From: Craspedostauros australis
Lineage: Eukaryota; Bacillariophyta; Bacillariophyceae; Mastogloiales; Achnanthaceae
Length of the DNA: 64,000 nt
Direction of reading: 5' to 3'
Assembly: GCA_026770025.1 (NCBI GenBank)
Contig: JAMXDE010000006.1
Coordinates: 1,990,001 to 2,054,000 of the forward strand
A program made the translations under genes and the position numbers. The notes under the pieces were generated by a model. That model was not told the DNA's origin. It worked only from the letters and a program-made list of their open reading frames with translations, and did not search any database. Positions 1-64,000 of the stretch are shown one piece after another. Position 1 is the stretch's first letter; every line of letters begins with the position of its first letter.

Positions 1-236
1 CACGAAGTTTCTTGAATTGTCTTTGTCCATAGTGCCGATCCAATGCTATGTGGTTTGTTGTTGTCTTGTCTATGTAAGAAAGTTCTATGGAGCAATGCTG
101 AGGCAGGTCTTGAAGCAATGCTTTGTCGTAGCTTTTGCGAAAGCAATGACGATGTCACGGAGGTGATGAGCGTCAACTTTGACATGCATCTAGGCTGCAG
201 CTCGACCATTTTGCAACCAGACATCGCACAAATTGC

Positions 237-1520
237 ATGTTGCATCTAGTAATACATGTAGCACCAAACATGACACTCCCTGTTGTCGAAGATGCTGTGC
301 TCAAACTTTTGCTTCAGGAGATCCAGAACTCCCCGATCCCTCTCAACCTGATCAACCTACGAGAAGTTTGCAACTCTAACCCAACCGTGTACGGGCTGTC
401 TGGGACAACCAAGCGCAGAGCAGTCCAGAAACGCTTCTCCGACATCCAGAGGCTCACCCCGAAAGGATACGAGAAGCTGTTGGTGAGGCTTGGAATCGAT
501 CCAACCAGCAAGACCAAGATCCGCACTCCGGTGACAGCGACTACTGCAACACCAGCGACTACTGCAACACCAGCGACTACTGCAACACCAGCGACAACCT
601 CCTCAGCCGCTACCGCCACCGCTGTTGCCGCCGCTGCTGCCATCATACAAAACACAGATGAAGACGACCTCACCTCCGCATTTAGCCGTCTACGGGTAAC
701 TTCGCCACCATCCACAAGAGCGACTCCCAGCTTCTCTCGCCCCCAACATTCTTGCGACAATTCTCTTCAATCACCTCTACTTCGCCCATACACTACAATG
801 ACCGCAAGAGCTCTGTTCACGCCACCTGGTGCTGTGGACACTGCCAGCATCTTCCCATCCGCGGCAAGTCTCGAATCGCTTGAAACGCTCGTTCAAGAGC
901 AGCAAGGAACACGCAATCGCCCATTCATCACGATGGTCAGTGTGGACCATCCTGAGCGCAACCGTGAGTTCAACGTGCAACACGTGTCTGGCATCAACCA
1001 CAATGATCACACGTTGAACGCTTTCCATATTTCCAAATCCATCCCGCCACCAGACTTCAATGAATGGAAAGCAACAATCCCAGCAACCAAAACAGAGTTG
1101 GCAGGCCGTGTCATCCAAATTGAGGGCCCTTCTGTTGACTTCTGGACCCGTGATCGTGAGCGGTACCACGAAGACCTGGAGTGCGGTGCCACCAAGCTCG
1201 CCCACCAGTCCACACAAGTCGCAATCGACGAAGCGCAGGGACGCAGCACTTGTTTCTATTGGTTGGTTTTTCCAGATGTTGTCCGTCTTGACAACACTGT
1301 GTTCTCCAACAACAACGCGACGCTCAAAGAAGACCACATCCCACTCGAAGCAGATGCGAACGAGTTCGGATTTGATGACGGCAGTGTGCTGACTGGGTTG
1401 ATCATTTATTGGAGAATTGGTTTGGATGGTGGCGTTCGCAACACCAAGGACAAGACTAAAACGACCGCTGGTGGGCTCTTCAAGAAGAAGAAGAGCAAGA
1501 AGAAGAAGACGGGCGCTTGA
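237..1520 (+). CDS. Transposon accessory protein X (copy A, intact)
   Basis: A 427-residue protein of unknown function; an alternative start at Met12 gives 416. An N-terminal module (about residues 12-92) ends in a basic helical stretch. A Thr/Ala/Pro-rich linker follows, encoded by an 18-bp tandem repeat at about 537-600 and poly-Ala near residue 130. The C-terminal domain (about 230-405) carries the motif PERNREF, then GPSVDFW and a FYWLVFP hydrophobic strand. The protein ends in a Lys-rich tail that could be a nuclear localisation signal. Both domains have counterparts in the gene at 53897-55171. No catalytic motif is recognised. The position beside a transposase and a KOW-like gene in both elements makes it a transposon protein rather than a host gene. 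DNA binding by the N-terminal part is a guess. Confidence 0.8.
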   Translation: MLHLVIHVAPNMTLPVVEDAVLKLLLQEIQNSPIPLNLINLREVCNSNPTVYGLSGTTKRRAVQKRFSDIQRLTPKGYEKLLVRLGIDPTSKTKIRTPVTATTATPATTATPATTATPATTSSAATATAVAAAAAIIQNTDEDDLTSAFSRLRVTSPPSTRATPSFSRPQHSCDNSLQSPLLRPYTTMTARALFTPPGAVDTASIFPSAASLESLETLVQEQQGTRNRPFITMVSVDHPERNREFNVQHVSGINHNDHTLNAFHISKSIPPPDFNEWKATIPATKTELAGRVIQIEGPSVDFWTRDRERYHEDLECGATKLAHQSTQVAIDEAQGRSTCFYWLVFPDVVRLDNTVFSNNNATLKEDHIPLEADANEFGFDDGSVLTGLIIYWRIGLDGGVRNTKDKTKTTAGGLFKKKKSKKKKTGA

Positions 1521-1654
1521 TTGCATTCTGTTTGTTGTGGTTAATTGATAATAAGACTAATTGAGGTTACTTGTGCCTTGTTGAGTGTTGCTGGTTGTCT
1601 TTCCATCTGTTTGTTGATTCGCAACGATCGCGCAAGTTCGTTGTGTTCTCTGAT

Positions 1655-2071
1655 TCACTTCTCAAAGTGGACCTTTCTCCATTTCGCCTTGCTGCCGAGA
1701 CTCTCTTGACGACTGTGAGCAGCCGTCATCTTGGCGGTCAGGATGGTGCCGACGTCTTCGGTAAATCCACTGATCGAACACTCTGCAAGCATTTTCACCA
1801 AGTGGTCAGCTGCTCTCTCGATGTCCTCGTGCTGTTGGAAAATTGCCTCGCCGTATGTTTCAGGCTTGGTGTGGCATGGTGCGACGCTCGTCTGGCTGAC
1901 AATGGTGTGCTTGTGTTTTCCTTGGCCCAAGTCCACAAACACGTACACTTTCTTTGGTGTTGGCTCTTTGGATGCGTCGAGCCATCCAACCTTTCCTTGG
2001 TACTTTCCTGCGCAGAAGCGCACCTCCCTGCCAAGCTTGGTCTCCGTTTTCGCTGCTGTCACCTTGCTCAT
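1655..2071 (-). CDS. KOW-like transposon accessory protein (copy A)
   Basis: A 138-residue protein from the ATG at 2071 (MSKVTAAKTE). The frame is open further upstream but without another ATG. Near residue 20 it has a GKYQGKVGWLD motif like the KOW fold of nucleic-acid-binding proteins such as NusG/Spt5 and ribosomal L24/L26. A helical C-terminal half follows. The homologue at 53116-53538 shares the motif as GKYKGHIGWVN and the later stretch EAIFQQHEDIE / EAVLQQHPDID. It is divergent to the transposase, sharing a 620-bp upstream region. RNA or DNA binding is inferred only from the KOW resemblance. KOW proteins are not, to my knowledge, standard parts of Harbinger elements, whose usual second gene is Myb/SANT-like. 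Confidence 0.75.
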   Translation of the reverse strand: MSKVTAAKTETKLGREVRFCAGKYQGKVGWLDASKEPTPKKVYVFVDLGQGKHKHTIVSQTSVAPCHTKPETYGEAIFQQHEDIERAADHLVKMLAECSISGFTEDVGTILTAKMTAAHSRQESLGSKAKWRKVHFEK

Positions 2072-2694
2072 GGTTGGGTATGTGATACTATGGGGAAGCA
2101 ATACCAGTATAGAGTGACTCGCGGTTGTTGGATGAGAGTACCAGCTGTGGTCTGCTGCATTTCGTCGAGCTGAGTCGCGTCGCTGCGAGCTCTTGTTCTT
2201 GTCAAGACGGATCAGTCCTGGCAACGTGATTGGCGATACTCACATACTAGCAATCGATAGCAGCAACACATGGCCTTGTGTGTGTACTTGTGTGTGATGA
2301 CTAAATCGTCGCCAACTAACGGCCAAGCGGGTCTACTGTAGAACGAGAAGAACTCAACAACTATGACAACGACTACTACTCTTGTTGTTACTATGGCTGC
2401 CATCGTGATGGTTCCAACTGCAATTCTGAATACGGTTGCAAGGACTGGTACTATGTCGCTAGTCCGACTGTGGCTACTGTTTCTATCGCTGCAACAGCTA
2501 CTGCTGTTGCTACTGTTACTGATGGTACTGTTGCTACTGCCGGTGTCATTCGAATGGCGACTGCTGCTGCACTACTGCGACCAGTTCCAAGAACAAGCAA
2601 GCGATGGAACACAACAGGAATTGGCTTGATTTGCTGCAGCCGATGTTGATCAACCACACTCACAAATCAACAGTTGAGAAGCAACACTCACATC
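2072..2694. promoter_or_regulatory. Divergent promoter region, KOW-like gene / transposase (copy A)
   Basis: This non-coding stretch separates two divergent transposon genes. Much of it (2370-2560) is a run of CTA/CTG/TTG-type trinucleotides that opens frames on both strands, but no frame resembles the other copy. The equivalent region of copy B is 52744-53115. No TATA box or initiator can be assigned with confidence. Confidence 0.4.
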
Positions 2695-3603
2695 ATGTTA
2701 CTGACCACCACCGACGTCATGACCATTGGTCTCCAGTACACTGGCCAACAATTTCAGAGCGCCGCATCCATCGACCAACGCACAAAAGCATTCCGTCAAC
2801 ACTACGGGTCTTCACCACTGGACCTGTCAGAAATGTGGTTTGACATGAATTCAGACTCATTCGATGGTGCCAAGCTCTCAGCCAAAGAGAAGTCACCCTC
2901 AGGATTCAAGCTCTTCATGATGGCACACCACTTCCTTTGGACATACCCAAAGAACGCGAGCATCCTGGCATCGCGTTTTGGTGTGTGTGAACGATACTGC
3001 CGTGGAGAGTCATTGTGGAAATGGATTCGCCGCATCGCCTCGCTGAAGTCCAAAAAAATTGTCTGGGACCCAGCACTCGGCGCGGACAATTCGCCAGTGT
3101 TCGCCATCACTGTGGATGGAACAGATTTTCGCACTTGGGAGAAAAAGCACCCAACGCTCCCCATCGACCGCAAGTACTGTTCCCAAAAATTCAACCACGG
3201 AGCAGTGAAGTACGAACTCGCGATGTCGGTTTTTGGAGCAAAGTGCGTGTGGATCAGTGGGCCACACCGAGGCGGCGAACACGACATGACAATTTTCCGG
3301 AGTGGTCTGATGCACAAGCTGAAGCCAGGCAAACTCGCGATTGCCGACAGAGGGTATGCCACCAGCAGACCACAAGAACGCAAGCTCCTTTCTCTCCCGG
3401 ACAAAATGGACTGCAAAGAGCTTGCCAAATTCAAAAGCAGAGCTCGTTGTCGTCATGAGACGTTCAATGGACGGTTGAAGTTCTTCAACAGTCTTGGCCA
3501 TACATTCCGACACGGAAGCGAGCTGCATGAACATGTGATGGTCGCGGTTTGTGTGATTGTTCAATATCAGATGGACAACGGGTCTGCAATATTCAATGTA
3601 TAG
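2695..3603 (+). CDS. Harbinger-like DDE transposase (copy A)
   Basis: A 302-residue transposase from the ATG at 2695 (MLLTTTDVMT). The motifs fit the DDE_Tnp_4/PIF-Harbinger type. The first Asp is in FAITVDGTDFR. A strand-turn GPHRGGEHDMTIFR follows, with the second Asp in IADRGY. The Glu is in RCRHETFNGRLK, followed by the family's C-terminal helix FNSLGHTFRHG. All three catalytic residues are present. The homologue at 51655-52743 is similar throughout (YGSSPLD, HPTLPIDR, FNHGAVKYE). It would bind the element ends and cut and rejoin them in the nucleus. The gene is intact and ends in TAG 3603, about 500 bp from the element end. Confidence 0.9.
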   Translation: MLLTTTDVMTIGLQYTGQQFQSAASIDQRTKAFRQHYGSSPLDLSEMWFDMNSDSFDGAKLSAKEKSPSGFKLFMMAHHFLWTYPKNASILASRFGVCERYCRGESLWKWIRRIASLKSKKIVWDPALGADNSPVFAITVDGTDFRTWEKKHPTLPIDRKYCSQKFNHGAVKYELAMSVFGAKCVWISGPHRGGEHDMTIFRSGLMHKLKPGKLAIADRGYATSRPQERKLLSLPDKMDCKELAKFKSRARCRHETFNGRLKFFNSLGHTFRHGSELHEHVMVAVCVIVQYQMDNGSAIFNV

Positions 3604-3850
3604 TTGATCAGCAGTAGTAGTTGTGAATTAAATGGATAGCACCATTACTTATTAATGTAATCAACCCTACTCTACTCTCTCTCATTGAGTCAAGTGCACA
3701 TCCACAAAATGAGCGCAAGCGTGTCGGTTTCGCACTCTGTGTGACTGTGTCTGTTGTTACCACGACGCACGTTTTTGTTTTCTTCATTCTTTCGTCTGTC
3801 CGTCGCCAGGGGCTGTGCTGAATCAGCTGCGGGTGTGTGTCGGAGAGAAT

Positions 3851-3990
3851 CCTGACATTCCCGACATTCCCGACAACGCACCCGACATTCCCGACAACAC
3901 ACCCGACATTCCCGACAAAGCACCCGACATTCCCGACAAGACACCCGACATTCCCGACAAAACTCCCGACATTCCCGACATTCCCGACAA
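3851..3990. repeat. 21-bp tandem array near the right end of Harbinger-like copy A
   Basis: About six units of 21 bp built on CCCGACATTCCCGACAA, with starts near 3881, 3902, 3923, 3944 and 3965. A 9-bp sub-repeat CCCGACATT is visible at both edges. Because 21 is a multiple of three, several frames stay open on both strands and produce Ile-Pro-Asp or Asn-Val-Gly peptides. These look like by-products. The array lies about 130 bp inside the terminus, where subterminal transposase-binding repeats are expected. Confidence 0.85.
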
Positions 3991-4119
3991 TGACACATGG
4001 CAGCATGATACTATCAATTTAGACGTGATGACCAAATAAATATCAAACATCACTGAAACTGTCGTTCGTATTTAAGTCATGAGGTTTTGGGGTCATACTC
4101 GACATTTTGCCGCGTGTCC

Positions 4120-5076
4120 CTGGAGACCACAATGAAGGTGTGGCCATCCAGAAGCCAGCTGCTGATGGAAAGCAAGTGCAGCGGCCACAAGTACTACGCA
4201 CTGGGGTACAAGTACTGCAAGGCTAAGGTACTCTGCTTCGTCTTTTCCGCGGGAGCTGGGCATGCAGGCTGCGGGGTGCCGTATTTGTCGAAGTGGATCT
4301 TGGACGATGGGTGCCCCATGACAAAGAAAGTGGATTGGCCGAGTGTCGCTTCGAAGTACTTCGAAAGCTGCAACAAGGTCGATGTCCACAACCAGGCTCG
4401 ACAGGACATCCTCGGTCTGGAGAGAACTTGGCCCACACGCGACAGATACTTCAGGCTTGTCACGACTCTCTTTGGGATAACCGTTGTGGATGCATGGAGG
4501 GCATACCGATGCCACTTGGCGGGCAAGCACCGACACAAGAATGTGCCTCTCATGGATTTCGTGAACATGATGGTCAAAGACATGCTCCACAACAACGAAG
4601 CCCCTGATCCACCAAGCTCATTTGCCAGGATGAGAAGCAACCAGCCATCGGAAGTGCAATGCGGTGGCAATGGTGGCTCCTTGTCTTTGTTGACAACTGA
4701 CAGTCCAGCCCATGCGACAACACAGGTGGCCCGTGCGACGACACAGGTGGCTGAGTGGCCCCGAGCAGACTTGATCAATGGCCACCACTTGGTAAAGCAC
4801 CCAGGTAGAGTCCGGAACGGGAAGATTGACCATACGAAGCAGGGGATCGCCAGGTTCATGACGAGAGGGAAACGAAGCAGATGCTGTGTGTGCACGAACT
4901 CGTCAAGGTACCATTGCCTGAACTGTCGAACAGGGTCTCCAGGCCAAACTGTTTGGTGCTGCGAAATGAAGGAGTACGACGGAATATTTCGACGATGTTT
5001 CGAAATCCATGCAGAGAAACATGCAGGATCAAGGTCGCGTAGTTCCACACACCCAGACACCATGACAGATAGTTAA
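4120..5076 (+). pseudogene. piggyBac-type transposase, 3' part, cut by the Harbinger-like insertion
   Basis: About 318 residues of the C-terminal part of a piggyBac (DDE_Tnp_1_7) transposase. Evidence is the segment VASKYFESCNKVDVHNQARQ, a variant of the family's YNxxMGGVDxxDQ region, followed by WPTRDRYFRLVTTLFGITVVDAWRAY. A C-terminal cysteine-rich module (CCVCTNSSRYHCLNC, later CCEMKEY and CFEIHAEKH) matches the zinc-binding tail of these proteins. The 5' part and the upstream catalytic Asp residues are missing because the frame is entered from the transposon terminus at 4119. The remaining frame is uninterrupted to TAG 5076, so the break appears recent. The start near 4087 is inside the other transposon and is not genuine. 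Confidence 0.75.
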
Positions 5077-5902
5077 AGAAAGATGAGTGAAGAAGTCTGT
5101 GTCACAACTCTTTCTATGTTCAATGGATTGTATGCGAAAGCCAATGCAATGCAGGACAGGAAGTGAAACGCCGCAGGGGGAGGGATGATCGGCAGGAAGA
5201 AGCGATGCCACCGGTTTCCAGTGACTGGACCCGACGATATTGGATGTCGCAGAACTCAACGAGGAGAAGAGATGTGAACACAAAACTTCGGGGAGGGATG
5301 CAACAGATGCAGGACAGATAGCTGGTAAAGTTTGGTGTTGGTAGGATTGAGTGAATGTTAATCCGGAGCAAAAGAGTGCGGATGTTGATGGTTTTTTGCA
5401 AGTTGGTGCTGTTTCCCTCGTAGCGGCTCCGTAGAGTTGTACCAGGATTCGACTACTTCGACCCTGTAGCCCCTTGTGGCCTCTTGTGGCCCCAAATGGG
5501 GGCGACACAAAAAGCGGATAGGCAATAGAACTGGCAATCTTGATGTTGCCATCACCTCCAACAAAGCGGATGGAGACTGCATTGTTGGATGTGCGTCTTT
5601 GGATGTGTATAGTCGGAAGCGTGGCTGAATGTGTTCAGCAGGTAGTTGTTCCAAGCACTATACAGAGCATGGGTTGGACCTTTTTGTTAATGCAAGCCTC
5701 TGCATAGTTGGACTCAATGACAGTGTCGATACCATTTTCTGTGTCGATGCCACTCCTGGTGTTGATGTTGGCATAGTTGGTGGCGATGGCGCCGTGTCAC
5801 CGTTCACATCAAAGGGACACTTCTGTCCTTGTTTTGTTGGGATTTTGTTGAAACAATTTTTTCAATTTTTCGTATGTCTTGGTATTTTGGTGGTAGTACT
5901 TG
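5077..5902. other. Non-coding stretch after the piggyBac fragment
   Basis: No convincing gene. Short frames on both strands lack recognisable motifs. This should contain the 3' untranslated part and right terminus of the interrupted piggyBac element, but no TTAA-flanked terminal repeat could be assigned without the other end. Confidence 0.4.
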
Positions 5903-6527
5903 ATATCCCTAATGAGTTTTTTGCTGACAAATTTGGCACATGTGCCAAATTTGTCACTTCTTTTGGGTTCGCATCAACAGCGCACGTTGGCCTCCACGTG
6001 TAGGTGGAAAGATCGCATGCCAGACCAACATGGTCCTCCAGTGTGGTGGCTTCTCTCATTGTTTAACTGGAACCTTCTGGCGCAGGCAATTTCCGCTGCA
6101 AACAAGGCCACATAAGGAATTCAGAACCCTAAGGACATACCCCATAAATGAATTAATTATCAACAAGCCGGAACGCTTCGTGCATAGACACTGTTGAAAG
6201 ACAATGATTGGATGAAAATCACAGACTTCGCTTGGAAATAGCACTGAACCAAGTTCCGTGAAGCATCGAATAGTCTCACCGTCGTCGGAAACCAACAGAA
6301 GCACAAACGCCAATCCTGGAGAAACAACAATCAAGAGTTTTGAGGACACAAAAGCGCCTCTCCGCGATAACGCTGTGTGGAAGTCAAAAAACTTTATCAG
6401 TACCACCTCAGCTGGCCGATGCGAACACACAGGATGTGACAAATGTGGCACATCGATCCAAATTTGTCACATCAATGTGAAGTGCCAAATTTGTCACATC
6501 GGGGGCCCAAAATCTCATTAGGGATAT
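5903..6527. mobile_element. 625-bp MITE, copy 1
   Basis: Non-coding element with 14-bp perfect inverted ends ATATCCCTAATGAG (5903-5916 and complement at 6514-6527). A near-identical copy lies at 28765-29390. A perfect 28-bp palindrome sits just inside the left end (5927-5954). The half-site CCAAATTTGTCAC recurs twice near the right end. If the outer TA of each end is a target duplication, this would be a Tc1/mariner-type non-autonomous element. An ATAT duplication cannot be excluded. Confidence 0.9.
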
Positions 6528-6558
6528 GAGCGACAACAATACGACCCACTTGAGTGAC

Positions 6559-6705
6559 GGGACCTGCAGTCCGTCCTGGGATGGTGGCAACATACGGGGC
6601 TTTCGACCAAGCCACCCACATATTCATAAACTAGATAAAAATATAAGATGCATTGTGGACGCAGATTGTGCTTTAATATCTTATTTTAAGTTTTATGGAC
6701 CCATC
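6559..6705. repeat. Left terminal inverted repeat of the 4.6-kb DDE element
   Basis: Matches the reverse complement of 10994-11140 with few differences. The first 50 bp from the outside are identical apart from single changes, and AT-rich stretches further in (ATAAACTAGATAAAAATATA) are also shared. It is also closely similar to 49514-49665 in the deletion derivative. Confidence 0.85.
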
Positions 6706-7206
6706 GATTTCGCGCTCATCTAGACACGACTAGCGCACAACGGCCAGATTCAGTGTCTTGGTGCCTTGATTCGTATCGCCAAAAGAAGAATTATCTATGT
6801 CAATTGCAGTGCTAATTTATTTTCTTAGTCCCTCCAAACCGTGATACGTGTGAAACCGTTGAATTGGCGTTACGCTGTGAACACGCGCACCAATCACGGA
6901 CGATCCAGCAGTGAAGCAGTTGCACAGACTCGTACGACATCGATAAGACTCATAATCTGCATCTTTACCCCTTTTCATCTTAATTAGGTTTCACATGTGT
7001 AATAACTTGCCTCCATTGCAGCTCTGACGCGCCGCAACAATTGTGGCCTCACATTTTGTTCCACCAACTCCGGAGATTCCGTATTCTCCTTCATTATTTG
7101 TGTCTCGCACGCAATTTGCTCCGATGCTTCGTTTTCTTCTTGTTGCAGCGCGATTTCCTCCTCATCTGCTGTTGTGTGTTGTGCAGGCACGATCTCTGTG
7201 TCGGTG

Positions 7207-10200
7207 CTATTCGTGTTCGTCGGTGGTGGGGTGTTCGTTGTGTTCGTTGTGTTTGTTGTGTTTGTCGCGTTTTTTGTATATCGTGATTTTTGGGGTACTT
7301 GTGTTCGCGGCCTTCGGTGTCGTGCGCTGGTACGACGCGGACATGTATTGCTTCACTCGCATTGGGTTCACGTGTACCCACGCATACCAGTCAGTCTTCA
7401 TTTCGGTCGTCTCCATGCACCGCCTGAATGCCTCGTACTCGGTCGGTCTGTTCTTGGGGTCCGCGCGTGCCACTCTGCACACCTCCTCCAACACTTCCAT
7501 CAGGTATGGGCAAATGGGCTCGTTACATCGTACGGCTTTCGCAGCCCAACCAGGCTCAGCCAATTGTGGGTGTTCTGTTGCTGCTGTGGTGTCCTGCAGT
7601 ACACTACTTACGTCAGGTGTCTCCAAGGCTGCCATGTTGATCGCTTCGAGGTACGTCAGCGCCTTGCTTTCGGTGTCACTCTTCGCGAACCTGAGGGTAT
7701 TTTTCTGCTTCCGCGGTGATATTGCTGTGAGTGGTTGTTGCGTCGATTGGTGTTCATTGATGATGGGAACCTCGAAATTCATGATGTCATAGTCTTCCCA
7801 TTCCGCTTCCTCCACACGCACTGGATCAGTGACATTTGAAGCTGCAAGTAAGTCTGCATAGCCGTTTCCGTGTTGCACCTCATGCGTTGATCGTACATTC
7901 ATGCCCTTCGCGCGGACCCTGTTGCGCGGATTTGTCTTGTGCATCACACAGCAACCTTCCAAACCCGACACGTCAACCAAAACAGTAGTAGTACCTCTGA
8001 TATTTCCCATTCGCATCGCGTTGAAGATTTCGTGTTTGGTTTGATTTTTTCCGCTGCTTTGCATGTAGGATTGTAGTACGATAGTGATGTAAGCAAAGTG
8101 AGTGTCGATTAGCTCTTTGCCTGTTTGGGCTTCTGTGTAGATCCAAATGACAAATTGGGGAAGTCCTTTGCATGACGCGTTCTTGTTGATCCGCGATGAG
8201 ACGAGCGCGATGTGCTCATGGCTGGCGAAGCAGCCCGCGTTGTCTGACTGCAGGATGATTTCTGTGACCGATGGTAGGAGATCGCGTACCTTCTTCTGGA
8301 TGACTTTGAGAAGCCCACGGACTTGAAGTGTGTCTTGGGTTGGCCGGCCATGAACAATTATGTCAACAAAGCGATACGTGAATTCGTCATTTTTGCAGGT
8401 GACAATCATAACACCAAGGAGGGACATGCCCTTCTTGCCTCAATGCTCTGTCTGCGATTCTCCTTGCGCTGTCAACAGAATCTTCTGCTTATGGTCGATG
8501 ACAACATAGGCGCACTTGTCATTGTTGTTGAGCTTGGCCTTGTACGTGTTCATCTGCTCGAATTGGACCTTTGCTCTCACTTGGTGTGCCACGTACGCAA
8601 TGATCTCGTTGTTGAAGCCCAGTACTTCCTCCAGCATACTGCATAGTTCATCCTTGTGGTCGCATAGATGATTGGCCTTGAGCGTCTCGATGAATGGTGT
8701 GACGCGATCATCCATGAATCGCATCGCTTCTCCACATCTGTCGCATACCTTGCCTTGTTGATCGTGAGTGATGGGAGAAAGGGAGTTGGCGTCACACTCT
8801 GTGGTTGCTGTGGAAGGATGGATGACCATGTATGTCATGTTGGTGTTGGCAGGCACTGTTGTGTGTTTGGTGCTGAGTGTAGACTTAGCCTGTCGAATTT
8901 TTCAATCGTGGCAAAGGGCGAAATGAGCGCAATGCATCGGGTCTTCTTCGCACTTGATCTGCATGTGCGACGCGGTATACTCCCACTTGAGGAATGTGAT
9001 CATAAGGTCCAGATCGCGCAACAATGTCTCACAGGTTTGAATGTACTCCACGGTTAGGTTGTCATGTCCGTCATCACCATTGAATGAATCCTCGAGTAGG
9101 GTATTCAAGAGCACGAGCATCTCCTTCAGCATCTTGGTTGCCATCCAGAAGTAGTTTTCAAAAGAGGAGAGACCAGTAACCACTTTGCCTCTGCGCATGA
9201 GCAGGCCTGTCATTTGTCGGAATGCTGGCTCACCGACTGGGTTGTTTGTCGTAGTCTTGTATATTTGGAACAGCTCGTCGATGCTCGTCCTGCCACATTT
9301 GAATACTGGCACATTTTCAAATATCACCCCTCCCCACTTGATGTTGTGACAAAGTCTTGCCTTGTATGTGGTAGTGTTGCTGATGAAGGACACCACGCAG
9401 TCCAAGCTGTATGCGCTGATGTGATAGTTGTTGACAGCAGCACCAAGCACATTGCCCTCGCTCAACAGCTTGTAGTAGTTGCGCAGAGTGAGGAGCTGGC
9501 CCCGCGTGATGGTGTATTGCTGTGACAAGAGGCCGAGACGCTGAACATCAGGAAGTTTGCTCTTGTATCAGGTGAGGAGGTTTGTGCACTGGCATGGCGA
9601 GGCAGACATGGCGAGAATGCACCTTGCTGTGCGTGCAATGTTCTTCTCACCGACGAGGCAAATCGTGTAGAGGTTGGGAGCTAGTTTGACTGGCGGCAAG
9701 TCCACTCCTGCGCACACGAACGCCACCACTTGCTCCATCTGCGGAACTGGCAAGGTCGTGGCTGGGATCAGCGCTTTCCACAGCGCATTGGAGGCCACCA
9801 CAAAGATCTTCTTCACTTTGCTCCACACTTGCCTGTCGGAGTTGCGCCCCAATACAAATCCGCAACGAGGAAAGTCAGCAAGAACAGAAGCGAGGGTCTT
9901 CACTCCGAGCTCCTGCAAGACCTCGCGCATGGTTTCAAATGCATCAGTCCTCTCCTTGTTGGGTTTGAATCCGAACCTTCTTGCGCTTGATTTCCTGGTC
10001 TTGGTTCTGTTGTGTCTCTTGGGGCAGTAGGCTTCGTAGTCGCCAGCATCGCCACGTTGGATGCGCTTGCCTTTCTTTTCTGGTTGGATGGCAGGTGCGG
10101 AAAGGGGTGTGGGGAGGAATTCCAGAGTCGAGACGCAGACATTGACATGCACCTTTGTATTCGCATCGACACCATGTCCAAAGGCCTGCACAGTGACCTT

Positions 10201-10569
10201 GGAGGTATCAAGAATCATGCCATTGTCAGTGGTGATGTGCACGCAAACGAAGAGCTTCTCGTTGGTTGCATTGAGTGTGCGAGCCTGTTTGTTGTTGGTG
10301 AGGATCTCAACATCACACTCGTTGTCAAAGGTCGCGCCTTTGAGTGCAGGAGGCAACAGCTTGTTTGTTGTAGGTGGTGGAATGTGTTGCTTACCACCCA
10401 TACCCAATGGAGGCAGAAGCTTCTCACCAGTAGATGGCGCAAACAGTGCCTTGCAATCGATCGGATCCGATGGAAACGGGCGCACGGATGGAGAGGATGG
10501 CAAGCGTTGCTTCTTGGAGGGAGAAGGATTGGCGTCCTTCGACGCAGCTTTCGTGGTAGAGACGGGCAT
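7207..10569 (-). pseudogene. Large DDE-type transposase frame interrupted by three TGA codons
   Basis: From the ATG at 10569 (MPVSTTKAAS) to TAG 7207 the minus strand is one continuous frame of about 1,120 codons. The only interruptions are TGA at 9568-9570, 8902-8904 and 8440-8442; there is no TAA, TAG or frameshift. A basic, Pro-rich N-terminus is followed by a central region without recognised domains. The catalytic part has YVVIDHKQKI and, after the third TGA, GKKGMS (first Asp region). LQSDNAGC (second Asp) and EAQTGKELID (Glu) follow. These resemble metazoan transposases with an SDNAGC motif, but I cannot name the superfamily. A second frame at 6984-7190 encodes an acidic tail that is conserved in the derivative at 49675-50038, so the natural C-terminus may lie there after a frame change near 7207. 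Confidence 0.65.
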
Positions 10570-10993
10570 GACGTTGATTGATACTGATGGGAGGAAGGAG
10601 ATGAGTAGTATTGATGGAAGTGAACTGAGCAGCAGGAGGGCAAGAAGGTGACTATACAGACGCTGCATGAGCATGCCACATGCACCGCACGCCAACACGG
10701 AGAAGCAAAATTCGATTTGGCGGCAAAATGTGAGGAGATTTGTGACATGTGACGAGAGATCAAATTTGAATTTGAATGACAACGTCTAATAACGGTTATT
10801 GGCTAAGAAAGTGTGTTCGGACAGGTCAAACAATGAAGTCGCTGAAATGTCAAATTCCGTGCACAACCCGTCAAAAAATGGCCTTTCCCGAACGTGTCTG
10901 GGCACATTGCGTTGTTTGCATCGGAAAAGCTAATAAATGTCGTCCTGCCATCACGGAGCAGCGTGTGTATTCGACCAAGTGGACCGTAAATCT

Positions 10994-11140
10994 ACGAAGG
11001 TCCATAAAATTAAAATAAGACATTAAAGCAAAATCGGCGTCCACAGCGCATCTTATATTTTTATCTAGTTTATGAATATGTGGGCGGCTTGGTCGAAAGC
11101 CCCGTATGTTGCCACCATCCCAGGACGGACTGCAGGTCCC
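10994..11140. repeat. Right terminal inverted repeat of the 4.6-kb DDE element
   Basis: Inverted partner of 6559-6705. It ends CTGCAGGTCCC at 11140 and is followed within four bases by a 30-bp perfect palindrome. Confidence 0.85.
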
Positions 11141-11143
11141 GCC

Positions 11144-11173
11144 ATCGTATGCTCCGTATACGGAGCATACGAT
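11144..11173. repeat. 30-bp perfect palindrome
   Basis: The 15-base arm starting ATCGTATGCTCC at 11144 is followed without spacer by its exact complement, ending at 11173. It abuts the right end of the 4.6-kb element and is absent from the equivalent right end at 50883. It may mark a repair product, the footprint of another excised element, or a protein-binding site. Confidence 0.9.
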
Positions 11174-11814
11174 AGTCCCAACGCAACGATATCATGAAGG
11201 TATCGGTCGGAATCGTCGTTCAGTTGTGACAATGGAGTTTGTCAACTCGAGATACTCAAACGGAGATACTGCACGTAAAAATTGCAGTTTATTTGTTCAT
11301 AAAGTGATTTCTTCGCAAGTGTAAAAGTTGTGAGGAAATTCACGAACCAGCCCTTTTGGAGTGCCGATTTCCACCAACCAGCCTGTTTTGTGTTACTTAA
11401 AGTATCAAAACGTGCGAATGTCGATGCGACATCCCATGGACACAGAGATTTCTTGCCAACATCCGAGGTTAGCACATAAATGTAGACTACCTGTAACATG
11501 CACAAAAAGCACAATACACATCATACATGATTGCCATACTCATTATAGAATGCAAGTAAATAGTCCATCCGAATGTATGACGTCCTGTGAAGGGAATTAA
11601 TGCCTACTTTAGTCGTAGATATGCGCATCATCCATCCGTTTGCTCCGATTCTTTGTGCCTTGGATCGTGCTCTGACCAAATGTATCATCGAGTGGCTCCA
11701 TACAAATGCACTGCATCCATCTGAGCATGCAAAACAACAGGCTGCCGAGCCATAACATAAATTACATCCAACATAGCAAACACAACAATCGCATCAAACT
11801 GTTCAACAACCAGC

Positions 11815-13749
11815 ATGTCCAGCAACAGCAAATCGTTCATCACCCTTGCAAAGGGAGCGGAAAAGGAAGGAGTGGACTTCATTCATGTTTGTGCGGCTGT
11901 ATTGTCGCACAGCTTGTCTGTTGGTGCCGGATACATTCAAAAGAAGAGGTCAGGCGATGCAATCAAGCTCGTGTGCTCTGTTTCTACTGACTGTCCCTTC
12001 GACTGCCGTGCTCGTCTCTTGAAGAATGGCAAAGGGGTCCGCATCACGCACTTCGTTGGCCATACTTGTCAGGGCACATGTACCCGCAAGGCAAGCTACA
12101 AAACTGCCATCTTGGACAAGATGACTGACATCATTGGGAAGTATCAAGTTCCTGCTGCAGGCGGACGCCAGCAACTGGGTAACATGATCAAGAACGAATT
12201 GTCCATCACAGTAAAAAAAGGGCAGCTCTACAATATCATCAGGGACAAAGGAGTTACAATCGAGAAGCACTTGGCCGAGTGCAAATTGATTCGGTCCTAC
12301 ATCGGTGCTGTGGCTGAGAAAGACAGTGGAGGAGCGTACAAGGTTGACATTGGTCCAGTCCAAGGTGACATCAATGGTGACGATGGAATGCAATTGCGCC
12401 GCGTCTTTTGTGCACCTGGTGGAAGCATCAAGACATTCTCTCATTTCGATGGTATGGTGTGCGTGGATGCCACTCACCTTCGATCTGCAGTGAAGGGTTA
12501 CATGTGCCTCCTGACCGCTTATGACGCTTCACGCCAACTCGTCATTCTTGCATTTGGCATTCTCCCTGTTGAAACAGCAAGCAACTGGAAATGGTTCCTC
12601 GATCATGTGAGGAACAGCTTTCCAAAGGTGCGCCTGCTCATGAGCGATGGTGCGAAGGGCCTTGAGAGCGTCGAAGTGCAAACGATGTTGGCAGGATGGG
12701 GCGTCACTCACACGCGTTGCATGTACCACATCTTGGACAAGAATGTTTCATCCAACAAGCAACTGACAATGACCTCAAGACAGCACAAGCTCCTCAAGTC
12801 AGCTGTGTATGCCTGCAATGAGAATCATGCAGATCAGAAGTTGAGCCAAGTCCAGGCACAGAATCCAAAACTCCACGAATGGTTTATTCAACGCCAACAT
12901 AAATGCCTGACACATTTGTTGCTTCGCAAACCCAATCAACATCGCTTCGGTATTGTCACATCTAATTCTTCCAAGCAGGCCAATGCAGCCCTCGAACACA
13001 TCAGGGACAAGCCACTTTGCACCCTGGTGGCAGGTGTTATCAAGTACATGGCTGACAAGCGCATGGAGAAAGCCATGAAGGCAGAAGAACACTGGAACGC
13101 TGGAAATGTCTTGACTCCTCGTTGCATGTCTGACATGGAAATGCTGAACAAAAAATCCGGGAAACTAAACGTGCTCGTGGACAGTGTACATGACTCGGAG
13201 ATCAAAGCGAGTGTCATGTGGTATGACAGCCCTACCATTTCTGAGGAAGTGACTCTCAGATCGGACTTTGCAATGACTTGCACCTGCGGTGCTCCATTGG
13301 AGTACAAGAGACCATGTCTCCACATCCTCGCAGTGTTCCGCACAGATGCTGCCAAGCCCAGGAATGCACCACCAGGTGTCTTTCACTACAAGAACGTTGG
13401 TTGGTACAGCAAGGAATGGCATACTGCCACATGGTTGGAGCAACACGGAAAAAAGGTGATGCCCATCCAACGAGCAAGGGTGGAACGAAGACAATTGGTG
13501 GCAGAGAATGTGGTGCCCATGGTGATTTCTGCGAAGTCTGGTCGGAAGCGGAAAACTACCAACAGCGACAATCCATCAACTGCCAGAGGAGTGCGACTGT
13601 GCCCAGGATGCGGCGAGCTCGGCCACTTCCTTCACAGTTGCCCAAAACCAATTCCATCTACCCTTGAGAAGAGCAAAAAGAAACAAGTTGACAAGATTCT
13701 TCCCCATGTGATGAACCAACTGGGAGGCAGCGTGCAGGATGAAGAATAG
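11815..13749 (+). CDS. MuDR-type MULE transposase
   Basis: A 644-residue protein, intact, ATG 11815 to TAG 13749. An N-terminal Cys/His cluster (about residues 54-85) may be a FLYWCH/FAR1-like zinc finger. The MULE DDE domain has its first Asp in VCVDATHL (about 218) and its second in LLMSDGAKGLESV (about 278). The family's C..H element follows in RCMYHILDKN. A SWIM zinc finger is present as CTCGAPLEYKRPCLHILAV (about 490-510). Near residue 600 there is a CCHC knuckle (CPGCGELGHFLHSCP). The domain order is the usual one for MuDR-like transposases. It would mobilise the inner MULE and perhaps related non-autonomous copies. It lies 125 bp inside the left terminal repeat. The absence of stops or frameshifts suggests recent activity. 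Confidence 0.93.
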   Translation: MSSNSKSFITLAKGAEKEGVDFIHVCAAVLSHSLSVGAGYIQKKRSGDAIKLVCSVSTDCPFDCRARLLKNGKGVRITHFVGHTCQGTCTRKASYKTAILDKMTDIIGKYQVPAAGGRQQLGNMIKNELSITVKKGQLYNIIRDKGVTIEKHLAECKLIRSYIGAVAEKDSGGAYKVDIGPVQGDINGDDGMQLRRVFCAPGGSIKTFSHFDGMVCVDATHLRSAVKGYMCLLTAYDASRQLVILAFGILPVETASNWKWFLDHVRNSFPKVRLLMSDGAKGLESVEVQTMLAGWGVTHTRCMYHILDKNVSSNKQLTMTSRQHKLLKSAVYACNENHADQKLSQVQAQNPKLHEWFIQRQHKCLTHLLLRKPNQHRFGIVTSNSSKQANAALEHIRDKPLCTLVAGVIKYMADKRMEKAMKAEEHWNAGNVLTPRCMSDMEMLNKKSGKLNVLVDSVHDSEIKASVMWYDSPTISEEVTLRSDFAMTCTCGAPLEYKRPCLHILAVFRTDAAKPRNAPPGVFHYKNVGWYSKEWHTATWLEQHGKKVMPIQRARVERRQLVAENVVPMVISAKSGRKRKTTNSDNPSTARGVRLCPGCGELGHFLHSCPKPIPSTLEKSKKKQVDKILPHVMNQLGGSVQDEE

Positions 13750-13974
13750 ACTAACCCATCATAGCACAATGGTATAGTTTGCCATTACATTCCCTGTAGA
13801 TAACAATCTGTAATGCAATGCTGATGTAAAGTAGTCTGTTGCATCATCAAGGCTCCAGAAGTGTCTCATGCTGTCCACAGTGTGCCATGAATTGGCAAGG
13901 TATGCATTAGAAGGCCCAAGATGATGGCATTTGAACACTTGGAGCGCATCAAGGGCGTTTGACTGGGTACACTC

Positions 13975-15040
13975 CCAGCTTACCAGGACCAGGATCCTTC
14001 TGGAAGGTATTCAAATCTGGGTTTGTAGATATCGAGTGCTGTGGGTGACAGTACTGTGAGCTACGCATCGAACTGTACAGTAGATTTTCAAAATGTGCAT
14101 AGAAAATGTCAATCACAATCAAATCCAACCTGGCGGGCACGTACAACACACCCCAAAGTACCTGGTCACGAAGTATGAGATCTCCAATCCATCTGGAAGG
14201 CATCCATATCTGAGAATCTAGATTTTGAGTGGTTCTGTGGGTGGCAGTACGATGACCTACGCACAATTCTGTACAGTAGATTGTCAAAATGTGCCTATAA
14301 ATGTCAACCTCAGTGAAATCCAACCTGGCGGGCACGTACAACACACCCCAAAGTACCTGGTCACGAAGTATGAGGTCTCCAATCCATCTGGAAGGCATCC
14401 ATATCTGAGAATCTAGATTTCGAGTGGTGCTGTGGGTGGTAGTACTGTGAGCTACGCACGATACTGTGCAGTAGATTGCCCATATGTGCCTGTAAATGTC
14501 AATCTCAATGAAATCCAACCCGGCGGGCACGTACAACACACCCCAAAGTGTCTGGTCACGAAGTATGAGGTCTCCAATCCATCTGGAAGGTAGTCAAATC
14601 TGAGAATCTAAATTTCGAGTGGTGTTGTGGGTGGTTGTGCGATGGCCTACGCACCATAGTGTACAGTAGATTGCCCATATGTGCCTATAAATGTCAACCA
14701 CAATCAAATCCAACCCCGCGGGCACGTACAACACACCCCAAAGTACCTGGTCACGAAGTATGAGGTCCTAGATCCATCTGGAAGGCATCCATATCTGAGA
14801 ATCTAGATTTCGAGTGGTGCTGTGGGTGGTAGTACTGTGAGCTACGCACCATAGTGTACAGTAGATTGCCCATAGGTGCCTGTAAATGTCAATCTCAATG
14901 AAATCCAACCCGGCGGGCACGTACAACACACCCCAAAGTGTCTGGTCACGAAGTATGAGGTCCCAGATCCATCTGGAAGGCATCCATATCTGAGAATCTA
15001 GATTTCGAGCGGTGCCTTGTGAGGCCGCAGAGTGACCTTG
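13975..15040. repeat. 195-bp tandem repeat array, forward-oriented half
   Basis: Units of exactly 195 bp. The landmark GGCGGGCACGTACAACAC or its variant occurs at 14131, 14326, 14521, 14716 and 14911, with a diverged partial unit at the left. Each unit carries GGTCACGAAGTATGAGGTC and ATCCATCTGGAAGGCATCC. No coding capacity is shared between units; short frames there are chance. Confidence 0.95.
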
Positions 15041-15084
15041 GCATCAGGCTAGACTACGCCTTCCACACCGATACATTCCTGACC

Positions 15085-16850
15085 GATTGGAGACCTCATA
15101 CTTCGTGACCAGGTACTTTGGGGTGTGTTGTACGTGCCCGCTGGGTTGGATTTCATTGAGGTTGACATTTATATGCACATATGGGCAATCTACTGCACAG
15201 TATCGTGCGTAGCTCACAGTACGACCACCCACAACACCACTCGAAATCTAGATTCTCAGATGTGGATGCCTTCCAGATGGATTGGAGACCTCATACTTCG
15301 TGACCAGGTACTTTGGGGTGTGTTGTAAGTTCCCGCCAGGTTGGATTTCATTGAGGTTGACATTTATAGGCACATATGGGCAATCTACTGCACAGTATCG
15401 TGCGTAGCTCACAGTACTACCACCCACAACACCACTCGAAATCTAGATTCTCAGATATGGATGCCTTCCAGATGGATCTAGGACCTCATACTTCGTGACC
15501 AGGTACTTTGGGGTGTGTTGTACGTGCCCGCGGGGTTGGATTTGATTGTGGTTGACATTTATAGGCACATATGGGCAATCTACTGTACAGAATTGTGCGT
15601 AGGTCATCGTACTGCCACCCACAGAACCACTCGAAATCTAGATTCTCAGATATGGATGCCTTCCAGATGGATCTAGGACCTCATACTTCGTGACCAGGTA
15701 CTTTGGGGTGTGTTGTACGTGCCCGCCAGGTTGGATTTCATTGAGGTTGACATTTATAGGCACATTTTGACAATCTACTGCACAGAATGGTGCGTAGCTC
15801 GTAGTACTACCACCCACAACACCACTCGAAATTTAGATTCTCAGATTTGACTACCTTCCAGATGGATTGGAGACCTCATACTTCGTGACCAGGTACTTTG
15901 GGGTGTGTTGTACGTGTCCGCTGGGTCGGATTTGATTGTGGTTGACATTTACAGGCACATATGGGCAATCTACTGCACAGTATCGTGCGTAGCTCACAGT
16001 ACTACCACCCACAACACCACTCGAAATCTAGATTCCCAGATATGGATGCCTTCCAGATGGATCTAGGACCTCATACTTCGTGACCAGGTACTTTGGGGTG
16101 TGTTGTACGTGCCCGCGGGGTTGGATTTGATTGTGGTTGACATTTATAGGCACATATGGGCAATCTACTGCACAGAATTGTGCGTAGGTCATCGTACTGC
16201 CACCCACAGAACCACTCGAAATCTAGATTCTCAGATATGGATGCCTTCCAGATGGATCTAGGACCTCATATTTCGTGACCAGGTACTTTGGGGTGTGTTG
16301 TACGTGTCCGCTGGGTCGGATTTGATTGTGGTTGACATTTATAGGCACATTTTGACAATCTACTGCACAGAATGGTGCGTAGCTCGTAGTACTACCACCC
16401 ACAACACCACGCGAAATTTAGATTCTCAGATGTGGATGCCTTCCAGATGGATTGGAGACCTCATGCTTCGTGACCAGGTACTTTGGAGTGTGTTGTACGT
16501 GCCCGCCGGGTTGGATTTCACTGAGATTGACATTTTCTATGCACATATGTCCGAGTTTCTGTACGCCGCGTACCGTATCTCACAGTGGTGCCACTCACAG
16601 CAGCACACAATATCCCTATCCAGATTTGACTACCTTCCAGACGGATTGGAGACCTCAAACTTCGTGGCTGTATCCTTTGGAGTGTGTTGTGAGTGGGCGC
16701 CGGGTTGGATTCGATTGCGATTGACATTTTCTATGCACATATGTCCGAGATACGGTACAGTTTGATGTGTACGGCTCAGTACCACGAGATTCATAGATTT
16801 GGGTACCAGCGCTCCTTCCAGAAGGATCCAGATCATCTCAGGCCACCCCC
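15085..16850. repeat. 195-bp tandem repeat array, inverted half
   Basis: The same 195-bp units in opposite orientation. The landmark TGTTGTACGTGCCC or a variant occurs at 15126, 15321, 15516, 15711, 15906, 16101, 16296 and 16491, and a diverged one near 16685. Together with the forward half this makes an inverted repeat with arms of over 1 kb around a short centre at about 15040-15085. The last units near 16700-16850 are degraded. Confidence 0.95.
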
Positions 16851-17308
16851 ATGCACATTGAAGCGCCATCGTTATGTTGACATTGGTAGAATTGCATTTG
16901 TTGGATCTTTCATATGCAGGTTTGGTTACACTCCTCCACACCGCACAGTCACCATCCAGGATCACATGATTTGATCTCGTATATTCTGCAACACCTTCTA
17001 GATGGATCCATTCACTTGCAAGCTGGTATTACACCTATTGGAATGCTCTCGATGCGCTGCTCCTGTTTGAATATATAGTTTATCCTTTCGTATGATGCAT
17101 TTGGTCAGCACAGGATCCGCGACGCAAAGAATTGGAGCAAACGGATAGATGACGCGCATATCTATGACTAACGTAGGCATTAATTCTCTTCATTGGATGT
17201 CATATATCCGGATGGACTGTTTCCCTGCATTCTATTAAGAGTATTACGGACATGTATGATGTGGTTTGTACTTTTTCGCGTGTGGTGTTGGCGTTCTACA
17301 TTTATCTA

Positions 17309-18076
17309 CTAGGAGGTTGCGGTATTGTTGGAAATCGCACCGCAGACTTCGGTGCGCACAAAAATCCGACGTATGCACGACAGACGACCAAAGTCTACCC
17401 AAAGTCTACCCAATGTTAGACTTCTGAAAACGCAGTCCTGAGTTTGATTGGCACAATAGTGTACATCGTACTTAGGCACACACTTGGTTGCACTGTTCCA
17501 AGTTAAGATCATACTTCCATCGCATGTTCCTCCACCATAAAATAACCTGAACTGCTTATTGTGAGTATACTTGATGGCAAAGAGCATCAATGGCCTCCTT
17601 CTCGTTGCTACATTCACACTTCTTCCAACAATTGACATCGTTGAATGGAATAACAAGCACGCCAGTCATTGTGAGATGCCTGCTTTAAGGTTGGCTATTC
17701 GTCGGAAACAAGTAATCGAGACACCTATGCGATTCATGATATTGATAGCGTTGAAGATGTTTACAATCAGAGTTCTATCTTCGAATGCTGGACATGTAAG
17801 GCACCACCCGGATCGGTCAACATTGATCATGGTATTGAATCTACTATATATGGAACAACTTGTGCTGCATTTGCTCTCTGACATTTGACAAGTGAGCCAT
17901 TTCGGATGTTTGTCACGGATATTCTCTGCACGTTTTCTCTTTGTTGCCGCGCGGACGAGATACCAGACTCTCCATACTACATACAATGGAGAGAGATGCC
18001 ATGACAGAAATGCAATATCCTTGCTGCATGCACCCAGTGATGCATTGTATTCAAAATCACAAGATACACGAAGCAC
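17309..18076 (-). pseudogene. Possible decayed gene fragment inside the outer MULE
   Basis: A minus-strand frame of 256 codons broken by a single TGA at 17666-17668. The residues look protein-like (CLTCPAFEDRTLIVNIFNAINIMNRIG before the stop, KQFRLFYGGGTCDGS after it), but no family is recognised and there is no good ATG. Upstream the same frame meets TGA again after about ten codons. It could be a fragment captured by the MULE or an old transposase remnant. A chance frame is also possible. Confidence 0.25.
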
Positions 18077-20562
18077 AGCTGGTTCCTCTCTATCCCGATA
18101 CCCCTTTTGTCACGTATAATAGCTGGCTGTGGTCGCAACAGTTCGCGGAAGTCACCGATTCATTGGCGCAATACATGTTCGTGGATTCCCTGTGGCTTCG
18201 ACATTGCCGATGTTAGATTGCATGACAACATGACTACATGACCACATGAGAAAGGGCGTCTGAACAGGTCTTGTTGCTAACACACACCACATCACACGTA
18301 ACACACAACGCAAGCGCACCACATTGTAGTGCTGTCAAAGCAGAAATGTCACATGTTTTGTTCCTTGCTCATGGTCATTGTGTGTGGGCATTGATGATAG
18401 CGGAGATACGCGCAATGGAAATAATTGTTGTCACAAGCGCCTGTTGTGACCATGATAAATGTCTCGTAGTCGTACATCTGCGAACAAAATTCCAACTTCG
18501 TACGTCAATGTACAGAAAGACGGTCATTCTTTGCCAACAGAAGTTCGCACAGCGACCACCACTTCTGTCCGTTACCATCGAACCAGTGTCAAGTTCACGC
18601 ACGCGTTGTTGGATACTGGCTGTCTGCTGCTTCGTGTTTCTTGGATGTGTGTGATGTTGGTGTACCGCGCCTTTCCAACACACTGCGTGGGGAAGACGAT
18701 GTCGTTGCAACATCCGACCAAAGTCGTACCTCCGTCGGATCATGTCATCTCAACAACCAGCCTACGTCATCTGATGTCCGATCAATGTTTGACCAATGTA
18801 AGACCAATGTTACCGTAAAGTATGACATTGCGGCGGCAGGTTTTTTCCATGTTTCGAAGGCGCAACTTGCCACCCCCCTCTGCGATCACTCAGAATGATT
18901 AGTTCGCAACTAGACACATAGAATGACCAAAGGAGGCCTCCCCTATCACGTAATGGAACTTTTGTTGCCATTAATATTATAGTTATCTCTACAGGGGGTG
19001 TCTAAATTGGTGTGACTAGCCTTACTCCTAGCAAAAATGTCAATTACGTCATTCACATGTCAGACATACATCATACCAATGTATGATGTTTGTCGGCTGA
19101 TTGCATACTGACGTCGGATGTTGATCAGCTTGCTGTGCATGCTGGTCCGACCAACGTCGTACGACGTCGACTGGACCTCATAGCGACGTGACTGTTTGCC
19201 ACAACAACGCACTTGTGTCTGTCTAGTGCGGAAACATGCCTGCATACACAACATCAACGAAGCAGCGATGTTCATCATCCTCACAGTAGCAAACGAGTTG
19301 TCCTTGCGTGAGACATGTCCGTTCTGTTCCACACCAAGCAAGCACAACAATTAACCATTCACGTCTCGCCACCACCGCAGCGGAGGATTCGCCACACACA
19401 AGTTTGAGCGTAATCTGGCATTCTCTTGCGGTTTGACATTCGACGGCAGTCACGGCAAACCAACAGAAGTAAAAGTGCTTTATCTTTACGACCATTTGTT
19501 TTTTTGTTTTCTGTCAATAGTCATAGGTCAGCAGTGGTGGGCGACCCCTGTTTGCGCACGTCATTTCGGCGCAGAACGGGGGTTGCTCAGGAAGACCTGA
19601 ACTGCGCACGTGTCAACGAACTGGGCGCTATCAAACCAACACCAGAAATGGGATTCGAGGAAGATCTATCATCCACAACATCACAAGCAACATTGATTAC
19701 CAACAGATGAATCACCAGGCAACTACATTTGCGGTACGACTGCGAACGACCACGAGCAGCACTCCTCTCTCCAACAACGCTGTACTCTAGACACGATTAA
19801 TAGTATTCTGGTGAAATGATAGTACCGGATGACACTGATGCTACGAGACACCGCGATGAACACGACAGTGCACTGGCGCCCTCGCGACTCCTGTTGTGTG
19901 CATTGCGGTCCTCAGTCGCACAAGATGCTCCGTTCGCCTGTGTTGTTGCCACCTGTTTACGTGGACAACTCCGCTTCCGCAGGTGATGGCGCTGTGGCGG
20001 TCACAGTGACATTCCCCCTACCACTGATGCAATGGCTCCTGCGTGGTTCACTCAAGAATGATACAAGCATTGTGTGGGCACGGTATGACTTGACATTTCC
20101 TCTGTGTTGTGTAAAGACATTTTTGGTCCGGCAAAACCACGGTCCGATTGTATGACGTTTTGCGTTTCACTTGATTTGCTTGCTCGATGGATTCTGGCAC
20201 AGCATCAATCTACGCAATCATTGGTGCGGTGGCGATGTGCGTTCCCTCAGACATGGTGTGGTTGGCCACACAGAGAACTCCTATCAATCGACACGTCGGA
20301 TGATGATGGTGTTGTTGATGTCGTGGTGGAAATCATGAAACACATCCTACTTTGGTCAGCAGTTCGAAACCAGGAGTCTCGGCATAAACTGATATTCATT
20401 GAACGGACAAACGAACATGATGTAGGACCAACGTTGGACAACGTGCTATTTTACAATGTCCGATATTCGCACAACTGTTAACTAAAGTACGATCAATGTG
20501 TATTCAAAATCGGACAATACGGCATAATGTCCGAAATACGGTGCGATATCCCAACAATACCG
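18077..20562. other. Non-coding interior of the outer MULE
   Basis: No gene supported. The stretch contains scattered copies of a short motif of the type GACCAANGTNGTAC / ACCAATGT (for example near 18715, 18790, 19145 and 20420) in AT-richer sequence. This could be regulatory or transposase-related. The inner part of the right terminal repeat begins at about 20540. Confidence 0.4.
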
Positions 20563-20883
20563 CAACCTCCTAGCCTTGGAGGCCGATACGAAACCATTGT
20601 GTCCATGGGACGTCGCGTGGACATTCGGACGTGTTGCGCCACTAAGTAATTAAAAAACAGGCTGGTTGGTGGAAATCGGCACTCCAAAAGGGCTGGTTCG
20701 TGAATTTCCTCAAAAGTTGTGCAAATCCTGGTGCGAAACCAACCACCCAATCCCACCGCCTCTGTCAGCACTCGCAACAAGAATCGATCCGGCACGGAAC
20801 AGATCATCTGCGTCACACGGTTCCAAATGAGAACTCCAAGCGCAACAAAGCTCGGGAGAAATGACCCAAACTCCCCTCAATTC

Positions 20884-21097
20884 ACCCTTCAATGGGATGG
20901 CTTGCTCGTGCCAGTGATAAAATATAAGCCATTTGATTGGCTGGAGTCGCCGGCCACGCCAAAAAATAGCCACTCGAACCCCTCCAATGCACCCTTCAAT
21001 GGGATGGCTTGCTCGTGCCAGTGATAGAGTCTAAGACATTTGATTGGCTGGAGTCGCCGGCCACGCCAAAAAGAGCCACTCGAACCCCTGCGAAAGC
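20884..21097. repeat. 107-bp tandem duplication upstream of the methyltransferase gene
   Basis: Two head-to-tail copies of a 107-bp unit: 20884-20990 and 20991-21097. Shared landmarks are CAATGGGATGGCTTGCTCG and TTTGATTGGCTGGAGTCGCC. Few differences separate them, so the duplication is recent. It lies 350-560 bp before the start codon at 21445 and could affect that promoter. It begins 163 bp beyond the MULE target duplication. Confidence 0.9.
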
Positions 21098-21444
21098 CAC
21101 AACAGCAAAACGAGAACACACAGCAACACCACAAGGAACACAGAACGGGACGAAACGCAGCGGACATCACGTGCAAAACAGGCACACACGAACACAGAAG
21201 CACAACGACACAACACGACAAATCTTTCATCGCAGCACAAGGCCAAACGTCGCCTCTCAGTTCACCCACAAACACCAGCCGGAGGGAACGCCCACACCAA
21301 GCCTGGCTGAGTCGAGTTGAGCTGACGGAGAAGTGTCGGAAGATCACCAACTGCCACTATCATTGCCGTCGTTGTCGCCGTTGCCGTCAGTAATCCATAT
21401 AGTACACGTGATACCTGGACTAGTACATCCACGAAGGCACAAAG

Positions 21445-22617
21445 ATGAATCCCAAGCAGAAGCAGAAGCAGCAGGCATCAACGAGAAGCTATTCCTGCGG
21501 GAGGGTTATTCTGGCGATCGGGGCCGTGCTATCCGTCGCCCAGCTCTTGGCCCGCATCAAAACCACCCCGGTGAGTTTCGTAGGATATGGCATATCCGCT
21601 GCAAGCAATACGGAGTGCAAGCCCAAGGATGACCTCGAGCAGGATTTCAAGTTGGCGTACGATGAGTCCTACGGCGTGCTGGATGGCATCCCCAATGACA
21701 AATGGAAACAAGCACAGTCCTGGGCTCGAAGCTTTGGCTTCCACCAGTACCCGGACGATCCAGCTCGATTGCTCCCCCAAGGACAGTCCTTCTGGTTCTT
21801 CGTCAACTACGACCCCTACTTTGCATGCCCGTACAGCAAACGAATCGGCGGGTTGGGAGATGGCCCCAAATGGACTTGCAACCTGGATCGTCTCAAGGAC
21901 ATCGGTCAGGATCGTTGGAAGGCGGATGTAGCAAGTGGCAAGCACATTTCCATCAACGCTGACGACGGCGGCGAATCACCATCGTCTACTGCTGCTGCTG
22001 TAGCCACAGCTGAGTACGATGCATCGAAGTACGGCTGCCTCGTCTACTCCATCGGAAGCAATGGGAACTACCTCTTCGAGGATGCCATTCAAGCACAGCT
22101 TGGCAGGGAGGCGTGCGAAATCCACGTGTTCGATTTTTCAGGTGACTTCGAGCGCAAGGAGAACGCTGAGAGGAACATCCACTTCCATCAGTGGGGATAC
22201 AAGGGATCCAAGACCCAAGACGCCGACCTCCCAGCCGGCAAGGCTCACATGTTCACCGATCTGTTCGAGATCATCAAACGGTTGGGACACGAGGACCGAG
22301 TCATCGATCTCTTCAAGATCGACTGCGAGCGTTGCGAGTACATCTCCTACGAAGACTTCACCAAGTACGAGAAGATTAGGCAGATTCTGATCGAGATCCA
22401 CTCCCCACCACCACTCCGCGATGAAGACGCCAAGGCCCCGAACGCGCAAGCAGAACCGCGCGTGACAAGACAAACCAAGGTGCTGGTCAACTTCTTCGAT
22501 TCTTTTGCTCAGAATAATCTCATCATGTTCTCGAAGGAACCCAATCCATGGTGCAGAGGATCATGTCTGGAGTACTCCTTCATCCGTCTCAAACCATCGT
22601 TCCTCAATCCTAACTGA
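21445..22617 (+). CDS. Type II membrane methyltransferase-like protein (METTL24 / Methyltransf_22 type)
   Basis: 390 residues. A short basic N-terminus precedes one membrane helix (about residues 19-35), giving a signal anchor with the rest in the secretory lumen. The C-terminal half has CLVYSIGSNGNYLFEDAIQ (about 198-216), the SAM-binding glycine region of this family. ACEIHVFDFSGDF follows as the next strand with its acidic residue. DRVIDLFKIDCERCEYISYEDF and ILIEIHSP are also typical of Methyltransf_22 proteins. The substrate is unknown; a Golgi glycan is a reasonable guess. No intron is needed. It is the first of four same-strand genes with possible roles in surface glycans. Confidence 0.8.
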   Translation: MNPKQKQKQQASTRSYSCGRVILAIGAVLSVAQLLARIKTTPVSFVGYGISAASNTECKPKDDLEQDFKLAYDESYGVLDGIPNDKWKQAQSWARSFGFHQYPDDPARLLPQGQSFWFFVNYDPYFACPYSKRIGGLGDGPKWTCNLDRLKDIGQDRWKADVASGKHISINADDGGESPSSTAAAVATAEYDASKYGCLVYSIGSNGNYLFEDAIQAQLGREACEIHVFDFSGDFERKENAERNIHFHQWGYKGSKTQDADLPAGKAHMFTDLFEIIKRLGHEDRVIDLFKIDCERCEYISYEDFTKYEKIRQILIEIHSPPPLRDEDAKAPNAQAEPRVTRQTKVLVNFFDSFAQNNLIMFSKEPNPWCRGSCLEYSFIRLKPSFLNPN

Positions 22618-23363
22618 ACCATCCACAACAGCCATGGACCTCAGGTCGATAATATCATTGTGACGACTACTATTACTTGATTCTGTCAATGCATTGCTGG
22701 TCCCTCTCTTCTCGTAGAGTAGTTGTTGGTGTGGTTAATCATTTTGCTGAGTTGGACATGTCCTGCCCTTCATGTTGAGCCAGAATAGATCCATTGCTCG
22801 TAATCATGCTGGCACTCGTAGGCCAGTTGAACATGATGAATACTGAAGATGTACGCAGTGGGATTGCAAGAACAAGGCAAGAAGGAGATGAAAGCATGGC
22901 ATGATGCCGACGCTTCGCCTTGTCTTGACATCCACAGTCTGTTCTTGTTGGCTGGCGGAATACCATGGTGGAAAAGGTGAACCGCCCCTCAAGGATTCCC
23001 GCTGCACCTTTCCGACCACAAAAAGGTGCCAAGGGGCGGTTGCCATTCGACGGTGATCTTCGTCACAACTCGGCCACCCGAATCTCGATCCGCCCCTGGA
23101 TTGCAGAAAAATAGTCGGTGTTGATGATCATGGAACAAGACCAGGAAGTACCAGGAAGACCACCATCACAAACATTACGACATGATTATCAGACAGAGGA
23201 GGAGGAGGAGGAGGAGGAGCAACGTATCATGGAACACAACGATAACATCGTGGTTTGAGAATCCTGGCGTCCCAATCGTCATCCTCACTCTCACAATTTT
23301 CAAAAGAACCACAACACCAACCACAACACCACAATTACAGAAACAGCCACAGCAACAATCACC
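22618..23363. other. Intergenic region
   Basis: No gene seen. A GGA-rich microsatellite lies at about 23195-23220. The last 100 bp, rich in ACA/CAA triplets, look like the 5' leader of the next gene. Confidence 0.5.
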
Positions 23364-24404
23364 ATGACGCCATCCAACAAAAGAAGCAACGACAACAAGA
23401 CAGCCATCATTTTCGGTGCCACGGGAGCCGTTGGACGACACCTGGTGGATATCGTCGTTGCAGAACAACCCAGCTGGACTGTCCTGGCTGTTTCTCGCAA
23501 TGCAGAGACGAAGATCTTCTCGCATCTGCCTTCCGTCCAGGTCCTCCAAGGCGATCCCAACAACCGAGAGTCGGTCCTCGCGCTGTCGAAGGATGCCGAT
23601 ATCGTGTACTCATGCATCGGCTTCAACAGATACGAGGCCAAGTACTGGTCTAAGCACTGGCCAATCATCGCGGACAACCTCCTCGCCGGATCCAACCAGC
23701 AACTGCACCAAAAACTCGTCTTTTGCGACAACCTCTACGCCTACGGCAGCGGCAACATCTCCCCCAGCAAGGATCCTGCGCTTTGCGTGCAGCCAACCTC
23801 GCGACCATCCAAGCCAGGAACAAGGGCAGCGATGTGGAAGCAATTCCAACCCCGATTGGATGACAAGCGCATGGTGATCGTCGGAGGCGCCGACTTTTTC
23901 GGTCGATACGTCACGGCCAGCGGCTTCATGGGAGAGACTTTCGTCGGCGCCATCACCAAAGGGCAGAAGCCCATGGCAGTTGGATCGTCCACCGTCGTCC
24001 ACGACTTTTGCTTCGTCCCAGACTTCGCCCGCGCGCTTTACGTCGCGAGCATCAATGACGACGCGTACGGTCGCAAATGGATCTGCCCGCACACCATCCA
24101 TGGCAAATCGATGACGGACATCGCGCAGGATGTTGGCCAGATCGTGCAGGCACAGAACGGGAAGTCAGGAAGGAAGCGCGCCAAGAAAATCTTGGTGACC
24201 ACATACTCCAAGCGATTCATCTGGATGCTCTCACCCTTCGTCGGGATCATGGGAGAGATCCTCGAGATGTTGCCCATCTGGACGAAGGACTACACCGTCG
24301 ACGACTCCGACTTCATCGATACGTTCGGCATGAAGGCAACGCCGTACGATGAGGCGCTGAGGTCGTATGTCGATTTCTGGAAGGGTGAAGTCGAGCCACA
24401 ATAG
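23364..24404 (+). CDS. Atypical SDR / NAD(P)-dependent epimerase-like protein
   Basis: 346 residues, single exon. It opens with a Rossmann strand and Gly-rich loop AIIFGATGAVGRHL (residues 14-27), the TGxxGxxG-like signature of extended or atypical short-chain dehydrogenases. A second strand VLAVSRN, an acidic turn QGDPNN and DIVYSCIGFNRYE follow. In place of a canonical YxxxK there is a segment VFCDNLYAYGSG, as in nucleotide-sugar epimerase-like atypical SDRs. HDFCFVPDFARAL resembles the family's VHVDDVARA substrate-side region. Soluble and probably cytosolic. The substrate is not identifiable; nucleotide sugars or small ketones are possible. Confidence 0.75.
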   Translation: MTPSNKRSNDNKTAIIFGATGAVGRHLVDIVVAEQPSWTVLAVSRNAETKIFSHLPSVQVLQGDPNNRESVLALSKDADIVYSCIGFNRYEAKYWSKHWPIIADNLLAGSNQQLHQKLVFCDNLYAYGSGNISPSKDPALCVQPTSRPSKPGTRAAMWKQFQPRLDDKRMVIVGGADFFGRYVTASGFMGETFVGAITKGQKPMAVGSSTVVHDFCFVPDFARALYVASINDDAYGRKWICPHTIHGKSMTDIAQDVGQIVQAQNGKSGRKRAKKILVTTYSKRFIWMLSPFVGIMGEILEMLPIWTKDYTVDDSDFIDTFGMKATPYDEALRSYVDFWKGEVEPQ

Positions 24405-24908
24405 GACGATGAAGAGGAGATGGAAGTGTGAGAATGCTGTCGATGGGATCATCGACGGAATGGAATAGCCGTAGAGTGTGGAAAGTGTGAGCACGAGCGC
24501 AGATAGTCTTGTTTCGGCGTGGCAAGTACAAGCATTGGGGAAGAGAAGGCGAGCTTCAGACGTGTATCAACGGTTTAGCGTAATTGTAAATACTCCAGTA
24601 GGAAAAATACAAGCGGCGGCACAAAATTGTCTGTTGTTCACCTCAGTATTCAGAATGCTATTGTCGTATTTTCGCAAAGCCATCTTTTACAAAAAGGTAC
24701 TCCACTTTCGCCGACAAGAGATGAAGAACAAATCCAACGGCCAACAATCAGTCTTCGTTGCACGAGTGTTCCAATTCGTACCTCACAGCATCCACAGCAT
24801 CCACAACATCCACCACACCCACATTCATCCGCAATCATAGAGCGAGATCGAAGGCGGCCATTCTCGTATTACACAAAGCAGATCGCCATCAACTCGTTCG
24901 CAGCCGAA
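24405..24908. other. Intergenic / 5' leader
   Basis: The frame of the following gene stays open back to 24627, but no in-frame ATG occurs before 24909. Repeated CATCCACA near 24790-24830 produces a His-Pro peptide that I take as non-coding. Confidence 0.5.
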
Positions 24909-26459
24909 ATGACGCGACCCGTGCAAAATCAAAGCATGGGAGATGGTGAGAGTGTGAGCAGGACCATGGACGTCGGCATTTCATTACGAAGGGGAACGGC
25001 GCGAAGGACTCTCTTTCTGGCCGCTGTTTCCGTGGTTGTGCTGTGGAACGTGTTTCTTGATGTGAAAGTCTCTCGCGCATTGCTGGTTCCCGAGACGATA
25101 TCACATCATGAAATGGAGCATGCCAATGCGGACAGCCTTCGCAACGCAAACAGGACTTCCGATGAGATGCTTTCGTCGTCAACAGTGACGACGACATGGG
25201 CACCATCGGTTCCACAGGATGGTGCCAACAATATCACGGTGGCGTACGCAATCTCCGTCACTTCGTGCCAATCCAAGGCGACGACCATCTTCGACAGCGC
25301 TGCGGTTCTGCGCAATTCAATACGCTTGGCGGCCAACCATTCGACCAAGTACGGATTTCGGATGGTGGCATTCCTTCATCCCGATGCATCGGAATGCGCC
25401 GACAAGCTGAAATGGATCGGTTATGATGTCCAGATACGGCACACCCCCATGAATGTCGCAGAACTTCAGAATCAGCAACTGAGACGAGTCGTCCACGGCG
25501 GTTGTTGCGGCATCAAGGAATTCATGAAGCTATATTCGTACACGCTGCACGAGTATCCCATCGTCATGCATTGCGACTTGGACGTAATCCTCTTGAAACC
25601 GCTGGATCACCTGTTCGACGCGATGTTGGACCCATCGCCACAGCCGCCGCTATTTTCATCGCTGCCATTCTCGTCCAACACACGCGATGACAAGGCGACC
25701 GTGCAGCCCATGTGGCCATCCGCTAACGCATCGTCATTGCCCAGGAAGATCGATTTCTTGTTCACGCGAGACTACAATTCCGTGGATCCTCCGCATCGCA
25801 AGCCGCATCAGGTGGGAGTGCAGGGCGGCTTCCTGATCCTGAAACCGAACCAAACCGACTTCGATCTCATGATCCGGCTCATTAAACTGGGTGGAAACTT
25901 CACCCAAAGGCACGGCTGGGGTGGTAAGGAGCACCAGTACGGAGGCTACTACGGAGCCGCAACGATTCAAGGCTTCTTGCCGTACTACTACGGTCTGTTC
26001 GCATCCGAACGAGCGCTGGAGCTGAACCGATGCACATACAACAACATGGTCGACGAACCACGGCATCCGGAATCCAACGTTTGCCGCACCTTGGAGAAGG
26101 ACTGCGAAGACTGCCAGCAGAAGTCTATTGCGGAGATTTACACCGCCCACTTCACGATCTGCCAGAAGCCGTGGGAATGCATGCTGAACCAACACATACC
26201 CTTGTGCATCCAGCTGCATCGTGCGTGGCACAGCATACGTCATGATCTGGAGCATGGCTGGACTCAGGGGTCTGTCGATGAATATCAGGCGAAGCAACAT
26301 CGATCTACAAACCAGACAAACAGGCATCACAACAATAGCAACAGTGACGACGGCGACGATGAGATGGTGAAGATACGATCTTGGACGCATGGAAACTGTG
26401 CCCGGCGCGAGGATTACATCCCGATCGTCTTTCCACCTTCATTTCATGGCGCAGAGTAG
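24909..26459 (+). CDS. Type II membrane glycosyltransferase (nucleotide-diphospho-sugar type)
   Basis: 516 residues from ATG 24909. A basic stretch precedes one hydrophobic helix (about residues 33-50), followed by a luminal catalytic domain. The key motif HCDLDVILLKPLDHLFDAM at about 219 is the DxD metal and nucleotide-sugar site as in GT8-like transferases, and GGFLILKPNQTDF downstream matches their acceptor-side strand. HGWGGKEHQYGGYYGAATIQG and several Cys pairs (CRTLEKDCEDCQQ) suggest a disulphide-bonded luminal fold. It would transfer a sugar from a nucleotide donor in the Golgi. Donor and acceptor are unknown. It lies between the SDR and the sulfotransferase on the same strand. Confidence 0.8.
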   Translation: MTRPVQNQSMGDGESVSRTMDVGISLRRGTARRTLFLAAVSVVVLWNVFLDVKVSRALLVPETISHHEMEHANADSLRNANRTSDEMLSSSTVTTTWAPSVPQDGANNITVAYAISVTSCQSKATTIFDSAAVLRNSIRLAANHSTKYGFRMVAFLHPDASECADKLKWIGYDVQIRHTPMNVAELQNQQLRRVVHGGCCGIKEFMKLYSYTLHEYPIVMHCDLDVILLKPLDHLFDAMLDPSPQPPLFSSLPFSSNTRDDKATVQPMWPSANASSLPRKIDFLFTRDYNSVDPPHRKPHQVGVQGGFLILKPNQTDFDLMIRLIKLGGNFTQRHGWGGKEHQYGGYYGAATIQGFLPYYYGLFASERALELNRCTYNNMVDEPRHPESNVCRTLEKDCEDCQQKSIAEIYTAHFTICQKPWECMLNQHIPLCIQLHRAWHSIRHDLEHGWTQGSVDEYQAKQHRSTNQTNRHHNNSNSDDGDDEMVKIRSWTHGNCARREDYIPIVFPPSFHGAE

Positions 26460-27208
26460 AGTGAAGTGGAGTAATGCTCGCTGCGCTCAAGATCATCGTT
26501 CCAGTTTTCATCACCCAGATTCTCTCTAGCTTCATGTGACATACAATGGGCAAGGTATTGGCATGCACACGTTAAAAAACGGTTAATGTATCCGTTGATC
26601 ACTTTTTTGCGAGTGGCGATCGTGCGTTTTCGCTCGCAACACAACTGAAGAACGTGGACAAGGAAAACAAGATGCGGTGTTTGTGACAGCAAAATGTGAA
26701 CGTGTCAACCAAGAAGAGACAGAGGAACAATACCAACTCACAGAGTATGGTACGCACAACCGTGCATCAGGAAAGATTGCATCGCAGTGCTATACGAATA
26801 CAAGTCTAATACTATTATACATTCAAACACAACGACTGCGACGACGATGCCACGATTCTCGTTGGAAGCGATCATCACGCCACGCTCCGAGGATCGTTCC
26901 AGCAGAATACGCAATTAGAGCCGAGTCGAGAAGAGTGGAGGAGAGTACTTCGCTTGGCATCGTTAATGTTCAGCACGGCCGAAAGTCTCCTCCAAAATCC
27001 CAGCCGACCAGCAATACTTGGAGAGTAGAGTGCAGTACTTACTTGCACATGCTCGTACATACTCTATCATAAAACGAATCAACACAGCAGGGAAGACGCA
27101 AAGTGCACACACACACACACACTCACTCACTGCAACGAAGAGCAGTTCATTATTGCATTGGGCAAAGGCACAACGACGGCAAAGATCGCGACGATCGGCA
27201 CGACCATC
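26460..27208. other. Intergenic region before the sulfotransferase
   Basis: No gene supported. It contains a CA repeat at about 27103-27122 and the leader of the next gene, whose frame is open to 27158 but without ATG before 27209. Confidence 0.5.
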
Positions 27209-28438
27209 ATGAAGGCTTCGCAACGCATGACGCTGCCCAGCACAGAGCCTGCTCGCTTGCTGTCGTCTCAGGACAGAGCGAAGACGCTGATGCTTGTGCT
27301 CACCGTCTGCGCTTGCTGTTACGTGATTTTCAATGGTGCCAACGTGGATGCCACCCTGCGGTCGCTAGCCCAATCCAGCATGATACCCAGCAACGAGACC
27401 ACCGTGTATCCCTACATTGAACTGAGAAGACAGGCCAAGCGCATGTTCGCGCTGACACCACACGATGAATTCACGCCGAAGCTCGCGTGGCTGATGAGCT
27501 TTCCCAACTCCGGGACCAGTTTCACCATGGTCAGCACTTCGTATTTGTCGGAACGGGCGGTGGCGACCAATTACGGCGATGAGGTGACGAAGCCAGAAAT
27601 GGGCGACACGATCTCCGTCTACCCGCGCCGCCCCGAGGGGCCGTACTGGACGGGTCTTTCTGGCATGGTCGGCACGCCCCGTCCGTTGCCGGACAAGTAC
27701 GTCCTGACCAAGACGCATTGCGGATCGCGCTGTGTGGACTGTGCGCCGCATGATTACGTTGAGACTACAGAAACATTCCTGAGACGCTGCGCCACGGGGT
27801 CCCGACGCAAGGTGTTCGGATCGTCCAATGGTAACAAGTGGCGTCGCATCAGCACGGAGTACCCGCCCAGCCGAGTGCACAAGGCCATCCATCTCATCCG
27901 CAATCCCATGCACAATGCCATCGCTCGATTCCATCTAGATTATCGCAATCGAGCAGCATCGCGCTGGCCCGAGATCCGCGCGTTCACGGAGAAGCACGAT
28001 CAGGATGCGGCAGGATTCCGTGCCTGGTGCGATGACATCGATTCGCGGTACGTTGGCCGGGAGACGGCCTACTTCTCCAAGTCCGCCTCTCCCATCAACT
28101 ACGACCTGATCAAGGACGTGCCGTGCCACACGGAATTCTTCAAATGGACGCAGTGGCACAACTTGGCCTTCGAGTCCATCGAGTTTATTCGCGAGAACTA
28201 CCATGATGTTCCCATACTGACGGTGCATTACGAAGATTACAGCACGGACTGCAACCGAACCGTGGACAAGATCGTGGACTTTCTGGAGCTCGATTCCACA
28301 GGGATACGGTTGGGATTCAGACAGCGACCGGACTATGATACCTTCTACAACGACGATCTTATCGCACCCATCCGTCGCATGATCAAGACCGTCGCCAACG
28401 AGAATACGTGGAAGCAAGTCAAGCACTATTTTGATTGA
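27209..28438 (+). CDS. Type II membrane sulfotransferase
   Basis: 409 residues from ATG 27209. A membrane anchor lies at about residues 26-43. The 5'-phosphosulfate-binding loop is FPNSGTSFT (about 97-105), preceded by LAWLMS. The 3'-phosphate site is HLIRNPMHNAIARFHLDY (about 228-245), with the conserved Arg and a downstream polar position. HYEDY near 350 is a common C-terminal motif. It would move sulfate from PAPS to a glycan or tyrosine in the Golgi. Sulfated polysaccharides are major extracellular products of diatoms, so a carbohydrate acceptor is likely but not shown. Confidence 0.87.
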   Translation: MKASQRMTLPSTEPARLLSSQDRAKTLMLVLTVCACCYVIFNGANVDATLRSLAQSSMIPSNETTVYPYIELRRQAKRMFALTPHDEFTPKLAWLMSFPNSGTSFTMVSTSYLSERAVATNYGDEVTKPEMGDTISVYPRRPEGPYWTGLSGMVGTPRPLPDKYVLTKTHCGSRCVDCAPHDYVETTETFLRRCATGSRRKVFGSSNGNKWRRISTEYPPSRVHKAIHLIRNPMHNAIARFHLDYRNRAASRWPEIRAFTEKHDQDAAGFRAWCDDIDSRYVGRETAYFSKSASPINYDLIKDVPCHTEFFKWTQWHNLAFESIEFIRENYHDVPILTVHYEDYSTDCNRTVDKIVDFLELDSTGIRLGFRQRPDYDTFYNDDLIAPIRRMIKTVANENTWKQVKHYFD

Positions 28439-28764
28439 TGGAAAGTATTATATGAAGACGTCTCAGGAGCAGACGGTGAGATCGAGGGGACAGATGGAGA
28501 GAGAGAGAATCGATGCCACGCAAGGCATTTGGCCTGCTCGTACTTGTGGCGTTGATATGAATAATATACTAGAATGCATGTACGTACGATACTGCACATG
28601 CAATCCGGATGCACAGAGTATCGATTTGTACAGATTGGATGTTGGCGAGGACAGAGGAAAGAGTTGGGCAGGCGTACGACAACAACCAGTTCAACTTCCT
28701 CTCCTCTCTCTATACTTGATGCATAGTGCCGCGTTTGGACATTTTCGTTGACATTGAGACGTGG

Positions 28765-29390
28765 ATATCCCTAATGAGTTTTTTGCTGACAAATTTGGCA
28801 CATGTGCCAAATTTGTCACTTCTTTTGGGTTCGCATCAACAGCTCTATTTGGCCTCCACGTGTAGGTGGTGAGATCGCATGCCAGACCAACATGGTCCTC
28901 CAGTGTGGTGGCTTCTCTCATTGTTTAACTGGAACCTTCTGGCGCAGGCAATTTCGGCTGCAAACAAGGCCACATAAGGAATTCAGAACCCTAAGGACAT
29001 ACCCCATAAATGAATTATTTATCAACAAACCGGAACGCTTCGTGCATAGACACTGTTGAAAGACAATGATTGGATAAAGATCACAGACTTCGCTTGGAAA
29101 TAGCACTGAAACAAGTTCTGTGAAGCATCGAATAGTCTCACCGTCGTCGGAAACCAACAGAAGCACAAACGCCAATCCTGGAGAAACAACAATCAAGACT
29201 TTTGAGGGCACAAAAGCGCCTCTCCACGATAACGCTGTGTGGAAGTCGAAAACACATTATCAGTACCACCTCAGCTGGCCGATGGGAACACACAGGATGT
29301 GACAAATGTGGCACATCGATCCAAATTTGTCACATCAATGTGAAGTGCCAAATTTGTCACATCGGGGGCCCAAAATCTCATTAGGGATAT
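28765..29390. mobile_element. 626-bp MITE, copy 2
   Basis: Same element as 5903-6527, same orientation, with perfect 14-bp inverted ends ATATCCCTAATGAG and the internal 28-bp palindrome preserved. The two copies differ at only a scatter of positions. This one lies in the spacer between the sulfotransferase and the first DUF839 gene. Flanks are GTGG on the left and CTGATG on the right. Confidence 0.92.
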
Positions 29391-29611
29391 CTGATGAGAA
29401 GGAGCGCAAACAACGGCGAGAATGCCGTTAGACGCCTCTGATTGGCTCACAGAGTTTGAACACACAAAATGGCAAATTTCAAATCTGGGCTCACATGAAC
29501 ATCGGATGCACGACACGAGATCTGTTTCGTGTTCCGCGTGTTGGGTGTGTGTGTGTCCATGTTGATGGCTTCTGGTGGACTGTGCAAGACTCCGCCGTTG
29601 CTCTCTGTCAT

Positions 29612-29648
<37 letters not shown>

Positions 29649-29954
29649 GGAGAGAGTTATGATCCTGCGAGGTACTCCAACAAACGCATTGCCAATGAGA
29701 ATGACAGTTGGTGCCACAGCTCGTGCTTGTGTCAAAGAGCAGAAGAAAGCGACACATCTCGTCGCCTCAAGTCGCCACAAAACCAAGAGAGGAAAGAAAC
29801 CAACAGTTTCTCAGGGCATTCGCACAACAGAGTGGAACATCAGCAGAGTCCACGAGTGTAGCACAAGTGCGAGCGACAACAACCTACAATACAACACTGT
29901 AGTACAGAAGAAGAACATTTGGATAGCCAAGAAACAGAAATCCAATCAAGCAGG
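29391..29954. other. Intergenic region with GA microsatellite
   Basis: An uninterrupted AG/GA repeat of about 33 bp lies at 29612-29644. The frame of the next gene is open from 29919, but the first ATG is 29955. No other gene seen. Confidence 0.6.
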
Positions 29955-32094
29955 ATGAACTACACCAACCTTTCCTACACGCACAGCCCACCATCAAGTC
30001 CGAAGGCGCCATCACGGGAGCGCGCAAGAGCTTCGGTTGCCAAAGCCTCCAGTTCTGGTGCCCGTGTTACCGCGGTGCGCAAGAGGAATATGCTCATTGG
30101 TGTTGGGTCGGTCATCGTGGTAATCTCGCTCGCGGCTGTCATCTTTGGTGCTGTGACGCTCACCCAAGGTGCCCAAGTCAGCAGTACCACAAGCGGAGAG
30201 TCCACAAGCGATTCCAGCGGCAAGTCGGGAGACAGCGAATCAAGTGGTGAGTCATGGAATACTGTTGGGCAGAACGAGTCGGCGAAGGGCATGAATGTGA
30301 ATGCAAATCCACCGGAACCATTGCAGATGCCTTTTGACTTTGATGACAAAGCTGTGCCTGCGTCTGTGCGCACACAAATACCATCCGGAATGCCATCGTC
30401 GGCACCATTGGAAGCTCTGACGGGGGGTTCCAACACGGCCTCCTGCATCGGTATCACCAGCAAGGGCATCACCGAGTTTGCATCCAACGTTGCATCTATC
30501 GTTGCAGCACCGATTCGACCAATCACTGCCACGTGTAATGAGTTCAACCTTCGCCCCAACATCTCAACTAACCATCCATCCATCCAATACTACTCTACTA
30601 ATACACACAACAGATCCCCTGACAACGAACCCAACGGTTCAGCTGACGAGTGAGTCAACAACGCAACCCACCCCACAACCCGTCACACAACCCGTCACAC
30701 AGCCTGTGATACAGCCCGTCACACAGCCCACCGCACCGCCCACCGCACAGCCCACCGCACAGCCCACCGCACAGCCTGTCACACAGCCCACCGCACAGCC
30801 CACCGCACAGCCTGTCACACAGCCCACCGCACAGCCCGTCGCACAGCCCACCGCACAGCCCACCGCACAGCCCACCGCACAGCCAGTCGCGCCCCCCACA
30901 TCGGAGCCAACCGTTGAACCGTCGGCAAAGCCATCGGAGGAAGTCATCGAGGCGACATACATGCCAGGAAACTTAACCAACTTCCAAAACAACCTGCTGC
31001 TCTCTCGCGGCCTGCAGGTGCGTGTGATTGGCACGAAGGACAAGCACGTCACCTACCACGATGGCACAAAGTCCGACGACGTCTGCCACAGCCGTCCCGA
31101 CGGTGCATCGACGTTCCCCGACACCCGTCCCCACAATCCAGGTGGCTGGGTCTATGTGAGCAACTCCGAAATCCGCGACGTTGGCAAAGGCGGTGTTGGT
31201 GCATTCACATTCAACAAGGATGGAGAGATCATTGACTATCGACGCATCCTCAGCGGCACGACCATGAATTGCTCCGGAGGCCGCACGCCTTGGAACACGT
31301 GGGTAAGCTGCGAGGAGAAGGTCGGTGGTCTCATATACCAGGTGGATCCCTTCGGCGTGCGACCGGCGGAGCTCATGACCTTGGGCAGCAGCGGCGGATT
31401 CTGGGAGTCCTTTGCGTACGACATCCGCGACAAGCAGAAGCCGTACTTCTTTGCCACGGAAGATCAGGACAAGGGTGCATTGCGGCGATACACGCCTGAT
31501 CCGGATCACATTGATTGGGAGGTGGACCCGTGGAAGATGCTGCATGCACCAGGCACGATCGATTTCTTGATGCTGCATCCCCAGGATGAGGCAGCCACGT
31601 TTGGCACCTTCACATGGACGGACGATCTGCGTGCGGCCGAAGCCAACACGCGGCTGTACTACCCCGAATCGGAAGGCATCGATGTGTTCAACGACCAGCT
31701 GTTCTTCGTCGTGAAACGCCGCAAGGAGATCGTGACATTGAACATGGATGACGGGACCTTCACGAAGAAGTCCACCGTGACCGGCATCTTCGATGGCATG
31801 CCTGACCAGATGGCCCGCATCCTTGGCAACACCGACGACCTGATGTACTTCACCGAGGAAGGCGGTTCCGACAACGGTGTCCACGCCCGCGACCACACTG
31901 GTAACTTCTACACCATCTTCGAAAGCCCCATCTATTCGGACGAAACCACGGGCCTCGCCATGTCGCCGAACGGCAAATACATGTACGTCTCCTACCAAGG
32001 CAACGGCATCATCTTTGAAATATCGCGGGAAGACGGCCAGCCCTTCCATGGCAAGAAGTTGGATGTCAAATACCACGCTACGCTACCAGTATGA
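29955..32094 (+). CDS. DUF839 / PhoX-like membrane-anchored protein 1 (one intron)
   Basis: Two exons, 29955-30534 and 30614-32094, with a 79-bp intron (donor GTAATG, acceptor CAACAG, phase 1), give 686 residues. The N-terminus is cytosolic with a membrane helix at about residues 46-68. A Ser-rich stalk and a long TQP/TAQP repeat follow. The DUF839 (PhoX family) domain begins near GNLTNFQNNLLLSRGL. Typical stretches are RPHNPGGWVYVSNSE, CSGGRTPWNTWVSCEE, PYFFATEDQDKGALRRY and GIDVFNDQLFFV. PhoX proteins are Ca-dependent phosphatases or phosphodiesterases. The catalytic ligands cannot be confirmed by eye, so phosphatase activity is a family inference. The domain would lie outside the cell or in a lumen. 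The paralogue at 38618-40552 is intronless. Confidence 0.85.
30656..30893 (+). repeat. Coding TQP/TAQP repeat in the stalk of DUF839 protein 1
   Basis: Tandem 12-bp variants such as CAGCCCACCGCA and CAGCCCGTCACA encode roughly 18 Gln-Pro-Thr/Val-Ala/Thr tetrapeptides. The repeats are absent from the paralogue at 38618, whose stalk is shorter, so stalk length may vary between alleles. Such Pro/Thr-rich spacers are often O-glycosylated. Confidence 0.9.
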
Positions 32095-32497
32095 TTAGAA
32101 TATAATGTAATAGATGGAATGTATGTGCATGCCATACTCAAGTGCGCCCGGCACACTCTTACGGTAGTGCTGTTGACATCTAACTTACACCTTAGTAGAC
32201 TCGATTCAGTTTCTTGGGCTGACGTCATCGGGAGAAGGAGCGGACAAGCGGCGAGGTGGTTGAACCACAACGAAGAAACCACGCGTTTTGTCTGAGCTGG
32301 TGAGGACAAAAACAGACAGAAAATGGGGGAAGGCCACAATTCTCGTCCTCCACACAGAACAATGATCACAATACTCGTACCATACGACTACAAGTGCATA
32401 CTCCAGAGGAACAGTCGTTGAGAGAAGCAACAACAACGACTTTGCCCTATTCATACCCATACCCATACTCATATTCGTGCGCATCACCACCCTCATC

Positions 32498-33514
32498 ATG
32501 ATGCCCCTCGCTCAATCATCGACGGCGCTGGGAGTTGTCAACACGATCGTGTGCGCAGCGTTGCTCCTGGCGCCAACCAATGCGGTGCTGTTCCGCAATC
32601 GACCTCTGAAGGCGCCGGTGCGACCCGATCTGATCCAGAACGCCATCGACAATGGCGAGCCGATCTACTACTTCGGACTTGGCTCCAACATGCTGCGCGA
32701 AAAGCTCGAGAACCGCGGGATCAACGGCACGAAAATTGACATCCTCGCGATGGAGGCCGGCGTCGCACGCAACCACCGTCTGGCATTCAATATGCGGGGC
32801 TTCCCGCCGTTGGAACCTGGCATGGGATCCTTGGAACCGACCGATTCCAGTGCCAGCCCGCTGCTGAAGTACAAGAACGACGAATGTCACGGTGCCTTGG
32901 TCAAGGTGACGCCCGAGAACTACGAACGCATCGCCCAGTCGGAAGGTGTCACTGGCGCAGCCCAGCAAGGATACGACGAGATCGTCGTTGAGGTGCATCC
33001 CTACACGCGGCCCGATCGGCCCGTTAAGGCCATCGCCTTGCGAGCGCGTGAGCATGTGCGGTTATCGTACGATCCGTGCCCATCGCAGCGGTACATGGAT
33101 ATACTCAAGAAGGGCGCCAACGAGCTGGGGCTGCGACCGTGCTATCGGGAGTTTTTGGAGAATCATCCCATCCAAACCGTTGCGAACTGGCAACGGCACA
33201 TTGCCAAGTTCAATTTGGTAACGATCCTATCCTTTTCCTTTGCGCTCAAGTGGAGGGGGCCATCGAGGTTGCAAAGCCGGTTGTTGTTCATGGTCTACGT
33301 CCCTAGCAACGAGCCCAATAGATTCCGAAAATTTATGAGCGAAGTGCTGACGGTCGCCATCCTGTTTCCAGGTGCCACCCTGGGATGCATGCTGAAGAAG
33401 GTGTATGATGTCACAGGCAAAGGACCACCAGCGCTCCGTATGCTGAAAATGATGTTCCCAGACAAAGCCAAAGAGGACCCAGACAAGACGAACGAAGAAG
33501 AGGAAGCATCCTAA
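32498..33514 (+). CDS. Gamma-glutamylcyclotransferase-like protein
   Basis: 338 residues from the first ATG at 32498. The N-terminus is hydrophobic (VVNTIVCAALLLAPTNA), probably a signal peptide or the first part of a plastid-type presequence. The motif YYFGLGSNML (about residue 57) is the substrate loop of the GGCT/butirosin-like cyclotransferase fold. HGALVKVTPENYERIAQSEG and GYDEIVVEV follow. The Glu of SEG (about 149) is at the expected place of the catalytic acid. Family members cyclise gamma-glutamyl amines to 5-oxoproline. The 100-residue C-terminal extension is not recognised and includes a weakly hydrophobic stretch. It is convergent with the GMC gene downstream. Confidence 0.75.
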   Translation: MMPLAQSSTALGVVNTIVCAALLLAPTNAVLFRNRPLKAPVRPDLIQNAIDNGEPIYYFGLGSNMLREKLENRGINGTKIDILAMEAGVARNHRLAFNMRGFPPLEPGMGSLEPTDSSASPLLKYKNDECHGALVKVTPENYERIAQSEGVTGAAQQGYDEIVVEVHPYTRPDRPVKAIALRAREHVRLSYDPCPSQRYMDILKKGANELGLRPCYREFLENHPIQTVANWQRHIAKFNLVTILSFSFALKWRGPSRLQSRLLFMVYVPSNEPNRFRKFMSEVLTVAILFPGATLGCMLKKVYDVTGKGPPALRMLKMMFPDKAKEDPDKTNEEEEAS

Positions 33515-33868
33515 ATGTGGGTCCTTACGGGGAGTTTTCGTTGTTGGAAGCGATTCACAGTCGAGAACCGCCGCACTCGTCCAAAAATTTGGGTTGCGGA
33601 GGCAAGCAATTTCATTTGGAAAATGAGATGTTCTGGCCCCTCGTGCTGCCGCCACTATGTGTGGTACGTTAACGAGGATGCTGACAGGCCAACACCGGAA
33701 CGTAACAAGCAGAGCCTCTCGATGACCAACACGTACTCGTACTCGCCTACCATCGCGTGTTCGTAGTCCACCATGGCGACACCTTGTTCTTCCTTCGGCT
33801 CTTTTTTTGTTTCACAATGAAATTCGATTCCTCCGCTCCACTCTACGACAGCCTATGTGCTCTCTGCT
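33515..33868. other. Short convergent intergenic region
   Basis: Lies between the 3' ends of the cyclotransferase-like gene (+) and GMC gene 1 (-). No gene or clear structure seen. Confidence 0.5.
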
Positions 33869-35593
33869 TCAATTTCCTTCTTCCTCGTTGCCCTTCAACA
33901 AACGGCGGCCGAATGTGTATCCCAAGGTCGCGCAAGTCAATGACGGTGGCACTGAGATGCAACGCGAAAAGGTCGATGCGTCGCAGACGCGAATGCCGGA
34001 ATGATCGCGCAACCGCAGATCTTCACCAACCACCCAGTCTCCATCGTCATTCTCTCTTGCTTTGCGCATGCGGCAGGTTCCGGAGTAGTGGTAGTATTGC
34101 GACCCGGAACTGCGTGCGTTGTCGCCGAACACCGATCGGCTTTCGAGTGTCTTGCTGGAAAGATCGGTGCATCCATTATCGTTTGCAGACTTGCGACACA
34201 TCTTGGATGCTTCCCACAATGCATCGATGTCGCGTTCATCCTCCAAGTAACCGACGTGGGCGTTGATCTTGACATCGCGACGTCGCAGTGGTCCATTCTG
34301 CTCCGGGTCGAGCCGCTCCACGTTGAGGGATCCCTTCGACTTGGGGTAGAGGTGACAGATGATGGCTGTTGTGACATACCGGTTCACCAAATAACCCAGC
34401 GGCGAGTACTCTAGCGCCACGTACATGATTCCGTACATGACATGAGCGAGGAGCTCGAGGAACCCCTCGATGATCGCCTTTGCAGGCCCTGGCAACGGGA
34501 CGACAACGCGGAGCAGGTTGAAGATCCCGAAGGCCATGGTGTGACTGACGGCGCTACCATCCGCGATCATCACCACACAATCCTTCTCGCCGCCCAGAGC
34601 GATACGACCCATTGCGATTATGCCATTGGGCGATACGAACGGCGACTTCTTCTTTTCTGACAGTGAGAAGATGTACGGAACGAGTGCCTGATCTTGCAGG
34701 TTGGTGCCGATGCCACGGATTGTTTGGCCCATGCCGGAAACCAGCAACAGAGCCGGGCTCTCGAATGCGCCTGCGCACAGGATGAGCTCTTCCTTGACCG
34801 CAAGGCTGAAGCTGTGCTTGTCTCCGTTCTTCTCTGTCGTGCAGCACTCGAGCGATTCGACCTGCTTGTCATCGCCATCAGTGTTCACAACGATGCGCTG
34901 CGCTTCAGTGCGGAGGAACCACTGGACGTGCGGTTTGAGGTGGGGGTTGGCATCCAGCAAGGGTTGGATCAACGCCTGGTAGTAGTTGCGACGCTGGAAC
35001 TGGCCGTCGTCTTGCTTGGCGCAGGCGTACATGATGTCTGTGTACGTATCGAAGGCCTTATCCTTGAAGACCGCGCAGCCAAAGTAGGCTTCATCATTGG
35101 CCTTGCCTTGATGAATGCAGTTGTTGTTGGTCATGGTGGATAGGAGATGCTTGCTGCCCTGCATCATGTCCGCCGTCCAGGATCCGGCCCAATGCTCAAC
35201 ATCGGAGGGCCTGGGAGGAGCGGTCAGCGCGGCATTGATGTTGGTTGACCCGCCGAGGCCCTGCCCAAGGCATATGTTGGATAGATGCCCATGGAAGGTA
35301 TCCACGATGTGCTGTGCAGGATAGTGCGGTGGCGATGGTGTGCTGGGGGAAAGAACTGAGTGCGGGGTGTTGCATGCGGCAGGCCACGTCGTGGCACGCT
35401 GCGTCGATCGATGCTCCTGTGGCGTTCTCATGGCCCCTCGTTCCACAACGGCGACCTTGAAGGGTGGTACCTTGGACGTTCCGGCGTACGGTTCCAGCAT
35501 GCCATACAGCAGGCCCATGGATGAAGGACCACCCCCGACGATCACATAGTCGAAGGATTTCGCCGATGCAACTTTCGCTGTTGGCACAGTCAT
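33869..35593 (-). CDS. GMC-family FAD oxidoreductase 1
   Basis: 574 residues, single exon. The N-terminal FAD-binding motif is FDYVIVGGGPSSMG (about residues 14-27). A second GMC block is CLGQGLGGSTNINAA. The C-terminal GMC domain has YYHYSGTCRMRK, with the first catalytic His, followed by DLRLRDHSGIRVCDASTFSRCISVPPSLTCATLG. In most GMC enzymes an Asn-Pro or His-Pro stands where this protein appears to have Pro-Pro, so the second catalytic residue may be missing or moved. Substrate unknown; the family includes choline and aryl-alcohol oxidases. The paralogue at 36283-38070 is very similar along its length, a tandem duplication. Confidence 0.85.
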   Translation of the reverse strand: MTVPTAKVASAKSFDYVIVGGGPSSMGLLYGMLEPYAGTSKVPPFKVAVVERGAMRTPQEHRSTQRATTWPAACNTPHSVLSPSTPSPPHYPAQHIVDTFHGHLSNICLGQGLGGSTNINAALTAPPRPSDVEHWAGSWTADMMQGSKHLLSTMTNNNCIHQGKANDEAYFGCAVFKDKAFDTYTDIMYACAKQDDGQFQRRNYYQALIQPLLDANPHLKPHVQWFLRTEAQRIVVNTDGDDKQVESLECCTTEKNGDKHSFSLAVKEELILCAGAFESPALLLVSGMGQTIRGIGTNLQDQALVPYIFSLSEKKKSPFVSPNGIIAMGRIALGGEKDCVVMIADGSAVSHTMAFGIFNLLRVVVPLPGPAKAIIEGFLELLAHVMYGIMYVALEYSPLGYLVNRYVTTAIICHLYPKSKGSLNVERLDPEQNGPLRRRDVKINAHVGYLEDERDIDALWEASKMCRKSANDNGCTDLSSKTLESRSVFGDNARSSGSQYYHYSGTCRMRKARENDDGDWVVGEDLRLRDHSGIRVCDASTFSRCISVPPSLTCATLGYTFGRRLLKGNEEEGN

Positions 35594-36282
35594 CTTCGTG
35601 GATCTTCCACTGTTCCAGCGTAGTTGTAGTCGCAGCTCTTCAGGCGTGCACTGCTTGGAAGTGCGTTGAGACAGTGGTCTGGACGTGCTTCAACACCGAC
35701 TCGCTGAAGATTGTGGCTGTGATTATGGCGACGACGACGATGGCGATAGTTGAAATAGTTGTGAAAGCCGTCGAAACCCGATGAAGCAAACAATGCTGTG
35801 GCGCTTTGTTGGTTGGGCCATGGCATCATCCCATCCTCCTCCTCGCTGGTTACCGAGGTTCTCCTCTCTCTCTCTCGTTGTCTCTCTGACATCCAGCATC
35901 TGCAGTCGTTTTGTGGCCCCACCGGAACGTCGCTGGGAGGCTTGAAGAGCTTCTGTCCTCTTGTCGCTTCTGCTTCTTCTTCGCGCCGAATGCCGCTTTC
36001 CGATTGCTTGGTTTTTATTGAGATTTTGTGAGCTTCGTCAATACCGTTACAGGCGTTAAACTGGATTCGTTCATAGCACGTGTACTTGGGCGTGACTGTT
36101 GTTGTAAAGCGCAGACAAGTAATCAGTAATACGTGCTTCTTCAGATCTCCATGGCGAATGCAAGAAGAGCGTCCTCCTTGTAGATTTCCAAAGATGGTAT
36201 TCTGCGCTCAGACTACTCGGCTCTTCAACTCGTGTTGCTCTGCTATCGTCTCACTAATTCATTAATTCATTAATACGCTCAT
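35594..36282. other. Spacer between the tandem GMC genes
   Basis: Upstream region of GMC gene 1 and downstream region of GMC gene 2. It contains a CT-rich stretch near 35865-35890. No gene seen. Confidence 0.5.
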
Positions 36283-38070
36283 TCAGTCTGACCCTTTTCC
36301 TTTGTTCATCAACAGACGGCGGCTGAATTCGTACCCCAAGGTCGCGCAAGTCAATGACGGTGGCACCGAGATGCAACGCGAAAAGGTCGATGCATCGCAG
36401 ACGCGAATGCCGGAATGATCGCGCACCCGCAGATCTTCATCGACCACCCAGTCCCCATCGTCATTCTCTCCTGCTTTGCGCATTCGACAGGTTCCGGAGT
36501 AGTGGTAGTAGCACGCCCCGGTACCTCGTGCGAGGTTACCGAACACCGATCGGCTTTCAAGGGTCTTGCTGGAAAGATCGGTGCATCCATTATCGTTTGC
36601 AGACTTGCGACACATCTTGGATGCTTCCCACAATGCATCGATGTCGCGTTCATCCTCCAAGTAACCGACGTGGGCGTTGATCTTGACATCGCGACGTCGC
36701 AGTGGTCCGGTCTGCTCCGGGTTGAGCCGCTCCACGTTGAGCGATCCCTTCGACTTGGGGTAGCACTGGCAGATGAGAGCGATTGTACTGTATCGATACA
36801 TGAAATAGCCCAGCAGCGAGTACTCCAGTGCCAGGTAGATAGCCTTGCTAGCCACGCGAGCGAAGATCTCGAGGAACCCCTCGATGATCGCCTCTGCAGG
36901 CCCCGACAACGGGACGACGATGCGGAACAGGTTGGAGATCACCAGCGAATTGATTTGACTGAGTCCGCTGCTTTCCGCGACCATCACCACGCAATCCTTC
37001 TCGCCACCTACAGCGATGTGGCCCATCGCAACCATGCTACTGGGCGATACGAACGACAATTTCTTCTTTTGGGATAGTCCAAACAAGTATCCAACCAGTG
37101 CCTGATCTTGCAGGTTTTTTCCGATGCCACGGACTGTTTGGCCCATGCCGGAAACCAACATCAAGGCGGGGCTTTCGAGCGCACCTGCGCACAGGATGAG
37201 CTCCTTCTTGGCCAGAAGACTGAAGCTGTGCTTGTCTCCGTTCTTCTCTGTCGTGCAGCATTCAAGTGATTCCACCTGCTTGGCATCGCCATCAGTGCTC
37301 ACAACGATACGCTGCGCCTCGGTGCTGAGGAACCATTGGACGTGCGGCTTGAGGTGCGGATTGGCATCCAGCAATGGCTGCACCAACGCCTGATAGTAGT
37401 TGCGACGTTGGAACTGGCCATGCTCGTCCTTGACGGAGGTGTGCATGATGTCTGTGTACAAGTCGAAGGCCTTCTCCTTGAAGACCGCGCAGTCAAAGTA
37501 GGCCTCATCATTGGCCTTGCCTTGATGAATGCAGTTGTTGTTGGTCATGGTGGAGAGAACATGCTTGCTGCCTTGCATCATATCCGTCGTCCAGGAACCA
37601 GCCCAATGCTCAAAGTCTGAGGCCTTCGGAGGGGCAGCGATCGCCGCATTTACATTGGACGAGCCGCCAAGGCCCTGGCCCAGGCATATGTTGTAGCGGT
37701 GTGCAAAGTAGGTGTCCACGATATACTGTGCAGGATAGTGCGGTGGTGATGGCGTGCGCGGAAACAGAATTGAGTGCGGGAGATTGGCTGCAGCTGACCA
37801 CGTAGTGACATGTTGCGTGAGGCTGTGCTCCTGTGGCGTTTTCATGGATCCGCGCTCCACGACGGCCACCTTGAAAGGGGGTGCCTTGGATGTGCCGGCG
37901 TACGGTTCCAGCATGCCATACAGCAGCCCCATGGCAGAAGGACCACCTCCAACGATCACATAGTCGAAGGATTGCACTGGTCGATCCTTCATTCCTGGCA
38001 TTGCATTGATCGTGCTGGGACTACTGGGACTCGCACTGTCCCCCGCCTCTCTGGATGCTGTCACTGCCAT
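36283..38070 (-). CDS. GMC-family FAD oxidoreductase 2
   Basis: 595 residues, single exon. It is like GMC 1 from the FAD motif FDYVIVGGGPSAMG (about 35-48) to the end, with the same YYHYSGTCRMRK and SVPPSLTCATLG. The N-terminus is about 21 residues longer and Ser/Pro-rich. Differences between the copies are concentrated at the start, around the middle hydrophobic segment (about 390-440) and in the last residues. The shared Pro-Pro at the usual Asn/His position shows that the oddity predates the duplication. Its start faces the second DUF839 gene. Confidence 0.85.
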   Translation of the reverse strand: MAVTASREAGDSASPSSPSTINAMPGMKDRPVQSFDYVIVGGGPSAMGLLYGMLEPYAGTSKAPPFKVAVVERGSMKTPQEHSLTQHVTTWSAAANLPHSILFPRTPSPPHYPAQYIVDTYFAHRYNICLGQGLGGSSNVNAAIAAPPKASDFEHWAGSWTTDMMQGSKHVLSTMTNNNCIHQGKANDEAYFDCAVFKEKAFDLYTDIMHTSVKDEHGQFQRRNYYQALVQPLLDANPHLKPHVQWFLSTEAQRIVVSTDGDAKQVESLECCTTEKNGDKHSFSLLAKKELILCAGALESPALMLVSGMGQTVRGIGKNLQDQALVGYLFGLSQKKKLSFVSPSSMVAMGHIAVGGEKDCVVMVAESSGLSQINSLVISNLFRIVVPLSGPAEAIIEGFLEIFARVASKAIYLALEYSLLGYFMYRYSTIALICQCYPKSKGSLNVERLNPEQTGPLRRRDVKINAHVGYLEDERDIDALWEASKMCRKSANDNGCTDLSSKTLESRSVFGNLARGTGACYYHYSGTCRMRKAGENDDGDWVVDEDLRVRDHSGIRVCDASTFSRCISVPPSLTCATLGYEFSRRLLMNKGKGSD

Positions 38071-38617
38071 CTTCGTGATTCTTCTCTCTCTCTAGCTGTG
38101 CGAGTACGGGTATGTGATGTCACCGAGAGAGTTGCCTGTTTCCAAACACACAAACTACTCCAACTTTGTTGCATTGCGTTCTGTTGCTCTGTGCCGTCTC
38201 ATCCCGTCGTCTCATCCCACTCATCGACATGTTCCCTGATACTCTACTGCGCTTGGTCTCCCTGTTTGTGTGGAACAGCCATCGCGATCTTTCCTATTGT
38301 CACCTCGTGTTCTTTTCTGTTTGGATCGACAATTCGGAATCCTCGAATCTGTTTGGAGGTTATTTCACCGTTACAAACGTTATCTTCAAACTTGGTAGAG
38401 CGAAACAAGCGTGGCGAAACACGCCATCCAATTCTCCACGATGGAATGGAGCAATCTCTACCAGGAGAGAGACGTGTGCACACAGCACAACACACCATCT
38501 CCGTACTTGTGCACTCCACCATATACCTAGTACGAGTAGTATGGCAGAGCATCAGGACAGGAACGCATGGATCCCACGATATCCCTTGTTGAGAGGGCGC
38601 AGATATAATGTAACACG
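38071..38617. promoter_or_regulatory. Divergent promoter region, GMC 2 / DUF839 gene 2
   Basis: The 547-bp region lies between two divergent start codons, so it should hold both promoters. A CT/GA-rich stretch (38082-38095) is next to the GMC start. Frames here on the plus strand are antisense extensions and are not taken as genes. Confidence 0.45.
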
Positions 38618-40552
38618 ATGTGTTTTCGCAGGAGTGCCGTTGTTGTCAGGACCATGAAAAGTGACAGAAATGTGGAAGCGCTCGCTGTCATTTTTCGCGA
38701 ACGAAGGTTTACGATGACGGAATCTCCCCAACAACAACATCAGCAGCAACAGCAGCAGCGGCATCAAACCCACCGCCGGGCAGGCCCGTACAAGAAGCTG
38801 GGATCTTTCCGTGCCCAAGGTGACGTTGGTGATGCGAGTTCCAATGCCAACATCGGGCTTGCGAGTCCATACTATGCCAGCCCCAACCGCTTGCTCGCGG
38901 AGAATGTCGCAACGTCGTCGATGACCTCATCCCAGAGGCAGCGGCAGAACCAACAGAGCCAGCACAACATGAGGAGAGTCTTGCGACTTCTCGTCGTTCT
39001 GGGGATACTCGCTCTGATTGCGATCATCGCAGGAGCCGCCATTGGCATTTCGGATGCATCCAAGAGTACCAGAGATGGGAACCAAGAGCAGGACGTGATT
39101 GGCACACCAACGCAGAACAAGCACAACGAGTCCGATGATGGTGATCTCATTGATGCAAGCAGCAGCAGTGTTGATTCCGTGGACGAAGCGAGACAGACGC
39201 AGCCACCATCCGTATTCACCACCGACTCTTCAGACGACGAATCAGAACCCTCCAACGACGGCCGACCCAGACCAGGCGACCCGCCTTCTGATCGTGTGAA
39301 TGCGCCAAGTGCACAATCCACGGTTTCGCCGATCGGTGTCATCCCATCGCGTAACTCGACGCAGCCATCTCTGTCTCCCACGCTCGCCCCCACGCCAACG
39401 CCCATCACGTACCAGCCTGGAAATCTCACCACGTTCCAAGAAGGTCTGCTCCTCTCCCACGGCCTTTCCGCCCGACGCATTGCTTCGTCCGGCGCACCCG
39501 TGCCGTTCCACAACGGCTCGTACTCCACCATTCCATTCCACGGCCGCCCCGACGGCAGCGCCACCTTTGTCGATGATCGACCACACAACCCTGGTGGATG
39601 GATCTACGTGAGCAACTCGGAGATGCTGGAGCCCAAGGCCGGTGGCGTGGGCGCCATCACTTTCGATCACGCAGGACGCGCCGTCGATTACGCTCGTATC
39701 TTGACGGGCACGACGCGGAATTGCGCGGGAGGTCGCACGCCGTGGCAGACGTGGGCATCGTGCGAGGAGGTCGAGTCCGAAGGTCAGATCTATCAGGTCG
39801 ATCCCACGGGGCAACGGCAACCGCAGCTCCTGACGTTGGGCAGCGACGGTGGTCGATGGGAGGCCTTTGCTTACGATGTGCGGGATCGGCAGCGTCCGTA
39901 TTTCTTTGCGACGGAGGATCATACGAAGGGCACCGTGCGGCGGTTCGTGCCGCATGCAGAGTACATTCATTGGGAGAAGGATCCGTGGACCATGCTGCAT
40001 TCTCCCGGCACAATCGAGTACTTGGTGCTGTATCCGAACGCGACCAGGGACGGCGGGACGTTCGCCTGGACGCAGGATATCGAGGTCGGCAGGAACAACG
40101 CGAGATCCGTGTATCCACAGACGGAAGGGATTGACGTGCGTGACAACGAGATGTACTTTGTGTGCAAGGGAATCCGCCAGCTGTTTGGGCTGGATCTGGA
40201 TGAGGGAACGTACTGGAACCACACCACTGTGACAGGATTGTTCGACGGTTCCGCGGATCAAATCCAACGCGTGGTTGGCAGCTCGGAAGATCTGCTGTAC
40301 TTCACGGAACAGGGTGGGAAGGATGCTGGTATTCACGCGCGGGATGCGACGGGAAGGTTCTACACCATCCTGGAGAGTCCGGTGTATGCCGACGAAACGA
40401 CAGGACTCGCATTCTCCCCGGATGGGATGCACATGTACGTGGCCTACCAGGGGAATGGACTGCTGTTCGATGTCTGGCGTGAGGATGGGCAGCCGTTCCC
40501 CGCTCGGACATTGGATGTGAAGTACCATGCAACGTCGGTGTTTGGGGATTGA
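38618..40552 (+). CDS. DUF839 / PhoX-like membrane-anchored protein 2 (intronless)
   Basis: 644 residues from the first ATG; a start at 38714 (MTESPQQQ) would give 612 and may be the real one. A Gln/His-rich cytosolic segment precedes a membrane helix at about residues 121-144. A Ser/Asp-rich stalk with SLSPTLAPTPTP follows. The PhoX-like domain is colinear with protein 1: GNLTTFQEGLLLSHGL, RPHNPGGWIYVSNSE, CAGGRTPWQTWASCEE, PYFFATEDHTKGTVRRF, GIDVRDNEMYFV. It lacks both the intron and the TQP repeat of protein 1. A likely extracellular or luminal phosphatase or phosphodiesterase by family, not proven. Confidence 0.85.
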   Translation: MCFRRSAVVVRTMKSDRNVEALAVIFRERRFTMTESPQQQHQQQQQQRHQTHRRAGPYKKLGSFRAQGDVGDASSNANIGLASPYYASPNRLLAENVATSSMTSSQRQRQNQQSQHNMRRVLRLLVVLGILALIAIIAGAAIGISDASKSTRDGNQEQDVIGTPTQNKHNESDDGDLIDASSSSVDSVDEARQTQPPSVFTTDSSDDESEPSNDGRPRPGDPPSDRVNAPSAQSTVSPIGVIPSRNSTQPSLSPTLAPTPTPITYQPGNLTTFQEGLLLSHGLSARRIASSGAPVPFHNGSYSTIPFHGRPDGSATFVDDRPHNPGGWIYVSNSEMLEPKAGGVGAITFDHAGRAVDYARILTGTTRNCAGGRTPWQTWASCEEVESEGQIYQVDPTGQRQPQLLTLGSDGGRWEAFAYDVRDRQRPYFFATEDHTKGTVRRFVPHAEYIHWEKDPWTMLHSPGTIEYLVLYPNATRDGGTFAWTQDIEVGRNNARSVYPQTEGIDVRDNEMYFVCKGIRQLFGLDLDEGTYWNHTTVTGLFDGSADQIQRVVGSSEDLLYFTEQGGKDAGIHARDATGRFYTILESPVYADETTGLAFSPDGMHMYVAYQGNGLLFDVWREDGQPFPARTLDVKYHATSVFGD

Positions 40553-40914
40553 CCTCGATGATGATAATGATGATAATGATTGTGGTGGTGCCAGAATACT
40601 GTATGAACACGCAGGGGCCGGAGAATTCGTGGTTGTTGAGTAGTATAATACCATTAGAGTGCTTCATGAGTACTTGTAGCGTGACGACGCGAGCTGAGCG
40701 AGAATATAATTCGTAGAGTATGGTACATGATTTGGATTGCTCTACTAGTACTGCAGAGTATGTATGTTGAATGCTCTTAGCATGTGGAAGTTGGGAAAGA
40801 TGGCAAATGCCGCCTTGTTTTGGAGTACTCTTCCATTGAGTACCATGCTCTGTGCCACTCTGTGTGGTCGGCTCGTCCCGCAGTTGCATAATTGCACAGT
40901 TGCAAACAGTAGTT
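40553..40914. other. Convergent intergenic region
   Basis: Spacer between DUF839 gene 2 and the inositol monophosphatase gene. An ATG/ATA run (40558-40580) is the only local structure. Confidence 0.5.
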
Positions 40915-41871
40915 TCATTTAGTATTGTACATGATATCCAGGAGCTGATCGGCAAGTTGCGGAGTCGCCGCCGCAAAGACGGAGCGTTGCAGGACATCCA
41001 TCGGCCTGTCCTTGGATGAGCGGCCCGTGATATCCCTCGTGACACCGCCCGCCTCCTCGATGATGAGCTTGCCGGCACACAGATCCCAGATCTTGGGCCC
41101 CGTCCCATCCTCCCAGGATCCTTCCTCGAAACAGGCGTCGAATCTGCCACACGCAACGTAGGCCAGACAGACGCCGCAGCACCCCAACACTCGCACGTGG
41201 CGCACGCCGCGTTCCAGTATCTGGCGCTGCACGGATTGATAGCGATGCACGGAGAGCGCGTCGCGTCCGTATCCCGGATCCATGGCCACGACGGCCTGCG
41301 TGATGTCGGTGGTTGCGGAGACGCGCAGCTTGCGCACCGTGGCATCCCTCGTCTGCAAGAAGGCCCCGCTGCCGCGCACGGCCCAAAAGAGCTCCTCGGA
41401 GGTGGGATTGTAGATGACGCCGACCTGGACCTCCTTGTTGCGCAAGAAGGCGATGAGGACGCAGCTCAATCCCAGGCGGTGCACGAAGTTGGTCGTGCCG
41501 TCGATCGGATCCACCGTCCACGTGGGCGCATCGGTGAGTTCGTAGGTGCCGTGCGTGCCGCAGGACTCCTCGCCGATGATGGCGTGCGCGGGGTACTTGG
41601 ATCGCAGCAGTTCCAGCACGAGCTCTTCGCACTTCTGGTCCGTCTCCGTGACCAGGTCGACAGAGTTGCTCTTCGTTTCTATTTTGGGTTGCGTTGCCGC
41701 GTCCTCGCCATTGCCGTTGTTGCCATGGTTGCCATGGTCGTCATCTTGGGAGGCTGATGGAACATCATGCCACCAGACGCGGTTGATTTCGGCGCCGGCA
41801 AGCTTTGCTGCCTCCTTGGCGACTTGCAGGATCTCCTGCAAATCAATTGCGCCACTTTCTTCCGTCGCCAT
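40915..41871 (-). CDS. Inositol monophosphatase family protein
   Basis: 318 residues from ATG 41871 (MATEESGAID). The frame continues upstream but probably as leader. The metal-binding motifs of the family are all present: IIGEESCG (about 96), WTVDPIDGTTNFVHRLG (about 116) and the C-terminal WDLCAGKLIIEEAGGV (about 258-273). The sequence TDQKCEELV before them is also typical. The enzyme hydrolyses myo-inositol monophosphates, or related sugar phosphates, with Mg2+. A His/Asn/Gly-rich insertion near residues 40-55 is unusual. Probably cytosolic. Confidence 0.92.
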   Translation of the reverse strand: MATEESGAIDLQEILQVAKEAAKLAGAEINRVWWHDVPSASQDDDHGNHGNNGNGEDAATQPKIETKSNSVDLVTETDQKCEELVLELLRSKYPAHAIIGEESCGTHGTYELTDAPTWTVDPIDGTTNFVHRLGLSCVLIAFLRNKEVQVGVIYNPTSEELFWAVRGSGAFLQTRDATVRKLRVSATTDITQAVVAMDPGYGRDALSVHRYQSVQRQILERGVRHVRVLGCCGVCLAYVACGRFDACFEEGSWEDGTGPKIWDLCAGKLIIEEAGGVTRDITGRSSKDRPMDVLQRSVFAAATPQLADQLLDIMYNTK

Positions 41872-42516
41872 CTTTCTTGGAATGTACAGAGTCTTATGAC
41901 GGATCGTTCGAGTATGTGCTGTTACGAGGACGACTCCATGGTTGGAAGAGGGAGACCCTCGGCGTTCGCGAAGTGTGTGTGTGTGGGGGGGGGGGGGACG
42001 ACGTGCAAACAGTGCCAACAAGGAAAGATCGTTGGCTTGTCCGTGTGTGTTTTGCGGCTTGCTTAATCAACTGGAGAGAAAGGACACGCTTCCTTGAGGA
42101 CACGCTGGACGAAGCTGGTTGCGATGTACAGACCTTATATAGGTTAATTTGTTGTAACAATTGTGTTCTCTTTCGATTCTTGGAGATTCATGCCGGTACC
42201 ATACCACAGGTACAACACTCACGCAACAACAACAGCCAGTCAACAAAACATGGGCACCGCAAAACGAGCAGCATGTTGGATGCTGCAATTCTGGTGTGTG
42301 AAGGGATTCGTTGCACATTCATTTCGTTGCGCATCCATTTCGTTGCACATTCATCCACTGGCCCAACCTTGTGAAGGAGAGAGGCTGATCGACCGATGAC
42401 TGATCGGCATACTCGCAGCTACCGATCATAATAAACGACCATACAACATTGCTAGATTCATCACAAGCAATAGCATAATCAGTCGCAACAGCAGATAGAG
42501 AGAGAAGAACGGCGCA
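41872..42516. other. Divergent intergenic region, IMPase / VTC
   Basis: Contains a poly-G run at about 41985-41997 after a TG repeat, and a small repeat of CATTTCGTTGC (42318-42350). Probably holds the promoters of both flanking genes. Confidence 0.45.
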
Positions 42517-45138
42517 ATGAAGTTTGGAGAACACCTGAGGGCGAACATTTCGCCAGAGTACGGAGCAGAGCCATACCTCAACTACTCCGCCCTCGATGAT
42601 ATCATCCGAGACCTTGCCGAGATGGCGCCCAGCGGGTACGTTGTCTTCTGCATCCGTTTCATTCCATTGCGCTGCCGTATCAGTTGTTGTCGGAAGGAAC
42701 GGCGCTTCGCACGATGGTGCTGTCATCATGTTTGTTCGCTTCCGTGCGATGCGGATCCTCACTCAATCTCTCTTCTTCTTCTCTCTGCTGCACTACGTGC
42801 TGCATCCAACGTACTGCAAATGTGCATTCGCACTGTATGGCGCAACTACCACTGCCACTGGTGTCAATTGAACGCCGCTGTGTCCAATCATGATGAAACG
42901 CAAATCGATACACAGTGCCGACCTCACGACCAGATATACATCGCTGACCACGCCGCCTCCCACCAATGCGCAAGGATTGGCGGTCGGCAACTCGTCCGCA
43001 ACGGAAGAGGCGTTCCTCAAACTGGTGGATTCCGAACTCACAAAGGTGGAGGAGTTCACGCTGGAGAAGGTCACGGAGCTGCGCAACAAGATCATCACGA
43101 CCGAAGAGATGGTGGGAACCGCGGACAACGACGCAGTCATGGCGCAGGCCGATGAGATCGCGGAGGACTTCCTGCGATTGGAAAAGTTCGTCAACATCAA
43201 CTTCATGGGATTCCACAAAATACTGAAAAAGCACGACAAGCACCTCCCCAACACCCCTTGCAAGGTATTCTACATCTCCCGCATGCACGCCCAGGCCTGG
43301 GTGCGCGGCGACTACAGCGACCTCGTCGTGCGCCTTTCGCAAATCTATTCCCAACTGCGTGAGGATCACGTCGCCAAGGAGAACAAGGACGCCTCGCAGT
43401 CCTTCCTGCGATCGACCACCAAGTACTGGGTCAAGACGGAGGACGTCAGCCGCGTCAAGTACGCCATCCTGCGTCGCCTTCCGGTCTTCCTGCAAAAGAC
43501 CAGCTCGGGTGAGAGCGATTCGCAGTTCACCAACTCCGTCTACATCGACAACGATCAGTTGGAGCTGTACCATGGGCGGTTGGAGAAGACGCCCGGTGCC
43601 ATCGCGTTGCGGTTGCGTTGGTACGGCGTCGGTGAGCCGGACACCATCTTCGTGGAACGCAAGACGCACAACGACAAGTGGACCGGCGAAGTCTCTGTCA
43701 AGGAGCGGTTCGTGGTACGTGCTTGATACTGGCGCATGGCACTTGCGTGAACGTGCGATAGTGTTAATGATGCTGCAGCAACATCTATTCTCTCTCTCTC
43801 TGTGTGTCTCTTCGCCAACTCTGGCTATCCCCAATCCATGCGCTCACTCATGTACTCACTCACTAACCCAATCCCTCATAATCTCACTTTCGCAATTCAC
43901 AGATTAAAGAGCCGGAAGTCCAACAAGTCTTGACCAACACGTACCCGATCGCGGAAAAGAGAAAGGAAATGGCGGCCAAGGGGAAGACGCCAGAGGAATG
44001 CGACGAGTGGGAACAGCTCGTCACAGAAATCACGCAGGTCTGCGCCAGCAAACAGCTCGTGCCCACCGTCCGAACGCAATGCATGCGCACCGCCTTCCAG
44101 ATCCCGTTCGATGCGACCGTGCGAATCTCGCTCGACACCAACCTCTGCATGATCTCGGAGCGTGGCTACGACTTGCAGGACATGAAGGTATGGCATCGCA
44201 AGCCGGAATGGATCCTCCAGCCAAACGAGATCAACCGCTTCCCGCACGCCGTCCTGGAGATCAAGCTCGAGTTGAAGGGCGGCAACATGACGCCACCACA
44301 GTGGGTCACCGACCTTCAAAACTCGGGCCTTCTCTACGAATGCCACAAGTACTCCAAGTACTGTCACGGATGCGCCGTGCTGCTGCCGGAGGATGTGCAG
44401 AGCGTTCCGTACTGGGTCGACGACATCTCATTGCGTGAATCCATCATCGCGTCGGAGGGCGGCCTCATCCTGGTCGACGACAAGGAGGGCGTCGGTCCGG
44501 GAGCCAACATGGTCTACGATCACTTGCTGCCCTTCGGTGATGTGTCCAACGACAGGCGCGATACGGCCGTCGGCAGAACTTCAGTGTCGGTAGCTGTTTC
44601 CAAGGGATATGGCAGCAGCTCCAAGGCGACCAACTCCAGTGGTGCCATGGCCTTCGACAGTCCAGAACACATGGATTACTTCGACGACGAAGAAGATGGC
44701 AACGATAATCACATGTGCTCCTGGCCATTCCATTTCTGCTCCGGATACAACTACAGCGAACCAGTCGTCGCGCCGACCTCGATCCAAAAGATCGAACCCA
44801 AGGTCTTCCTGGCCAACGAACGCACCTTCCTGCACTGGTTGCACCACGGCGTCATCCTCTCTACCATCGCGGCAGGCGTTTTGGCATTCTCCGAAACCAG
44901 CGGTGCGACGTGGGGCGAGTGGTATGCGCTGGCCTTGCTGCCCATCTCGTTGGCATTCTGCGTCTACGCTCTGCATGTCTTCTTGTGGCGTGCTGATCTG
45001 ATCCGTTCTCGCATCCCAACACGTTGGGATGATCCATTCGGCCCCATCGTGCTGGGCAGTGCCGTGGCTCTGATCCTCTGCGTCAACTTCGTCACCAAGA
45101 TTGTCGAGGTCGCCAGCTCGAGCCGTGAGGAGTTGTAG
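42517..45138 (+). CDS. SPX-VTC polyphosphate polymerase (VTC4-like), three exons
   Basis: Exons 42517-42635, 42916-43714 and 43903-45138 (introns 280 and 188 bp, both GT-AG; phases 2 and 0) give 717 residues. The SPX domain (1 to about 165) starts MKFGEHLRANISPEYGAEPYLNYSALDD and contains the Lys cluster KILKKHDKHLPN that senses inositol pyrophosphates. The VTC catalytic tunnel domain follows, with SVYIDNDQLELYHGRLEK, ERFV/IKEPEVQQV, VRISLDTNLCMISE and FPHAVLEIKLEL. The C-terminus has three helices of the DUF202 type (FLHWLHHGVILSTIAAGVLAF onward). It would make polyphosphate from ATP and push it into the vacuole. Joining the exons restores the family sequence at both junctions. Confidence 0.92.
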
Positions 45139-45565
45139 ATGTCTTGCATGGCGCGCCATAATCGAACAAACAACACAAGAAGATCAAGCCGAGAGTACTC
45201 TATGATATTATGCATCGTAGCATCTTGTGGAAAGCAAACACATATTGGCGGGTGCAAGCAGTGGGTCATGGGCAGAACAGCGCGTGGTACCCCATGGTAT
45301 GGTGGAGTAAGCGCATCATGTGAAACATCATGCTTTTAGGATAACATTACTTTGAATCACACACACACACAAAGCGAAGGAGGACTACTAGTACGAATAC
45401 GTGACCTGCATACGAGGATGGTTGAGCAAGTTGGTGCTTTGGTCTCGAGAGGGTGTGAAGAGTACTATGCGCCTGATTCAATTTTGGCTTGATATCTACC
45501 TATGCGTACTGGTATGCACCTGCACGAGTATGTGGGTCAGAGTCAACAGATGCTAATGTTGATCA
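45139..45565. other. Convergent intergenic region
   Basis: Short CA repeat at 45360-45371. No gene seen. Confidence 0.5.
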
Positions 45566-46078
45566 TCACGTGCTGGCGGCAGCTTTGCTCTTCTTCTTTT
45601 CGTACTGCTCCGGTGTCCACGTCTTCATGGTGATGGCATGGATCCTATTGTCTGCCAGCTCCTCTGCCACCAAATCATTCACCTTTTGATGCCGTTTCAG
45701 CAGCGACACACCCTCGAATTGCTTGCTCACGATGATCATATCGAGCTTGGCACCGTCGCATTGATCATCGCTGTTGTCGATGCATTGCACAAACTCTGCC
45801 TCGAGTTGCGAGATGCACTGGGGTGGAATGGAACAGAACGGAATGGGATCGAAACGATGCATGCGTGGAGAGGTCAGCAGGGTATGATAGTTTGGGAGGA
45901 AAGCGAAGGGAGTGGCGAGGAACGAGAAATGGACAGCATCCAGCTCTACGACGATTGGAAAGCACTTGATCATCCACCAATCGAATCTTTGCATCTTCGC
46001 ATGATTATCCATCCACATGCTCATGCATCGACACATCCGTACTCGTACCTTCTCCTTGACGTCGTCTGCGATACCCAT
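45566..46078 (-). CDS. BolA family protein, two exons
   Basis: Exon 1 46049-46078 encodes MGIADDVKEK. Exon 2 45566-45817 encodes the rest. The 231-bp intron starts GTACGAGT and ends CCCCAG in phase 0. The joined 93-residue protein has the BolA signature: DGAKLDMIIVSKQFEGVSLLKRHQKVNDLVAEEL, then IHAITMKTWTPEQYEKK. The conserved His of LKRHQKVN and the Cys of DDQCDG are potential Fe-S ligands shared with a monothiol CGFS glutaredoxin. The role would be cytosolic iron-sulfur trafficking, as for BolA2-type proteins. The very short first exon is easy to miss. Confidence 0.88.
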   Translation of the reverse strand: MGIADDVKEKVRVRMCRCMSMWMDNHAKMQRFDWWMIKCFPIVVELDAVHFSFLATPFAFLPNYHTLLTSPRMHRFDPIPFCSIPPQCISQLEAEFVQCIDNSDDQCDGAKLDMIIVSKQFEGVSLLKRHQKVNDLVAEELADNRIHAITMKTWTPEQYEKKKSKAAAST

Positions 46079-47490
46079 CTCGCTTTGTCTTTCTTCTTTG
46101 GTGTTTGTGTGAGCATTCGTTTTGTGCTGTGTTGTTGCTCTTTTGCTTCTTCGCTCGGTTGTTGCCCAGAACTGCGAGGATCCGACATCCCTCCACCATC
46201 TTCCTTTGTGTTCGTGTTTGATCTTGCACATCTCCAGGACGATCTCAAATAGGACTAAAAGCAATCGTATTGTTCGTTTGAGTCCGTTCAACACGATTGT
46301 TCGATATCTCATCAACAATACTGCGGTAAAATATATATTTATCATCATTTGAGTTCCAACTCGAAAAGCTGGCCTTCGACTCACTCGACTGCTGTAACTT
46401 CGCCAACGCGAAGAACGTCAACCATCAAACATGGAGGAAGGACAGCTCGGCTTGTTTGCTGTTGTTTTCGCGTGCTTCGGGTTGGCATCCAGCAGGACAA
46501 CACGACAACCTGCCGAACTTCATCGATGAAAAGAAGGCATTCTTATGTCTGTCATCGCATTGGCAACAGTTGCTTCCTCTACACCTGCTCTGCGCTCGAG
46601 TTGAGTTGAGTTGAGCTGCGGCTCCTGACCCCCCAGATGGATCTGGACAAGTTGGGTGCCCACGACGTCTACATCGCTTGCCGAAGAAGGGAAGATGATT
46701 TGGGCATCCCACCAGACCTTGTTGGGGTGCTGCGTTCCCGGCCACGTTCTCAAAACCGGATGGCTCCTCATAGAAACGACTGAGTATGGCACAGCAACTC
46801 CAACGAGTGTTCTCGGACGACTTGAAGAATGTAAGAACATGGAGCTCCGGAGAGGATTTCATGGAGTTGTGGTCCATCGTGGACTATGGTACTGTACTGA
46901 ACTAATACGACTATGCTGTTAATTCATCAATCAAATGTGCGTACTGAAAGTGGATCGTACTGATATCGTGGGAGCAGATACGTCTGTCGTGTGAAATGTT
47001 GCACGAGCTGTTACACTGCTATCGAGAGCGGTCTGCTCTGAGATGGAGTAGAGCATCCTGGTGTCGTGGATAAATTTTCGTCTCAAATTTTTGTGGGAGC
47101 ATCGTGCCCGACCTGCGCACGTATGTAACACACGTTGAAATAACGAATGGCATGCGAGGGCACGACTGGCTCTTCCCTAAGTGGGACAGTGGACGTGCGA
47201 AACGCATGCCGACATGCAGGATTCACACAACACTCTCAGCGCAGAACAGGCCGGTGGCACTTGCTCGTCCTTGGGCGCCATGTTTGGGTGATTTGTGACC
47301 TCGGGTCGTGGTGATTTTCTGTTCACAGTTTTGATGCGGGCAAGACAAAGATGAGGAGTTTACACGACCATGCGTCGTGGATAAGGCGTCCATGGATTGG
47401 GTCAACACATCACCAAACAACCTGTTGCCATGAGCCGCAGCGGCGCAATCCAATCAAGACAGAGAAAGTGCCATAATCCCTCCAGCAGCA
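46079..47490. other. Long intergenic region
   Basis: No gene is supported. A 150-residue minus-strand frame (46425-46877) has no recognisable motif. A GAGTTGAGTTGAGTTGAG run is at 46600-46617. Confidence 0.45.
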
Positions 47491-48603
47491 ATGAAGTCCT
47501 TCCGCGTCGCCATGTTGACCACGACTATCACGGCATGCTTCGTGCTGCCCATGGTCTCCTGCTCGTCCATCACCGATGGAAACAGCCATCCTCAAAAGTA
47601 TCGTCTTTCACCTCCGATCCAACCAAGATCTGCGCTGCCCGAGATCGATGCTGCTACTCAAGTCGGCATTCCCGCTCCTTCGAAGGGTGCTGAGTTGGCG
47701 TCGGAACAATCGCTGGATGGTGACAGCGATCATTCCGATCAAGAATCCGACAGCGATGAAAGCCAAGGCACGAACGACTTACTTGACGACGGCAGGGATT
47801 TCGACGATGCAAGTGATGATGATGATGATGATGAGGCTGACGTTGTCCCACGCAAGCTCAAGAGCCATAGCAAGCGCAGCAAAAGCAGCAAAAGCGATAA
47901 GTCAACCAAAAATTCATCCAAGTCCAAATTGAAGGCCACCAAATCCTCCAATGCGAGAACCTCAAGGCCCAAGGGTGTGGACAAGAAGACCCCGCCATCC
48001 ATTGATTCCGACGAAACTCCGAAAAGCAAGCTCATCCAATCCCAGCAGCCAACTGTGAGCTCCGTTCCTTCACAAGCGCAATCCCAGCAGCCAACTGTGA
48101 GCTCCGCTCCTTCACGGGCGCAATCCCAGCAGCCAACTGTGAGCCCCGCTCCTTCACGGGCGCAATCCCAGCAGCCAACTGTGAGCTCTGCTCCTTCACA
48201 AGCGCCCTCGTGCTTGGAATGCGATGATCTCCCATTCCTCGCGAGCGCCAGCAGCAGATCCAGATCGATTAACGCTGAGACGCATCACTTTGGGAACGGC
48301 AGGCCGGTTGCGAGAAGCATCGGAATTTTCGCGGTCGTGGCCTTGGTGTGCACCGTGTTGTACAAGGTCAAAGGACGGTTGGTCCACGAACGCACCAAGC
48401 GAAGGGATGAACTGTTCATGCAGAAGCTGCGAGAGGAGTACATGTGGAATCGGAGATCTCCGACGGTTTATCCAGCCGCCGAGGGCATCCTGATCGACGA
48501 CGCGGAAATGCGGCAGCATGCGCATTCCATTTTTGCGACCAGGGTCGGACCATTCCATCAGAGTCAAGATGAAGGCAATGACAAGGCAATGACAAGGCAA
48601 TGA
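47491..48603 (+). CDS. Secreted-type single-pass membrane protein with acidic and Ser/Lys-rich regions
   Basis: 370 residues. A signal peptide (1 to about 24, ending MVSCSS) is followed by an Asp/Ser-rich acidic region (about 75-117). Next is a Ser/Lys-rich basic region (about 121-155, KSHSKRSKSSKSDKSTK). Four 14-residue repeats QSQQPTVSSAPSRA occupy about 183-237. A Cys pair (CLEC) precedes one membrane helix (about 276-292) and a basic cytosolic tail of about 75 residues. This type I layout with a phosphorylatable Ser/Lys lumenal part resembles diatom silicalemma-associated proteins and silaffins. The resemblance is compositional only. A role in silica deposition is a hypothesis; a general cell-surface protein is the alternative. 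Confidence 0.7.
   Translation: MKSFRVAMLTTTITACFVLPMVSCSSITDGNSHPQKYRLSPPIQPRSALPEIDAATQVGIPAPSKGAELASEQSLDGDSDHSDQESDSDESQGTNDLLDDGRDFDDASDDDDDDEADVVPRKLKSHSKRSKSSKSDKSTKNSSKSKLKATKSSNARTSRPKGVDKKTPPSIDSDETPKSKLIQSQQPTVSSVPSQAQSQQPTVSSAPSRAQSQQPTVSPAPSRAQSQQPTVSSAPSQAPSCLECDDLPFLASASSRSRSINAETHHFGNGRPVARSIGIFAVVALVCTVLYKVKGRLVHERTKRRDELFMQKLREEYMWNRRSPTVYPAAEGILIDDAEMRQHAHSIFATRVGPFHQSQDEGNDKAMTRQ
48037..48198 (+). repeat. 42-bp coding tandem repeat
   Basis: Nearly four copies of a 42-bp unit starting CAATCCCAGCAGCCAACTGT, in frame, encode QSQQPTVSSAPSRA. Copies differ at a few positions, so unequal exchange is recent. Confidence 0.92.
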
Positions 48604-49359
48604 AAGAGATGGAAACACCACCGTCCGTGATATGATGGCGACTCTCACCCGTTCCTTGTCACTGATTCACCTGGGAAACGCTGAAGCACCTTTTTTCGCC
48701 GGATGGGCATAGAAATAGCGTAATAGAGTAGAGGTTTTTGCCTGCAACGATTGCAAAAATACCAGCATCATCAAGCGCCAAGGCGAATACTCGCATGTGA
48801 AGGATGTGTGCAATGCGACTCTTCCAAAACAAAATGCTGAGCTCACAGGCTGATCTGCCGGGCGAAAGAATGGAACAGCACTGCCTCTCAACCACGGGAC
48901 GAATCGACATGTGCGATGCACCGTGCGGGTACATACGCTTAAATCGCGCTCAAGCACAGTAGGATCATCCGGGTCGAGAAGAGAGGAGAATCGAGGAGAG
49001 TGGAGGAGAGTAGACGCAAGAACGAACAACGCTGCGCAAGGAAGGAACGAGAGCGAGAGCACCCAAGAGAGACAAGAGGCTGGCAATGGTCCACAGTCGC
49101 GATGAAAACGTGGTGACAATGGCGAGACTCATAGAACACCACCTCGGCATGAAACATTCTATGGCTGTAGGCGCGTCGTGTGGTGTCCACAATAATAGAA
49201 CGAGAGCACAAGCGATCGCATCATAACAACTGAATAGTCGTAGAGGACGTGTTGTAGACTGTGGATTGTGCGATACCAACCTCGCGCAGCAAAAAGGCGT
49301 GCTTGAGAGCAACAATAAAATAAGTATAATCTCAATATCATCCAAGAAATGTGTCGATA
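48604..49359. other. Intergenic region before the tRNA
   Basis: No gene seen. Minus-strand frames have no motif. A GAGGAGAGTnGAGGAGAG stretch is near 48985-49012. The region just upstream of the tRNA is A/T-rich. Confidence 0.45.
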
Positions 49360-49432
49360 GCTTTGATAGCTCAGTTGGGAGAGCGCAAGACTGAAGATCT
49401 TGAGGCCCCGTGTTCGATTCACGGTTAAAGCA
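49360..49432 (+). tRNA. tRNA-Phe (anticodon GAA)
   Basis: 73 nt with a full cloverleaf. The acceptor stem GCTTTGA pairs with TTAAAGC (one G-T pair), with discriminator A. The D arm has GCTC/GAGC. The anticodon stem CAAGA/TCTTG carries loop CTGAAGA, so the anticodon is GAA. A five-base variable loop and T arm CCGTG-TTCGATT-CACGG follow. The internal promoter boxes fit: A box TAGCTCAGTTGGG, B box GTTCGATTC. No intron. CCA is not encoded, as expected in a nuclear gene. A DDE transposon end lies about 80 bp downstream. Confidence 0.97.
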
Positions 49433-49436
49433 TCTC

Positions 49437-49441
49437 TTTTT
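49437..49441 (+). terminator. RNA polymerase III terminator of tRNA-Phe
   Basis: Run of five T starting five bases after the tRNA 3' end. Confidence 0.8.
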
Positions 49442-49513
49442 GCATCAACTCTCAATTTCACCGACGCCTGATGCGAGTCACACGACAAACACTCTATGAC
49501 CCACTTGAGCGAC

Positions 49514-50883
49514 GGGACCTGCAGTCGGTCCTGGGGTGCCGGCAACATACGGGGCTTTCGACCAAACCGCTCACATATTCATAAATTTTAAGATGCATAG
49601 TGGACGTATATTTTGCTCCAAGGCCGTATTTAAATTTTTATGGACCCCTCGATTTTTTGCTCATCTAGACACGGCTAGCGCACTCCGGCCAGATCCGTTG
49701 TCTTGGTGCCTTGATTCGTATCGCCAAAAGCAGGATCGTCGATGTCAATTTCAGTGCTAATTTTATTTTGTTGTCCCTGCATTGCGGCTCCGACTCTTTG
49801 CCGCAATTGTGTCCTCACATTTTGGTCCAACATCTCAGGAGATTCCGTGTGTTCCTCCATCGTTTGTGTCTCACGCACGATTCGCTCCGATGTTGTGTTT
49901 TCTTCTTGTTGTAGCGAGATTTCCTCCTCTTCTGATGTTGTCTGTTGCGCAGGAACGATCTCTGTGTCAGTATTGTTTGCGTTCGTCGGTGGTTGGGTAA
50001 GTGTTGTGTTCGTTGTGTTTTTGTTGGAGTGCGCGATTCTATTCGTCGTTGGTAAGAATCTCAACGTCGCACTCGTTGTCGAAGGTCGCGCCTTTGAGCA
50101 CAGGAGGGAGGAGCTTGTCTGTTGCAGAATTACGTTTGTGCTGCTTACCATCCATATCCAATGGAGGCGACAACTTCTCAGCAGCAGATGGCGCAAACAG
50201 TTTCTTGCGATCAATTGGATCCGATGTAAAGGAGCGCACGGATGGAGAGGATGGCAAACGTTTCTTCTTGGAGGGGGGAGGATTGGAGTCTATTGGCGCA
50301 GCTTTCGTGGTAGAGACGGGCATGATGCTGATTGATACTGATGGGTAGACGGAGAAGACTACTAGTGATGAAAGTGAACTGAGCAGGAGGAAGGCAAGAA
50401 GGTGATGATACAAACACTGCATGAACATGCAACAAGCACAGCACACCACCGAAGAAAAGCAAAGGTTGATTCTGTGCCGAAATGTGAGGAGATTCGGCGC
50501 ATGCCACCAGAATCCAAATTTGAACGCGGACATTAACGTGTAATAACGGTTATTCGCTAAGAAAATGTGTTCGAACAGGTCAAACGGCGATGTGCTTGAA
50601 ATGCGCAACCCGTCAAAAAATGGCCTTTCCCGAACGTGTCTGAACCCATCACTTTGTTTGCATTGGAAAAACTAATAAATGTCTTTCAGTCGTCACGAAA
50701 CAGCGTGCATATTCGACCAAGTGGACCGGAAATCTACAAAGGCCCATAAAATTTAAAATAAGACCTTAGAGCAAAATCGGGCTCTATGGAGTATCTTATA
50801 TTTCTATCTAGTATATGAATATGTGCGTTATTTGGTTGAAAGCCCCGTATGTTGCCGGCGCCTCAGGATTGACTGCAGGCCCC
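49514..50883 (-). mobile_element. Internally deleted derivative of the 4.6-kb DDE element
   Basis: The ends match those of 6559-11140, beginning GGGACCTGCAGT on the left and GACTGCAGGCCCC on the right. The interior is 1.37 kb instead of 4.6 kb because the middle of the transposase frame is missing. The shared outside sequence GACCCACTTGAG is present at the left, and GTCACT follows on the right, so the element may be a little longer than given. It must rely on a transposase supplied elsewhere. Confidence 0.85.
49675..50323 (-). pseudogene. Remnant of the large DDE transposase gene (N- and C-terminal pieces)
   Basis: The N-terminal piece, 50039-50323 from ATG (MPVSTTKAAPID), is colinear with the start of the frame at 10569 and ends at EILTNDE. 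After a deletion of roughly 2.9 kb, a second frame (49675 to about 50038) gives the acidic tail TEIVPAQQTTSEEEEISLQQEEN and the last residues DIDDPAFGDTNQGTK. This corresponds to the 6984-7190 frame and further sequence at about 6750-6800 of the large copy. The pieces are out of frame with each other. Confidence 0.75.
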
Positions 50884-51280
50884 GTCACTATCGCATGTCA
50901 ACAGGCGATAACTCCCTGCTGACACCTTTGTCATGAGTCGATGCGGGCTGTGACGTGACACAGGACCCGAGGGAGCTGGATGCCATCACGGATGGGAACA
51001 CAAGAATCCAATCACAAACCAGGGACACCCGGCAAAAAGCAACGGAAACGCATTTCGACTAGTACGACTACTTTGACATCCAAAACCAATTTTGTCACTC
51101 AGACACAAGAAGGCCGCAATTGACATTCCACGATTGGCGAAGAACGAATCTCCTTTCGAAGAACTTAGTGAGAAACCCCGTTGGACCTATTTCGGAGAAA
51201 CAAAACGAGGCATTGATGCCGCTGGCCTAATTGATCGAGTCCCGTCTATACCGATGACAAACACTTTCTAATTCTAAATA

Positions 51281-51420
51281 AATCGAATGACGGATAAATA
51301 AATCGAGTGACGGATAAATAAATCGAATGACGGATATTTAAATCGAATGACGGATATTATTTTCGAATGACGGATAAATAAATCGAATGACGGATATTAT
51401 TTTCGAATGACGGATAAATA
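51281..51420. repeat. Left 20-bp array of Harbinger-like copy B
   Basis: Seven units of exactly 20 bp with the core CGAATGACGGATA, starting at 51281 and every 20 bp thereafter. The second half of each unit is either AATAAAT or TTATTTT, partly alternating. Same orientation as the right array. Confidence 0.95.
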
Positions 51421-51654
51421 AATCGCACCATTTTGTCACTCGTGACCCAAGAAGACAAGGCTGGGAAGTGATCGAACTAATCAAGTGCGCTTGGTCACAC
51501 AAACAAACCACGAAATGGTGGCTCTCCTCGACTCTGCCCTGCTCTGGACAGATCACAACAGAGACGAGTGTGGAATTGGAGTGTTGTTGTCTACGTTTTG
51601 ATTTGGTTACTATTGTAGAATACATGTGAAGCAGACTGTACAAAGAGTTCGTGG

Positions 51655-52743
51655 TCACACCGCGAAGAGTCCTGATCCGTTGTCCATTTGGTACTGTATG
51701 ATGACACACACTGCTTCGAAAGCATGCATGTGACACTCGTACCCATGGCGAAAAGTGTCGTCCATCGACTTGAATTTCTTGATCCGCCCGTTGAAGCTCT
51801 CGTGGCGACATCGTGCCCGGCTTTTGAACTTGGCGAGCCGCCACGAGTCGGTACCGCTTGGAAGTGACAGTTGTTCGCGTTGAGCCGCCACGCTGGTTTG
51901 GTATCCACGATCGGCGATGGCAAGTTTCCCTGTTGCCAGTTTGTCCATGAGACCATGACGGAAAATTGCCCGGTCGTGGGTGCCACCAGGAAATGGCCCA
52001 CTGATCCACACGCATTTGGAAGAGAAGACAGAAAGCGCGATCTCGTACTTGACCGCGCCGTGGTTAAACTTGTGTGAGTACTGCGTGCGATCAATTGGCA
52101 GAGTCGGGTGCTTTTTTTCCCAAGTGCGGAAATCAGTGCCATCAACCGTGATGGCGAAAACAGAGGAGTCGGGGTGGTCCAGAGACGAATCCCACACGAT
52201 CTTTTTGGTCCGAAGCGCGGCAATTTTTTTCACCCATCGCCAGATGTGTTCTCCTCGTGCGTATCGCTCACACACACAGAACCGAGACGCAATGACGCCG
52301 GAGTTTTTGGGATAAAGCCACAGAAAGTAGTGCGCAATCATGAAGAATGTAAAGCCCTTCATCGTTTTATCTTTTGTGTTGAGGTTGGCCTCAGGAATCT
52401 CTGTGTGACAAAGATCAAACCAGATCTCGGCGATGTCGAGAGGACTGGAACCGTAGTGCTGACGAAAAAGTGCAGCAACAGTGTCGTTCGATTGCCGAGC
52501 TGATGGTTGGACCCCAACCAACTGGAGCCCTGTCATCAGCACATCATGAGGACGCAGGAACATTGTACGGCTGATGTTGTTGTTGTTGTTGCTGTTGCTG
52601 TTGTGATTGATGATGAGATGCTGATGCTGATGTTGTGATTGATGATGCAGCTGTTGTTGTTGTTCCTTCATGCAACGTGTCTGCCACAAGAAGGGACGAT
52701 CTCGTCCGCGAAGAGACCAATCCTGCAGCAACAAGCACTTCAT
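51655..52743 (-). CDS. Harbinger-like DDE transposase (copy B)
   Basis: 362 residues if started at ATG 52743; the homologous core begins at Met 52563 (MFLRPHDVLMTG), with another ATG at 52671. The N-terminal extension is rich in Gln/His/Asn. Catalytic residues are kept: VDGTDFR (Asp), GPFPGGTHDRAIFR, IADRGYQTS (Asp) and RCRHESFNGRIK (Glu). It is like the transposase at 2695-3603 from YGSSPLD to the end and stops at the same place (TGA here, TAG there). The stop lies about 630 bp from the element end, as in copy A. Confidence 0.9.
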   Translation of the reverse strand: MKCLLLQDWSLRGRDRPFLWQTRCMKEQQQQLHHQSQHQHQHLIINHNSNSNNNNNISRTMFLRPHDVLMTGLQLVGVQPSARQSNDTVAALFRQHYGSSPLDIAEIWFDLCHTEIPEANLNTKDKTMKGFTFFMIAHYFLWLYPKNSGVIASRFCVCERYARGEHIWRWVKKIAALRTKKIVWDSSLDHPDSSVFAITVDGTDFRTWEKKHPTLPIDRTQYSHKFNHGAVKYEIALSVFSSKCVWISGPFPGGTHDRAIFRHGLMDKLATGKLAIADRGYQTSVAAQREQLSLPSGTDSWRLAKFKSRARCRHESFNGRIKKFKSMDDTFRHGYECHMHAFEAVCVIIQYQMDNGSGLFAV

Positions 52744-53115
52744 CAAACACGGCACAACGACTTGGCGACACAACAGTCATGGATCGAGGCCCAGTTAGCG
52801 AATAGTGATGGCATGTGCTCAGAACCAAGAAGTATCTTCACGCAAAATGAGAGTGCTTTGTTTGTCGATGTGAATGATGGTCGTGATTTGGCGACTGGAC
52901 CCAGACACGCGAAAATGACGAAACAGTTTCGTGTTGCGTTGTCGTGAAGCACCACGGCAGAAAGGAGAAGACAGCGAGCGCTGGTACTGGCGTTTCCGAT
53001 GTTCGCTGATTGATCAACCAACACATCCAACGACAAGCCCACAACATCACTCATCAGATCACAACACCAACACCACAACAACAACAACAGCAGCAGCATC
53101 AATTGCAGCATCACC
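52744..53115. promoter_or_regulatory. Divergent promoter region, transposase / KOW-like gene (copy B)
   Basis: Position equivalent to 2072-2694 in copy A, between two divergent starts. The last 60 bp before 53116 are ACA/CAA-rich leader. No core promoter element assigned. Confidence 0.45.
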
Positions 53116-53538
53116 ATGGGCACGAAGGGAAAGCTCATCGCCATCACTGGAGGAAAGTACAAGGGTCACATTGGCTGGGTGAATGTGGACAAGAAGCCAA
53201 CAAAGTGCCAGCGTCCTGTGATCGTGAAGATGGATGATGGATCGCTGAAGGAAACCAAGCTGAACAAGGACAACGTGAGGCGCCGCAAGGCACCCGCGAA
53301 CCTCGCCGAAGCTGTGTTGCAACAGCATCCAGACATTGATAAAATGATGGACAAACTTGCGCGTGCGCTTTGCGAGTGCAACGTGTTTTCTGATCATGAC
53401 ATTCCCCACATCAATGCTGTGTTCTTCGATAAGTTGACGACAGAAGGCAAAAAACTCCATGCTCTTGGTGATGACGCGGAGTATCGCACTGTCGACAAGA
53501 GCGATTTGCCGATCAAGCACGACGGGGCGATGAAGTAG
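53116..53538 (+). CDS. KOW-like transposon accessory protein (copy B)
   Basis: 140 residues from ATG 53116. KOW-type motif LIAITGGKYKGHIGWVNVD at residues 8-26, a Lys/Arg-rich middle, and a helical C-terminal half (AEAVLQQHPDIDKMMDKLARALCECNVFSDHDIPHINAVFFDKL). It matches the protein at 1655-2071 over nearly its whole length. Both keep the pattern of an N-terminal small beta module plus helices. Nucleic-acid binding is likely by analogy with KOW proteins; a role in transposition or in translation of the element is open. Confidence 0.85.
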   Translation: MGTKGKLIAITGGKYKGHIGWVNVDKKPTKCQRPVIVKMDDGSLKETKLNKDNVRRRKAPANLAEAVLQQHPDIDKMMDKLARALCECNVFSDHDIPHINAVFFDKLTTEGKKLHALGDDAEYRTVDKSDLPIKHDGAMK

Positions 53539-53896
53539 TCTCCAATCGCACCAACAGACACACATGCAGACCCATCAATTTAGTGTCACAGTATCTGCAA
53601 TGAGACACGACTGTAGCCCAACATAAGGCGATCACAAGCCACATGCTCTAGTCAAGTTACTTATCCTGCAAAACACCACACGTCTCAATCATGTACATGT
53701 TAAGTAGAGCCCAATACCGTTTGTTCGTTTTCGTGGAGGTTGACAGGTTTTATCATTGCGCGCCTGCGACAATAACGAAGAGGGAAACGAGAAGGCGCAA
53801 GACGTGTTGGTGTGCGTTGTACAAGGTACCTAAATAGTGTTTGTGTTATGCTGCTAGTTGCCGTGATTGTTCTGTCCGTGTCGTGAGTTCGCCAGC

Positions 53897-55171
53897 TTAA
53901 GCCGTTTCGTCACCTTTCGCGGTCAATCTGCTCAAGTAGAAGCCAGCGTTCTTCTTCTCTGGTTGGTGCGTCACACGACCACCTGCCAACACGAGCTTCC
54001 AGTAGGCAACCGCACCATGGATCGTGAACGCTTGATCACCTTCGGTGACCACCATGTCACGCACAGAGCAGTTGGTCTCAATCGCGTTGTCACCATGTTT
54101 GGTGGTCAAAGCGAGATCAAGGCTGATGTCAGACGGAAAGATCAGCAACCAGAAAGAGAACTTGCGAACCGGAGAGGCTTGGACTTTCGCGACAGTGGCA
54201 GAGAGGGCGGTCTGTGCTGTTCCTGCGGCTTCGTCGTGGCAGTAAAATGCCTCGTCGCGACACATCCAGGCATTCACGCTTGGGCCGCGGATCATCAGAG
54301 AACGATGCGCAATGCCAGGAATGTGAGTTGGGATCTCAGCACTCCACAAGTTGACATCCTGCAGGGCGCAAGGAACACGGACATGAAAGCCTGCGAAATT
54401 GCCATTTGTGACGCCGATGTCGTTGATGAAGTCAACAAGGAATTCGCGATTGCGTTCTGGAGACTCGTGGTTGATCGCGACAGTGTACGGGTTCGTCGCT
54501 GTTCCATTTTCCTTCCGCGCGAACAAGGCGTGGAAGGCGTCATCGCTTGGGCGACTGGTGGAAGAGTTGTTGTCTTCGTCGCTCATGGACGACTCGGTGG
54601 ATGCGTTTGATGCGTTCGATGCAGACCCAACGCGATCTGGGAGTTCGATCTCTGCCTTCGGAGGCTTGGTTTGTGGACTCCCGAAGATACCAAGTGGCTT
54701 GGCGAGGCCGTCAGAGTTGAACTTCATGTTTGTTGTTGGTGCTGTTGGCTGTGGATAGGCAGGGTTGGCATTCGGCTTGTGAGGTGGCGACACACGAGTT
54801 GGTGCAAAACGGACAAAGGGCGTTTGTAGTGAGAGATCACTCACACGACCACAGAAATCGCCAACACAAGGATGGGCGTTCCAATGATGCGCCAATTCAG
54901 CAAGAGATCCTCAGCCTGGTGTGATGTCGTTGTTTCGGAGAAATGAAAAGTAGCTCTTGGTACTCCGCCTCTTCAGGTTATCGAACACCCGCCTGCTGAA
55001 GGCACGAAGCTGATCACCAGGTTCACCGAACAGAGCTGGTTGCTTGTCACAGATGTCTGTTGCGAATCTGATCTGGTTTCGCGTCTTGCCTGAACGCTCG
55101 ACAGCAGACGCAATCTGCATAGACAGAGACTTACTCGTGCTTGGGAGATTGTCGACGGTGTACATTTGCAT
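53897..55171 (-). pseudogene. Transposon accessory protein X (copy B, one in-frame TGA)
   Basis: A single frame from ATG 55171 (MQMYTVDN) to TAA 53897, 424 codons, is interrupted only by TGA at 54911-54913. The first part (SLSMQIASAV to NNDITP) matches residues 25-90 of the intact protein at 237-1520. The second part keeps PERNREF, GPSVNAW, FSFWLLIFP and AVAYWKL. Lengths agree (416-427 against 424), so the gene is whole apart from that codon. No GT-AG intron that removes the TGA is evident. Either this copy is inactivated or the stop is read through. TGA is an ordinary stop elsewhere in the window. Confidence 0.8.
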
Positions 55172-55857
55172 TGCTCGTAGATTGTGAGCCGATGGTGGTT
55201 GTTCGAAGCGCGTGAACACAAGTGTTGCGATGGCGCTGTGTTTGCCTGATGTGATGCCATAGCAGCACTACTCTATATTGGTACACACAACACAACATTG
55301 TCTTCATCCATTGAGCAGGTTGGTCTGTTTCTCTTTCAGATGTTTGGCGGCGTCCGAATGATCAGCGCGGTCTCCAGAATGGATGCGCGCCAACATACAA
55401 ATCGTCTGCAGCCACAAAGTCTAGAGAGAGCAATGGTGCTACAATCAGATGCATAGTATGTAGATAATGACTTGCTTTGTTGCACATATTGCAGTTGTTT
55501 GTGTGTGTCGATGCTTGCGAGGAGCTCTTGCATTTTTGAACATTGTGCACGCTACGTTGCACCATGTGAGCCTCTAGTTTGTAGCCTGTCCGGCACGAAA
55601 TTCAAACACGACTCCGACAAAACGGTCACAACATCGCCAGCCGGCCGTTCTATGCTGATTTGTGTAGCAGAAGAGGTCTGTAGGTGATATTTCAACGAAC
55701 AACAACAACGGCATCCGGCCCAGCGTGCGAAAGCAATGACAGTACTAGTAGATATAAGGCGGGGTGTATGAGTGTGTTCATTTCTCGTGCCGTTCTTGAT
55801 GTGTACGCTGAGTAATAGAGAAGCTGCCATCATCATCGTTGGCGCACAATTCAAACA
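55172..55857. promoter_or_regulatory. Divergent promoter region, X / Y (copy B)
   Basis: 686 bp between divergent starts. No gene supported. A short frame at 55472-55687 has no motif. Confidence 0.4.
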
Positions 55858-56387
55858 ATGGCGGCAAATGCACCAAAGTTCAAGTGGCGCAACAGCGCAG
55901 CCAGCGCAATGATGAAAGATGACTTTGACGTTGGAGGTGTATTCCATGCCGAGGATTTGGCACCTGCTACAGCATGGGAGTACTACAGCATGTTTCCGCA
56001 ATTCAAAGTGGACGGGATGACGCAGGCCGTCTTCGAGAAATACTTCAAGACGTTCCACGCACGACTAAAAAAAAACAGCGAGAACGCTCTGCGCGCGAAG
56101 AGCGCGCATTGGACCACGACCGTAACATTCACCCCGAGGAACGGCGCAACAACCAAGGCAGACCAGTGATGCACTTGTCCCCTGCGAAAGATCTGCTTTC
56201 CTTTGACGTCAAAATGAACAAGCACCTCCACATGACACCATCTGAATTCCAGGCAAGTCGACCAGAGTATGCTGCTTTCGGTGCAAAACAGTTCAAGCAG
56301 CACATCTACCAGCAAGTCAAGCTGCAGAAGTTCAAGAATCATCTCGCAATCAAGCGCAAGCAAGCACAATCAATGACCAACAAATGA
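55858..56387 (+). CDS. Transposon accessory protein Y, probably made by -1 frameshifting
   Basis: The start ATG 55858 opens a 103-codon frame (MAANAPKFKWRNSAASAMMKDDFDV) ending at TGA 56169. A second frame, -1 relative to it and open from 55974 to TGA 56387, continues with protein-like sequence (LSPAKDLLSFDVKMNKHLHMTPSEFQASRPEYAAF). The two overlap at a run of nine A containing the slippery heptamer A AAA AAC in the right phase. A -1 shift there gives a 176-residue protein with 73 residues before the shift and a basic Lys/Gln-rich end. No domain recognised. A single-base deletion or insertion in the A run would look the same. It lies between X and Z in the 7-kb transposon. Confidence 0.6.
56070..56108 (+). 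promoter_or_regulatory. Candidate -1 ribosomal frameshift signal
   Basis: Slippery heptamer A AAA AAC at 56070-56076, in the correct zero-frame phase. After a 13-nt spacer comes a hairpin with a perfect 7-bp stem TGCGCGC/GCGCGCA (56090-56096 and 56102-56108) and loop GAAGA. This is the classical arrangement; the spacer is somewhat longer than the usual 5-9 nt. Confidence 0.5.
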
Positions 56388-56510
56388 TAAACACTGACTA
56401 GTAGGCAATAGTAGTTCTTCAATAATAGACTCTTCCTAGTGTTATTAGACTTGTGTGATTCTTCGATGTATCCACGAATGGAATTTTCGCTCGTTGTTGT
56501 GGTGGTTGCG

Positions 56511-57125
56511 TCAATTGCTCGCGTTGTGGTTGTTCGTCGTTGTGAGTTTCGCTGTGTTGGCCATCCCCCACACCGAGGACACTGCGAACACGAGAGTTTT
56601 TGCGACCACGATGAGGTGCACGAACAACAGGAATGCAGTGTATGCCAACAACCACGAGATGTGGCTGCACATGAAACAGATGCCTGAGAGGCAGCCATCA
56701 AGATAGAACGCAACGAGCGATTTCATGTTGACGAGCTTGTCAATTGCTGCAATAGCAGCACGAAATGAGAGCTCGGCGTTGTTGTCCTCTTCGCTCTTGA
56801 AGTGTCCCCTTTTCAGGTCGAAAAAGTGGCCATGAGGGAGACCAAAGAAAGCAGGGCTAATCACCTTCATCGCGTTGTTGAACTTGGCATGCGTGTTGAT
56901 AGGAGCCGGACGATTGCCAAAGTTGAGGTTGCTGTTGTGCTGGGTGGGGGTGAGCGATGCGCGATGGCTGACAGTTGCGGTTGCTGGGGTGTGACCGAGG
57001 AAGTTGTTGCAAGGCAGAATGGAAGAGGAAGAGGGAGATGGAGCCATTGGAATGGCATTGCTGCCACTCGTGCCAGCAGCCTTGCTTTGTTGGAAGGAGG
57101 AAGGATGGGGCGGGGGGAATCTCAT
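56511..57125 (-). CDS. Transposon-encoded membrane protein Z
   Basis: 204 residues, ATG 57125. A Pro/Ser/Asn-rich N-terminal half without predicted structure is followed by an amphipathic stretch (SFRAAIAAIDKLVNMKSL). Two hydrophobic segments near the C-terminus (about 133-155, VAFYLDGCLSGICFMCSHISWLL, and about 158-185, AYTAFLLFVHLIVVAKTLVFAV) make an integral membrane hairpin likely. A membrane protein is unexpected in a cut-and-paste DNA transposon. No family recognised. Its counterpart in copy A would lie left of the window, so conservation cannot be tested here. Confidence 0.6.
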   Translation of the reverse strand: MRFPPPHPSSFQQSKAAGTSGSNAIPMAPSPSSSSILPCNNFLGHTPATATVSHRASLTPTQHNSNLNFGNRPAPINTHAKFNNAMKVISPAFFGLPHGHFFDLKRGHFKSEEDNNAELSFRAAIAAIDKLVNMKSLVAFYLDGCLSGICFMCSHISWLLAYTAFLLFVHLIVVAKTLVFAVSSVWGMANTAKLTTTNNHNASN

Positions 57126-57560
57126 GGCGATGGCTTCTTGTGGACGGGAAGATTTGTGAGCAATGCACAGAGAAACACAATGCGACTACTCTTCGAACAG
57201 GGAGACACCTTCACTGATGCCGCAAAGCCAAGTGCAGAACAGACGAAACGAGCATGCCATCACTCTGGTCTAAAGCGACATGGGAAGCAACACATGCGTG
57301 CATCGGTTTGTATTGCGTTTGTATCGCGTTCGCTACACTATGTTGATACTTGATGTTGTGAAGTCGTTTCGCATGGTTTGGCCGTCCCAAACCAACGCGC
57401 GACCGCCATGTGTCGCTCTCATCGCGCCCGCCTTTGCATTGGTGGCCTGTTGGTCTGTTCCCGCTTTGTCGATCCCGATGTGGCGAGAACCTTGTTTAGT
57501 CGATCTAGTCAGTTGAGCCAAGTGGCGTGTCCCGTGAAGACAAAGGAATGATAGCTAAAT
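57126..57560. other. Non-coding stretch upstream of gene Z
   Basis: No gene supported; presumably the promoter of Z. A 78-residue plus-strand frame (57280-57516) has no motif. Confidence 0.4.
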
Positions 57561-57720
57561 AAATCTAATGACGGATAAATAAATCGAGTGACGGATATTA
57601 TTTTTGAATGACGGATAAATAAATCGAATGACGGATATTATTTTCGAATTACGGATAAATAAATCGAATGACGGATATTATTTTCGAATGACGGATAAAT
57701 AAATCGAATGACGGATAAAT
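57561..57720. repeat. Right 20-bp array of Harbinger-like copy B
   Basis: Eight units of 20 bp with the same core CGAATGACGGATA and the same two alternative halves as the left array at 51281-51420. The two arrays are in direct, not inverted, orientation. Confidence 0.95.
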
Positions 57721-57980
57721 AAATCATAGATAAAGTTTTCGCACGACTGCTCGGGATTAAATCAAGGCACATTATTGTAGAGTCATTTTCGGAGTTTCTC
57801 CATGATTCCCCCATAAATGAAACTGTGAGATATGACCCACGAAGAGTTCCAACGAACGAAAGTTGGAGTCGAGAACTTTCTTATCGCAGAAAAAAATGTC
57901 ATTTCCAAGATAACAAGTTTTGATTGGCTGGGTCAGTTATTGCCATGATGGACTAATTCGACCCATCTTGCCGGGTGTCC

Positions 57981-58296
57981 CAGAGAGGGATGCGAACAAG
58001 AGGAGGCAAACACAAACAAAAAGAAAGAGAAGTAGAGAACGCCATGCAAACACGACACCAAGACAACAACACACACCACTCGATCCCATACTCGAGCACA
58101 TCAACAACAGACATCGAATCGCCACTCATATTCATCACACAGCGTACGATAGGATGATCGCACGAATACAAGCTAGTGCTGACACACGATCGATATCTCG
58201 GCCATCGGAGGCTCGAATGACACACTTCCTCGACAACCAATCCAACACCAATCGTCCAACGTCAATCGTCCAGTAGCCATCGACCATCCTCTCGAA
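57981..58296. other. Intergenic region between the transposon and the ankyrin gene
   Basis: Presumed promoter and leader of the ankyrin gene. Begins with the CAG target duplication of the transposon (57981-57983). No gene seen. Confidence 0.5.
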
Positions 58297-60582
58297 ATGA
58301 CGAATGTTACGAACGAACAACTCCTTGATGCTGCCAAGGCAGGCGCTTTGTTGGTGTTGAAGAAATGGAAGAAGCAGAACAAGAAGAACAAGAAAGAAGT
58401 TGATATTAATGTTCAGCACGAGAATGGTGTCACTCCCCTTCATTGGGCATGCAAACATGGTCACCTGGAGTGTGTCAAGTACCTCATTGGATCATGCAGG
58501 GCCGACGTAAACTGCAGAGACAACAATGGTTCCACTCCCCTCCATAAGGCATGTTACAATGGCCGCCTGAAGTGTGTCAAGTACCTCATCAAATCATGTG
58601 GGGTCGATGCCAACTGCAAAGCTGCCAATGGTTGGGCTCCCCTTCATTGGGCATGTATTAACGGCCACCTGAAGTGTGTCAAGTACCTCATCAAATCATG
58701 TGGGGCCGACGCCAACTGCAAAGAAGATGGTGGTGCCACTCCCCTTCATCAGGCGTGCATGAACGGCAAGCTGGAATGTGTCAAGTACCTCATCAACTCA
58801 TGTGGGACCGACGCCAACTGCAAAGAAGAAGATGGCTGGGCTCCCCTTCATTGGGCATGCATTAACGGCCACCTGAACTGTGTCAAGCACCTCATCGACT
58901 CATGTGGGGCCAACGCCAACTGCACAAACAACAATGGTGTCACTCCAATTCATGTGGCATGCTCCAACGGCCACCTGCAGTGTGTGAAGTACCTCATCGA
59001 ATCATGCGAGGCTGATGCCAACTGCAAAGAAGAAGGTGGTGCCACTCCCCTTCATTGGGCATGCTCCAACAGCCGTTCTGAATGCATGAAGTACCTCATT
59101 GTATCAGCCAATGCCGATATCGACATCCAAAACAACTACAACCAAACACCGCTCGATTTGATCGATGCAGAACATCAGACCGAAATCAAGAGATTGATCA
59201 TGAAGCGTCCCGGGCACCTCAACCCACAACTGCACCAACGCTTACAACAGAACGAGCCAGAGAATGAACAGCTGCAACAACAGTTGGGGCAGCAGTTGAA
59301 GCGGAAGGAGCAAGAGAATGAACAATTGCAACAGCAGGTGAAGCGGAAAGAGCAAGAGATTGAACAATTGCAACAACAGCTGGAACGGGAGGAGGCCGAG
59401 AAGAAACAGAAGGAGCAAGAGAATGAACAACTGCAGCAACAGTTGGGACAGCAGTTGAAGCGGAAGGAGCAAGAGATTGAACAATTGCACCAACAGCTGG
59501 AACGGGAGGAGGAAGAGAAGAAACAGAAGGAACAAGAGAATGAACAGCCACAAGAACAGTTGGGACAGCAGTTGAAGTGGAACGAGCAAGAGAATGAACA
59601 ATTGCGACAACAGTTGGAACGAGAGGAGGACGAGAAGAAGCAGAAGGAACAAGATAATGAAGAATTCCAGCGACAGTTGGGACAGCAGTCGAAGTGGAAG
59701 AAGCAAGAGAATAAACACAAACACAGTACCTACAAGAGGACCAACATCAGCATTGGAGAAGACCGGCTCAGATCCTTCCAAACCGAGAACAGGGCAGACA
59801 CCATCTTCTTGTGTGGACAGGGCGACCAACAACAAGCAATCAAGGCAAACTCCGAAGTCCTCATGATGACCGTCCCAACCATTGAGACACTGATCAACTC
59901 TGGAATCCAAAATCAATGCGCTCACGATGGCGCTCACGATGGAGCTGAACCCATCCAAACAACCATCCCTCTTCCCAACCTTCAGCCAAAATACGTCCGA
60001 CACGTCCTCCAATGCATCTACACAGGTGAGATGTCCTTCAACAACAACACTCATGACGACAGTGACGATGATGACGCAAACCAGCCAACTCCAGCCCTCA
60101 CTGGACAGGACGATCTGCAACAGTTGATCCTTGTGGCCAACAAGTTCGGCCTCTGGCAACTCAAGCTTGTTCTTGAAGAAGAGTTGGCCCACAAGTATCT
60201 CACAGAGGACAGCGTGATAGATGCGTTGATATTTGCCGATCAACAAAACTGCACAATATTGAAGGATGCAGCAATGAGAGTGGCAGCTGAAAGTGAGAAA
60301 GATATGTTCACTCATCCAGATTTCAGCAAGCTGATTCTACACCAGCAACTGATGACGGAGACCCAGGTGTTTTGCAGTGGAAGAATGGAGAGTGATGGCA
60401 TTGATGACAAGTACAGCCACATGTCCATGATAGAGCTGTACAAGGCTGTCGATGAGGACGAGAGTACAACACAAGTGGACTCATACATGAATCGGGCGAC
60501 ATTGGTGCACTTCGTGCGCTCTATGAGTACCAAATCGTCCAAAGCAATCGAGACGGACGGCGCTGTTGAACAAGAGGAATGA
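58297..60582 (+). CDS. Ankyrin repeat - coiled-coil - BTB domain protein
   Basis: 761 residues, single exon. After a basic N-terminus there are about eight ankyrin repeats (residues 40-300), each close to TPLHWACxNGHLxCVKYLIxSCGADANC. Their near identity at DNA level, including fixed Cys residues, shows recent internal duplication. A Gln/Glu/Lys-rich coiled coil follows (about 305-475), itself built of repeats such as KRKEQENEQLQQQL. The C-terminal part (about 485-635) is BTB-like: ADTIFLCGQGDQQQAIKANSEVLMMTVPTIETLI, then YVRHVLQCIYTGEM. A BACK-like helical tail (LVANKFGLWQLKLVLEEELAHKYLTEDSVIDALIFADQQNC) closes it. By domain this could be a Cul3-ligase adaptor. Target unknown. Confidence 0.88.
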   Translation: MTNVTNEQLLDAAKAGALLVLKKWKKQNKKNKKEVDINVQHENGVTPLHWACKHGHLECVKYLIGSCRADVNCRDNNGSTPLHKACYNGRLKCVKYLIKSCGVDANCKAANGWAPLHWACINGHLKCVKYLIKSCGADANCKEDGGATPLHQACMNGKLECVKYLINSCGTDANCKEEDGWAPLHWACINGHLNCVKHLIDSCGANANCTNNNGVTPIHVACSNGHLQCVKYLIESCEADANCKEEGGATPLHWACSNSRSECMKYLIVSANADIDIQNNYNQTPLDLIDAEHQTEIKRLIMKRPGHLNPQLHQRLQQNEPENEQLQQQLGQQLKRKEQENEQLQQQVKRKEQEIEQLQQQLEREEAEKKQKEQENEQLQQQLGQQLKRKEQEIEQLHQQLEREEEEKKQKEQENEQPQEQLGQQLKWNEQENEQLRQQLEREEDEKKQKEQDNEEFQRQLGQQSKWKKQENKHKHSTYKRTNISIGEDRLRSFQTENRADTIFLCGQGDQQQAIKANSEVLMMTVPTIETLINSGIQNQCAHDGAHDGAEPIQTTIPLPNLQPKYVRHVLQCIYTGEMSFNNNTHDDSDDDDANQPTPALTGQDDLQQLILVANKFGLWQLKLVLEEELAHKYLTEDSVIDALIFADQQNCTILKDAAMRVAAESEKDMFTHPDFSKLILHQQLMTETQVFCSGRMESDGIDDKYSHMSMIELYKAVDEDESTTQVDSYMNRATLVHFVRSMSTKSSKAIETDGAVEQEE

Positions 60583-62264
60583 AGCGCCAGACCATTCTAT
60601 ATCATGCCATACCATACTATACAGCACCATAACAGCAGTCTTCGAGAAATGAACGCATGGCGAAATTGAGTTGATGGATAAAACTAGTCATCAGAATAGT
60701 CATTAGGATAGCAACTGTGTGAAAGGAGCCAGAGCAATTGATGATCGATTCATTCAATGGTACGTCCGGCATGCCTTGACTGTCGCTTTTGGTGATGCGC
60801 GCAGCATGCTGCTACATGCACTCCCGTGTCGTTTGCAGCATGGTCCGGCTGAACCGTGAGATACGCATGATCTTCTGTGCATGAATTGCAGATGATCCCG
60901 GTTGGCGTAGGGCACGTTGGTGTGCAGCATCATTGGCCAATGCGACATGAAGACGATGGTTCAGCCACCGCTGTCATCGTCGTGATCGTCGATGCTGATC
61001 ATACAGTTTCCGCGTTTGTTGGTTTCGTGGGTGTGGAAGGAGTTGTGTGGGAAACGACGGCGGACCCCGCGGGCGTCATGCATGGCTTGTTGGACTCGAA
61101 TCCAACTTGATGAAGTGAAGCGTATTGCGACAGTACCTTGTTGTTGTTGTTGGTGGTGGTGGTGCAGTTCGTGCATGATATTGCGCAGGGCACAAGCGCA
61201 TGCCAACAGCTGCATGGTTTTCGATATGGCCGACAAAGATGACGAGCAATGGGAGAAGTTGCCGATGCAGTGGCACACAATTTCTTTCATTTTCGATCTG
61301 AAAAGACAGTGCCTCTGTCTCATCGTTTGCGGTTTGTGGTGGAGATGTATCTCTTTGAGCATCGGTATGAACAGGCGTGGCTGGTTGTGGTGCGTGTAGT
61401 GGGGACTGAGGAACATCTCCGAACATCTGGTTCTGCAGGTGTGGGAAAAGTCGCTGCGTCCAATCTCACAGATGCATCCGTCCAACATGAGCTGAATCTC
61501 CGTTTCCGACAACGCATCGTACGTTTATGTGCGTGCGCGCGGCTGCTGATGACTTGAATCCAGACCGCACCATGGGCCATGACATGTCTTGCCGTTGTCG
61601 TTCGCACTGTCGTTCGCACTGTTGTTGGCGCTGCCATTTCCCATGCCCCAAGATCTTCTCTAATCCGGAGCAGTTTGTGTGACATCTTCCTTTCTGATGT
61701 TGTTGAGCGATGCGACAAGTTTGAGATCGCTGTTCGTCGCCGCTCGCCATTCATCATCATCGGCATGATCATTGGCATCATCATCGTCTCTTGCCATGGC
61801 CGCCTTCGTTGATTCTGGTTGGCGTGCCATATTTGCGCAGCCGCTGCTTGCTTGATTACTTCATTGCTTCATTTCTTTGTTGCTTGACGGAAAACGCCTC
61901 ATTGTTGGCTGATACCTCCATCAATGCAAACATAGTCATGCCATTTCATCTCTCTTGCTCTCTCTCTTGTTGTGTTGGTGTTGTTCGATGGATCGTGTCG
62001 GAAAATCGAAGATTTGTTGTTTTGGGTGGTGTCAAGAATTGTTGGCGCGTTTGTTGAGTACTCGTCTGTCTGCCATCCGTTGTTCATTCAACCAATGACA
62101 CACACAAACACGCACAACCAACATCACCAATGCGTTGTCTTCGTGCAACGCAACTCTGTTTGGCGATGGCGATGGCGATGGTGACTCCTCCAACAGTGCC
62201 GTATCCCTTCACAATTGGTACCACTAACAACAACACAAAACACCAACACAAACAGTCAGACAAG
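60583..62264. other. Region without an assigned gene; possible small minus-strand gene
   Basis: No gene can be assigned firmly. On the minus strand an acidic frame from ATG 61797 (MARDDDDANDHADDDEW) runs 45 codons. A longer frame at 60961-61488 has protein-like residues (MLDGCICEIGRSDFSHTC, and a His/Gln run encoded by GTT/GTG triplets). They could be exons of one gene spliced around 61500-61660, but no splice pair restores a known family. Confidence 0.3.
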
Positions 62265-63664
62265 ATGACAAAGCATCGACATCCAAGAGGAACTGTGGGA
62301 AGGCTCGCCAGTTGCTCCGTACCCTTGACCTACCCGTCCTACGACTATGAGTATTACTATGGAACCTTCCATGAGTACGATCTACTTTGGGAGTTGCCAC
62401 AGCCAAGCGTCCAGCCTGATACTCTATTCAAACCTTCGTACAGCCCGTGCGGTCATGACCATCGAAGTTGCTGGAAGAGGACGATGTCAGACTGATAGCA
62501 GAGAAACAAACGGAGACCAAGCAACCGCAACAGACTGACACGAAATTGAAGGCGAACAGGCCCACCAGCGTCGCCAATGAGGCCGACACAACTACAAAAT
62601 CAGGTTGTCGTGCAAGTGTCAGCACAGATACACCAAGCAGGGCCAATAGAAGTACAGCACAAGATGCGAAAGCTTCGGCTGTGAAACGATCACGTGCGAA
62701 GAGCCTGGACATGCTCGACATGCAAGCTCACGAGATGTCATTCGGCTCCCTTGATTCCAGCAAGTTCAACGACAACAAATCGATACCGGTGCCAAACGCC
62801 CCAGATGGACTCAGCTTCGCCACAGCCCCAGCACTCGGCGCAACCAGCGAACGAAGCAGCCAAGACAAGACGAGGCTTGCCCAGAGTCGGAGACGCAGGC
62901 CAAGGCCAAGAACGAATTCCAACGGAACGACCAGCAGCGACAAATCGGAGAGCAAGAGTTTGGAATTCTTGAAATTCTCGAAGGATAGACACAACATGCC
63001 AGACACATCAGGCATATCAGACACACCAGACATACCATGCGCGATGAGTGCAGCCAGCACCCCGGCTCTATCTCGAATTGCGACAACGGAGACGTCACGC
63101 AGCAAGAGCCTGGAGCCACTGTCCAATCTGCCAAGTCCCCACGACAGCATCGGCGTTGCGACAAGTGCTGCTGCAACGAACGTTGGGAGAAGCTTCGCGG
63201 CCCCTGTCAGGCCTAGAGGTCGGAGTGCGGCATCTACACCAGCCCCCTTCAGCCGCACACATGAAGAGAGACAACAGTCTTCGTCGTTGAACAAGCGCAG
63301 GTCGACGTTGGCAAGCATCCTCAAGATCAAATCATCATCATTACATGAAGTGTCGTTGACCAATCCTGCCAAATCGAAGCAACGACCATCTCTCGAATCC
63401 CGACCATCGCAATTGGCCGATCTTGCCTTGACTGAAGTATCCGCAAAGGCGTCATCATCACAGTCCAAATCCAAACTCAATATTCAACAGTTCGAACGCG
63501 AACACCAACATGGAGGTGTCTCGGCCGCACCCCAAGCCCCATCCAGTCCTGGAGCCTTGAGTTCGGGAATCGAATTGCAATCGAGCAAGAAGGAACGAGG
63601 GGATCCTTCTCACAACAGATCCGCATGCAGTTCGTTGCGCCCAAGTGAAGACTCAATGCAATGA
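62265..63664 (+). CDS. Ser-rich low-complexity protein, probably two exons, possibly continuing past 63664
   Basis: ATG 62265 opens a frame with MTKHRHPRGTVGRLASCSVPL and an aromatic run YPSYDYEYYYGTFHEYDLLWELP. The long frame 62468-63664 (about 398 codons) has no early ATG and must be joined to it. A small intron is likely, for example donor GTACAG near 62438 with acceptor CAG near 62491, but this is not resolved. The long part is Ser/Thr/Lys-rich with recurrent motifs such as KSLDMLDMQ, KSLEFLKFS and KSLEPLSNLP, perhaps short linear binding motifs. It ends in TGA 63662-63664, yet the same frame stays open to the window edge with SR-rich sequence. No domain recognised. Confidence 0.5.
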
Positions 63665-64000
63665 CGTTCACGCGGACGAAGCACGGGTGCTCTGCGCGAG
63701 GCGATCAAGGAAAGGATCTCCAAGGTGCTTGGCAATGGGCCCCGACATCACCACTCCAGCAAAACAAGAGACGTGTCATCACCATCGATATCACCATGGA
63801 TATCACCGTCGCCACGGCATCGGCGGAGAAGCGCACAACACACCAGCGGCAAGCTGCATTCAACATCGTCAAGATCAAAGAGTGTGGAGCATTCGCCATC
63901 ATTGCGTCATCGTCGCGACGGAGCAATTCATACTTCGTCCTCTGGAAGAAGCCGCTGCTCGCCAGCAGCGTGGAGTCGTCGAAGCCCATCCGATCGCTGT
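63665..64000 (+). other. Open Ser/Arg-rich frame continuing from the preceding gene to the window edge
   Basis: In the same frame as 62468-63664, immediately after TGA 63662-63664, 112 codons stay open to position 64000 (ALREAIKERISKVL, then Ser/Arg/His-rich). This could be a further exon joined by an intron that removes the TGA (a GTGAAG donor lies at about 63645), or readthrough, or the sign of a nonsense mutation. Confidence 0.4.

Follow-up and report, generated by a model that had tools for sequence, protein, structure and literature searches.

Our analysis has shown that 51023-57980 of the window, a stretch of 64,000 nucleotides, is a single DNA transposon. It has 14-bp terminal inverted repeats (TIRs), is flanked on each side by a copy of the duplicated trinucleotide CAG and holds five genes. 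The left TIR, GGGACACCCGGCAA, occupies 51022-51035 on the plus strand, and the right TIR, TTGCCGGGTGTCCC, occupies 57968-57981 on the minus strand. The 3-bp target duplications, which carry no strand, lie at 51020-51022 and 57981-57983, with the first G of the left TIR common to the duplicated CAG. Because the outermost bases of the two TIRs, the first G and the last C, also belong to the target, the site was duplicated as CAG and the transposon itself spans 51023-57980 (7.0 kb). Directly beside it, at 58297-60582, is a 761-aa open frame in which ankyrin-like repeats and a coiled coil were seen by eye.

The first gene (51655-52773, minus strand) encodes a DDE_Tnp_4 transposase. Its start is uncertain, the equivalent of the ATG in the copy on contig C40 falling near 52671. 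Both transposase copies in the window match PF13359 (E 5.5e-12 for this one and 1.6e-9 for the other), and candidate catalytic residues D211, D288 and E325 (372-aa frame) are invariant in all five aligned transposases. The second gene (53116-53538, plus strand) encodes a KOW-like protein of 140 aa. Four of the five aligned KOW members, a set that includes two near-identical family-A copies, matched KOW5_SPT5 at scores under the family cut-off (best E 0.005), and the best PDB match was ribosomal L24 (E 0.1). Proteins X (53897-55171, minus strand) and Y (55858-56387, plus strand), which measure 424 and 175 aa in C40, matched no Pfam family above its cut-off and had no significant PDB sequence match. 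Protein Z (56511-57125, minus strand; 204 aa) has a hydrophobic, membrane-type stretch at residues 149-189, and a strongly hydrophobic stretch of about 30-60 residues lies near the Z C-terminus in families A, C and D. The window copy has an in-frame stop in X (54911-54913), and its Y is split over two frames owing to a 2-bp difference near 56067; this copy of family A is therefore probably non-autonomous.

The window's own genome (74.8 Mb in 90 contigs) was searched at the DNA level with the whole element. Forty of 177 candidates were scored, so all copy counts are lower bounds. Full-length family-A copies were found on C40 (92%) and C29 (88%), together with pieces of another on C13. Those on C40 and C29 have common flanks and were thus counted as one insertion in two contigs; the C29 copy is full of single-base indels. 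All five frames of the C40 copy are free of internal stops (transposase 341, KOW 139, X 424, Y 175 and Z 204 aa). The same order and absence of stops were seen in family C, a 7.6-kb element on C2 and C10 (transposase 302, KOW 136 from the aligned ATG, X 434, Y 176 and Z 202 aa), whose two copies match at 97.7-100% per protein. The five genes follow one another in this order in family D too, although its copies (C1, C13) are broken: on C1 the transposase match stops at residue 69 and X is split, and on C13 the match stops at residue 162 and Y is split. Family B has the transposase, KOW, X and Y in this genome, and Z was absent from the matches listed for it. The right part of a family-B element opens the window (1-4120, plus strand), with X at 237-1520 (plus), KOW at 1655-2071 (minus), the transposase at 2695-3603 (plus) and a right TIR ending at 4120; its left part is beyond the edge of the window and is represented by N.

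These comparisons bear out the original prediction that one Harbinger-like transposon at this locus holds all five genes, the order being repeated in A, C and D and the first four genes being present in B. The host is also an alga, as predicted, namely a diatom with 88 silicon-transporter matches. Substitutions were mostly synonymous in every gene tested, which agrees with the proposal that selection maintains the accessory set. The accompanying claim of intact frames holds for C40, C2 and C10, but not for the window copy. As a separate observation, the silicon-transporter matches (PF03842), 32 of them almost complete in length, seem to reflect a large expansion.

A nested insertion does occur in the family, on C13, and one could imagine that insertion of one element in another has brought the five genes together by chance. 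This is highly improbable, however, given that the genes are ordered and oriented alike in A, C and D, that four of them are present in B, that the copies are independent and that the duplications at the outer ends match.

Deleted copies also occur. At least 20 shorter copies retain element positions 1-677 fused to the part from about 5998 on, and two of these 20 lack the far end. A second family of deleted derivatives (18 places, including C15:785879 and C25:208579) retains a short open frame, 94 aa long in 17 of the 18, that covers approximately residues 35-109 of Z. Divergence between two full copies, the one in the window and L017, is very uneven along the element, ranging from about 0-3% in most of the transposase to about 33% at 57772-57921, with dS of 0.07 in the transposase and 0.23 in X. 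This suggests that mosaic copies have been made by recombination.

A CWG trinucleotide was present at both ends of all 20 two-ended insertions and the two sides matched in 19, with identical CWG in 14 of 15 insertions of families A and C and matching CWG in all five family-B insertions read at both ends (a sixth is without its left end). The C29 copy, single-ended copies and a split copy on C13 were excluded; the outer ends of this last copy lie more than 20 kb apart and read CAG and CTG, which do not match. The single exception, L035 (C2, about 266672-268241), is flanked by CTG at one end and by CAG at the other, and this derivative is either a recombinant of two copies or carries a mutated duplication. 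A paralogous empty site gave a further view of the duplication. A 1.7-kb derivative on C13 is nested inside a transposase gene and shows a CTG duplication, and the undisturbed transposase genes of the window (51964-52012, minus strand) and C40 read ...CCATTTCCTGGTGGCACC... with a single CTG. A distant element of 7,107 bases (C21:35845-42951; L048/L040/L049), whose transposase is 33-36% identical, is flanked by CTG on both sides as well. It contains a small acidic frame as well as a transposase, Y and the X domain. Its terminal repeats, which include a GGGGGGACACA-type minisatellite, are identical over 611 bases, and it is likely a recent insertion.

With regard to the partner genes, searches of the 74.8-Mb genome located KOW and X at 20 places each, every one adjoining a transposase match or lying within an element remnant, and neither was recognizable as a host gene at any of them. 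Within this genome, the expectation that they would not occur as ordinary host genes was thus upheld. Both accompany this transposase down to 28-31% identity. Of the 62 places with Y, 45 have a transposase match no more than 8 kb away. Among six distant Harbinger-type loci that were read, five have a Y match and two have the X N-terminal domain (E 1.4e-6 and 2.4e-5). The profile match for Y has E 4.9e-13 over 165 columns. Since Y and this domain accompany distant transposases too, KOW and Z alone seem peculiar to this lineage. The original prediction that three or four new genes had replaced or extended the usual partner is thus narrowed: KOW and, as far as seen, Z look like gains of the lineage, but Y and the X domain are shared more widely. 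In a further family, about 40% identical in the transposase (20 places, including L052 and L053), copies contain several in-frame stops, mostly TGA, and there is one in the Y frame; this family was either amplified after decay or is read in an odd way.

It could be argued that KOW, X and Z were captured as passengers and are of no use in transposition, serving for example as anti-silencing cargo. Family B manages without a detected Z, X was not found in four of the six distant loci, and other transposons are described as encoding the epigenetic modifiers SET and TET/JBP (PMC12730594). Nevertheless, the company that KOW and X keep with such diverged transposases, and the X N-terminal domain in two distant elements, fit an integral role more readily than cargo of recent origin, and we regard the passenger explanation as unlikely.

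A different question is whether Y is a Myb/SANT-type ORF1 that has diverged beyond recognition by Pfam, in which case the element would be a NuwaI/Harbinger transposon with KOW, X and Z in addition to its usual partner. Y is the most widespread partner here, and it is a small protein with conserved W and F positions. In contrast, none of six Y proteins matched a Myb family with the E limit set at 10, although the scan filters drop most matches above about 0.1. PF13837 and PF13873 gave no matches in the genome in a search run without a working control. PF00249 gave 35 Myb matches; among the 25 places compared, the one closest to a listed transposase is 30 kb from it. Pfam scans matched no Myb/SANT domain in KOW, X, Y or Z, although such a fold may escape sequence searches. 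We consider a diverged ORF1 possible but doubtful. Just as tentatively, diatom Nuwa-like elements may have no Myb/SANT partner at all and may rely on a transposase with orphan proteins, namely Y and, in some of them, X, to which one lineage added KOW and a membrane protein; transposition would then depend on four to five proteins, in contrast to the two of the Harbinger system. That the X domain was confirmed in only two of the six distant loci weakens this reading.

Among known systems, NuwaI is described as having a CWG target duplication and TIRs of 12-61 bp usually beginning with GGG (PMC4482050). It is described with mostly two ORFs (transposase and Myb/SANT), averages about 4.5 kb and is reported from animals only (Han et al. 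2015, PMC4482050). By that account, the diatom element shares with it a PHIS DDE transposase, the CWG duplication, short G-rich terminal repeats and a length of several kb. Its 14-bp TIR is within the NuwaI range, and begins with GGG only if the G shared with CWG is counted, and with GGA otherwise. In contrast to NuwaI as described, it has five genes, greater length and no recognizable Myb/SANT. Target site, short TIR and superfamily agree, but NuwaI has mostly two ORFs and is reported as animal-only; we thus describe the element as PHIS and NuwaI-like by target site, and as a member of neither NuwaI nor canonical PIF/Harbinger.

Canonical PIF/Harbinger elements (Ping/Pong, Harbinger3_DR) are described with a TWA duplication and one Myb/SANT helper, whereas the diatom element has CWG and four other genes; the superfamily, the need for at least one helper and the mobilization of internally deleted copies appear to be common to both (PMC2836001). 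Membership was rejected because CWG rather than TWA was found at both ends in all 20 insertions and the Myb/SANT ORF1 was unmatched at the sequence level. TET+ PHISTA and HarbingerS are, like this element, described as Harbinger relatives with extra genes, in their case a TET/JBP dioxygenase or SET methyltransferase; PHISTA duplicates TA, and its third protein is likewise described without Myb/SANT (PMC12730594). Membership in TET+ PHISTA was rejected on the basis of CWG rather than TA and of Pfam scans in which the element proteins had no TET/JBP match; SET was likewise unmatched. ISL2EU was rejected because YqaJ was unmatched in the same kind of scan. Spy elements are not known to have a target duplication. 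With a single gene, they also differ from the diatom element, which has a CWG duplication and five genes. The TP in Harbinger4_TP presumably stands for Thalassiosira pseudonana. Harbinger4_TP, placed in a lineage close to Nuwa, is described as having 3-bp duplications (PMC12730594), and Harbinger-like elements are known in T. pseudonana (PMC2806351). Going by these published descriptions, they are possibly the nearest named diatom relatives. Relatives of Harbinger that carry additional genes thus have precedents (PMC12730594), and diatom Harbinger-like elements were already known (PMC2806351).

The transposase of Ping/Pong and Harbinger3_DR is described as requiring the ORF1 protein (PMC2836001). 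Based on the above observations, we predict that in the diatom element the DDE protein would do the cutting and pasting. Y, the best candidate for the ORF1 role, with X next, may stand in for the Harbinger ORF1 protein by binding the ends and bringing the transposase there. X would be a second helper, common to part of the distant elements, with KOW a putative nucleic-acid-binding addition of this lineage and Z a putative membrane-anchored one. The deleted copies would be moved in trans; that they are scattered with matching duplications suggests that the ends suffice in cis. The functions given to X, Y and Z are predictions. Defined ends, 3-bp duplications, full-length and deleted copies, a fixed order of five genes and purifying selection on them were observed, and the account as a whole, with the predicted roles, is in our judgment probably correct.

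In conclusion, this part of the window is a probable cut-and-paste element with four extra genes under selection, in a superfamily usually credited with a single helper. Harbinger-type transposons are the textbook case of a transposase needing one helper, and a conserved four-gene addition in algae of a lineage where the usual helper domain is unrecognizable would show that this division of labor can be rebuilt. The natural intact, deleted and partial copies provide material for testing the role of each protein, and a CWG-duplicating element in a diatom would extend that type of target site beyond animals.
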